A stretch of 35,785 bases of DNA from a virus: the IMG/VR virus record IMGVR_UViG_3300025632_000040, positions 1 to 35,785 of that record. One strand, written 5' to 3'. Each line of letters starts with the position of its first letter. Position 1 is the stretch's first letter. Shown piece by piece: positions 1 to 35,785 of the stretch. The translations under genes were made by a program, and so were the position numbers. Below the pieces are notes generated by a model. It was given only the letters and a program-made list of their open reading frames with translations. It did not search any database and was not told the DNA's origin.

Positions 1-856
1 CCTTTAACGGTTTAGGAGATACATTGTCTCTTATTCCCTCAAACTGTTTTCTAAGCATTTTTAAGAATCTTTTCTCATCTTCCGGCCCAAGACATATACT
101 AAAAGGCATTGGGTCAACTTTACCATCTTTGTCTTTGTAAAAGAAAATGCTCATAATCCTATTAGGAAAATCTTTGTATAGTTTAGATATGGCATAGAAA
201 TACAGTAACAGTTGAGGGTCTTGTTCTAGCTTTTTATAGTCTTTTACCTCTCCTGTTATCCAGTCCATCCTACGACCGCTTTTCCAGTCAATGACTTCAA
301 TTGTATCATCTCCTATCAAAGTTGTCAAGTCGATAGTTCCCTTGATTGCTAGTTGACCAGAGACTTTTTTTCCTTCTATTTCGTATTCAAACTTAGCCCA
401 ATCTTCTTCAATAGGAATGTCAAACTGCGCTTCTGGGTGGTAAATGTTTCTCTGTCTTGGGTCAAAAAGACTGTCTGAGTGATTAAGAAAAGTGAATACA
501 GTATCTCTAACAACCTTCCTGTCTCCCCTTGTGAAGTTATGAATTGATCCCTCTGCATAATCTGTGACTGCTAATTCACACATTCTTTCCACGAACTCGT
601 CCGTGTAAAGTTCGTCTTTTGTGATTCTAATCTTACCGCATTTATCGTCCTCGATAACTAAATATTTTCTTTTAGGGTTATCCTGCTGAAACTTTTTTAG
701 TCCAGCAAGAATTTCCATCACCTTATGGGCCATAGTTCCTAAGTCTGCTTTTTTATTACTATCAGACCTATGCCCCAAAACATAGGTTAGAAAGTACTGC
801 ATTTGACAGAAGTCGTAATTATTATAACTTGAAGATCTTATATATGTTACTATCAT
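1..856 (-). CDS. RecB/Cas4-like PD-(D/E)XK nuclease, 3' end cut by window edge
   Basis: The frame opens with ATG at 856 and runs off the window; about 285 residues are present. The start overlaps the stop of the upstream dNMP kinase as TAATG, the usual junction in this operon. I read a RecB-type nuclease core: His44 in MAHKVME, Asp176 in GTIDLT, then EVIDWKSGR with Asp190 and Lys192. These match the metal-binding Asp and the D-x-K pair of the PD-(D/E)XK fold. Families with this layout are exonucleases of the Cas4/RecB/AddB type. In a phage replication operon the likely role is resection of DNA ends for recombination, or degradation of host DNA. A C-terminal iron-sulfur cysteine cluster, typical of Cas4, would lie outside the window, so Cas4 identity is open. 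Confidence 0.82.
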   Translation of the reverse strand, partial: MIVTYIRSSSYNNYDFCQMQYFLTYVLGHRSDSNKKADLGTMAHKVMEILAGLKKFQQDNPKRKYLVIEDDKCGKIRITKDELYTDEFVERMCELAVTDYAEGSIHNFTRGDRKVVRDTVFTFLNHSDSLFDPRQRNIYHPEAQFDIPIEEDWAKFEYEIEGKKVSGQLAIKGTIDLTTLIGDDTIEVIDWKSGRRMDWITGEVKDYKKLEQDPQLLLYFYAISKLYKDFPNRIMSIFFYKDKDGKVDPMPFSICLGPEDEKRFLKMLRKQFEGIRDNVSPKPLK

Positions 857-1644
857 TAAATCTGCTCCAATATTTTTTTGACTTCTATTATAGTATCGCC
901 AATTGTCATATTACCGTTATCAAGAACACTCCAGAAATTAGCGTGATTATAGTTGTCTACGTCTAGCGCAGTCTCGCTATCGTGCTTGTCTTCGTGTACG
1001 TCTCTTTCTAGTCTTACGACTTTACCCCCCGCCCTGTTAATTGCTTCTACTTCGTTAGGAAATCTTACATCTGCAACAATAGAAAGTTCGCTACCTTCTT
1101 TTGTGATTTTGTTTAAGCAAGCATTGGTCCATACGTTTGGATGAATATTACGCATAATATCAGTTCCAAAAAACTGCATGAATTCTCGCGCTGTCATTTC
1201 CCCTTCTCTCCAGCCCCAACTCTTTTTTGAGTCTACTGGCATTTTCTTCATTATCTTCATGTTTTGATGCCTTGGCATATCTTCCCATCTTATATCGGAA
1301 AGTGTTTGATTTTTTTGTTCGTCTGTACCATAGGCTTGATCGTATGTAAACCCAAATAGATTTATACACATGTCTTTTAACGAATCGGCAAAATTATATA
1401 GTTTTACATTAGGCCACATGTTGTAATGAGCATACTCTATGAACTGCTCGTCCTTTCTTTCTATTTCAAACTCACCCCAACCTTCCTGACCTTTAGAGTT
1501 ACTTGTTTTGATCAACAACTTCCCTTGTTCGTTTATGTTATAATCACCGATCATTTCTTTTTGAAGCAACACTTCGCCGTGGATTATATTAGCAACGGTT
1601 GTTTTACCTGCTTGCTTCTTTCCGGATATACCTAGAATCATCAA
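856..1644 (-). CDS. Deoxynucleoside monophosphate kinase
   Basis: A 262-residue P-loop protein with Walker A GKKQAGKTT at about residues 8-16. It resembles phage dNMP kinases (T4 gene 1 type), which phosphorylate dTMP, dGMP and hydroxymethyl-dCMP to diphosphates. Further family-like segments are FADSLKDMC, TAREFMQFFGTD and IVADVRFPNEVEAI, the last being the conserved late strand with Asp-Val-Arg-Phe. Length fits the family. Its start overlaps the primase stop by 4 bp, and its stop overlaps the next start, so it is translationally coupled inside the replication operon. Role: raising dNTP supply together with the ThyX, dCMP deaminase, dUTPase and RNR genes elsewhere in the window. Confidence 0.85.
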   Translation of the reverse strand: MMILGISGKKQAGKTTVANIIHGEVLLQKEMIGDYNINEQGKLLIKTSNSKGQEGWGEFEIERKDEQFIEYAHYNMWPNVKLYNFADSLKDMCINLFGFTYDQAYGTDEQKNQTLSDIRWEDMPRHQNMKIMKKMPVDSKKSWGWREGEMTAREFMQFFGTDIMRNIHPNVWTNACLNKITKEGSELSIVADVRFPNEVEAINRAGGKVVRLERDVHEDKHDSETALDVDNYNHANFWSVLDNGNMTIGDTIIEVKKILEQI

Positions 1645-2654
1645 TAAAGTCCTTGTACTTGGGATAAAATATGTTTCTCTATTTTTTTAACAGATGTATC
1701 TCCTACGTCTTTTTTTGGCATAGGAGGATAAATTAAATTGAACATTCTATTTAACTCTCTCTGTATCTTCATTCTTCCTTCTCTACCTGCTTGGTCCATG
1801 TCTGTCAGTACAACTAAGTTTGTAACACCTGATTTTACAATGAGAGATTTTTGGGTTTCAGAGATATCTTTACCAAAAAGACCTACGCAATTTTTAACAC
1901 CAGCTTCGTACATCCTCCAAACATCGCCTTGACCCTCTACAACAAAAAGTGTGCTTTTCTCTTGAGCAACCCCCATTGCATTGTCGTAATTATACAGATA
2001 GTCTGTTTTCTTAAAGCCTACGGAGAACAAATATTTAGGTTGTATAAAATTCTTTGCCGCTCTCGCTATATATGCTATCTCTTTTTGTTTAAAAGTTACT
2101 GGGATGATAGCACGATTCCACATCTTTGAGTTTTTATCTATACAATCTTGTACTCCAAAATGCTCTAATGTGTCAGGTAAAAATCCTCTCTTTTCAAAAT
2201 AAAAAGAATTATTTAACGTTTCTACATCTCTCACATACTCTGATTCTGTAGTCTTTTTCTTTTTACTAAATATATTAACTATCTCATCAAACTCACTTTT
2301 CTTAACTTTTGGCTTGGTTGATGTAGACCTGTACTCGTTTCCAATGTTGTAAAGTTTACATATGTATCCTAGTGTTTCCGAAAACGTACCGTCCTCCCTG
2401 ACGGCGCGAATAAACCCAAATATATCAGTACCAAAATCTTCTTGACATCCGCGAGTCCAACACCGCCAGTTCTTTTGAGTTAGGGATATTGACAAGCCTT
2501 TATCGTTGTCACCTCCGTGTATTGGGCATTTCATAAAAATGTTATCGGATATCTGCTCGTACTCTAAGTCTAAATCTTCCAGCAAGACATCTATGTTATC
2601 AAGGATTAGATCTTTTACTTTATCTAAATCAAGCTTTTTCTTTGTGTTTGTCAT
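1641..2654 (-). CDS. DnaG-type DNA primase (zinc finger plus Toprim)
   Basis: A 337-residue protein. A CHC2-type zinc motif is visible at Cys43, His46, Cys65 and Cys70 (CPIHGG ... CWTRGC). A Toprim domain follows: FVVEGQGDVW near residue 240 supplies the catalytic Glu, and VVLTDMDQAGREG near 285 supplies the Asp-x-Asp metal site. It synthesises RNA primers for lagging-strand replication. It is shorter than bacterial DnaG and lacks an obvious C-terminal helicase-binding domain; a separate helicase gene follows two genes upstream in the operon. It overlaps both neighbours by 4 bp. Confidence 0.9.
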   Translation of the reverse strand: MTNTKKKLDLDKVKDLILDNIDVLLEDLDLEYEQISDNIFMKCPIHGGDNDKGLSISLTQKNWRCWTRGCQEDFGTDIFGFIRAVREDGTFSETLGYICKLYNIGNEYRSTSTKPKVKKSEFDEIVNIFSKKKKTTESEYVRDVETLNNSFYFEKRGFLPDTLEHFGVQDCIDKNSKMWNRAIIPVTFKQKEIAYIARAAKNFIQPKYLFSVGFKKTDYLYNYDNAMGVAQEKSTLFVVEGQGDVWRMYEAGVKNCVGLFGKDISETQKSLIVKSGVTNLVVLTDMDQAGREGRMKIQRELNRMFNLIYPPMPKKDVGDTSVKKIEKHILSQVQGLY

Positions 2655-2890
2655 CTGGGGTCTCTGTTAAGGTGTGTTGTATACTTTACAAACACTTCTT
2701 CTTGTAAGTCGTAGAATAACTTTTCATCTTCTGTTTTAACTAGCCAATATGAAGATTGTGTCATTAGTCCACTTTCGTAAACTTTAGTAACCTTGTATAC
2801 AGACTGTGCGTCAGGAAGTGGGATCACATCTCCATGAGAAGGCCCACCATTAAATTGTGCTTCATATCTAGTCATTTTTTTCCTCGTCAA
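2651..2890 (-). CDS. Hypothetical protein, 79 aa
   Basis: A small soluble protein between helicase and primase, overlapping both. It starts within the helicase 3' end (23 bp overlap) and its stop overlaps the primase start. No motif is recognised. It contains NGGPSHGDVIPLPDAQ near the N terminus, then a mixed hydrophobic segment (SYWLVKTEDEKLFYDLQEE). The Gly-Gly-x-x-His-Gly-Asp-x-Ile-Pro-Leu pattern recurs in short phage proteins of unknown function. Its position suggests a replication accessory role; that is inference only. Confidence 0.7.
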   Translation of the reverse strand: MTRKKMTRYEAQFNGGPSHGDVIPLPDAQSVYKVTKVYESGLMTQSSYWLVKTEDEKLFYDLQEEVFVKYTTHLNRDPR

Positions 2891-4313
2891 ATGGTAATTC
2901 AGCGCCTTCTAGGGCATCGTCTGTTCCAGATTTAATAAACTCATCTCTTGTTCTTAGTTCTGAAAGTTTAGCATAGTCGCCATCCATTCTGAGGTTTATG
3001 TAGTTTCCATCATGCATTCCGGGTCCATGTCTAGAGACGATGGGTACAAGTTTTCTATTGCCTGCCTTTGGACCATCTTCTGCAAGTTCCTCCGCTGACT
3101 TTTCTTTAAAGATGGAGAATGATGTACACAGCCAGATAAGTCTGTCAGAACCGCTTACAGCGTCTGTAGACTCTTTTGTGATACCATCTCTATTCAGTTG
3201 AACAAACGCAAGACACGCGAAGTCATACTTAACAGCAAGGTTGTGTAGGTTTGTAATTTGGAATCCAAGCGCTTGATATTCTTGAATGTTCCCAGATATA
3301 CCAGCAGACGACATGAGTTTGAGATAGTCATAAACAACTACACACTCGTTTGTTCTTCCGTTTTCATCTGTGCCGACTTCTTGAATTACCCATCGCTTGA
3401 TATGATTTAGGATATTCTCAAATGGCGCTCCTGCCACACTAACGTATGTATATGGTATATCTTTTATTTCTTCCATTGCTGATTTAACAGCGATAAACTT
3501 TTCTTCATCTTGTGCAAATTTTCCTGTAGATATTTCACTAATGGGAACTCCACTCATACTAGATAAGATTCTGTTTAAGTGATCTTCTTTGCTCATCTCT
3601 GTATCTAGCATCAAAACGGGTACACCCTTTCTTGCTACAGACACGGCAACGTTGTCACCGAATACAGACTTGCCAACTTTAGGTCTAGCAGAAACTAGGT
3701 CTACACATTTACGTCTAAGACCACCGCCAATGGCGGCATCGTACCTATCAAACCCGCTAGGTACACCAATCTGGTCACACTTGTTTTCGATAAGAAAGTC
3801 AACATATTCTTCTAATCCTTCACCTATTTTTTCAGGTTTATCTCTAGTATCGTCGTCTTGAAGAAACTCTGTAATTGGATTTTCTACGATACCAATAATA
3901 TCGTCAATATCTTCGTCACCTTTTATTTCTTCTATATCTCTACCAATCTTGCTGGCAAGACTTCTAATCTTTCTGGCAAACTCAAACTTTTTAATCTGCG
4001 CAGCAAAGTGGATTACATTATCTTTCTTTACTGGGAACTCCATTAAAGAATTTATGTATTCAAGTTCTTGTTTGGTTTGTATGGTTTCAGAAAAACCCAA
4101 CTGATCCGCAGCAGAAAGCAATGCGGGTAGGTCAACCTGAGTTTCTTTTAGTAGTATTTTCTCAATGCATTTGTATATTAGCTGATTATTTTGATGGCAA
4201 AAGCTATTGTGATCTATTATATCACTTATTTCAACGTATGATTCTAGACCGTAGGTAAAGAGACCAGCTAACACTGCTCTCTCTGCGCCTAAGTCTAACA
4301 ACTTAGATTCCAT
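2868..4313 (-). CDS. DnaB-like replicative DNA helicase
   Basis: The frame extends to an ATG at 4328, but I place the start at the ATG at 4313. That ATG overlaps the upstream stop as TAATG and begins MESKLLDLGAERAVLAGLF, typical of the DnaB N-terminal domain. The product is 481 residues. Walker A is SARPKVGKS at about 208-216, followed by the DnaB/RecA-fold stretch VPVLMLDTEM, and Walker B VVVYDYLKLM near 320. DnaB hexamers unwind DNA 5'-3' ahead of the fork and bind primase. The tail is acidic (LPFDEEKND). An adjacent zinc-ribbon gene could be a loader, but I see no loader motif. Confidence 0.92.
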   Translation of the reverse strand: MESKLLDLGAERAVLAGLFTYGLESYVEISDIIDHNSFCHQNNQLIYKCIEKILLKETQVDLPALLSAADQLGFSETIQTKQELEYINSLMEFPVKKDNVIHFAAQIKKFEFARKIRSLASKIGRDIEEIKGDEDIDDIIGIVENPITEFLQDDDTRDKPEKIGEGLEEYVDFLIENKCDQIGVPSGFDRYDAAIGGGLRRKCVDLVSARPKVGKSVFGDNVAVSVARKGVPVLMLDTEMSKEDHLNRILSSMSGVPISEISTGKFAQDEEKFIAVKSAMEEIKDIPYTYVSVAGAPFENILNHIKRWVIQEVGTDENGRTNECVVVYDYLKLMSSAGISGNIQEYQALGFQITNLHNLAVKYDFACLAFVQLNRDGITKESTDAVSGSDRLIWLCTSFSIFKEKSAEELAEDGPKAGNRKLVPIVSRHGPGMHDGNYINLRMDGDYAKLSELRTRDEFIKSGTDDALEGAELPFDEEKND

Positions 4314-4738
4314 TACTTGCCCCCACACCGATTACATCGGTGATACTCTCCATAAACTAAACTAGCATGTTCCATGTATTTTTTTCCACAAACAGAACAC
4401 TCAAGCTCAAGCTTCTTGGTTTTACCTCTATTTCTAGAACTTCTTTTTCTGTCTGAAGAAAACTCTTCTTCGCCTTCTAGTTGAAAGCTACCATCGTCAA
4501 CCCATTTATTCTTCTTGGCTTTCACCGGATTTCTCCTTGTAGAATCATTTATCTTTCTAGTAACAGTAAAATCTTCATTTACTTCTATATTAGAAGAGGC
4601 TATCTCTTCTTTTTGTTCGGGTTCTTCTTTTGTTTCTACACCCATCGTATCACCGATAGTTTTAAACACCTGTTGAAATTGAGACATTTGCTCTGGGCTA
4701 AGTGATTCAATAAAATTAGCCATATCTTCTGAATTCAT
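4313..4738 (-). CDS. Hypothetical zinc-ribbon protein, 141 aa
   Basis: The N-terminal third is acidic and Met/Gln-rich (FIESLSPEQMSQFQQVFKTI). The middle is charged and probably disordered. The C terminus holds a four-cysteine zinc ribbon: Cys114, Cys117, Cys135 and Cys138, ending RCNRCGGK. It lies directly upstream of the helicase start and is coupled to it by TAATG. No family name can be given. The tail ribbon and position are consistent with a helicase- or DNA-binding accessory factor. Confidence 0.75.
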   Translation of the reverse strand: MNSEDMANFIESLSPEQMSQFQQVFKTIGDTMGVETKEEPEQKEEIASSNIEVNEDFTVTRKINDSTRRNPVKAKKNKWVDDGSFQLEGEEEFSSDRKRSSRNRGKTKKLELECSVCGKKYMEHASLVYGEYHRCNRCGGK

Positions 4739-5199
4739 TTTCTTTTACCTTTTTCAAATAGTATGTCAGCCTTCCTTCTTATATTATACTCTCTAGACTT
4801 GATATTTTCAAGCCTTCCTTGAGCAGTTATTTTCCAGTCATTAATTTTTCTCGCTAGATCGTCATTTCTAAGAATAGTAGCCACCTTGGTTTCGTGCTTG
4901 GCGTATGTATCCCAGACACCACTACTTATCAATTCAGATATAATACTTTGAAGAGAGTTCTCGCACCACCGTATTACGTTTTCGCAGTTGGCGCGTTCTG
5001 AACCTACGTGGTCTACGTACTGCATTAGTTGGTAAGCATGACCAAAACATTCTTCCTGAGTTAACTTTTGCATACCATCTAAAGAAAGCGTTTCTGCTAT
5101 GGCGAACTCTGGGTTAAACTTTGTTGGCGTTATGTTTTTAGCGGTTATGTAATTTTCAATACCATCTAAAAACTCTTTCAATCTTTCAGCGGCTGTCAA
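4735..5199 (-). CDS. Hypothetical alpha-helical protein, 154 aa (TTG start)
   Basis: The start is TTG at 5199, preceded by GGAG eight bases upstream and overlapping the 3' end of the upstream nuclease frame by 14 bp. The protein looks entirely helical and ends basic (IRRKADILFEKGKRK). It sits between a nuclease/recombinase pair and the helicase. A recombination mediator such as UvsY would fit that place and size, but I see no diagnostic sequence for it. Function unassigned. Confidence 0.75.
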   Translation of the reverse strand: MTAAERLKEFLDGIENYITAKNITPTKFNPEFAIAETLSLDGMQKLTQEECFGHAYQLMQYVDHVGSERANCENVIRWCENSLQSIISELISSGVWDTYAKHETKVATILRNDDLARKINDWKITAQGRLENIKSREYNIRRKADILFEKGKRK

Positions 5200-5608
5200 T
5201 TTGTTTTCTCCAATCTTCTATACTTTCTGAATACTTTAATACAATTAAATCTATTTTGTTTAAGTTACACCAATCTTCTTTTACACTATCTCTTTTCAAA
5301 GAGGTTAAGAATCCGGCTTTAGTTTTATGAAAAAACTTACAAAATTCGTAGTGCTGTTGCCCATGAACCTCTATCCCTAATGACAAGTTGGGTATGAAAA
5401 AATCCAAGAACAATACAGATTTTTTACTAGGACACCTAGAACCCGGAAGTTTTACCTCTTCTAATATAGAATAACCAGAAAACATTTCATGTAACAGATC
5501 TCTTGCTACCATATGATAGCGAGATTTCTTTGTTTTGTCATCTTTTTTTATAATATATTTTTTAAGGTCTAGATTGTAGCCTCTACCGTTTAAACCCGTA
5601 ACTTTCAT
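5186..5608 (-). CDS. Small PD-(D/E)XK (Vsr/DUF559-like) endonuclease candidate
   Basis: A 140-residue protein. The core reads FLDFFIPNLSLGIEVHGQQHYEF: an Asp, a hydrophobic turn, then Glu-Val-His-Gly-x-Gln-His-Tyr. This is close to the Vsr/DUF559 variant of the PD-(D/E)XK fold, in which the usual Lys is replaced by His or Gln. A later stretch, RDSVKEDWCNLNKIDLIVLKYSE, resembles the family helix plus final strand. It is coupled to the recombinase by an ATGA overlap, suggesting nicking or resolution activity in recombination. Exact substrate unknown. Confidence 0.68.
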   Translation of the reverse strand: MKVTGLNGRGYNLDLKKYIIKKDDKTKKSRYHMVARDLLHEMFSGYSILEEVKLPGSRCPSKKSVLFLDFFIPNLSLGIEVHGQQHYEFCKFFHKTKAGFLTSLKRDSVKEDWCNLNKIDLIVLKYSESIEDWRKQIDSR

Positions 5609-6711
5609 AGAACACTTTTGATTTCATCGTACAGAAACTCTTGTATCTCTTTGTTCTCTTTTATGAATTTACTCAGGTTCGCCATACCTTGAAACTTAAA
5701 GAATTTCTCTAGAGCTTCTTGATTTTTTGCGTCTACTTCGTGTTTTTTCAGTAGCGATAAAATTCTTTTGTCTTCAGATCCTATAGCAGATGATACGGTG
5801 TACCAAGCGCCAGCTTGTTTAATAAAGGTTAGTTCGTTTGCTATTTCACAAAGTTCTCTAACCTCATCAATGCCTGTTCCATACTTGATATAGGATACAG
5901 CGTTTGAGTTAGGTTTACCTCCAGACGCAGAGGTTTTTACTAGCCAGTTAGCAACCTGACCTACATCGTGACCATTCTCGTCTGTCTCTTCCCACTTGCC
6001 CCTGTGGGTAATTACCATGTTGGTTCCAGCTTGATACTGAATCATGTTTCCTCCATCTGCCATTTTAGCGGGCGACCATCTTGAACCCCCTGTGTTAGCT
6101 ATGTTGTGCAAGATGCAAACCAGCATAGCTCTTGTTCTTGAAACATCATTAGAAATTCTTTTGAAAAACATGGAGTTTAGGCGAGGTAACTGATTCCTGA
6201 CACCTGTCCGAATCTCACCATCTAATTCGTCTTGGGGGACCATGCTAGAAGATGAGTCTACAATTCCAAAGAAATCTGGTGTATTTTTGACGTAGGTTTC
6301 TATTACATTTAAAAAGGTTTCTGCTGACACTACAGGTTGAGCATCTGTAGCTTGGACAATCTTAATTTTTTCTACATCTAAACCTTTAATACCTTTGAAG
6401 TTTTCTTTTGTTAGCCTACCCTCTGTATTAAAATAGACAACAGTTTTGCCTGCTTGTTGAGCCTTTGCCGCAGCATAAAGCGCCGTGGTTGTTTTTCCGG
6501 TCTTGGGGTCGCCAGCCATCAAGGTTACACTACCCTCTCTTAGTCCACCGCCTAGCGCTAGGTCTAAGGCTGGAGAGATTGATAGGGTTTGGAAATTTTC
6601 TAGATCTTTAAGCACCTTTGTGCCTTCTTCTACAATGTCTCCATATTTTTTAATAATCCCATTGCTTACAATGTCGTCTTCAAATTTATTCTTGGCTTTC
6701 TTCTTTGCCAT
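5605..6711 (-). CDS. UvsX/RecA-like recombinase
   Basis: A 368-residue RecA-fold ATPase. Walker A is GDPKTGKTT at 67-75. A Walker B-like strand FFGIVDSSSSMVPQDEL lies near 145-160. The segment GGNMIQYQAGTNMVITHRGKW matches the RecA/UvsX L2 and beta-strand region. It forms filaments on ssDNA and drives strand exchange for repair and recombination-dependent replication. GAGGATTAGACA before the ATG supplies a ribosome site. The gene order recombinase, nuclease, helical protein, zinc ribbon, helicase, primase forms a compact replisome operon. Confidence 0.87.
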   Translation of the reverse strand: MAKKKAKNKFEDDIVSNGIIKKYGDIVEEGTKVLKDLENFQTLSISPALDLALGGGLREGSVTLMAGDPKTGKTTTALYAAAKAQQAGKTVVYFNTEGRLTKENFKGIKGLDVEKIKIVQATDAQPVVSAETFLNVIETYVKNTPDFFGIVDSSSSMVPQDELDGEIRTGVRNQLPRLNSMFFKRISNDVSRTRAMLVCILHNIANTGGSRWSPAKMADGGNMIQYQAGTNMVITHRGKWEETDENGHDVGQVANWLVKTSASGGKPNSNAVSYIKYGTGIDEVRELCEIANELTFIKQAGAWYTVSSAIGSEDKRILSLLKKHEVDAKNQEALEKFFKFQGMANLSKFIKENKEIQEFLYDEIKSVL

Positions 6712-7141
6712 TGTCTAATCCTCTAAGTTTGTTTAGTCCAGATTTCTTTCCGTAAGATTTCTTCCTAGTCTTTGCTTCTTTCTTTACGTCTAATTCCTGA
6801 TTAGGTTTCTTGTCTTCTTCTTCTATTATTTTTTTCTGTTTAATTATTTCTGGGACAAGACGTTTGTTCTTTAGAGAGAACACGGATTTTTGATTAGCAA
6901 CCGCCTTTAGTACAGCTTTCTCGCCGTACTTCTTTATTAGACTATTTGCAGCAAACATTTGCTGCTTAAAAGTCCAATCCCAAGGTTTCTTGTTCCAGAA
7001 TTTATATGTAAGATTGCCTTCGTTCTTGTACTCTGCTAGGCGAAGACACATCATTTCCGCCAAATAAGAAGCGCATGTGCAATGATCACCAGTTGTTTGG
7101 TGTTTATACTTACTCTTGTCTGTTCTCTTTCGTTTTGTCAT
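6686..7141 (-). CDS. Hypothetical basic protein, 151 aa
   Basis: The open frame extends to an ATG at 7183, which would overlap the upstream gene by 74 bp. I prefer the ATG at 7141 (MTKRKRTDKSKYKH), which reduces the overlap to 32 bp; the choice is uncertain. A short region CTCASYLAEMMCLRLAEYKN, then FWNKKPWDWTFKQQMFAANSLIKKYG, looks like the folded core. The C-terminal third is Lys/Glu-rich and probably disordered. It overlaps the recombinase start by 26 bp. No family recognised. Confidence 0.7.
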   Translation of the reverse strand: MTKRKRTDKSKYKHQTTGDHCTCASYLAEMMCLRLAEYKNEGNLTYKFWNKKPWDWTFKQQMFAANSLIKKYGEKAVLKAVANQKSVFSLKNKRLVPEIIKQKKIIEEEDKKPNQELDVKKEAKTRKKSYGKKSGLNKLRGLDNGKEESQE

Positions 7142-7535
7142 AGATGATTGCTTCTTCAAAACAGTTTTCAATTTCATCTTCATATTCTTTATCTAATACA
7201 AGTTCTGGTGTAATCCACATTTTTTTAGAGACATTAGACCCTTTTACTAAACCAATCGTGTAGTATTCTTTAGAGTCTGAGCCTAATGCACCCAGCAATG
7301 ATCTAATTAAATAGACACCATCTACCGCATCGCTTATATCTATAGTAGCCTTATGAGAGCGATATTGCAAGTACAATTCTAATAAAAATAAATCTTCTTC
7401 ATCACACTTGGCTTTTAACTCTCTCCATCCTTCAAATTTATCATAGTTAAATTCTTCGCCATTTGTTAGCTTACACCTAATCCAAACCGCTTGTTTATTT
7501 TTTCTATAGTCTTTCAACCATTTTTCCCTATCCAT
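7110..7535 (-). CDS. Hypothetical protein, 141 aa
   Basis: A soluble acidic protein starting MDREKWLKDYRKNKQAVWIRCKLTNGEEFNYD. GGAGATAG precedes the ATG. The pattern resembles a compact mixed alpha/beta protein, with no catalytic motif and no membrane segment. It is one of four small genes between PhoH/FmdB and the recombinase. Function unknown. Confidence 0.72.
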   Translation of the reverse strand: MDREKWLKDYRKNKQAVWIRCKLTNGEEFNYDKFEGWRELKAKCDEEDLFLLELYLQYRSHKATIDISDAVDGVYLIRSLLGALGSDSKEYYTIGLVKGSNVSKKMWITPELVLDKEYEDEIENCFEEAIIYDKTKENRQE

Positions 7536-7536
7536 T

Positions 7537-7857
7537 CTATCTCCTTATGGAAGTTGTACACTCACTTCTTTTTCCTAAGAACTGTGATTTTTTTCTGAAA
7601 TCATCTGAAATTGTAGATCCATTTTCTGTCATTACCGTAGAACCTCTACTGGAAGGTATTTGAGATGCTAGGTGTGTAGGCTCTTTTTTTTGTTTAGTGT
7701 CTTCTGTGTTCTTTTTCTTTTTTTGACACTTGCTGGCATAGGCTTTAACTACACTTTTTGCTCTATCTAAATCTGACGATAGTACATCTAGATCTACGTC
7801 ACAGTTGTTTTCTATGTAAAATTTTTCTATCTTACTTAATGGTCCTCGTTTACTCAT
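7537..7857 (-). CDS. Hypothetical protein with helix-turn-helix-like N terminus, 106 aa
   Basis: Residues 1-45 (LSKIEKFYIENN ... VLSSDLDRAKSVVKAYAS) have the helix spacing of a small helix-turn-helix. The middle is Lys/Glu-rich. The C-terminal part contains STVMTENGSTISDDFRKKS, which looks like a conserved linear motif. The start overlaps the preceding gene by ATGA and has AGGAG upstream. It could be a DNA- or polymerase-binding regulator; that is inference from shape only. Confidence 0.7.
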   Translation of the reverse strand: MSKRGPLSKIEKFYIENNCDVDLDVLSSDLDRAKSVVKAYASKCQKKKKNTEDTKQKKEPTHLASQIPSSRGSTVMTENGSTISDDFRKKSQFLGKRSECTTSIRR

Positions 7858-8176
7858 TTATAAATCTCCTGTTTGTCCTTGTTAAATAAATTGAATTTTT
7901 TGTTTGTAAGTAAATTAAATAAAAATCGAATGTGTCTTTTGACACTCTTTTAAGTTTTGTTTCTAAGTAATTTTCTCTAGTTGCCGCTGACCCCATAGGA
8001 TCAAATGGTTGGTTTTGATAAATTTTTATTAAGTATGTTTTATCTTTTTCAGATTCTACAATTTTTGCGTATGTTTTTTCTTTACCTTGAGAAACAGTTC
8101 CGTTCTTATTAAAATCTATCTCCTTTTTTATATTTATTTCTTGCATATTTTTTGTATCTTCGTTTATGTACTTCAT
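7850..8176 (-). CDS. Hypothetical protein, 108 aa
   Basis: A Lys/Glu/Asn-rich small protein starting MKYINEDTKN. The C-terminal half (KTYLIKIYQNQPFDPMG ... FDFYLIYLQTKNSIYLTRTNRR) looks beta-rich. It is coupled to the FmdB-like gene upstream by a 4-bp overlap and to the following gene by an 8-bp overlap. No motif recognised. Confidence 0.7.
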   Translation of the reverse strand: MKYINEDTKNMQEINIKKEIDFNKNGTVSQGKEKTYAKIVESEKDKTYLIKIYQNQPFDPMGSAATRENYLETKLKRVSKDTFDFYLIYLQTKNSIYLTRTNRRFINE

Positions 8177-8526
8177 CTTCCCTCCATGATGTATTTAGTT
8201 TTTTGATTCTCTGACATTTTATTTATATCTTTCAAAGACTTATCTCCCTGTTTATGATGCCAAGGTTTTTCTGGTGGAGGATTCTTTTCTTTTTTCATAG
8301 CCTCCATCTCGTTTATCTTATTTTTATTGGTGCGAGTGTTCTTATCTGCAATGCTACCTATTGTGTTGCTACCCGCCATGAAACTGTGAAGCCCGCCTGT
8401 AACAACCCTGTAAAGTCCGCTTGTTCCACAAGCCTCACATTTTTTTAACTCTGGGTCTGTAACTTTTTGAAACACGTCAGTTACTTCTGCTCCACAGTCT
8501 TTGCATTCGTAATCATATATCGGCAT
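8173..8526 (-). CDS. FmdB-family zinc-ribbon protein
   Basis: A 117-residue protein starting MPIYDYECKDCG, the hallmark of the FmdB/CxxC_CxxC_SSSS family. Cys8, Cys11, Cys30 and Cys33 would bind one zinc. The rest is charged and low-complexity, ending in a Lys-rich tail. FmdB-like ribbons are common in phages as putative regulators, but their biochemical role is not established. The ATG overlaps the PhoH stop. Confidence 0.85.
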   Translation of the reverse strand: MPIYDYECKDCGAEVTDVFQKVTDPELKKCEACGTSGLYRVVTGGLHSFMAGSNTIGSIADKNTRTNKNKINEMEAMKKEKNPPPEKPWHHKQGDKSLKDINKMSENQKTKYIMEGR

Positions 8527-9191
8527 TAATTCTCCAATCTATTTAATATATTTCCTAATATTCCGTTCCTTTGGATGTCGCTATATCCTAATCTACACAC
8601 ACCGACACCCTCTAGTCCATCTAACTTATCTATAATTTCTTCTAGACCACTCTTTCTGTTTAGGTCCGTTTGTCTTACGTCCCCGTTTATAATAACCTTA
8701 CTGCCCTGTCCCATTCGGGTGATAAACATTTTGATTTGTTCCCAAGTACAGTTCTGTGCTTCGTCTAATATCATATATGAATTATGAAACGTAGACCCTC
8801 GCATGATTTCTAGTGGCGCATATTTAATCTTACCTTCATTACTATAGTGTCCATAGTAAGCTCTTCCAAGGAAAAACTTGAAATTTTCTTGCATTGGCAG
8901 GAGATAAGGCGCTATCTTATCGAGAAGTTCTCCCGGTAGCGACCCTATTTCCTTACCAGTACATACCAGCGGACGGGTTACAACAACTTGGTCTATGTCT
9001 TCACGGTGTAAGTGTTCTGCTGCTATGCCCGAAGCTATGAAAGACTTACCACAGCCAGAGGGACCGGTACAGAATATCACATCGTTTTCTATGATTGCTC
9101 TTATATAGTCTTTTTGTCTGGGTGTTTTAGCCTCTACTATTTTAACTTTTTGTGGTGCTAAGTTTTCTTTTCTGGTTTTTCTCTTGGTCAT
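8526..9191 (-). CDS. phoH: PhoH-like ATPase
   Basis: A 221-residue P-loop protein. Walker A is GPSGCGKS at 43-50, and Walker B is SYMILDEAQNCT near residue 140. GSKVIINGDVRQTDL follows as a helicase-like sensor motif. All are diagnostic of PhoH, an RNA-associated ATPase related to superfamily I helicases. PhoH is widespread in marine phages; its role in infection is debated (RNA metabolism or phosphate stress). It lies 21 bp downstream of dUTPase in the same operon. Confidence 0.92.
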   Translation of the reverse strand: MTKRKTRKENLAPQKVKIVEAKTPRQKDYIRAIIENDVIFCTGPSGCGKSFIASGIAAEHLHREDIDQVVVTRPLVCTGKEIGSLPGELLDKIAPYLLPMQENFKFFLGRAYYGHYSNEGKIKYAPLEIMRGSTFHNSYMILDEAQNCTWEQIKMFITRMGQGSKVIINGDVRQTDLNRKSGLEEIIDKLDGLEGVGVCRLGYSDIQRNGILGNILNRLEN

Positions 9192-9212
9192 CTGTTAGCC
9201 TTATTATTAGTG

Positions 9213-9725
9213 TTATGAGCCAGAACTTCCAAACCCTCCCGATCCTCTATTTGTATCGTCCAAGTTGTTTACCAACTGTAAGTCAAAATCCTCTACTTTT
9301 TGAAATACTATTTGTGCTATTCTGTCGCCTTTTTGTAACTTGTAGTCGTTATACTGAGAGTTGTATAGTATAACCCCAATATCACCTCTATAAGACGAAT
9401 CTATGACGCCAGCGAACACGTCTATTCCATGTTTATACGCCATTCCAGATCTAGGCCAAATTAACCCAACGTAACCTTCTGGAATAGCCATAGCGATCCC
9501 TGTCTTAATTAGTTTATGGCAGTGTTTTTCAATTATAGCCCCATGTAAAGCATAAAGGTCGTACCCAGCGTCCGATCTGTTTGCTTTGGTTGGGACAATT
9601 GCCATGCCGTCAAGTTTTTGCACTTTTAACTGTGGCCCATTCCAACTAGGAAATGGCGCTCTATGTTTATTTTGTGATTTTCTTAACATTTTCTCTCTGG
9701 CTAATTCATCTGGATGGGTACTCAT
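9213..9725 (-). CDS. dut: dUTPase (deoxyuridine triphosphatase)
   Basis: All five trimeric dUTPase motifs are visible in order: AGYDLYA, PRSGMAYKHGI, GVIDSSYRGDIGV, GDRIAQIVF and RGSGGFGSSG. The enzyme hydrolyses dUTP to dUMP and PPi, supplying the ThyX substrate and keeping uracil out of DNA. I use the ATG at 9725, which overlaps the RNR stop as ATGA. A GTG at 9734 sits closer to the AGGAGG ribosome site and could be the true start, adding three residues. Both are compatible with the motifs. Confidence 0.93.
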   Translation of the reverse strand: MSTHPDELAREKMLRKSQNKHRAPFPSWNGPQLKVQKLDGMAIVPTKANRSDAGYDLYALHGAIIEKHCHKLIKTGIAMAIPEGYVGLIWPRSGMAYKHGIDVFAGVIDSSYRGDIGVILYNSQYNDYKLQKGDRIAQIVFQKVEDFDLQLVNNLDDTNRGSGGFGSSGS

Positions 9726-11911
9726 ATTTCGCACTTTCCTCCTGCGCAGGCAAGCTCCTGCTCTGGTTGAACATTGTTAGTTTCCTCGATAACATTTGTA
9801 AAATCTACATCTTTATATTCACGATTCATGTCAACCCACTCTTTCCAGTTGTATACATCTTTCATGCAGTAGGTTAATTGTCTCAAGTCTCCATTGAAAT
9901 ATTTACCGGCAAATTTCTTGCATCGGTCTTTCCAAGCTTTTTTTCCATTACCTTTGATCTTTTCACCTACGCCAAGCAAGCTATCACATGCGGTCCATAG
10001 ATTGTCTTCCCAAAGCGTAAGGGCGACTTCGATCAGACCGCTAACAAACAAAGATGCGTCACCGTAGTGTGCAACTTGTTCGCTTGGCAGATATACGGTA
10101 GTAAAAGGGGCTTGAGGATAGTCTTTATCTCCAGAAATAGGAAGTAAAGAAATGCCACAGAAATATTTTCTATTCTTATAAATATACTTTTCTACTTCTT
10201 GCCATTCGTCTGGCTTAACATTGATAGTATTACTTACATTATGAACAAGCCAAGGTTGTGTACATAGTTCTTTATTAGTACCGTTAATTACCCAGTTTTG
10301 CTGTGTAGACTTTACATAGTCCAACAACTGAATAGCATCTACTGCATTTTTAGTTTTACTTCCGTCTGGAACTTCTACGCAAAAACCAACAACGTCATCG
10401 CTATCATTATTACTCCAAACGCTTTCTTCACATGCTCTAGGGTTAATTTCTTTCATGTAATTATAGATAGGTTCCATCTTATTTGCCTGTACTCGCCTAA
10501 TGTAGCGTTTGGCGTGATGTGGATGGATGCCGCTAGATGTACCAAGGATGCAGCTAGAAGTACCTTCTGGTTTGATACAGGTAGTGCGAGCGGCTTGATT
10601 GACACCGATCATTTCTGCAATCTTTTTGTTTGTTTTCTTTACAATAGTAGCGCCACGCTTTTGTGCAGTTGCGTCTAAGCAAATTTGATGCTGCTCCATT
10701 ATACCCGTCATACTTACACCAAGCAAAGCTTCTCTGGAGATAATTCTTTCTGACGCCTTGCCCAGATATTCAAACTCCGAAAAACCCGCCTGTAGAGTGC
10801 CTATGATGGTGGCGGCACGACAGGCATCAAAAAAGTCTTGTTCTGTTTTAATTTTTGCACAGTTGATTGTACTAAGATTACAAGCCTGCCATCCTGACTC
10901 TTTTGTTTTTTCGCACACAGGCCACATACCAATCTCAACGCAGGGATTGACTAGCAACTCTGTACTGTCTGACCAAACAAATCCCGGTTCTCCAAACTCT
11001 TTGACAGATTTCATTAATTCTGCGAATTGCTCTTTGCTCGTTTCGTCCCTGAGTAGAAGCGCCGAGTTATTGGATCTTCCTCTTTGTGGGTTGTCGATGA
11101 ACCAAGTTCCTGTTTTAGCGGTCGCCATCTCAGTGTCGTCAGGGCTAAATACGCAAATGGTAGCACTACGGCGGACCCCGCCAGAAATAACAGCGTCAGC
11201 GGTATGCATAACAATGTCATAAGCTTGGATGGGTGAGAGTTTTGTTTGTCCATCTTTCAATGCCTTGTCTAAAATTTTTCTAATGTTTGTAAGTGCTTTT
11301 TTAAGCGGCTCTGGTCCCGGTGCTTTGCCTCCACTAGATTTAAGGTATGCTCCAGCAGGGCGAATCTCGCTATAGTCGAAGTTTACATTCTTGCCAGAAT
11401 ATTCTACAAACAACTCTTCATCAGCAAATTGATTAAAATAACTTGATACGAGGACTCCGACAGCATCACTCCACCCCTCAATCGTGTCAGGTATGACATA
11501 TTTTTTACTTCCTTCTTTTTTAGGTAGTAATTCTGGTAGTTTGTCTATGTGGTGTTTTTGTACACTAAACCCTGTTCCACAGCCGCACAGAAGAAGATAC
11601 ATACATTCTTGAAAGAATCTTGTTCTGTCACAGAAAGATACAATGCAATTATACATTCTTGCATTGTGTTTAAAGATTGGCTTGCCGCCAAATTGTAGAG
11701 CGCGCTGACTACCAAGCACTCTCTTTTTACGCATTTGTTCGTATGCCCATTCTACTTCTGGTAATACTTCTGGTTTGTCTGCGTATTTCTCAAGCATCAT
11801 TTGCTTGACTCTATCTACAGCCTCGTTCCAAGTTTCTCTTCTTTTCTTTTCCGGTATCCATCGTGCATATTTGCTAACAAAAGTATAATCCATAAGGGAC
11901 TTCAATGACAT
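9722..11911 (-). CDS. Class II (adenosylcobalamin-dependent) ribonucleotide reductase
   Basis: A 729-residue protein of the monomeric RTPR type (Lactobacillus leichmannii style). Visible signatures are HNARMYNCIVSF, VISGGVRRSATICVFSPDD, NPCVEIGMWPVC followed by WQACNLSTINCAKI, and the redox tail Cys722-Ala-Gly-Gly-Lys-Cys727. It reduces ribonucleoside triphosphates with a B12-derived radical, so it needs host cobalamin but no oxygen and no NrdB partner. None is seen here. AGAGGAA precedes the ATG, and a sigma-70-like promoter lies just upstream, so this gene begins the long replication operon with dUTPase coupled behind it. Confidence 0.92.
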   Translation of the reverse strand: MSLKSLMDYTFVSKYARWIPEKKRRETWNEAVDRVKQMMLEKYADKPEVLPEVEWAYEQMRKKRVLGSQRALQFGGKPIFKHNARMYNCIVSFCDRTRFFQECMYLLLCGCGTGFSVQKHHIDKLPELLPKKEGSKKYVIPDTIEGWSDAVGVLVSSYFNQFADEELFVEYSGKNVNFDYSEIRPAGAYLKSSGGKAPGPEPLKKALTNIRKILDKALKDGQTKLSPIQAYDIVMHTADAVISGGVRRSATICVFSPDDTEMATAKTGTWFIDNPQRGRSNNSALLLRDETSKEQFAELMKSVKEFGEPGFVWSDSTELLVNPCVEIGMWPVCEKTKESGWQACNLSTINCAKIKTEQDFFDACRAATIIGTLQAGFSEFEYLGKASERIISREALLGVSMTGIMEQHQICLDATAQKRGATIVKKTNKKIAEMIGVNQAARTTCIKPEGTSSCILGTSSGIHPHHAKRYIRRVQANKMEPIYNYMKEINPRACEESVWSNNDSDDVVGFCVEVPDGSKTKNAVDAIQLLDYVKSTQQNWVINGTNKELCTQPWLVHNVSNTINVKPDEWQEVEKYIYKNRKYFCGISLLPISGDKDYPQAPFTTVYLPSEQVAHYGDASLFVSGLIEVALTLWEDNLWTACDSLLGVGEKIKGNGKKAWKDRCKKFAGKYFNGDLRQLTYCMKDVYNWKEWVDMNREYKDVDFTNVIEETNNVQPEQELACAGGKCEI

Positions 11912-11952
11912 TAATTTGTTCCTCTGTATATTAAATGTTTAGTAGATAGTAT

Positions 11953-11981
11953 ATTATAGATTGAGAACTGTAAAAAATCAA
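11953..11981 (-). promoter_or_regulatory. Sigma-70-like promoter for the RNR operon
   Basis: On the minus strand: TTGATT, 17 bases, then TATAAT. It lies in the only non-coding gap (about 80 bp) before the RNR start, roughly 40 bp upstream of the ATG. It does not carry the CGATA spacer block found in the right-end promoters. Confidence 0.65.
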
Positions 11982-11993
11982 GCACAATTTGTG

Positions 11994-12299
11994 TTACTGT
12001 CTCATTAATTTTGTGATGTAATTTTCTACAACCCACTCTATAATTAACTTCACGATAAGGCTAACTAGCATAGTGACAAGAGGGTTTCCTGCTATCTCTT
12101 CCTTTAGGTTTTCTTTTATATATTTTTTACATGCTTTTTTTGCTTGCGACTTTGTAAAGTCTTGAATCGCATCGCCCCTTACTGTTGCCCATTCGTCTGC
12201 GAGCAGCAGACAAGACTCGGCTATTCTTTTGTTTCTACTTCTTCCTTTAAACTTTTTTTCAATATCTAAACCTACTGTAGTTTTAATTTCACTGTTCAT
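11994..12299 (-). CDS. Hypothetical protein with C-terminal hydrophobic helix, 101 aa
   Basis: The N-terminal 70 residues are basic and helical. Residues about 76-95 (LVTMLVSLIVKLIIEWVVEN) form a hydrophobic helix long enough for a tail-anchored membrane segment. It is the last gene of the lysis/envelope-like block before the RNR promoter and overlaps its upstream neighbour by 11 bp. No family recognised. Confidence 0.68.
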   Translation of the reverse strand: MNSEIKTTVGLDIEKKFKGRSRNKRIAESCLLLADEWATVRGDAIQDFTKSQAKKACKKYIKENLKEEIAGNPLVTMLVSLIVKLIIEWVVENYITKLMRQ

Positions 12300-12576
12300 T
12301 TTCTAACCACTCGTATTTAAAAGGTATATTAGGGAAGTAATCCAGTTTAAGTATCCCGCCGTCTTCCCTTAGCTCGATACCTTCTACGGTTAATTTAAGT
12401 CTTATTATCTTTTTTATTGTTACCGTTGGTTGATTTTCCTGAAAGTCTATAACGATAGACTCGTCATTCTTATATATGTCTATAGAGGTTTCACTCTGAA
12501 CCTTCAGGGTAAAGTCTAAGATTTTTAGACCGTCTTCGGAAAAGATAGAAGACATCGCTTGGTATGGATTCACCAT
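12289..12576 (-). CDS. Hypothetical beta-rich protein, 95 aa
   Basis: Short alternating hydrophobic strands (IDIYKNDESIVIDFQEN, VTIKKIIRLKLTVEGIEL) suggest a small beta sandwich or barrel. There is no signal peptide and no cysteine. The ATG overlaps the thioredoxin-like gene stop region by 7 bp. Function unknown. Confidence 0.68.
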   Translation of the reverse strand: MVNPYQAMSSIFSEDGLKILDFTLKVQSETSIDIYKNDESIVIDFQENQPTVTIKKIIRLKLTVEGIELREDGGILKLDYFPNIPFKYEWLENEQ

Positions 12577-13304
12577 TGGTTATACATACGTCCTACAGTT
12601 TCAGCAGACTGATAACCAGTTTTATGGGATTTATATTTACCGTTTACCATTAGAACAAACTCAGGCACTACCCTAGTTTGTTTATTAAACATTAGCTGTT
12701 TGTTAGATGGTTTGTCGATGTCTACAATCCTTATCATGGCCTCTGGCTCTTCTGAAATCTTCCACTTAGGGTTGGTTTTAAATCTTGCCAACTCTTTTTG
12801 TTTCCAACTCTGGCAGGGTCCACACCAACTTGCTGTAAAAAATAATATTTGTTTTTTCTTAGATTTATTTAAACCATCTTGTTGATCTATTCCAGACTCT
12901 TTGCGTTCTTGTTCTCTGACTACCTGAGAAACCACAAGAGGGGGCGTCTGTTCTTTTTTTTTTAGATCCCCCACTTGCGGTATTTGTTTAACTTCCTGTT
13001 GGGTTACGGGTTTGGCGGGTCTACACTGACAGCCCTCTGGACTCTCTGAGCAGGGACATGGCGTTTTATGACCATCTCCGTGGATAAGTTCTTTCGTGCC
13101 GTTACATTCGCATTCATTTTGAACATCACCTCCCTCCGTGTCAAACGATTTCTCGTTGACAATAAAAGCTACAAAACCTTCTGACCTTGCCTTATCAATA
13201 CTAAATTCTGTTGGTAGTGCTGAATTTCCAGCACCAACAAAAATAGACAAAGCAAACACTATTAAGACTACTACAGTAGTAGTGCTTAGTTGTAAGTTTT
13301 TCAT
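12570..13304 (-). CDS. Membrane-anchored thioredoxin-fold protein with Cys-rich insert
   Basis: A 244-residue protein. Residues 7-25 form an N-terminal signal or anchor helix. A Cys-rich module follows with Cys65, 67, 83, 85, 92 and 94, around HGDGHKTPCPC. Residues 150-244 are a thioredoxin domain with the active site Trp160-Cys-Gly-Pro-Cys164 and a cis-Pro candidate at VVPEF (Pro214). This predicts a periplasmic or envelope oxidoreductase. The six paired cysteines before the redox domain could be substrate, metal site or electron relay. It is coupled by ATGA to the peptidase gene. Confidence 0.82.
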   Translation of the reverse strand: MKNLQLSTTTVVVLIVFALSIFVGAGNSALPTEFSIDKARSEGFVAFIVNEKSFDTEGGDVQNECECNGTKELIHGDGHKTPCPCSESPEGCQCRPAKPVTQQEVKQIPQVGDLKKKEQTPPLVVSQVVREQERKESGIDQQDGLNKSKKKQILFFTASWCGPCQSWKQKELARFKTNPKWKISEEPEAMIRIVDIDKPSNKQLMFNKQTRVVPEFVLMVNGKYKSHKTGYQSAETVGRMYNQW

Positions 13305-14209
13305 ATTATTCTCGTATTTAGTTCGCGGGGTTTAAAACCTTCATATCCACTAAACGCCCAAGAGTCACCTTTCTTGAGAATACGTCTTTCTATTTCGTCT
13401 GCGTCAACCCAGAATGATCCATCTGGCTGATCGTTTCTTTTTGGTCCACCATTCCAAGTACCCCAAGAGTTTTGAACAAGCACTCCGGGACGTTTGTACT
13501 CGTCGTCTACGCCCAATATAGACATTTGATGCGCCCAACTACCTTTTGGCGAAGCGAATCCTTCGCTATCTCTTCTAGAGCTAAACCCTTGACTGCTTGC
13601 TATTGTAACGGCATATCCGTTAGAAATCAAGTCTCTAACTTCTTCGTATGTAGTTACTTTTGAGACGGTTAATATAGGGTGTTGTTTCGCTTTTGGTATT
13701 AAAGATTTAGGAACCCCTGCGCCCCCTCTTCCCCAACTTCTTGCTTTTGAGCCACTATAAGTTGTTAGGTCTACGTTTCCGTATTTACCTCTTGGTAGCG
13801 CTCCGTACTCGTTTACATATCTTGCCGCCCAAGCGCCAATAGATCCGTCTCCACGTATTCTACCTTTGCCTATCTGAACGCGACTTCCTGCATAAATATC
13901 TTCTGTTGCAGTTTCCGCTACCCATTCTTCAAATTCTTTATTTAGAATTATGTCTACAGATTTAACAGCATCTACAGCATAAGCCGCCCCTTGAGCAACG
14001 CAGTCGCCAACGGTTTGTTTTCTTTTTGGAAATTTGCCGCCAGAAGCTTGCTTGATATAGTCGTAGAGTAAAACTTTCTTCCCTTTACCTGAACCCTTTA
14101 TGGGAGTCCAAACATCTTGAAATACGGGAAATGGTAAGTCGTTCATTACCGCCTCTACCGCTGCCGGATCATCAACCCAGCCGTCATTACCGCCAAGAAA
14201 TTCACTCAT
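13301..14209 (-). CDS. Papain-family (C1-like) cysteine peptidase
   Basis: A 302-residue protein with the papain catalytic order: TVGDCVAQ with nucleophile Cys70 (preceded by Gln65 as oxyanion candidate), His227 in GSWAHQMSILGVDD, and Asn247 in VLVQNSWGTW, where Asn-Ser-Trp-Gly is the family signature. There is no signal peptide and only a short possible propeptide. Phage copies are uncommon. Possible roles are capsid maturation, host protein cleavage or cell-envelope degradation. Adjacent holin-like and anchored thioredoxin-like genes favour an envelope role, by inference only. Confidence 0.85.
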   Translation of the reverse strand: MSEFLGGNDGWVDDPAAVEAVMNDLPFPVFQDVWTPIKGSGKGKKVLLYDYIKQASGGKFPKRKQTVGDCVAQGAAYAVDAVKSVDIILNKEFEEWVAETATEDIYAGSRVQIGKGRIRGDGSIGAWAARYVNEYGALPRGKYGNVDLTTYSGSKARSWGRGGAGVPKSLIPKAKQHPILTVSKVTTYEEVRDLISNGYAVTIASSQGFSSRRDSEGFASPKGSWAHQMSILGVDDEYKRPGVLVQNSWGTWNGGPKRNDQPDGSFWVDADEIERRILKKGDSWAFSGYEGFKPRELNTRII

Positions 14210-14624
14210 ATTTAGTTGCCTCTGCTAAAGACTTAAATATATTGGCGAAGTCTTTTCTTTGTTGGTCTGTAGTCAGCGGTTTTGGCTGATTGTAACCAAC
14301 GGAAACAAGATATTCTGAAACGGCATCAGTAAACGCTGGGTACTTTTCTCTATTCCAACCGTATGACGATTGAACTCTACCAAGAATGGGATCAAACTGC
14401 TGTGTTGCTTGTAAAGACTTGCAGTTGTTTAAATATTCAGCAGAGCCAGCAAAAAGTTTGTAAATAGTTAGCTTATCTTCTTTAGATTCTATGGAAGAGA
14501 AAGCTTGAGATACATTACCTATAGCGGAATCGTTCGCTACAACCTGTGGGGTTGCGGCTGTATAGTTTTCATAGCCCGCAACGCCCACAAGTATCGCTAC
14601 AATTAAGATTGCTTTACTTTTCAT
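14202..14624 (-). CDS. Hypothetical secreted or anchored protein, 140 aa
   Basis: Residues 1-17 (MKSKAILIVAILVGVAG) form a signal or anchor helix. The remainder is soluble and helical, with IESKEDKLTIYKLFAGSAEYLNNCKSL and RKDFANIFKSLAEATKYE. One Cys is present. It precedes the peptidase and overlaps it by 8 bp. It may act with the peptidase in the envelope; no family recognised. Confidence 0.7.
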   Translation of the reverse strand: MKSKAILIVAILVGVAGYENYTAATPQVVANDSAIGNVSQAFSSIESKEDKLTIYKLFAGSAEYLNNCKSLQATQQFDPILGRVQSSYGWNREKYPAFTDAVSEYLVSVGYNQPKPLTTDQQRKDFANIFKSLAEATKYE

Positions 14625-14961
14625 CTAATTCTCCAGAAAATATTAGTGTATTTAACTTTACAACTAAATCAAAAGCTTCTTCTGACTCTATTTCTTTTGC
14701 TCTATCTTTTAAGTAGTTTAAAGCTTTAAAGTCTTCGTAGTCCTTGTTGTTTTCTGCTTCCTCGTCTTCTGAGTCTTGTTCTGGAAGTTCAAAGTTTAGA
14801 ACAAGGTTTAGAATCTTTGGACCCAGTATAACCAGTGCGCCCACCCCAGCAACGGCAACCTGAATCATAGCCTGAGAGGTTAAGCCGTCAGAAAAAAACT
14901 GCTTAAAGATTAAAAGACCGAACGACCAACACAAAAGAGCCACACCTATTAGTAAATCCAT
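14614..14961 (-). CDS. Two-helix membrane protein, 115 aa
   Basis: Two hydrophobic helices lie at about residues 3-20 and 31-54. A highly acidic linker (EQDSEDEEAENNKDYED) and a cytoplasmic-type helical tail follow. The layout suits a small inner-membrane protein and may pair with the holin-like gene one base upstream in the operon. No named family. Confidence 0.7.
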   Translation of the reverse strand: MDLLIGVALLCWSFGLLIFKQFFSDGLTSQAMIQVAVAGVGALVILGPKILNLVLNFELPEQDSEDEEAENNKDYEDFKALNYLKDRAKEIESEEAFDLVVKLNTLIFSGELDEK

Positions 14962-14962
14962 T

Positions 14963-15202
14963 TTACTCTCCTTCTGGTGAGTCGGGTTTTACTTCTTCTT
15001 TTGAGTTATCTTTTGCCCATTTAACAATCGTGTCTAATACCAAGGTGACGATTGGAATAACTAGCGCTGTGTACGTTCCTAAGTCAATAATATGAAGATT
15101 ATTCATAATATATGTGATAAACGCCGCCACTGCAACAAGTAGCCCGTTTTTCAAAACATTCATCAAATCGCCAGTGTTTATCTTAAATTTGTCCGAACCC
15201 AT
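14963..15202 (-). CDS. Holin-like membrane protein, 79 aa
   Basis: A short N terminus, a hydrophobic helix at about 17-36 (LKNGLLVAVAAFITYIMNNL), a short turn, a second helix at about 40-60, and a charged C-terminal tail (KWAKDNSKEEVKPDSPEGE). This topology and size are typical of class II holins. Context supports lysis: other small membrane proteins and a peptidase follow. No endolysin is recognisable in this window, so the call stays provisional. Confidence 0.62.
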   Translation of the reverse strand: MGSDKFKINTGDLMNVLKNGLLVAVAAFITYIMNNLHIIDLGTYTALVIPIVTLVLDTIVKWAKDNSKEEVKPDSPEGE

Positions 15203-15203
15203 T

Positions 15204-15758
15204 TCATTCTCCTTCTAAGTAAATTAAAAAACCAAAATTCTTGTTGTTGTCTCTGTATGGGAATCCTGTGTACTTTATCTTCTTTCCTTCCGTAGAAACA
15301 GTTTCAAATTTTAATTCTCTAAGTTTTTCTGAACATGATTCAAATTCTCTTAGGAAATTTTCTCTTTGAGGTTCGTCTATGTATGAAACCCAGTCTAATC
15401 CCTTTAAATTCTTTGTACCCATCACATTGTGGAATTGTTCATTTGCCCACAATATGTTTCCACCTTCGTCTACTTCTAGTATTGCTTTCTCTATGTTATA
15501 AAATATTGCTTTGGATCTTTTGTCTAGCATGACTTGACGACGATCAATTCTGTTGACCGTATCTTTTATTGAAGATCCACCATTTGTTGTTAGTTCTTTT
15601 TTAATATCTTCTACAGAAGATACTAAAGTTTGTTGATTTTTATACAGTCTTATGGTTGGTTTTATTATGTATTTCCAGCCCCAAGCCAAGCTTGCGCAGA
15701 GTCCTCCCGCCAGCGATAATACTATTCCTACTATCTCTAAACTCATACCAAAATTCAT
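15204..15758 (-). CDS. Membrane-anchored PAS-domain protein
   Basis: The frame opens four codons earlier at a TTG, but the ATG at 15758 has GGAG six bases upstream, so I use it (184 aa). One transmembrane helix lies near residues 6-28. A coiled region follows, then from about residue 85 a PAS domain: KAILEVDEGGNILWANEQFHNVMG, then GLDWVSYIDEPQRENFLREF and a C-terminal beta-sheet. PAS domains sense ligands, redox state or light and mediate dimerisation. There is no kinase, cyclase or DNA-binding output. It is first in the lysis-like block, so it might gate membrane or lysis timing. Confidence 0.8.
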   Translation of the reverse strand: MNFGMSLEIVGIVLSLAGGLCASLAWGWKYIIKPTIRLYKNQQTLVSSVEDIKKELTTNGGSSIKDTVNRIDRRQVMLDKRSKAIFYNIEKAILEVDEGGNILWANEQFHNVMGTKNLKGLDWVSYIDEPQRENFLREFESCSEKLRELKFETVSTEGKKIKYTGFPYRDNNKNFGFLIYLEGE

Positions 15759-15770
15759 TTGTATCTCCAA

Positions 15771-15799
15771 GAAAATACCCCTCCCCGAAAGGAGGGGCG
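15771..15799 (-). terminator. Rho-independent terminator after the virion-protein gene
   Basis: The minus strand has CCCCTCC, a six-base TTTCGG loop and GGAGGGG (perfect 7-bp GC stem), followed by TATTTTC. It lies 28 bp after the stop of the 15827-16561 gene and just before the PAS-gene ribosome site, separating the two units. Confidence 0.85.
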
Positions 15800-15826
15800 T
15801 TTATGCTGCTTAATAAAGATTAAGTA

Positions 15827-16561
15827 TTAAGCTTCACGTAAATTCTTGGCTTTGTACTCATCAGTTGTTGGAGCAGCAAGTGCGCCAAAGTGGTAAGTAA
15901 GTTCACCGGGAACTGCCTTACTAGGAGCAATCTCAGCCTTCTCAGCAGCACTACCGTCAGCAGGATTGACCATAGTAGATGCATTACCTGCATTGCTACC
16001 TTTGGTGCGACCCGGAACGATATTTGTGCTAGGCACAGCGTAGATGTCAAATGCTTCGTCTGCTTTAGATCCAATAAGTCTGTCAGTAGTTTTGGTTCTA
16101 CCAACCTTAGTCGCAACATCATTAGATCCACCATCAGAGTTAACAATCTCTCTAGCTGGACTGGCGAGACGAGTGTTTGCGCTTCCTGCAAGAGTGGTCG
16201 TTACGTTTCCACCCTGCATAACCCACTGGGTTGCGCTAGCGTTGAAACCCAAGACTGCGCCGTCAGCGACATTTGCTGCAATAGCTCCAGAAACACCAAC
16301 TCTATCCGTTGTCGCAGCGCCAGTACCAGCGTTTGCTACAACTTTAGAGCCAATTCTTCTTTCGCCAAGGTTATCAGCTAAAGTATTGATGGAAAGATCG
16401 TTAGTTACTGGGCTGTCTGAAGCCTTGTTTCCAGCTTTGATGATTGTACCACCATCAACGACAGCGCCGGATACTGTGTTGGTAATGTCATAACCAGCAG
16501 CAAAAGTTGCGCCTTTTGTACCAGCCAAAAAAGCAGAGCCGTACCTTGAAGGTAATGCCAT
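15827..16561 (-). CDS. Probable virion structural/decoration protein, 244 aa
   Basis: A low-complexity Gly/Ala/Thr/Val/Asn-rich sequence with almost no Cys or Trp and many short beta-type repeats (GERRIGSKVVANAGTG, TDRLIGSKADEAFDIYAVPSTN). The composition is typical of phage decoration, tail-tube or fibre proteins. It sits alone between an AT-rich leader with AAGGAG seven bases before the ATG and a strong terminator. Its codons are visibly richer in G/C than its neighbours. These point to high expression. The precise structural role cannot be told from sequence. Confidence 0.68.
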   Translation of the reverse strand: MALPSRYGSAFLAGTKGATFAAGYDITNTVSGAVVDGGTIIKAGNKASDSPVTNDLSINTLADNLGERRIGSKVVANAGTGAATTDRVGVSGAIAANVADGAVLGFNASATQWVMQGGNVTTTLAGSANTRLASPAREIVNSDGGSNDVATKVGRTKTTDRLIGSKADEAFDIYAVPSTNIVPGRTKGSNAGNASTMVNPADGSAAEKAEIAPSKAVPGELTYHFGALAAPTTDEYKAKNLREA

Positions 16562-16631
16562 ATCTAAACTCCTTAGAGTTAAATTTTATTTTCCTGTGTA
16601 TCCCGTAAAATGTTATTCCTATTTCCTTATT

Positions 16632-16637
16632 ATTATA
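16632..16637 (-). promoter_or_regulatory. Possible late promoter (-10-like TATAAT) for the virion-protein gene
   Basis: TGTATAATAATAAGG lies at the end of the sigma-factor gene, about 70 bp upstream of the virion-protein start. No convincing -35 box is present at 16-18 bases. A -10-only site is what a T4 gp55-like late sigma factor would use, and a sigma-like gene ends right here. Weak evidence. Confidence 0.35.
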
Positions 16638-17115
16638 CACCAGAATACAATCTGGATTTTATAATTTTAAGATTTTTTTTGATTCTTAGTCTCACCGCTT
16701 CCTTTGTGATAGATTTCTCTTTTGCTATCTCGCTTAGGGTTTTGTTTTCGTAGAATCTTCCGTACATAATGTCGGGATCTTTGCAGTTTTTTATTTCGTC
16801 CATTATATCTATGTTACTTGTGTAACCGCTTTTGTCTTCTATTAAATTAAATCCGCTATAATTGATAACTTTTAACTTTTTATTCTTGCCGTTATTATTT
16901 TTTATTTGCTTTGTACACTCTATTACTACTCCTTTATACAAAAATGTGGTTAATTTTGTATTTTTTTCTGGATTAAAGGACTTAACCGAGTTCCAAGCGG
17001 CATTTGTGATACAGCAATTTATCTCATCTTGAGAAAGAACTCCAGAGAAAGGTATTGATGCCTTTTTTGCAACATTAAGACAGTCCGAATCACTCAATAT
17101 ATCTTCAATTTTCAT
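16633..17115 (-). CDS. Phage sigma-factor-like transcription regulator
   Basis: A 160-residue protein. Residues about 32-70 (INCCITNAAWNSVKSFNPEKNTKLTTFLY ...) match the shape of sigma-70 region 2 (N-A-W-x-S-x-x-x-F-x-P, then a Thr-rich turn and aromatic helix). Residues 121-150 (YENKTLSEIAKEKSITKEAVRLR) form a region 4-type helix-turn-helix. The small size with both regions suggests a phage late sigma factor, similar in role to T4 gp55. Its target may be the TATAAT-only site at its own 3' end, ahead of the virion gene. Confidence 0.75.
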   Translation of the reverse strand: MKIEDILSDSDCLNVAKKASIPFSGVLSQDEINCCITNAAWNSVKSFNPEKNTKLTTFLYKGVVIECTKQIKNNNGKNKKLKVINYSGFNLIEDKSGYTSNIDIMDEIKNCKDPDIMYGRFYENKTLSEIAKEKSITKEAVRLRIKKNLKIIKSRLYSGV

Positions 17116-17122
17116 AATTTCC

Positions 17123-17530
17123 TCAATTAATAATTTCTTCTATTCTTTTTCTTACATCCTTGAAGTCAAACATCTGCCCAACTCCGACAAAAAAACGATA
17201 CCTACTGCAAATTTTTAGAACCTCCACTCCTTCCACTTCTTCAAACTCTTTCTTTATCATGGGTGTGACGTTAAAATTTGTATGTCCTAGCCAGCAGTCA
17301 TAGTTTGTGACAAGAGAAACCTGTTCGTAAAACGAGTTTGGAACTGGTACTGCCAATATCTCTTGCGATTCTAGCGCCTGTTCTAATTCTTCTTGGTATA
17401 CCTCGTCTTCTTCCGTTTCTAGGTTTAGGTCTAGGTCTAAGTTCGCTGACATCATTAGAGAAGCTAAAGGTGAAGAAATCTGTTTCTTTATCATGTCTTC
17501 GTATTTTTGCCAGCCTATTTTTTTTGACAT
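17123..17530 (-). CDS. Hypothetical protein, 135 aa
   Basis: The open frame extends further upstream, but GGAGGT lies four bases before the ATG at 17530 (MSKKIGWQKYED), so I use that start. Acidic repeats (LDLDLNLETEEDEVYQEELEQALESQE) are followed by a compact domain with YDCWLGHTNFNVTP and YRFFVGVGQMFDFKDVRKRIEE. No family recognised. It lies between the glycosyltransferase unit and the sigma gene. Confidence 0.72.
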   Translation of the reverse strand: MSKKIGWQKYEDMIKKQISSPLASLMMSANLDLDLNLETEEDEVYQEELEQALESQEILAVPVPNSFYEQVSLVTNYDCWLGHTNFNVTPMIKKEFEEVEGVEVLKICSRYRFFVGVGQMFDFKDVRKRIEEIIN

Positions 17531-17541
17531 ATCAACCTCCA

Positions 17542-17880
17542 TTATATCATATCGGACGGGTTTATACAAGGTTCTTCTGAGTAATCCGCTTCAATGTCTT
17601 CTTCGTCAAATGTTATCATTCCTGCTGCTTTTTCTATTATTTTTACATATAAGTCTTGTTTTCCTGCTGATTCTAACTGAGTTTTAATTACGGATGTTAC
17701 TTGAAAAAATGAGCTTGGAGAATACATACAAATTAAAGAAGCTAGGCACTCTACTGTTTCGTCTGAATCGTCTATTATTCTTACGTCTACATATATCTGA
17801 CCATCTTTTTCCACGTATATAGTAATTCCTGCTTTTACATCGCTCTTTTTAGAAAAAAGACTTTTTATTTTTTTAAACAT
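17542..17880 (-). CDS. Hypothetical protein, 112 aa
   Basis: I choose the ATG at 17880 (MFKKIKSLFSKKSD), inside the glycosyltransferase 3' end and preceded by GAGAGATGATAAG; an earlier ATG would deepen the overlap. A basic N terminus is followed by GITIYVEKDGQIYVDVRIIDDSDETVE and a helical middle, then an acidic tail. Mixed alpha/beta, no motif recognised. Possibly conserved in related phages by its compact shape; function unknown. Confidence 0.7.
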   Translation of the reverse strand: MFKKIKSLFSKKSDVKAGITIYVEKDGQIYVDVRIIDDSDETVECLASLICMYSPSSFFQVTSVIKTQLESAGKQDLYVKIIEKAAGMITFDEEDIEADYSEEPCINPSDMI

Positions 17881-18947
17881 CTTATCATCTCTCTTGCTGT
17901 ATTTTGCCAAGAGAATCTTTTAGCGGTTTCTATTCCTGCTAGATTTACAGTACCCTTCTTGTCAAGGATATATTTCATCATTTTCATGTACAGATCCATT
18001 TCTTCGTGCGCTCCAATCTTCGCCCAGTTACCCTGACCAAAGAACCATTTGTTGTCAAACGCTGGCTCTACGTCAGTTATCGACACAAGACCTGCGTTTT
18101 CTTTAGTACAAAATTCAGTGTGCGCTGAATAATCTGTTGCTACAACGTGCTTTCCTGCCGCCATCATCTCTAGTAATTCTAGATTCCAGCCTTCTCCGCG
18201 AGAAGGAAATACACCGCAATCTACTTGGGACATTATATTATACACTTCTGCCTGTGTATCAGCCCTTGGAATTAGTTTGACTTTAGGGTGATTGTATAGC
18301 TGATGCCATTTTGCATCTTCTTCGGGCGAGTTGAATGGATTTGTACACATCATCCACAATTCAGCATCTTCTCCGTGTTCAAGCACCTTTTTGAAGGCAT
18401 TGATGAGAATATCGTGACCCTTGCGGATCTCCCACTTGCCACAGTTGAAGAAAATCGTTTTGTCGTCCTGTCTTACTAGTGCTGGCGGGAACAGTTCTGC
18501 GTCTACGCCAAGGGGTACAACGTGAACTTTTGCGTCAGCATCTAAGTATGTATGACCATTGGGAGACATATACAACTGATCCAGACATACCTGTTTCGCC
18601 CACTGAGAGCAAACCATCAATTCGTCACAGGAATTTAGATGATGCTTCTCCAATTCGTTAAAAGTATCCAACTCAAAGATAGGAAATCCAATAAATTTAC
18701 CTGACCCTATGCGTTCTGCCATCTGGTTCTGATGCCATATTTTTACGCAGGGTGCTTGTGGGTCAAATGTCTGAGCTAATCTCATCCCTCTTCTAACCGC
18801 ATAGGCATCTTCTTCGTTTGTTACTTGAGGTTGACCAATAGGAAAGAATGAAACCTCTACCTCCTCTTCGTAAAGCGCTTTAAGGATATTCAAACCAGCA
18901 ACGCCATATCCTAACTGATTGATTGGTGCTTGTAGATTTAATTTCAT
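17865..18947 (-). CDS. GT4-family glycosyltransferase
   Basis: A 360-residue GT-B protein. The N-terminal start (LGYGVAGLNILKALYEEEV) matches the acceptor-side Gly-rich loop. The C-terminal half has VPLGVDAELFPP, FFNCGKWEIRKGHDILINAF, and the donor-site motif GEGWNLELLEMMAAGKHVVAT at about 251-271, the E-x7-E signature of GT4. It transfers a sugar from a nucleotide donor to an unknown acceptor, perhaps phage proteins, DNA or the host surface. The epimerase and nucleotidyltransferase at 22.9-24.9 kb could supply the donor. It overlaps the upstream gene by 4 bp. Confidence 0.88.
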   Translation of the reverse strand: MKLNLQAPINQLGYGVAGLNILKALYEEEVEVSFFPIGQPQVTNEEDAYAVRRGMRLAQTFDPQAPCVKIWHQNQMAERIGSGKFIGFPIFELDTFNELEKHHLNSCDELMVCSQWAKQVCLDQLYMSPNGHTYLDADAKVHVVPLGVDAELFPPALVRQDDKTIFFNCGKWEIRKGHDILINAFKKVLEHGEDAELWMMCTNPFNSPEEDAKWHQLYNHPKVKLIPRADTQAEVYNIMSQVDCGVFPSRGEGWNLELLEMMAAGKHVVATDYSAHTEFCTKENAGLVSITDVEPAFDNKWFFGQGNWAKIGAHEEMDLYMKMMKYILDKKGTVNLAGIETAKRFSWQNTAREMIRCLKK

Positions 18948-19411
18948 CGCTTTCCATACTCCGTAATAAAATCTTGTACCGTTTTAATGTTAGGGGTTTT
19001 CTCAAAAATAGTCTGCGCTTCTGCTTTTGCTTTTCTTGCTGGCGTTCCAAGTCCAGTAAGCGCGTCTACACAATCTTTCATCAGATTATTATCAAACGCT
19101 GGCTTTTGTAATTCTGCTAACTGTTTTTTCAGTTTAGCAATCTCAACCTGTCTTTTAAGTTCTTTTAGTTCGTCTTTTTCTTCCACAACGATTTTAACTT
19201 CTTGAGGTTGTTCAATCACCTCATCGTCTGTTATATAACCTAGATCAAAATTATTGCTAAGTTGTAAAGGCTTTTCTGTCTTTGAAAGAAAACCTCCGAT
19301 TGCGGATAAAGTAAATATTACAACTAATGATCCTAGTATTAACTGCGCTATTATATCTCTTGTTTGGTGATCTGAAAATAATTCTATATTTGTGTAGTCT
19401 GCTAATATCAT
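18944..19411 (-). CDS. Membrane/coiled-coil protein with RuvA-C-like tail, 155 aa
   Basis: A transmembrane helix lies at about 20-42 (IIAQLILGSLVVIFTLSAIGG). A Glu/Lys-rich coiled coil spans 70-105. The tail (DCVDALTGLGTPARKAKAEAQTIF ...) resembles the UBA/HhH-like domain III of RuvA (helix, Leu-Gly, helix). A membrane anchor joined to a RuvA-C-like domain is an unusual pairing. The tail similarity is by pattern only. It directly precedes and overlaps the glycosyltransferase. Confidence 0.7.
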   Translation of the reverse strand: MILADYTNIELFSDHQTRDIIAQLILGSLVVIFTLSAIGGFLSKTEKPLQLSNNFDLGYITDDEVIEQPQEVKIVVEEKDELKELKRQVEIAKLKKQLAELQKPAFDNNLMKDCVDALTGLGTPARKAKAEAQTIFEKTPNIKTVQDFITEYGKR

Positions 19412-19425
19412 TTTGATGCCTAGAT

Positions 19426-19461
19426 AAAAAGACCCCCGCCAAGAGCTTGCCTGACGGGGGT
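19426..19461 (-). terminator. Rho-independent terminator after SSB
   Basis: On the minus strand ACCCCCG and CGGGGGT pair across a loop of about 16 bases, followed by CTTTTTAT. It begins about 25 bp after the SSB stop and ends the short operon that starts at the 20075-20103 promoter. Confidence 0.88.
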
Positions 19462-19486
19462 GTGGTTTGCCTTAGAGATTGATGGT

Positions 19487-19819
19487 TTACTGGTTGAGAT
19501 TTACGATAGAGCTTGGGTCTGGACCAAGTGAGATTTCGTCTGCCATGATGCAAACAGAACTTCTCTTAACCTTGTTCTCGTCCTCGTAGTCATCTACCTT
19601 AACTTTACCCTGAATTGATACAATCCTACCCTTCAGTAGTCTTGGCTGTAGACTTTCCGCCATCTTACCAAAACATAAAACATTTACAAACAATGTGTCA
19701 TCGTTACGACGATCATTTACTGCTAGGCGAAACTTACTCATAGCCGTACCCTTCTTGGTGGTAAGAAGTTCTGCGTCTTTAGTGAGTCTACCGCAACCAA
19801 GCCAACAATTCAAGTTCAT
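19487..19819 (-). CDS. ssb: Single-stranded DNA-binding protein
   Basis: The true start is the ATG at 19819 (MNLNCWLGCGRL), preceded by GGAG six bases upstream, although the frame is open further. The 110-residue OB-fold has the SSB pattern: a start strand with GRLTKDAELLTTKKGTAMSKFRLAVN, then FVNVLCFGKMAESL and LLKGRIVSIQGKVKVDDYED. It lacks the acidic partner-binding tail of bacterial SSB and is shorter. It protects ssDNA at the fork. A strong consensus promoter two genes upstream and a strong terminator downstream imply high early expression. Confidence 0.88.
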   Translation of the reverse strand: MNLNCWLGCGRLTKDAELLTTKKGTAMSKFRLAVNDRRNDDTLFVNVLCFGKMAESLQPRLLKGRIVSIQGKVKVDDYEDENKVKRSSVCIMADEISLGPDPSSIVNLNQ

Positions 19820-19856
19820 CTTTTTCTCCAATACTAAAACTAAATTAAATACAAAA

Positions 19857-20054
19857 TTAAGGGGTGTTCTCGACGGGCGATGCGTTTTCTTGCGATTCTG
19901 CCCTATGAGAATCAAGAACTTTAACCCCTTGTTCTAAATAATCATTGAGTCTTACGATCTCATCTGATATTTGTTCTCTTTGTAGAGATAATCTTTCAAT
20001 CTCTTGTTTTACGTTTGTAAGGTGCGCTTCTGTCATGTCTAATAGTTCTTTCAT
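19857..20054 (-). CDS. Short coiled-coil protein, 65 aa
   Basis: Residues 5-45 carry heptads (LTNVKQEIERLSLQREQISDEIVRLNDYLEQ) that predict a coiled coil. The tail is hydrophilic. AAAGGAGA precedes the ATG, and a consensus promoter lies 21 bp upstream. It is the first gene of the SSB operon. A partner or regulatory function is possible; nothing specific can be read. Confidence 0.72.
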   Translation of the reverse strand: MKELLDMTEAHLTNVKQEIERLSLQREQISDEIVRLNDYLEQGVKVLDSHRAESQENASPVENTP

Positions 20055-20074
20055 AGTTTTCTCCTTTCTACATT

Positions 20075-20103
20075 ATTATAGCTCGTAGGCTATGTTTTGT
20101 CAA
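20075..20103 (-). promoter_or_regulatory. Consensus sigma-70 promoter for the SSB operon
   Basis: TTGACA, 17 bases, TATAAT: both boxes are perfect. It is about 21 bp before the ATG of the coiled-coil gene. It should be read by unmodified host polymerase early in infection. Confidence 0.88.
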
Positions 20104-20109
20104 TACAAA

Positions 20110-20429
20110 TATTAAATATTATTCTTAACACTGTAAATCTACACCGACTACGTTTATACCTGTGAAGAACCTTGTGTCCCGCAGGTAATCAGTAGTGTTT
20201 ATGAGCAGTATCTTACAAGCTAATATAAATTTTTACGCTTCGGCTTACGCCGTCTTCACAGGTCCAAGTTACTCGCCAGTATTGCTTGGGTTTTATTTTT
20301 CGATACCTTGGAGTGGTCGTACACTCTCACCTAACTCATATTCATAATTGGGTAAGACTATAAACTTCACCCGATTTTAGTTTTATACATGATTATTATG
20401 AAAGCCGACACTGTACTACCATTGCCGAC
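20110..20429 (-). ncRNA. Candidate structured non-coding RNA, unassigned
   Basis: The 476-bp gap between the deaminase and the coiled-coil gene has no convincing coding frame. It has its own promoter (20436-20464) and strong helices on the minus strand. A perfect 11-bp long-range stem joins 20253-20263 with 20158-20168. Immediately inside it is CGGC-GTAA-GCCG, a GNRA-capped hairpin at 20241-20252. Other hairpins are CCAAG/CTTGG just upstream of the long stem, GAGTG-TACGAC-CACTC near 20315, and GGGT...ACCC near 20350-20375. I do not recognise RNase P, 6S or intron core motifs. The 3' end is unknown; the boundary given is where the next promoter begins. Confidence 0.5.
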
Positions 20430-20435
20430 AATCAT

Positions 20436-20464
20436 ATTATAACCATTCAACAAACTTATTTCAA
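20436..20464 (-). promoter_or_regulatory. Sigma-70 promoter upstream of the structured RNA
   Basis: TTGAAA, 17 bases, TATAAT on the minus strand. No start codon with a ribosome site follows within 300 bp, so the product is probably RNA. Confidence 0.7.
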
Positions 20465-20531
20465 TCTCTAATCCTAAATTTTACCAATAACATCTCGATC
20501 TGTTCGTTTCAGGTAAGACAAACTGATTAAA

Positions 20532-20951
20532 TTAAAAAGTTTGCATCACAACTCTAGCTTCCGTAAGCATATCGTGGGCTAACTGAAAATTACTAACCCA
20601 TCTAGTTTCTTCATTCTCTACACTCACAACGCGCTGTACGCCCGCCTGAATGATTAGTGACGCACATCTACTGCAAGGCTGAAACGGCCATGTATAGATC
20701 GTACAGCCCTTGGTTGGAGCATTTGCGAACAGGAGCGCGTTTGCTTCTGCGTGTACTACCATGTCGTACTTCAAGTCTCTATTATCTAATCGGTGGTCGT
20801 CCTTAACACCTTTAGGGAAACCGTTGTAGCCAATGGAAATAACCCTGTTGTCATCATCCACAATAACTGCACCCACTTTTGTAGACGGGTCTTTGCTAAA
20901 CGTAGATACAGTTTTAGCTAACTCTAAAAAGTTCTTGTCCCATTTATTCAT
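20532..20951 (-). CDS. dCMP deaminase
   Basis: A 139-residue cytidine-deaminase-fold enzyme. Zinc and proton-shuttle residues are His67-Ala-Glu69 (HAEANAL) and Pro92-Cys93-Ser-Arg-Cys96. SKDPSTKVGAVIVDDDNRVISIGYNGFP at 19-46 is the typical phage/eukaryote dCMP deaminase entrance. It converts dCMP to dUMP, the substrate of ThyX in the same phage. The ATG directly follows the upstream stop. Confidence 0.93.
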   Translation of the reverse strand: MNKWDKNFLELAKTVSTFSKDPSTKVGAVIVDDDNRVISIGYNGFPKGVKDDHRLDNRDLKYDMVVHAEANALLFANAPTKGCTIYTWPFQPCSRCASLIIQAGVQRVVSVENEETRWVSNFQLAHDMLTEARVVMQTF

Positions 20952-21197
20952 TTAACACTCCGTATCGTCTTCGTCCCAAGTATAATACCTATCTAAGAAT
21001 CTATCATAAGTATTAGCTGCTGTCAAGTCTTTACAAATCAATTTATACAATTCTTTGGGAAACATCATCATTCCCCTATCTTTAAAAAGTTTTGTCTTTA
21101 CAGACTTAATTTCTTTGTCGGCTTTATAAATGTATATTCTACATTCACGCTGCTTGAGTTTTACAACCCAGTCCTGTATCTTACACTGTACTAACAT
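20952..21197 (-). CDS. Hypothetical protein, 81 aa
   Basis: A small basic-then-acidic protein: MLVQCKIQDWVVKLKQREC, a helical region FPKELYKLICKDLTAANTYDRF, then WDEDDTEC. AGGAGGAG precedes the ATG. It sits between tRNA-Glu and dCMP deaminase and abuts the latter. No family recognised. Confidence 0.68.
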   Translation of the reverse strand: MLVQCKIQDWVVKLKQRECRIYIYKADKEIKSVKTKLFKDRGMMMFPKELYKLICKDLTAANTYDRFLDRYYTWDEDDTEC

Positions 21198-21215
21198 TTC
21201 TCCTCCTTATTAGTA

Positions 21216-21288
21216 TGACCCTACGGGAACTCGAATCCCGATTGCCGCCGTGAAAGGGCGGTGTCCTAACCGATTAGACGATAGGGCC
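21216..21288 (-). tRNA. tRNA-Glu (anticodon UUC)
   Basis: A 73-nt cloverleaf. The acceptor is GGCCCTA with TAGGGTC; the anticodon arm is CCGCC-CTTTCAC-GGCGG with anticodon TTC; the T-arm contains GGGATTCGAGTTCCC. Discriminator A, CCA not encoded. It lies four bases after the tRNA-like element and before the 81-aa gene's ribosome site. Confidence 0.92.
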
Positions 21289-21292
21289 GCAA

Positions 21293-21368
21293 GTGAGTGA
21301 CGGGATTTGCACCCGCGAATCTAGTCTTGTCGATCTGTCTAATCGCTCTAGGCTTCCGACTTCACTCA
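21293..21368 (-). tRNA. tRNA-like element, non-canonical or decayed
   Basis: The ends pair perfectly as a 7-bp acceptor stem (TGAGTGA with TCACTCA), preceded by a T-arm CGGG-TGCAAAT-CCCG. The D side has the normal CTAGAGCG text, but no standard anticodon arm forms. The only 7-nt-loop hairpin in the right place is CGAT-TAGACAG-ATCG, which lacks U33. The total of 76 nt is right for a tRNA. It may be a degenerate gene, an unusual D-armless tRNA or a tRNA mimic. The T-loop starts TGC instead of TTC, as does the T-loop of the neighbouring tmRNA. Confidence 0.4.
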
Positions 21369-21389
21369 TTTGTGCTACGATATAGTAAA

Positions 21390-21625
21390 GCCCCGTTTGG
21401 ATAATAAGGACGAGGCGACTCCCCAGACAGCTTACGCTGCCAATGCGAGACTTTCATCTGCAATTAAAAGGTTGATAGATTTTTAACGTAGCCCTTCTAT
21501 CAACTACGGCATGAGATACATTACGTCATATTGTATGTCGAATCTAAGTCATCCCCGTAAGTGGAGATGGAGGGAATTGCACCCTCGTCCATGACAACAT
21601 CAATAATAATCTTTATACATGCTTG
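21390..21625 (-). ncRNA. ssrA: Circularly permuted (two-piece) tmRNA
   Basis: Minus strand, transcription order. The acceptor piece comes first: an AAGCATGTA block at about 21615-21624, then T-arm GAGGG-TGCAATT-CCCTC (21570-21586), acceptor strand CATCTCC (21563-21569) and discriminator A. A five-base linker CTTAC follows. Then the coding piece starts GGGGATGACTTAGATTCGACA, the classic tmRNA 5' text; GGGGATG pairs with CATCTCC over 7 bp. CATGC (21509-21513) pairs with GCATG (21618-21622) as P2. PK1 is an H-type pseudoknot: CGTAG/CTACG and TTGATAG/CTATCAA (21472-21508). The tag frame 21432-21461 encodes ADESLALAA then TAA, with the stop in a GTAA loop of P5 (GGCAGC/GCTGTC). A 3' hairpin lies at 21390-21416. 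It rescues stalled ribosomes and tags products for proteolysis. Piece ends are inferred. Confidence 0.9.
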
Positions 21626-22000
21626 TTAAAATGGCCCATCGTCTGCGCTATCATGAAATCTTGTGATAGCTTTCTCTAACGCTCCCTTAAACTTACCTGT
21701 AACAACATAAGAAAAACTACCGTCTGCTTCCACCATCTGCTCTAGCATCCCTTGGTGAAACATCATAAACAATTCTTCGCCAACATATTGCATGGCGACT
21801 TCTTTCATTTTTAGTATTGATGGCTTATCGTTCATTTCAAATTTCATTATGTTAAAGGAAACGCTTTCTGATTCTGGTCTTATATTCTCCACTTTATTCA
21901 AGTGGGACTTTGCTTTTCTCATAGTATCATACACGCCAAGTGGCTCAGAAACAACTCTTTCAGGCGTACTAATCAACATTTCTAATAAATATACTGTCAT
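21626..22000 (-). CDS. Hypothetical protein, 124 aa
   Basis: A soluble protein starting MTVYLLEMLISTPERVVSEPLGVYDTMRKAKSHLNKVEN. AAAGGA precedes the ATG. It is probably a small alpha/beta domain; no motif recognised. Its stop codon immediately abuts the 5' boundary of the tmRNA acceptor piece, so its mRNA and the tmRNA precursor are probably one transcript that RNase processing would separate. Confidence 0.7.
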   Translation of the reverse strand: MTVYLLEMLISTPERVVSEPLGVYDTMRKAKSHLNKVENIRPESESVSFNIMKFEMNDKPSILKMKEVAMQYVGEELFMMFHQGMLEQMVEADGSFSYVVTGKFKGALEKAITRFHDSADDGPF

Positions 22001-22004
22001 TTTT

Positions 22005-22334
22005 TTATCCTTTGTAGGGCCATGTCTCTCTTAGTATATCGGTAACTCCGGGGATGTCAACCAGCCATCTTCCATATTTTCCTGTTTTTGTTGTTCTTAT
22101 TTTTACCCACCATTCTTCATCTGGTAAATCCTCAAAGTTTATTTCTGCGACAGACTTTAATAATCCCGCACAGACAGCGGTAGCCTTTGACCAATCTTCA
22201 TGTCCTCGTTCTGGCGTATCAACACCAATAAGTCTAGTTCTGATCTTTATATTGATATTAAATCCAAGATCAACAATAAAGTCTACAGTGTCTCCATCAA
22301 CAACACGATCAACTTTAGCATTATATTCATACAT
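22005..22334 (-). CDS. Thermonuclease-like (SNase) protein
   Basis: A 109-residue OB-fold nuclease-like protein. It shows Asp13-Gly-Asp15-Thr (RVVDGDTVDF), TRLIGVDTPERG with catalytic-type Arg/Glu, and a later TKTGKYGRWLVD that supplies the second Arg. These match staphylococcal-nuclease active-site positions. It is shorter than secreted nucleases and has no signal peptide, so it would act inside the cell, perhaps on host nucleic acid. It overlaps the upstream gene by one base. Confidence 0.85.
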   Translation of the reverse strand: MYEYNAKVDRVVDGDTVDFIVDLGFNINIKIRTRLIGVDTPERGHEDWSKATAVCAGLLKSVAEINFEDLPDEEWWVKIRTTKTGKYGRWLVDIPGVTDILRETWPYKG

Positions 22335-22639
22335 TAATCTATATTCCTTATAATATTATTATCAAGTTCAGGCATAATTCTGGCACTAGGTGTAGCCATA
22401 AATGAATAAAATGAATACACCAGCATACAAAATGCTATCGTAGCGAGAAGTGACGCACCAATCATTTTCATACCCTCAATATCTAAACTAAGTTTTAGTT
22501 TTACTTTTTTCGCTGTTCTTTTATATTTAAACTTTGCTGGCAGCTTTTTAGGTGGAGGTTTGTTTCGTCGAAACATGTCCTCCAAACCCTTTTCTGCTGC
22601 CCTTTGGGTTTGAGATTTAACCCTTGCGTCAGTTTTCAT
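22334..22639 (-). CDS. Single-pass membrane protein, 101 aa
   Basis: The first 55 residues are very basic (RNKPPPKKLPAKFKYKRTAKKVKLKL). A hydrophobic helix follows at about 58-80 (IGASLLATIAFCMLVYSFYSF). The positive N side predicts N-in topology. It overlaps neighbours on both sides. Unknown function. Confidence 0.68.
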   Translation of the reverse strand: MKTDARVKSQTQRAAEKGLEDMFRRNKPPPKKLPAKFKYKRTAKKVKLKLSLDIEGMKMIGASLLATIAFCMLVYSFYSFMATPSARIMPELDNNIIRNID

Positions 22640-22865
22640 TTAACGGCAACCAAGACCCAAAGTTTCGCTTCAATGTTTCAATCCTGTCCTCTGCATCAGC
22701 AAGACTAGAAAGCGCCTCGTTTAGATTGTTATGTAGATCGTCTGTGCTATGATCTCCAATACCTGCTGGGTGATCCAGCATAATCTCCAAACTTGTCATT
22801 GCCTCTGCTCTATCTGATGCTGCTTTCATCATCAAAGAATTTAATGCCTGTGCTTTAAAACTCAT
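22629..22865 (-). CDS. Hypothetical helical protein, 78 aa
   Basis: A helical, acidic small protein (ALNSLMMKAASDRAEAMTSLEIMLDHPAGIGDHSTDDLHNNLNEALSSLADAEDRIETL). The middle HPAGIGDHSTDDLH may be a turn or metal site, but this is not established. It overlaps the epimerase stop and the next membrane-protein start. Confidence 0.66.
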   Translation of the reverse strand: MSFKAQALNSLMMKAASDRAEAMTSLEIMLDHPAGIGDHSTDDLHNNLNEALSSLADAEDRIETLKRNFGSWLPLNEN

Positions 22866-23742
22866 TTAACCAATCCTCCAATTTAACTTTAGGTTTCCAA
22901 TTTAAAATATGTCCCGCCTTACAGGTGTCGGCTTGAGTGTCACGCGCCTCTCCAAGTCTAGGTGCGATATGTGTTACTTCTCCACCAATCATTCTCGCAA
23001 TATCATTTACAGAATGATTAACTCCTGTTCCGATGTTAAACAATTCGCCACATGCTTCTTCTGGCGCAGTCATAGCCGCGATATTTGCCGCCACAACGTC
23101 TGAAACATGCGTGTAGTCTCTTGTTTGTTCTCCGTCACCCACTACGGTCATTGGTTCGCCAGCAGCAGATTGTCTCTGGAATAGCCCAACTACAGGCGCA
23201 TACTGACCCTTGGTTGGTTGTCGTTCGCCGTACACATTAAAGTATCGGAATGTCACTGTTTCTAATCCATATAAATTAGTATACATCTTACAAAAATCTT
23301 CGCCAGCAGTCTTTGTAATAGAGTAAGGATTCAAGCAATCCTTCTTCATGTCCTCTCTATGAGGTATAGGATTTACAAGACCATACGCAGATGATGTAGA
23401 TGAATACATCACTCGCTTTACACCATAGTCTAACGCATACTTTAGTATTCTGCAAGTGCCTAATTCATTAGTTTCTATCGCGAGTTCTGGATTTTCTAAT
23501 GCTGGTTGAATCCTAGACTCTGCTGCTAGATGAAATACATAATCTACATTTTGAAATAACCCAGAAATATATGAGTTCGTTATGGATATACAATGATACT
23601 CTGCTTTATCATTGAAATAAAATTGATCGTGAGCAGTGGCAGATTGATTATCAATAACAATAACGGTATGTCCCAGATCAACCAGTCTGTCTACAACATG
23701 AGAACCAATAAATCCTGCTCCACCTGTTACTATACATTTCAT
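22855..23742 (-). CDS. NAD-dependent sugar-nucleotide epimerase/dehydratase
   Basis: A 295-residue extended SDR enzyme. The Rossmann motif is TGGAGFIG at 6-13, followed by VFHLAAESR. The catalytic Tyr140-x-x-x-Lys144 (YSITK) has SSTSSAYG upstream, and RYFNVYGERQ is the substrate-loop signature of UDP-glucose 4-epimerase/UDP-glucuronate epimerase relatives. It probably converts a nucleotide-activated sugar for glycosylation. With the nucleotidyltransferase at 24.4 kb and the GT4 gene at 17.9 kb it forms a partial glycan pathway. The exact substrate cannot be told. Confidence 0.9.
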   Translation of the reverse strand: MKCIVTGGAGFIGSHVVDRLVDLGHTVIVIDNQSATAHDQFYFNDKAEYHCISITNSYISGLFQNVDYVFHLAAESRIQPALENPELAIETNELGTCRILKYALDYGVKRVMYSSTSSAYGLVNPIPHREDMKKDCLNPYSITKTAGEDFCKMYTNLYGLETVTFRYFNVYGERQPTKGQYAPVVGLFQRQSAAGEPMTVVGDGEQTRDYTHVSDVVAANIAAMTAPEEACGELFNIGTGVNHSVNDIARMIGGEVTHIAPRLGEARDTQADTCKAGHILNWKPKVKLEDWLNEF

Positions 23743-23743
23743 A

Positions 23744-24457
23744 TTATGTCTCCCTGTTCAACTTAAAAGCATCAAGCGTACACTTGAATGGGTTTCCTTG
23801 TATATTCTCAACCAACTCTAACATTTTAGCAGCAATCTCGCGTATTTCAACCTGTGCATGTTCAGAATTACGAAGTTTCTGGAAATTAGCAAAGGATCGC
23901 ATATTAAAGGAGATGTCTGCCTGAATCTGACTGTTGTACGTCTTGAAGAATCTCGCTGACTCTTTTGCTCTCTTACGCCCCAGTGCAGGGGTCAAGTCCT
24001 CTACGCACTGGTGATAAAGTTTATTGCCTAATTCAGTATAATCTTTTAATATATCGCTCCACTTATCACCCTCTATAAAGCATGAATTAAAGAGCGTATC
24101 TGCATGTGGTAAGTTCACAACAACCTCTGCATCTTTTGATAATTTTACATCACCCCAATCTTCCGGCAGGAAGTATTTATCTTCTTTTAATTCCTTGTAC
24201 CTAGCTGACTCAGCATTAAGACTACTAATGCGATGTTTAAGCAAATGAATATGACTAGCAATGTCTGTGTCAACAAGAAAGTGAACCGAGCCTTTTTCAA
24301 AAGGCGTTTCATGTCCGTTGATCCAGAGCATCTCAATAAGTCTTTGTATTCGTCCTCGTTTTTCATCCGTAAGATTCCTGCTTGTACTCGTCCATGCTGA
24401 ACAGGCGATGACCTCATCGCTGCCGTAGTGTCCTAAAAGTTCTACTTTATTGTCCAT
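23744..24457 (-). CDS. thyX: FAD-dependent thymidylate synthase ThyX
   Basis: The start is the ATG at 24457 (MDNKVELLGHYG), with AAAGG ahead and an 11-bp overlap with the upstream gene. The 237-residue product has the ThyX signature at 74-87: Lys-His-Arg-x-x-Ser-x-Asn-x-x-Ser-x-Arg-Tyr, with Lys where the textbook motif has Arg. Other family features are NGHETPFEKGSVHFLVDTDI and the C-terminal FANFQKLRNSEHAQVEIREIA. It methylates dUMP to dTMP using folate and FADH2. Upstream dUMP supply is encoded by the dCMP deaminase and dUTPase genes. Confidence 0.93.
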   Translation of the reverse strand: MDNKVELLGHYGSDEVIACSAWTSTSRNLTDEKRGRIQRLIEMLWINGHETPFEKGSVHFLVDTDIASHIHLLKHRISSLNAESARYKELKEDKYFLPEDWGDVKLSKDAEVVVNLPHADTLFNSCFIEGDKWSDILKDYTELGNKLYHQCVEDLTPALGRKRAKESARFFKTYNSQIQADISFNMRSFANFQKLRNSEHAQVEIREIAAKMLELVENIQGNPFKCTLDAFKLNRET

Positions 24458-24890
24458 CTTTAACCTTTTGCAAGAGAGTGCTTGATGATTCTGTTTTACC
24501 GCCACCTACATTGTAAAGCAAGTGGATGTCATTCTGCTGACAGAACTCTGACTCTGGCGTGTTTCCTTCTTTTCTGTCTCCACCATTCATAAAGTAAAGA
24601 CCAATCATAAATGGATCATCAGCGTATCGTTTATGTATCTGTGCGATAGACCTTACTACCGTTCCATCTTCGTCAACAGAAACCATAGCTTTGTCTACAC
24701 AAGACAAGGCATTAACAATTCTAAGCCTAGCGTTATCATCCATAAACTGCTTAGAACCTTTAAGTGCAACCTGATGATCGTTATTAACAATTACATACAG
24801 TATGTCACACTCCCGCCTTGCTCCTTCAAGATAGTCCAAGTGTCCTGTGTGAACTGGATTAAAATATCCAGATACAATTCCTACTCTCAT
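24447..24890 (-). CDS. Cytidylyltransferase-like nucleotidyltransferase
   Basis: AAAGGAG lies eight bases before the ATG at 24890, so the product starts MRVGIVSGYFNP (147 aa). His14-Thr-Gly-His17 is the HxGH nucleotide-binding motif. VSGYFNPVHTGHLDYLEGA and ALSCVDKAMVSVDED match the sugar- or polyol-phosphate nucleotidyltransferase family (HldE-C, TagD). FMNGGDRKEGNTPESEF lies where these enzymes have a substrate loop. It activates a sugar phosphate with CTP or ATP, fitting the epimerase and GT4 genes. Confidence 0.87.
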   Translation of the reverse strand: MRVGIVSGYFNPVHTGHLDYLEGARRECDILYVIVNNDHQVALKGSKQFMDDNARLRIVNALSCVDKAMVSVDEDGTVVRSIAQIHKRYADDPFMIGLYFMNGGDRKEGNTPESEFCQQNDIHLLYNVGGGKTESSSTLLQKVKDGQ

Positions 24891-25075
24891 GTAAAAATCT
24901 CCTTTACTCTTTCCCAAAGTGTTTTCTTTTTACCTTTGCCTGACTCCCAACGCTCTCGCATCTCTCTTATTCTATACTCTTTATCGAGTTTGTCAATGTT
25001 GTCCTTTAGTTTTTTACTGACAATCTTTTGACTTTTCATAAAACGACTGTCAGACATATTTGAATCGCCTCTCAT
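24887..25075 (-). CDS. Basic helical hypothetical protein, 62 aa
   Basis: I use the ATG at 25075, which overlaps the upstream stop as ATGA (MRGDSNMSDSRF). The product is Lys/Arg/Glu-rich (QKIVSKKLKDNIDKLDKEYRIREMRERWESGKGKKKTLWERVKEIF) and probably one long helix. Its stop overlaps the next ATG. No family recognised. Confidence 0.65.
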   Translation of the reverse strand: MRGDSNMSDSRFMKSQKIVSKKLKDNIDKLDKEYRIREMRERWESGKGKKKTLWERVKEIFT

Positions 25076-25392
25076 TCCAACGGACTCCAATTATTTTCTA
25101 AGTACCAGTCATCCTTGTCTATTTTAACCTCAGTAAAGCTAATCTCTACGTTACCAATCCACACAGCACTTATTCTGTAGTGCCGTGTTTCTTTTACGCG
25201 AGCGCATTTTCCATTCTCATTGATAAGTTTTTTAAAACCCTGATAATTCATCTTGATTTCACCACCAAAGAAGTCACTGGGTCCATACCCAGACTCCACT
25301 AGATAATCCCAGACTTCAATAGTTTCTTTCCACAACTCTTTTTTGTTTATGGAATGTATTGGTTTATCACAAACTATTTCTTCCACGTTCAT
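25072..25392 (-). CDS. Hypothetical protein, 106 aa
   Basis: A soluble protein with ETIEVWDYLVESGYGPSDFFGGEIKMNYQGF and a C-terminal beta-rich half (HYRISAVWIGNVEISFTEVKIDKDDWYLENNW). The Trp- and Tyr-rich composition suggests a compact fold. No motif recognised. It overlaps the short TTG-start gene upstream by 26 bp. Confidence 0.68.
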   Translation of the reverse strand: MNVEEIVCDKPIHSINKKELWKETIEVWDYLVESGYGPSDFFGGEIKMNYQGFKKLINENGKCARVKETRHYRISAVWIGNVEISFTEVKIDKDDWYLENNWSPLE

Positions 25393-25528
25393 CTTCTACT
25401 CCGTTAGAGACAACAAAAGACCACTGGAAGCTTTCTACTTCCGAGTCAGTGGCTTCTTTAACAACTTCGTCATCATACCTGCCTTCTTCTATGGCATAGT
25501 ATGTTTCTTCTTCATTTGCTTCGTCCAA
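25367..25528 (-). CDS. Small acidic protein, 53 aa (TTG start)
   Basis: The start is TTG at 25528 with GGAG seven bases upstream, two bases after the preceding stop. The product reads LDEANEEETYYAIEEGRYDDEVV, then FQWSFVVSNGVEDERGRNSL. It is strongly acidic, as small phage host-takeover and nucleic-acid-mimic proteins often are, but no family is recognised. It overlaps the following gene by 26 bp. Confidence 0.55.
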   Translation of the reverse strand: MDEANEEETYYAIEEGRYDDEVVKEATDSEVESFQWSFVVSNGVEDERGRNSL

Positions 25529-25530
25529 TT

Positions 25531-26058
25531 TTATTCTCCACTTGAAATTCTTTGGTAAATTAAATCTAAACTTTGTTTTTGAAACAAGTTGTTAGAAGCA
25601 AAGGCTCTAACAGACAAATCTATTCTTCTTAAATCTTCTATGACCTGATCGAACGTAGCAGGTACAACCTCATTGCCATCTTTGTCTGATTTAAATTCAG
25701 AGAAGGGTTGCTGGACGTAGGATTCTTCCATACCCTCTGGCATCTTTGGTTTATCTGGTATGGGACGACCCAAATCATCCACATCCAACCCACTTTGCAG
25801 CGAAACAAACACGCCACCCTTACTACCGAAATCTTCTTCTCCTACACCTTCTTCGTCCATTTTCTTTATAATATCCATCAAAACGTCTGCGTTTTGCGAC
25901 TGAGTGAAAGAAACCACTCCTATAGAGTTGATTATCTTAGTATTCCACTGGATCATTTCTTTTGCTTTGTCGTTCTTAATCTTAATCCACCAACACAACC
26001 CTAGTATTACCAACAAGTTCAACACTCTCAAAACATTAGTTTTAGTTGAGCATTTCAT
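25531..26058 (-). CDS. Membrane-anchored hypothetical protein, 175 aa
   Basis: A transmembrane helix lies at about residues 10-27 (VLRVLNLLVILGLCWWIKI). A soluble domain with helix AKEMIQWNTKIINSIGVVSF follows, then Gly-rich stretches (GEEDFGSKGGVFVSLQSGLDVDD) and a helical C terminus. No recognised domain. It is the first gene after the promoter at 26110-26138. Confidence 0.7.
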   Translation of the reverse strand: MKCSTKTNVLRVLNLLVILGLCWWIKIKNDKAKEMIQWNTKIINSIGVVSFTQSQNADVLMDIIKKMDEEGVGEEDFGSKGGVFVSLQSGLDVDDLGRPIPDKPKMPEGMEESYVQQPFSEFKSDKDGNEVVPATFDQVIEDLRRIDLSVRAFASNNLFQKQSLDLIYQRISSGE

Positions 26059-26109
26059 ACCGCTACTCCATATATGAGGTTTATTTAGTGTATCGTATTA
26101 TACACCATC

Positions 26110-26138
26110 AGTATAACATTAACACTTATACTTGTCAA
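26110..26138 (-). promoter_or_regulatory. Sigma-70 promoter
   Basis: TTGACA, 17 bases, TATACT on the minus strand, about 50 bp before the 25531-26058 gene. A second TATAAT lies slightly downstream. It has no CGATA block and has 17 rather than 16 spacer bases. Confidence 0.75.
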
Positions 26139-26165
26139 CACCTACCTTATGTTAATTTATATTCC

Positions 26166-26750
26166 CTACTGATGGAACTGCGGAACCAACCTGTCCACAA
26201 ACTCGCGCCACTCCTGAGTAATCACCGGAGGCTTCTGATTTGGTAATTTTGTAAGCCCCCTCCTGAACTCGCTGCGAAAAAACTCTCTGTCTGCTGTCTC
26301 TGGGTCGTACTGGGTATATGTTTCTACAAATATCTTTGACTTTATAAGTCTGGGAAAACCCTTGTCTAAAAACTTTACCTCCCAGTATCTTGTTTTAAAG
26401 TTCTTGAATGGATAATACTTACCTCCAACAAAATCTCCACGATAGGCACTGGCGTTTAAAAAGTCTCGTCTAACTTCCCAGTCTCTAATTTTATCTGCAT
26501 AAGCCCTTATACCCTTGTCCCACTTCTTCTTACCTTCCTCTGTCTTTTTGTAAGCATCTTTCATCATAATCCAATGCTGAACACGAAACACGCTCTTTCT
26601 ACCATACCAATCCCAACAGATTAACTGGGACCAGACCTCAACACCCCACTCGTTATGATAGTGGTTTACTTCAATCCTACTAAAAGTATCGACTATAGTT
26701 GGGTCGTTGTCAATCCTAAAACACAATAAAAGTAAAATTAACTTAACCAT
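26166..26750 (-). CDS. Hypothetical protein with short signal-like N terminus, 194 aa
   Basis: The start MVKLILLLLCFRIDND resembles a short signal or lipoprotein-type leader, though the cleavage motif is weak. The body is aromatic-rich (WGVEVWSQLICWDWYGRKSVFRVQHWIMMKDAY ...), and the C-terminal half is basic with EFFRSEFRRGL. It lies between a TM peptide gene and the promoter at 26110. No family recognised. Confidence 0.68.
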   Translation of the reverse strand: MVKLILLLLCFRIDNDPTIVDTFSRIEVNHYHNEWGVEVWSQLICWDWYGRKSVFRVQHWIMMKDAYKKTEEGKKKWDKGIRAYADKIRDWEVRRDFLNASAYRGDFVGGKYYPFKNFKTRYWEVKFLDKGFPRLIKSKIFVETYTQYDPETADREFFRSEFRRGLTKLPNQKPPVITQEWREFVDRLVPQFHQ

Positions 26751-26887
26751 CTGACTACGGACCCCACAGCAAAAAGGTAAACAAACAAAACATTAAGCAT
26801 GGCGATTAGTGCCACTAGCGAAAGCGCGATAGACTTCCAACTAAACTTATCTCGGTTTTCAATTCTTGGAGGTTGATACGGATTCAT
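26738..26887 (-). CDS. Small single-TM protein, 49 aa
   Basis: ATG at 26887. MNPYQPPRIENRDKFSWKS is followed by a hydrophobic helix IALSLVALIAMLNVLFVYLF and a short tail. Its start follows the upstream stop by one base and has AAAGGA before it; it overlaps the next gene by 13 bp. N-in topology is likely. Unknown function. Confidence 0.62.
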   Translation of the reverse strand: MNPYQPPRIENRDKFSWKSIALSLVALIAMLNVLFVYLFAVGSVVRWLS

Positions 26888-26888
26888 C

Positions 26889-27224
26889 TCATTTTATTCC
26901 TTTGTGTTTAATTCCAAAACCTGTGCAGATAATTCTAATTGTTTTGCTTTGCTTGTTCCAAACGTAAATGAATGGACCCTTCTTTTTCGCTGACTCTACA
27001 GGTACAAGTTTAATCTCTTTTTGAGAAAGAAGTCTCAACGCTGTAAGCTGTCTACCGTCTTTGTGCTTCCACTTTTTAATTTTGTTGCTCCAAGTCCAAT
27101 TTTCTTTAAACTCAACAACCTGCTTGTATTTGCTGGGTATTGAGTTGTTTTTAACGGTTTTGTACTCTGCTGCCTGTGAAAAAGATGCGGCAAGTGCGAC
27201 TGCGATTACGATTAGATTTCTCAT
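26889..27224 (-). CDS. Secreted/periplasmic hypothetical protein, 111 aa
   Basis: The N terminus MRNLIVIAVALAASFSQAAEY is a clear Sec signal peptide with cleavage after about residue 19. The mature part is basic, with WTWSNKIKKWKHKDGRQLTALRLLSQKEIKLVPVES and a late IRIICTGFGIK. It probably acts in the periplasm or envelope. No family recognised. Confidence 0.72.
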   Translation of the reverse strand: MRNLIVIAVALAASFSQAAEYKTVKNNSIPSKYKQVVEFKENWTWSNKIKKWKHKDGRQLTALRLLSQKEIKLVPVESAKKKGPFIYVWNKQSKTIRIICTGFGIKHKGIK

Positions 27225-27250
27225 AGTTCTACTCCTAAGTAAAGAAAAGT

Positions 27251-27277
27251 TTAATTCAGGACACTATCGTCACTCAT
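27251..27277 (-). other. Eight-codon mini-frame at the end of the cassette array
   Basis: ATG AGT GAC GAT AGT GTC CTG AAT TAA follows the fourth copy of the 18-bp junction repeat exactly where a full cassette gene would start. It may be a leftover after deletion of a cassette, or a micropeptide. Confidence 0.3.
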
Positions 27278-27290
27278 TTGTCAACTCCTT
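27273..27290 (-). repeat. 18-bp gene-junction repeat, copy 4
   Basis: Minus-strand AAGGAGTTGACAAATGAG. It carries the ribosome site (AAGGAG), the preceding stop (TGA in the VDK frame) and the next start (ATGA overlap). The following frame is only eight codons long. Confidence 0.9.
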
Positions 27291-27495
27291 TGGGGCGGAA
27301 GTCATTGTTAATATCTAAATCATATTTAATTCTAATTTCACCCATTATTCGATGGCACTTCTCGTAAATGTCATACATAAACCTGTTATCTTCGTAAGAA
27401 AAGTCTTGTTGGTAGTGCATAGACTTTGCGATTTGCTGCATCTGCTTTAAAGACTTACAAAGACTTCTTGGTGTGTGGGATTTTTGTTTACTCAT
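27274..27495 (-). CDS. Hypothetical protein, 73 aa, cassette array
   Basis: MSKQKSHTPRSLCKSLKQMQQIAKSMHYQQDFSYEDNRFMYDIYEKCHRIMGEIRIKYDL, ending VDK. The frame starts and stops inside copies of the same 18-bp repeat. Probably helical; no domain recognised. Confidence 0.7.
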   Translation of the reverse strand: MSKQKSHTPRSLCKSLKQMQQIAKSMHYQQDFSYEDNRFMYDIYEKCHRIMGEIRIKYDLDINNDFRPKGVDK

Positions 27496-27679
27496 TTGTC
27501 AACTCCTTCAAAACCCACCACATACGACCATCACCGTTCTCATAAGATTCGTTGTTTTTGTTATCATCTTCTTCAAATACTAATCCATAATCTTGTAAAA
27601 GATAATTAACACTATCAACAACACTATCAAGTTGATCGTCGTAATCTATTACTAAATATTCTACATCATCTTCACTCAT
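27488..27679 (-). CDS. Small acidic protein, 63 aa, cassette array
   Basis: Starts MSEDDVEYLVIDYDDQLDSVVDSVNYLLQDYGL and ends KELTNE with TAA. It passes through the junction repeat in a different frame from its neighbours, so its last residues are LTNE instead of VDK. Strongly acidic; DNA mimicry or protein binding is possible but unproven. Confidence 0.68.
   Translation of the reverse strand: MSEDDVEYLVIDYDDQLDSVVDSVNYLLQDYGLVFEEDDNKNNESYENGDGRMWWVLKELTNE
27491..27508 (-). repeat. 18-bp gene-junction repeat, copy 3
   Basis: Identical to the other copies. Here the upstream frame reads through it as ELTNE before stopping at TAA just beyond, showing the block is kept at DNA level regardless of reading frame. 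Confidence 0.9.
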
Positions 27680-27692
27680 TTGTCAACTCCTT
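27675..27692 (-). repeat. 18-bp gene-junction repeat, copy 2
   Basis: Identical block between the YopX-like gene (ends EGVDK) and the 63-aa gene. The ATGA overlap couples the two genes. Confidence 0.9.
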
Positions 27693-28113
27693 CAAAGATA
27701 TTACCGATTACTTCTTTATATTCAGGATGAATGCCGCCATAATAGTCATTTGGCTCGTCTGACTTCACATCTTTTCCGTTATAATCTCGGATGTTAAATT
27801 CACACCACTGTTCTCCCGAATATGCTTTTGCCCACTTTATTTCTGTTCGCTCCTTTGAACCGAAAGATTCTCCCTTTTTGTTGTTATTTACAATAGCGTC
27901 GAAATAACCCAAGATGTCGCCCTCGTAAATCTCCACACCATTCTTGTCTTTAAGTCCTGTGTATTGTTGAACAGCCCATTCTGCTTGAGTTTCTAAATAA
28001 CGACTACCAAGAGGTGTGGTAGTCTCAACCATAGCCAAGCCGTTTGCTTGATGAATAACAAAAGACTCTCTAAACTTTTCACCATCCCACGCCCTAAACT
28101 TAATCTCTCTCAT
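27676..28113 (-). CDS. YopX-family protein
   Basis: A 145-residue protein. MREIKFRAWDGEKF at the start and QQYTGLKDKNGVEIYEGDIL in the middle are the hallmark segments of YopX, a phage/prophage family with a beta-barrel-like fold. A late HPEYKEVIGNIFEG completes the family pattern. Function is not established. It is the first and largest gene of the cassette array, with the junction repeat at both ends. Confidence 0.88.
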   Translation of the reverse strand: MREIKFRAWDGEKFRESFVIHQANGLAMVETTTPLGSRYLETQAEWAVQQYTGLKDKNGVEIYEGDILGYFDAIVNNNKKGESFGSKERTEIKWAKAYSGEQWCEFNIRDYNGKDVKSDEPNDYYGGIHPEYKEVIGNIFEGVDK

Positions 28114-28126
28114 TTGTCAACTCCTT
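28109..28126 (-). repeat. 18-bp gene-junction repeat, copy 1
   Basis: Identical block before the YopX-like start. No gene ends in it here, so the repeat is not simply a conserved C-terminal codon run. Confidence 0.9.
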
Positions 28127-28168
28127 TCAGGGTACAAAACCCCTCCACTTATAAATATCTGGCGGTAA

Positions 28169-29239
28169 TTAGTAAGACCTATCTTCTCGGTATCGTGGGT
28201 CGGCAATTCTTGCAGTTCCTTCTTCATATCTCTTGAGAACTTCCTTATCTTCTTCCATTACTTTATTAGCAACCTTCATTTGATCTTCCTGTCCCATCAA
28301 ACTTCTCAAAGGTTGAGCAAGTGCCTCGCCCAGTTCTTGAAAAGCAGCACAGGCACGAATCGCTGCGTCCTTGGACTTGAGTTCTATGTCCCAGTCGTAT
28401 GCGTCACTGACAGGATGACCTGTAGGCATGTCTGCATGTTTGCGTGGATTCTTATGATCTGGCATAGACTCGCTGTAGTGGAACAGAGGTTTGATCTTAC
28501 CCCAAGTCTTAACACATTCCTCCATAGGATAAAAATAATCTCCATTAAAAGGAAGAAACTGTGAGGGATTACACTTGTCGTGTAGGTTATCGTAAGTAAT
28601 TGGAATATCAAAATGTTCTAGCAAATTAGCAACAGTCCAACAACCTTTGTCCTCGTTCTCAATCACTAGCCTGCTGGTTACGCTCTGATCGCACTTGTTT
28701 AGGTTGGACATGAAGCGAGCAGCAATATCGGCAAGGTCGCCCTTGGTGCAGTTGACATGAATATTCATAGGATTGTAGTAACTACGCTCACAACCCAGCA
28801 TGTCCATGACCCAACCGTGATGGTTGAGTTCTGCAATAGTCTTGTCTACTGACGCTTGATTCTCGCTGGCAAGCACGTTGAACTGGTCTGGATGCGTAGA
28901 CAAACGAACCTGCCATGTCTCGTTGTAATAAACGATGTCACGAAATTCCTCGATGATCTGCTCGTACTGAGGTACGTTATGTACGCCATACTCAAACTCT
29001 GGATGAGTCAGGCATGGAAACAATGCGCTTGATACACGGTATCCCCAGCCGTTGTCTGCACAGTGTTCTATGCAAAGACGAGTTACCTCCACGTTATTAA
29101 GCCAACGCTGGCCTAACTGATCTAGTGCGTACTCTGCACCATGCTCGTCACGCAGTTGGTTAAATCGCTTCCAAGTCATAGTCTGAAACTTGTAGCCTTG
29201 CTCTTTGAGTTCGTTGCTAATACAGCATAAGTTATACAT
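28169..29239 (-). CDS. UV-damage endonuclease (UvdE/UVDE)
   Basis: A 356-residue TIM-barrel-type nuclease. Family segments in order: FNQLRDEHGAEYALDQLGQRWLNN, CADNGWGYRVSSALFPCLTHPEF, VRLSTHPDQFNVLASEN, NIHVNCTKGD, SRLVIENEDKGCWT, ITYDNLHDKCNPS, and FHYSESMPDHKNPRKHADMPT. The His, Glu and Asp residues in these blocks are the trinuclear metal ligands. It nicks DNA 5' to UV photoproducts, independent of light. This would protect the phage genome in sunlit water. Driven by its own promoter at 29280-29307. Confidence 0.92.
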   Translation of the reverse strand: MYNLCCISNELKEQGYKFQTMTWKRFNQLRDEHGAEYALDQLGQRWLNNVEVTRLCIEHCADNGWGYRVSSALFPCLTHPEFEYGVHNVPQYEQIIEEFRDIVYYNETWQVRLSTHPDQFNVLASENQASVDKTIAELNHHGWVMDMLGCERSYYNPMNIHVNCTKGDLADIAARFMSNLNKCDQSVTSRLVIENEDKGCWTVANLLEHFDIPITYDNLHDKCNPSQFLPFNGDYFYPMEECVKTWGKIKPLFHYSESMPDHKNPRKHADMPTGHPVSDAYDWDIELKSKDAAIRACAAFQELGEALAQPLRSLMGQEDQMKVANKVMEEDKEVLKRYEEGTARIADPRYREDRSY

Positions 29240-29279
29240 AGTTGATTCCTAAATGAGATAAACCCGATGACACACTATC

Positions 29280-29307
29280 ATTATATAGTATGTATCGGGC
29301 ATGTCAA
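29280..29307 (-). promoter_or_regulatory. CGATA-type sigma-70 promoter for uvdE
   Basis: TTGACA-TGCC-CGATA-CATACTA-TATAAT on the minus strand: exactly 16 bases between boxes, with CGATA four bases after TTGACA. It is about 40 bp before the ATG. Confidence 0.88.
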
Positions 29308-29326
29308 GCATAAACTTTAAAAATAG

Positions 29327-29399
29327 TAGTGCGAATGGGAGTCGAACCCATACTGGATAGATTTTAAGTCTAGTGTCTCTGCCGTTGGACTACCGCACC
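29327..29399 (-). tRNA. tRNA with anticodon UAA (Leu by codon), short variable loop
   Basis: A 73-nt cloverleaf. The acceptor GGTGCGG/TCGCACT has two terminal wobble pairs; the D-arm has AACGGCAG; the anticodon loop CTTAAAA has U33 and anticodon TAA; the T-arm is ATGGG-TTCGACT-CCCAT. Discriminator A, as in leucine tRNAs; CCA not encoded. The variable loop is only about five bases, whereas bacterial tRNA-Leu has a long arm. The D-arm text looks more like a Gln-type tRNA. It begins at the end of the rIIB terminator T-run. Confidence 0.85.
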
Positions 29400-29429
29400 A
29401 AAAAAAAGGGAGCAGGCGAACCCACTCCC
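29400..29429 (-). terminator. Rho-independent terminator after the rIIB-like gene
   Basis: On the minus strand GGGAG and CTCCC close a stem with an inner GG/CC and TTCG-type loop, followed by seven or more T. It ends immediately before tRNA base 1, so the tRNA depends on read-through or processing. Confidence 0.85.
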
Positions 29430-29450
29430 AACCACCAACCACAGTGGAGT

Positions 29451-30299
29451 TTACCAAGAATCGTTGATTACATCACCATCTTCTAGTTCGTCGAGGTAAT
29501 CTTCCTCGTCACAGTAATCATCAACGACTGCTGTTTCAATAATGTCTCTAGCGACATCTACTACCTCGTAGGTACGGCAGCGAAGTTTCTGGAAATCGCA
29601 ATCCGTAGGGATGCTGACCACATCGCGTGGATCAATCTTAACCAAAACAACTTTACCGTCACTGCCTGCCCAACCGCTGGCATATTCAAAAGTACCAGCG
29701 TGAAGTCCAGAGCCGCAACCGTTGTTGCAGTTGTCGTCTACCTTGCGGCGTTTCATCGCTGGTGCATCGCCAACATTATTGCGATGCGAACAGCCAGTAT
29801 ATCGGTCAACCAAATCACCCTCTTTAAGAGTGTTACCATCCAAATCATCTTGCTCTGGACCCGAATAAACTACTACACCCTTGTAGCCAAGGATGTAACC
29901 ATCTGGCGTGATAGCAAGACCCTTATGCTGAATCCAATCGTAGAACTCAGTGACCGCACGATGACTGACGTTCTCGTACAGGTTTTCCAAGAACTTGAGC
30001 ATGGGCTTATGATCCCATCCTTCTTTGAGCATCTGCACGATGCGACTGGTGATGACCTTGCGTACAGGTTCATCGTCATAGAACAGAAACCCGTCCACAA
30101 ACCGGAAGTCGCCTTCCGACCAGTTCTCAATAGTATGACCAGTTTCCAGAAGTCTAATAAATTCTTCTGCGTCACCAGTCTTTACGCACTCTACCAGATT
30201 GATATATTCTGGATGAGTGGGATCGAAGATTACTGGCTTGTTTTCTACAGTAACGTGCCAGTGACCTTTTCCATCTTTGATGTGTGGAAGATGCGACAT
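29451..30299 (-). CDS. rIIB-like protein
   Basis: A 282-residue protein resembling the C-terminal domain of T4 rIIB and relatives: FLENLYENVSHRAVTEFYDWIQHKGLAITPDGYILGYKGV, then GSGLHAGTFEYASGWAGSDGKVVLVKIDPRDVVSIPTDCDFQKLRCRTYEVV. The latter is the rIIB/zeta-like core with a conserved Leu-His-Ala-Gly and Asp-Pro-Arg-Asp-Val-Val. T4 rII proteins are membrane-associated and counter host exclusion. Own promoter and terminator make it a monocistronic unit. The rIIA-like partner is in a separate unit, unlike T4. Confidence 0.75.
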   Translation of the reverse strand: MSHLPHIKDGKGHWHVTVENKPVIFDPTHPEYINLVECVKTGDAEEFIRLLETGHTIENWSEGDFRFVDGFLFYDDEPVRKVITSRIVQMLKEGWDHKPMLKFLENLYENVSHRAVTEFYDWIQHKGLAITPDGYILGYKGVVVYSGPEQDDLDGNTLKEGDLVDRYTGCSHRNNVGDAPAMKRRKVDDNCNNGCGSGLHAGTFEYASGWAGSDGKVVLVKIDPRDVVSIPTDCDFQKLRCRTYEVVDVARDIIETAVVDDYCDEEDYLDELEDGDVINDSW

Positions 30300-30341
30300 T
30301 CTAAATTCTCCTAAAAGTGATTGACCGAAAGTTATGTTTTA

Positions 30342-30369
30342 ATTATACTACTGTTATCGGATATGTCAA
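30342..30369 (-). promoter_or_regulatory. CGATA-type sigma-70 promoter for rIIB-like gene
   Basis: TTGACA-TATC-CGATA-ACAGTAG-TATAAT, 16-base spacer. It overlaps the last codons of the 65-aa gene upstream. Confidence 0.9.
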
Positions 30370-30563
30370 TACATATCTTTAAGATTTTCTGTGGATTTTT
30401 CTACATCTTCGTAGTAGCGATCCATGTTGTCATCCACTCCTGCGTCCCATGCGTCATGGTCTAAAATATCTACAACATATGTTTCATCTGGACAGTAGAC
30501 CGATTGAATGATTCCATCGTGAATCTCTACGACGATATGTTTATCACTGTTTGTTTTACTCAC
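30366..30563 (-). CDS. Acidic hypothetical protein, 65 aa
   Basis: MSKTNSDKHIVVEIHDGIIQSVYCPDETYVVDILDHDAWDAGVDDNMDRYYEDVEKSTENL. The first 35 residues have beta-strand character (VEIHDGIIQSVY), then a strongly acidic helix. Its stop overlaps the -35 box of the next promoter. It is the last gene of the rIIA unit. No family assigned. Confidence 0.72.
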   Translation of the reverse strand: MSKTNSDKHIVVEIHDGIIQSVYCPDETYVVDILDHDAWDAGVDDNMDRYYEDVEKSTENLKDMY

Positions 30564-30889
30564 TTGAATAACCCTTTCTTTTTCTTCTCTACATATCTTC
30601 CTAAAGTTCTATCCTGTATCGTCTTGTTGGTGGGATTGTAGTGTAGAAAATAACTACGCTCTGCAATCCTATTTGTCCAACAAAACTCACCTTCGCCTTC
30701 TACTTCATACTTCTCAAAAACATCAAGACGATGACGCTCGTAGTCTCCTTGGGTCCAGAGGTGAGCATCACGAATCTTTACGATATTTACTCCATCTGTG
30801 TTTACATTATTCTCTACCCATAACATTAACTCGTCCCTTGGAATAATCTTCTTGTCTTTACGCATTGGTACTGGTGACGGTAAACCCAT
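30560..30889 (-). CDS. Hypothetical protein, 109 aa
   Basis: The start at 30889 has AAGGAG eight bases upstream and overlaps the rIIA-like 3' end by 32 bp; a second in-frame Met lies eight codons in. The domain contains LWTQGDYERHRLDVFEKYEVEGEGEFCWTNRIAERSYFLHYNP, and the tail is Lys-rich. No family recognised. It is coupled to the 65-aa gene by a 4-bp overlap. Confidence 0.7.
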   Translation of the reverse strand: MGLPSPVPMRKDKKIIPRDELMLWVENNVNTDGVNIVKIRDAHLWTQGDYERHRLDVFEKYEVEGEGEFCWTNRIAERSYFLHYNPTNKTIQDRTLGRYVEKKKKGLFK

Positions 30890-32831
30890 TTACTTTCTCC
30901 TTAATGTGGTTGATTAAAATGTCTAACTGACTGTCGCTGGCGTGAGAACCATTCCAGTGTAGCAATTCTACAACAGGATACTCAGCAACAAACTTGTCTG
31001 CAATCTGCTGCAACTTATCTTCTGACTTGATCTTGTGACCAAGACCCAAGACGTTGTAAGCAAACTTGTCAGAGTGTTCTGCTTTTGCCAACTCTACAGT
31101 GTCATTATACTCCTTGACAATCTCGTTGTCAAACCTGTTTCCAAGTTTTCTGAATAATTCTTGATACGGATTTTCACTATTTCTATTTTTCTCGATTACC
31201 TCGATGTCTAGCATACTTACTGACTCTCGCTGGATGTACTCGCCAAGACTAATCCAGTTGCCCTGCTTGAACGCTTTGGTTTTCAGGAAAGCAGTCTTGA
31301 GTCCGTAGATAGAATTGATAGCAACACTAAGATGCTCAAGACTATCCATGATATTCTTAAATTGATCCATGCCGTAACTTTGCGATTCATACCTGTTGAT
31401 CTCAACATACACTCGCTCACTACCATCGTTGTCAATCTCAACGTCATCCCAGCACTCATTTGCCTTGACTCTCCATCCAGTAGTCTTGCCGTTCCACTCA
31501 GCAACCTTTGATCTTGTAGGAGTTGATCCTCCGTAGCTATTGCTACTTTTCGGCACAACTTCTTCCAAATCTTCAATTAAATCGGCAGGAATACCAAACA
31601 AATCAATTTGCTCCTGCTTGAGCAGCACAATTTGTAAACCTCTCTTGTTGCGCATCCATTCCATGATACGAGTTTTCATGCGGTCTTTGTGCAGGAAGTA
31701 CCTAATATCCCAATCGTTACTGTTTACAAGTGGCAACCTAGTAAGACTCTCGATGTCTGGTGAATCTCTGTGCCAAGTGCCTCGCTTGTACGCAGCAATA
31801 CGTTCTTCGCCCTCTTTGACGGATGGTAGGCTGAACTTATCAAAGTCTAAGCTAGAACTTCTTAAAACGCTACGCATAGAACCTGAGTAAACTTCTTCTT
31901 TCTTCTTTGCTCTTGCGAAAGCACATTGCTCTGCTTCTAGTTTATCGTAAACAACCTGTGAAAGACTATCCTGAACCTGCTGGATGCGAGACTTGAGCAA
32001 TTTCTTGGTGCTGTCGTCCATCGACAATTCTTCTCGACCAGCATTGAAAGACAGATCGCCAATGTTGAAGTTAATAAATCCAGACAGATCGCTTTTGTAA
32101 TCGCTTGGAATCTTGTACGCGACATTACCCATACGAGCATACAGACTACCATAACCAGTATTGAACGAACCCTCATCGCAAACAAATTTGTAATATCCTT
32201 TGGATTTGAGAATATACTTTACTACTTCTTTGTCATTGATATTTGGCAATACATCAAAATATTTGAATACATTTACTGCTTCGTCCTCAAAGTCATCTTG
32301 CCTACCTTCTACTGACATGCTGACCTCCAAACCGTTTGGTTCGTCAGTATCGCTGGATGCAAGCGTGGCGATTTGTGGTTCACCATACTCGTCCTTGTAG
32401 CAGCAGTAGTCGGTCTTGACTCCGTTGTAATAACTTACAACAGTAAAACTGTCAACAAGAGAGAACGCTGACTTGCTGCCTAAACCCAACGCTCCCACAA
32501 AATCATTACTATTAGTTTTAGTAGAATGAAAGTAAGTAGTGAATATTTCACGAACCTGCTGGTCCGAGAGTCCAGTCCCATAATCACGAACTGAGAAGTA
32601 AGGCTCAAGCAGAGTAGGAAGGTGAACATCCCAAGGTTCCCCGTTACCAGCAGCAACATGAGCATCATACGCATTGCAGTTGTATTCGCGAATGACGGCA
32701 CGAACCTTGTTAGTGTAAATGTTACTGGACAGAATCTCAAATGCCTTGGCACTTGCCTGAATCTTGAAACCAGATGTTTTGAAGTCATTTGAAACGCTAA
32801 CATCACGCTTATCATTTGAAAGAATCGCCAT
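30858..32831 (-). CDS. rIIA-like GHKL ATPase
   Basis: A 657-residue protein. The N-terminal GHKL ATP-binding fold is clear: the N-box helix VRAVIREYNCNAYDAH (Glu49, Asn53, Asp56), the G1 box VRDYGTGL (Asp83), and the G2 box FVGALGLGSKSAF at 112-123. T4 rIIA has the same fold (Hsp90/MutL-like). The middle region GSSLDFDKFSLPSVKEG-type and the C-terminal coil are less conserved. rIIA-type proteins associate with membrane and counter host defences. Own promoter at 32867-32894; two small genes follow in the same unit. Confidence 0.85.
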   Translation of the reverse strand: MAILSNDKRDVSVSNDFKTSGFKIQASAKAFEILSSNIYTNKVRAVIREYNCNAYDAHVAAGNGEPWDVHLPTLLEPYFSVRDYGTGLSDQQVREIFTTYFHSTKTNSNDFVGALGLGSKSAFSLVDSFTVVSYYNGVKTDYCCYKDEYGEPQIATLASSDTDEPNGLEVSMSVEGRQDDFEDEAVNVFKYFDVLPNINDKEVVKYILKSKGYYKFVCDEGSFNTGYGSLYARMGNVAYKIPSDYKSDLSGFINFNIGDLSFNAGREELSMDDSTKKLLKSRIQQVQDSLSQVVYDKLEAEQCAFARAKKKEEVYSGSMRSVLRSSSLDFDKFSLPSVKEGEERIAAYKRGTWHRDSPDIESLTRLPLVNSNDWDIRYFLHKDRMKTRIMEWMRNKRGLQIVLLKQEQIDLFGIPADLIEDLEEVVPKSSNSYGGSTPTRSKVAEWNGKTTGWRVKANECWDDVEIDNDGSERVYVEINRYESQSYGMDQFKNIMDSLEHLSVAINSIYGLKTAFLKTKAFKQGNWISLGEYIQRESVSMLDIEVIEKNRNSENPYQELFRKLGNRFDNEIVKEYNDTVELAKAEHSDKFAYNVLGLGHKIKSEDKLQQIADKFVAEYPVVELLHWNGSHASDSQLDILINHIKEKVNGFTVTSTNA

Positions 32832-32866
32832 AGTTAAATCTCCTAGTAAGTGGTTGGTATGTCTCT

Positions 32867-32894
32867 ATTATACAGTGGTTATCGTCACTGTCAA
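32867..32894 (-). promoter_or_regulatory. CGATA-type sigma-70 promoter for rIIA-like gene
   Basis: TTGACA-GTGA-CGATA-ACCACTG-TATAAT, 16-base spacer, about 36 bp before the ATG. It overlaps the stop of the upstream gene. Confidence 0.9.
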
Positions 32895-33271
32895 GTGGTT
32901 TCTTTAGAAATTTCTAAATATCTTTCAATATCTTTTACAACATCCTCATACAAATGACCATCCATATGAACGACACTACCTGCCGACACACAATCCTTGC
33001 TTTCTAGTAATTCTTTCAAGATATAGTTGATATTTCGTTGTGCTTCTTTTTTACGCATCGCCTCGCTCTTTCCCTTCCTAAAGACGGATTCTTCCATTAT
33101 GGTAAACGACTGGTCGCAAGAGCGTCCAAGGATAAACCAAGTCTTTCCCTCTGCCGAAAAAGTATCACCTTCCGCAAGGTGGTCCCTCTGACTGCCCAAG
33201 TTCCAAAGGTCACTATGCAAGTCGTAGTAAAAAACTGTGTCGTCATATAGGTCGCGTTGTAATCCACTCAT
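32891..33271 (-). CDS. Hypothetical protein, 126 aa
   Basis: AAGGAG precedes the ATG. The N-terminal half looks beta-rich (DTVFYYDLHSDLW, GDTFSAEGKTWFILGRS). The C-terminal half has a basic helix (FRKGKSEAMRKKEAQRNINYILKELLES), then DGHLYEDVVKDIERYL. No family recognised. It is coupled to the 33268 gene. Confidence 0.7.
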   Translation of the reverse strand: MSGLQRDLYDDTVFYYDLHSDLWNLGSQRDHLAEGDTFSAEGKTWFILGRSCDQSFTIMEESVFRKGKSEAMRKKEAQRNINYILKELLESKDCVSAGSVVHMDGHLYEDVVKDIERYLEISKETT

Positions 33272-33588
33272 CGTAATTCTCCTTCAAGTCGATCTATCAA
33301 TTCGCGCATTTCCATGTTTTCTTCTGTATCTTCTTCTTCTTCCTGTGGGCAAGAGAAATGCTCCTTAATCATATGGAGCAACTGCAAAGATTTACTGACC
33401 TCTGCTAGTGCCTCATGTGCCTCTTGGTAGGAGAAAACTCTGGGGGCATCGGCTGAACCCAGATTATCGTAATATTCATCTACAGTCTGGCAAGGTCGGG
33501 CGTCTATACCAAAAAGCACCTCAAAAACCTCTTTTTCAAATTCATCCCGTTCTTCTTGCATACAAGCAAATTCTTCATCGTCGGTCAT
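33268..33588 (-). CDS. Acidic hypothetical protein, 106 aa
   Basis: The ATG at 33588 (MTDDEEFACMQEERDEF) has AGGAG about seven bases upstream; a TTG two codons earlier is less likely. Glu-rich helices, three cysteines, and a run of acidic residues (PQEEEEDTEENMEM) near the C terminus. A 100-base leader separates it from the promoter at 33689-33716. No family recognised. Confidence 0.7.
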   Translation of the reverse strand: MTDDEEFACMQEERDEFEKEVFEVLFGIDARPCQTVDEYYDNLGSADAPRVFSYQEAHEALAEVSKSLQLLHMIKEHFSCPQEEEEDTEENMEMRELIDRLEGELR

Positions 33589-33688
33589 CTTCAATCTCCT
33601 GTGGTTGGTAAATAAATAAGAGGTGGGAATCCAACTTCATCGGGTTATGGTTTGGACGACACCCTGATCGCGCCTCACCCACACTCTC

Positions 33689-33716
33689 ATTCTAATATAG
33701 TTATCGGAACTGTCAA
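33689..33716 (-). promoter_or_regulatory. CGATA-type sigma-70 promoter
   Basis: TTGACA-GTTC-CGATA-ACTATAT-TAGAAT, 16-base spacer. Its first 15 bases are identical to those of the promoter at 34547-34574. Confidence 0.85.
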
Positions 33717-33718
33717 TA

Positions 33719-34507
33719 CTAATCTTCAATTAAATATGGGAATAATGTTGGCATAAAGTCTTGTAAAACACTATCTGGTACTTCGCTTTTTAATAGTTTA
33801 CCGTTAGCTTTACTTGTGCCAATATATTCTTTTTTTATTCTATCAACTAAAGTTGGTTTTAAAAGTTTACCAGTAATTTCGCATTGTTCAACATCTAAAT
33901 TCTGACTCTTAATAATTGTAAGGATCACTTCTGCAAATTGTTGTTCTTTGACCTTTTTAAAAGAATTTATGGTATGGTGCTTTTTTTGACTTCTGAAAAA
34001 AGCTAAAATCTCATCCAATTTCCCGCAATCTTCTGCCGTTCTTAACATAGTAATACAACCAAGTTTAATGTCTTGTGTTGCAGATTCCATCAATGAAAAT
34101 CCACCATGATGAACCTTTCCTACAATCGACATCGCTGTTCGATCTCCATGACAGAACTCAGCCATTATTAAAGCATTGTTATTTAATCCAGATCGCTCTT
34201 TATTAAGCTGTACAAATAGTTTTGCTTCTTCTTGAACCGGATCGGGGACTGATGTGAAGTCATACAGCGCTATTCTTACGAGCTTGTTTTTCATTTGTGC
34301 TGCGCTTTTCCTGTGCTGACCTTCAAATACCGATTTGGTTCCGTCTGCTCTGTGTGATACCTGTAAGACACCAGCCATAACATCGTTAAAATTTTTAGCT
34401 ATTTTTCTAACTTTAGCTTTTGACACTTTTCTTTGGTAGCTTGTATCTACAGTTAAAGTATTTGGATCAACCCCGTCAATCAACTTGCACTTCAAATTAT
34501 TTAACAC
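33719..34507 (-). CDS. ParB/Srx-like nuclease-domain protein
   Basis: A 262-residue protein starting at GTG (34507), with AGGAG nine bases upstream. VDTSYQRKVSKAKVRKIAKNF, then DGTKSVFEGQHRKSAAQM shows the ParB N-terminal (ParB/sulfiredoxin-like) signature: Gln-Arg, Ile-Phe helix and Glu-Gly-Gln-His-Arg. The following domain (VQLNKERSGLNNNALIMAEF ...) lacks an obvious ParB helix-turn-helix. Phage proteins of this type are not partition factors as a rule. They may bind nucleotides or act as nucleases or regulators. Own promoter. Confidence 0.8.
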   Translation of the reverse strand: MLNNLKCKLIDGVDPNTLTVDTSYQRKVSKAKVRKIAKNFNDVMAGVLQVSHRADGTKSVFEGQHRKSAAQMKNKLVRIALYDFTSVPDPVQEEAKLFVQLNKERSGLNNNALIMAEFCHGDRTAMSIVGKVHHGGFSLMESATQDIKLGCITMLRTAEDCGKLDEILAFFRSQKKHHTINSFKKVKEQQFAEVILTIIKSQNLDVEQCEITGKLLKPTLVDRIKKEYIGTSKANGKLLKSEVPDSVLQDFMPTLFPYLIED

Positions 34508-34546
34508 TTCAAAATTCTCCTGTGGTTAGTAATAAGTAACACTCTT

Positions 34547-34574
34547 ATTATAATACTGTTATCGGAACTGTCAA
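34547..34574 (-). promoter_or_regulatory. CGATA-type sigma-70 promoter for ParB-like gene
   Basis: TTGACA-GTTC-CGATA-ACAGTAT-TATAAT, 16-base spacer, 40 bp before the GTG start. Confidence 0.9.
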
Positions 34575-34583
34575 GTAATTACT

Positions 34584-34739
34584 TTACCAATTTCTTAAAA
34601 TATTCCACATGATTAAGATGTTACAGATTATTGCCTGTAAAACTATAATGGTTCTAATCAAAGCGATTGTATCCGCTTCTTTGTTATCACCGATCTTTTC
34701 GCCAAGGGCTTTTGCCCATAATTTCCAAAACTTTTTCAT
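34584..34739 (-). CDS. Small single-TM protein directly after tRNA-Arg, 51 aa
   Basis: ATG at 34739, only two bases after the tRNA-Arg discriminator. MKKFWKLWAKALGEKIGDNKEADTIALIRT is followed by a hydrophobic helix IIVLQAIICNILIMWNIL. There is no good ribosome site except bases in the tRNA 3' end (CGAG). The sequence pattern (basic W-x-x-W start, GEK-x-x-D, EADT-x-A-x-IRT) looks conserved and not random. It may be translated from an unprocessed tRNA transcript or another start. Confidence 0.58.
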   Translation of the reverse strand: MKKFWKLWAKALGEKIGDNKEADTIALIRTIIVLQAIICNILIMWNILRNW

Positions 34740-34741
34740 AG

Positions 34742-34815
<74 letters not shown>

Positions 34816-35025
34816 GTAAAGGGCGCAAACAGTACAAACGTAAACACTGGTCTGCTGACAGACAAACCTTTCCTGATTCCCGCTTCCAAGCGATACAGCG
34901 AACCCAAGACTCAGGGAGGATCACTTACAGCCTCCCGTCTTATCTCAGTAATGACTAGCCCTGTCAAGCCGGTCATCGTTATTACGCAAAGTTACGTTCA
35001 ATTACTCCTGTTTACAAACCCTAAG
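34816..35025 (-). other. 210-bp structured spacer inside the tRNA cluster, possible ncRNA
   Basis: No tRNA or convincing gene is seen. The minus strand is more GC-rich than nearby coding DNA and has clear hairpins: GGGAGG...CCTCCC (loop of 11) near 34911-34935, and GTCTG-TCAG-CAGAC near 34851-34865. It would be co-transcribed with tRNA-Ile, Met and Arg. It could be an unrecognised small RNA or a remnant of deleted tRNAs. Confidence 0.4.
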
Positions 35026-35099
35026 TAGACTCGGAGTGACTTGAACACTCGACCTGCCGATTATGAGTCGGATGCTCTAACCAACTGAGCTACGAGTCC
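35026..35099 (-). tRNA. tRNA with anticodon CAU (Met, or Ile if C34 is lysidylated)
   Basis: A 74-nt cloverleaf: acceptor GGACTCG/CGAGTCT, D-arm TAGCTCAGTTGGTTAGAGC, anticodon arm CCGA-CTCATAA-TCGG with anticodon CAT, T-arm GAGTG-TTCAAGT-CACTC. No initiator-type G-C triplets in the anticodon stem, so elongator Met or tRNA-Ile2. Confidence 0.93.
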
Positions 35100-35104
35100 G
35101 TAAG

Positions 35105-35175
35105 TAGTGCAGGTAGGAGTTGAACCTACGGAGGCGAGTATATAAGACTCGCGTGGATAACCGATCCTCCGCACC
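35105..35175 (-). tRNA. tRNA-Ile (anticodon UAU)
   Basis: 71 nt: acceptor GGTGCGG/CTGCACT, anticodon arm CGAGT-CTTATAT-ACTCG with anticodon TAT, T-arm GTAGG-TTCAACT-CCTAC. The D-arm (GGAT-CGGTT-ATCC) has a very short loop. It reads AUA, favoured in AT-rich phage DNA. First tRNA after the promoter at 35187. Confidence 0.85.
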
Positions 35176-35186
35176 ATGTTGTCCCT

Positions 35187-35214
35187 ATTATAACATCGGG
35201 ACTTCGTATGTCAA
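35187..35214 (-). promoter_or_regulatory. Sigma-70 promoter for the tRNA cluster
   Basis: TTGACA, 16 bases (TACGAAGTCCCGATGT), TATAAT. CCCGAT occurs in the spacer but shifted towards the -10 box relative to the CGATA class. It lies 12 bp before tRNA-Ile. Confidence 0.88.
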
Positions 35215-35230
35215 ACTTTAATCAAAAAGT

Positions 35231-35434
35231 TTAGCAGCATCGTCGAACACGATTTAGCAATCGTTGAAGTGGTCGCATTGCACGAACACGGCAGACTGTC
35301 GATCTTACAGGTTGAGCAGAGACAACTCTCGAAACAACCGTTCGCACTGGCGTACATCCACTGGTACACTCGCCAGCATCAGCAGAACCAGCCATCAAAG
35401 CACAACTCAAAACCGCAGCAGCAACAAATTTCAT
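35231..35434 (-). CDS. Secreted Arg/Cys-rich peptide, 67 aa
   Basis: The N terminus MKFVAAAVLSCALMAGSADAGE is a textbook Sec signal peptide cleaved after ADA. The mature 46 residues contain CTSGC, repeated Pro-Val-Arg units (TPVRTVV, QPVRSTV) and a terminal RRCC; it has no acidic residue beyond the first. It is strongly cationic and disulfide-capable. The ribosome site AAGGATTTTAGG and promoter 35477-35504 drive it. The style recalls Arg-rich secreted peptides of Planctomycetota, a weak host hint. Confidence 0.72.
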   Translation of the reverse strand: MKFVAAAVLSCALMAGSADAGECTSGCTPVRTVVSRVVSAQPVRSTVCRVRAMRPLQRLLNRVRRCC

Positions 35435-35448
35435 CCTAAAATCCTTTT

Positions 35449-35535
35449 CTAAAGAGTAACTTCAAACAACACATATATAATAGCACTGAACAGCGCGATG
35501 TCAACAGCAAAAAACAACATTTCTGTTATTTTCAT
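35449..35535 (-). CDS. 28-aa membrane peptide candidate
   Basis: ATG at 35535 overlaps the upstream stop as ATGA. MKITEMLFF-AVDIALFSAII-YVLFEVTL is almost entirely one hydrophobic helix with acidic spots. Too short for firm calling, but the coupled start and composition support translation. The next promoter lies within this frame. Confidence 0.45.
   Translation of the reverse strand: MKITEMLFFAVDIALFSAIIYVLFEVTL
35477..35504 (-). promoter_or_regulatory. Sigma-70 promoter inside the 28-aa frame
   Basis: TTGACA, 16 bases (TCGCGCTGTTCAGTGC), TATTAT. It should drive the secreted Arg/Cys-rich peptide. No CGATA block. Confidence 0.75.
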
Positions 35536-35720
35536 GGATGCACCCCCAACTCTGTGTCAAGGGTAGACAACATTTGTTCAATGTTAAAACTTTCTTCCTC
35601 TACAGAGGTAACATCGTCACAATACGCCGACAACTGAATCAAAGTATTCCACAAAAGAAACTTTAGTTCGTCAGTATTTGGTTCAATGTCACCTTTAATT
35701 AGTTTATCTGCAATATTCAT
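35532..35720 (-). CDS. Acidic hypothetical protein, 62 aa
   Basis: MNIADKLIKGDIEPNTDELKFLLWNTLIQLSAYCDDVTSVEEESFNIEQMLSTLDTELGVHP. AAAGGATTTAAA precedes the ATG. Helical and acidic, no family recognised. Driven by the promoter at 35755-35782. Confidence 0.68.
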   Translation of the reverse strand: MNIADKLIKGDIEPNTDELKFLLWNTLIQLSAYCDDVTSVEEESFNIEQMLSTLDTELGVHP

Positions 35721-35754
35721 TTTAAATCCTTTGGTAAGTGGTTCGTATGTTCCT

Positions 35755-35782
35755 ATTCTACATCAAGTATCGTCATTGTCAA
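35755..35782 (-). promoter_or_regulatory. CGATA-type sigma-70 promoter
   Basis: TTGACA-ATGA-CGATA-CTTGATG-TAGAAT, 16-base spacer, at the window edge, about 35 bp before the 62-aa gene. Confidence 0.85.
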
Positions 35783-35785
35783 GAG

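Follow-up and report, generated by a model that had tools for sequence, protein, structure and literature searches.

The window (the whole stretch of DNA analysed, an IMG/VR virus contig of 35,785 bases) carries a complete permuted tmRNA gene on its minus strand, at 21622-21390. Its transcript reads acceptor piece, linker, coding piece. The gene, its parts and its immediate neighbours are as follows:

21626..22000, minus strand: upstream open reading frame with no assigned function; its stop codon and the acceptor piece are 3 bases apart
21562..21622, minus strand: acceptor piece, first in the transcript (RF04321 match, stem pairing, covariation), made up of the P2 3′ strand, GGAC, the T-arm, CATCTCC (21569-21563) and the discriminator A (21562)
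21586-21570, minus strand: T-arm of the acceptor piece, GAGGG-TGCAATT-CCCTC
21557..21561, minus strand: linker CTTAC (from sequence), the unoccupied form of a site that holds an endonuclease gene in relatives
21390..21556, minus strand: coding (mRNA-like) piece, whose 5′ end GGGGATG is the acceptor 5′ strand
21472..21508, minus strand: PK1, an H-type pseudoknot, CGTAG/CTACG and TTGATAG/CTATCAA (alignment helices 5 and 6)
21432..21461, minus strand: tag frame ADESLALAA followed by TAA, resume codon GCA (ARAGORN)
21426..21441, minus strand: P5 hairpin GGCAGC-GTAA-GCTGTC with the stop codon within the loop (from sequence)
21390..21425, minus strand: 3′ terminal H-type pseudoknot GCCTCGT/ACGGGGC (by eye, no score)
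21216..21288, minus strand: tRNA-Glu (TTC), a downstream member of this RNA cluster

The coding piece thus comprises, in order, GGGGATG, P2, PK1, the tag, P5 and the 3′ pseudoknot. The match to RF04321 reaches 21432; the pseudoknot that extends the piece to 21390 was read from the sequence, and its pairing is kept in relatives with other letters (GCCAGT/ACTGGC and GCCCGT/ACGGGC, by eye). CCA is absent from the encoded acceptor piece. Because the stop codon of the upstream frame lies only 3 bases before the acceptor piece, the two are probably co-transcribed and the RNA made from an operon. The contig also carries phage replication and nucleotide genes, and the bearer of the tmRNA is a large marine tailed phage.

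Between the tmRNA and tRNA-Glu lies a further RNA-like element of 75–87 bases (21294-21368, minus strand), with a tRNA-type acceptor stem (TGAGTGA/TCACTCA) and a T-arm, no usual anticodon arm, and no call from ARAGORN or Rfam. It recurs in L082/L103, L108 and L109, and is conserved in three contexts; a hairpin within it is variable in L108, and covariation is slight. The element has no match among isolated phages. In L094 and L095 its place is occupied by tRNA-Asn.

Identity and integrity of the tmRNA gene

The gene is confirmed as a permuted tmRNA. Against the Rfam family for such genes (RF04321, tmRNA_permuted) the window scores 89.4 bits, the gathering score being 47 (E = 4e-16), and ARAGORN calls a tmRNA* with the tag ADESLALAA. 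The acceptor half lies upstream of the coding half and is joined to it by a linker, the tag frame ends in a stop codon, and the acceptor stem is of the alanine type, with a G3-U70 pair that is invariant in 18 of 18 sequences. All pairs form in both the acceptor stem (7/7) and the T-stem (5/5). The preliminary description, which had placed a permuted tmRNA of two-piece architecture at 21390-21625, was right as to coordinates and order; the 7 bp acceptor stem, T-arm, PK1 and P5 with its GTAA loop are seen as it drew them, the tag is the one that ARAGORN reads, the five-base linker CTTAC is real (21561-21557, minus strand), and CCA, not being encoded, must be added. It had also looked to the alphaproteobacterial, betaproteobacterial and cyanobacterial tmRNA models for support. 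Here the outcome was divided: the window lies well over the RF04321 threshold, but by threshold it belongs to none of the three subtypes, the older betaproteobacterial model giving 73.8 against its own cut-off of 84. Some relatives do pass the alphaproteobacterial model (51.5–67.8, threshold 50).

Covariation was assessed on 18 related phage tmRNAs, aligned with the linker removed and with a structure derived from the window. In this alignment 86.7% of 834 cells are paired, and both sides have changed in 23 of the 47 pairs. The covariation score is 0.383 compared with 0.190 in shuffled alignments, none of 500 shuffles scoring as high, and it falls to 0.098 or less when the partner strand is slid out of register; the preliminary description had made its reading depend on covariation in the paired segments of related phages, and such covariation is there. 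Compensatory changes occur in every helix group. The acceptor stem is paired in all 18 sequences, the T-stem covaries at all five of its pairs, and the two PK1 helices (5 and 6) are paired in 95.5% and 91.3% of cells, with compensatory changes; the distal P2 helix (columns 9–13) is weak, with 50% paired. The tags of relatives are the same or alike (ADESLALAA, AEETLALAA, AEPSFALAA, VEENFALAA), and tag and resume region are both conserved among divergent relatives. A nucleotide search of isolated phages with the window tmRNA returned short matches to other tmRNAs and to tRNA-Glu only.

Could the gene nonetheless be a functionless pseudogene or a captured fragment? That would fit a T-loop (TGCAATT) without the conserved TTC, an acceptor end without encoded CCA, and phage records in which no SmpB gene was found. 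Against these stand the complete pairing of acceptor and T stems, the compensatory changes seen in all helix groups, the invariant G3-U70 pair and the conservation of tag and resume region in divergent relatives, and we consider a pseudogene most improbable. A second alternative is that the two-piece RNA acts as a decoy, titrating SmpB or alanyl-tRNA synthetase and so blocking trans-translation in the host. Such a role has been proposed for the tag-less form of phage DS6A, for which the tRNA-like domain is enough to inhibit tmRNA (PMC4131195), and the lack of an SmpB gene in the phage records is in keeping with it. A decoy would, however, have no need of the tag frame, the P5 stop codon or PK1, and these are kept, PK1 with compensatory change; on present evidence a decoy role would be improbable. 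The sequence points to a tmRNA gene that is intact and probably functional.

The T-loop deserves separate mention: GGCAGTA or TGCAATT replaces the near-universal TTCRANN in the window and in L094, L095, L098, L113, L120 and L121. Several T-loops in the group are without the usual TTC.

Endonuclease genes in tmRNA linkers

Two features that the preliminary description had singled out, a phage copy as a rarity and a minimal linker as distinctive, do not bear scrutiny. A count in 2021 found 53 two-piece tmRNAs in some 18,000 phage genomes (PMC9004378), and a pattern scan of IMG/VR, requiring that the bases after the linker carry a TTCGAC-type motif, recovered at least 85 loci with signatures of short-linker permuted tmRNAs, their linkers running from 4 bases up. 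The same pattern gave 71 in bacterial genomes; Prochlorococcus is one of these, its linkers six bases long (CTATTT, for example). Linkers of 4–9 bases are common: dozens of viral contigs have them, as do bacteria, and novelty on either count is ruled out. Longer linkers also occur: in L096 the linker takes up the 127 bases that precede G1 (1687) and consists of a GTTGGGTCAGGGTTCCCA...ACGAG...AAAACCCA unit in two imperfect copies.

What sets the group apart is found in relatives of the window. In L082 the coding piece has no adjoining acceptor piece; this lies ∼600 bases upstream, and the space between holds a gene of 182 codons that ends within the acceptor 5′ strand GGGGGTGA. Ten distinct related loci carry such a gene, HNH/endonuclease VII-like and of ∼180 codons, in the same linker, and of the ten relatives of the gene first found in viral contigs eight occupy this place in permuted tmRNA genes. 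A profile search added further copies in permuted linkers (L128-L130, L136), others directly 3′ of standard tmRNA genes (L132/L133 and L137; 108.5 and 127.9 bits) and one, in L135, that overlaps, in the opposite orientation, a match to a group I intron that abuts a tmRNA match. The standard tmRNA of L137 (1041-1444) has, according to ARAGORN, a tag of 32 residues (AKNINSVVSGIDALLAKANKVVAARKSAAVFA), the usual length being 10 or so.

The closest hits among isolated phages are to crAss-like phages: cr56_1, MT835588, cr128_1 and cr6_1 (L140, L141, L142 and L143), in which the endonuclease gene is on the strand opposite to the tmRNA. In cr56_1 and MT835588 it sits in a permuted linker, the acceptor TAGCTCC pairing with GGGGCTA, and the tags end DYTRLVA and NYSRIAA. 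In cr128_1 (standard order) and cr6_1 (permuted order) it sits in a group I intron of the T-loop. Two relatives (cr60_1 and cr52_1) lack the endonuclease at their annotated tmRNA genes. Neither ARAGORN nor Rfam (at E 0.05) called the tmRNAs of the four crAss-like phages, three of which are permuted; tags among crAss-like tmRNAs include DYTRLVA and DYTRIAA. That of cr6_1 is apparently both permuted and intron-bearing, a form absent from the tmRNA database paper.

All eight members first collected match PHROG 3322, an endonuclease family (best E 1e-28), and endonuclease VII families are matched too. Conserved motifs are C-x2-C...C-x3-C and SLDRID...GY...N. A Pfam search gave no match and a PDB profile search weak, chance-like matches only; the AlphaFold model was poor (mean pLDDT 52). 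The insert is, by sequence, a putative homing endonuclease of HNH/endonuclease VII-like type. An alignment scan of bacterial genomes found no copy, and there is none in the window or in its sister record of 162,690 bases (G003). The window holds the empty allele, and its linker, by comparison with its relatives, appears to be a vacant homing site.

The insertions might also have no bearing on the tmRNA at all: a plain phage permuted tmRNA with a short linker, in an intergenic spot that tolerates chance arrivals. Permuted tmRNAs are common among phages and short linkers are no rarity; HNH genes abound in phages, and tmRNA genes sit in RNA clusters tolerant of insertions. But with identical phages counted once, each of the 17 distinct full-length relatives with an identity of at least 34% adjoins or sits in a tmRNA gene: in the linker of a permuted gene, directly behind a standard one or in a group I intron. 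They do so on both strands and in unrelated phages, the crAss-like among them. Six more distant or partial HNH relatives (L111, L112, L138, L139, L144, L145) lie away from tmRNA genes. Together with the restriction of altered flanks to the stretches nearest the insert (below), these distributions make chance insertion unlikely. In a tree of the family three non-tmRNA rows fall outside and the other three sit, without resolved position, on long branches, so the tree does not establish that the tmRNA habit arose once.

Occupied genes score 26–62 bits against the Rfam permuted model, mostly under the cut-off, so some of them could be decaying. Acceptor and T stems are nevertheless paired in L104, L105, L107, L108, L110 and L128 (computed) and in L103, L106, L109 and L136 (by eye). 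For annotation this is a warning: when the linker is occupied, most permuted tmRNA genes score too low for the Rfam cut-off, and ARAGORN misses them.

One occupied-linker contig, L082, carries two adjacent DUF1501-like genes (5730-8236), one of them confirmed by Pfam. The DUF1501 family is typical of planctomycetes, and the tags are like those of planctomycetes. Genes and tags together hint at a planctomycete host; the genes in L082 are possibly a host signal or possibly a contig join.

Proposed homing and processing, and a possible control loop

Occupied and empty alleles can be compared at the same site (L103 and L104 with the window and L095; cr56_1 with cr60_1 and cr52_1). Downstream of the insert, occupied L104 is near-identical to empty L095 except where the coding piece begins, over ∼22 bases; upstream, its identity to the window is high until ∼33 bases before the end of the acceptor piece. 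From PK1 downstream, L103 and the window are identical over a stretch exceeding 150 bases, but they diverge near the insert. Differences lying mainly beside the insert are what homing with co-conversion would be expected to leave: in homing, repair of the break leaves short flanks replaced together with the insert (PMC2988022). Since both tRNA-like halves closely flank the gene, transfer would bring matching acceptor halves along. Most occupied linkers also contain a second CTCCA-like copy ∼20 bases past the true acceptor end, perhaps a trace of the original insertion. The odd T-loops GGCAGTA and TGCAATT belong to empty alleles of the group, and alleles of this kind might resist the endonuclease.

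The best joint explanation, and one that we consider likely, is that the window encodes a functional permuted tmRNA with an empty linker, and that this linker is a target of homing endonucleases dedicated to tmRNA. In the folded transcript the linker would cap the acceptor stem as a hairpin loop. Cleavage by RNase P at G21556 would set the coding piece free, and the acceptor piece would be shortened to A21562 by a 3′ nuclease and completed by the CCA-adding enzyme. Acceptor stem and P2 would hold the two pieces together, and the RNA would be charged with alanine through G3-U70 and work with SmpB of the host, which would be needed because no SmpB gene was found in the 20 phage records searched. 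The steps of maturation, charging and SmpB use are modelled on known tmRNA biology. In related phages the HNH/endonuclease VII-like gene would be excised from the precursor, between the two pieces, by the same processing, so insertion need not harm the tmRNA. Occupied alleles have T-arm and acceptor halves of their own beside the gene, as would be expected if the endonuclease cut the empty gene and its own gene were copied in with its flanks.

The position of the stop codon raises a further hypothesis. In all ten sense-strand linker copies the endonuclease gene ends 5–22 bases inside the coding piece, past G1 and thus beyond the expected RNase P cut, and processing of the tmRNA should remove the stop codon from the message. 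Maturation would then leave a non-stop endonuclease message, a substrate for rescue by the very same tmRNA. Compact gene ends could give the same pattern of stop codons. The fuller proposal, in which a phage homing endonuclease family dedicated to tmRNA genes of any form hides in the processed linker and has its non-stop message tagged by the tmRNA whose gene houses it, is offered tentatively. If true, a selfish gene would be controlled by the rescue RNA in which it lives.

Relation to known systems

Much of this is familiar. The two-piece phage tmRNA and the short linker are already known, and taken alone the window gene is of an ordinary kind. Genomic islands and group I introns are also known to integrate at the tmRNA gene. 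What is new, as far as the literature searched shows, is the permuted linker as the home of an endonuclease family dedicated to tmRNA: no earlier report of an endonuclease in such a linker was found (subscription papers and preprints lay outside the scope of the search). A single nuclease family tied to three forms of the tmRNA gene makes the conserved tRNA-like end look like a lasting target of selfish DNA, and the permuted form would seem to offer, in its processed linker, an intron-like refuge that needs no splicing. Pairs of occupied and empty alleles in close phages make homing, flank replacement and the non-stop loop directly testable.

In piece order, tRNA-like domain and tag frame, and with a score well above the cut-off, the window gene resembles the permuted tmRNAs of RF04321 (PMC11915505); it is phage-borne, does not encode CCA and has the T-loop TGCAATT and the tag ADESLALAA, yet stays within the family. 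The Melnitz phage and the Pelagibacter phage Mosig (PMC9004378; L146) likewise represent permuted tmRNA in marine tailed phages. Mosig has a linker of 47 bases in which CCA is encoded; the phage lineage is a different one, and no endonuclease is reported.

For the endonuclease two comparisons apply. In T4-like phages, free-standing homing endonucleases of the HNH and GIY-YIG types (PMC2988022), SegB at the tRNA cluster in particular, are likewise intron-less genes beside a conserved RNA target, with flanks that are replaced together with the insert, whereas the gene described here, known by its sequence, lies inside an RNA gene, is predicted to be excised by processing and is confined to tmRNA genes. 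Endonuclease genes of the LAGLIDADG type live in tmRNA genes too, in 23 of 844 group I introns (PMC11915505); they belong to another nuclease family, and the present one is found in addition, without an intron, in permuted linkers and on the 3′ side of standard tmRNAs.
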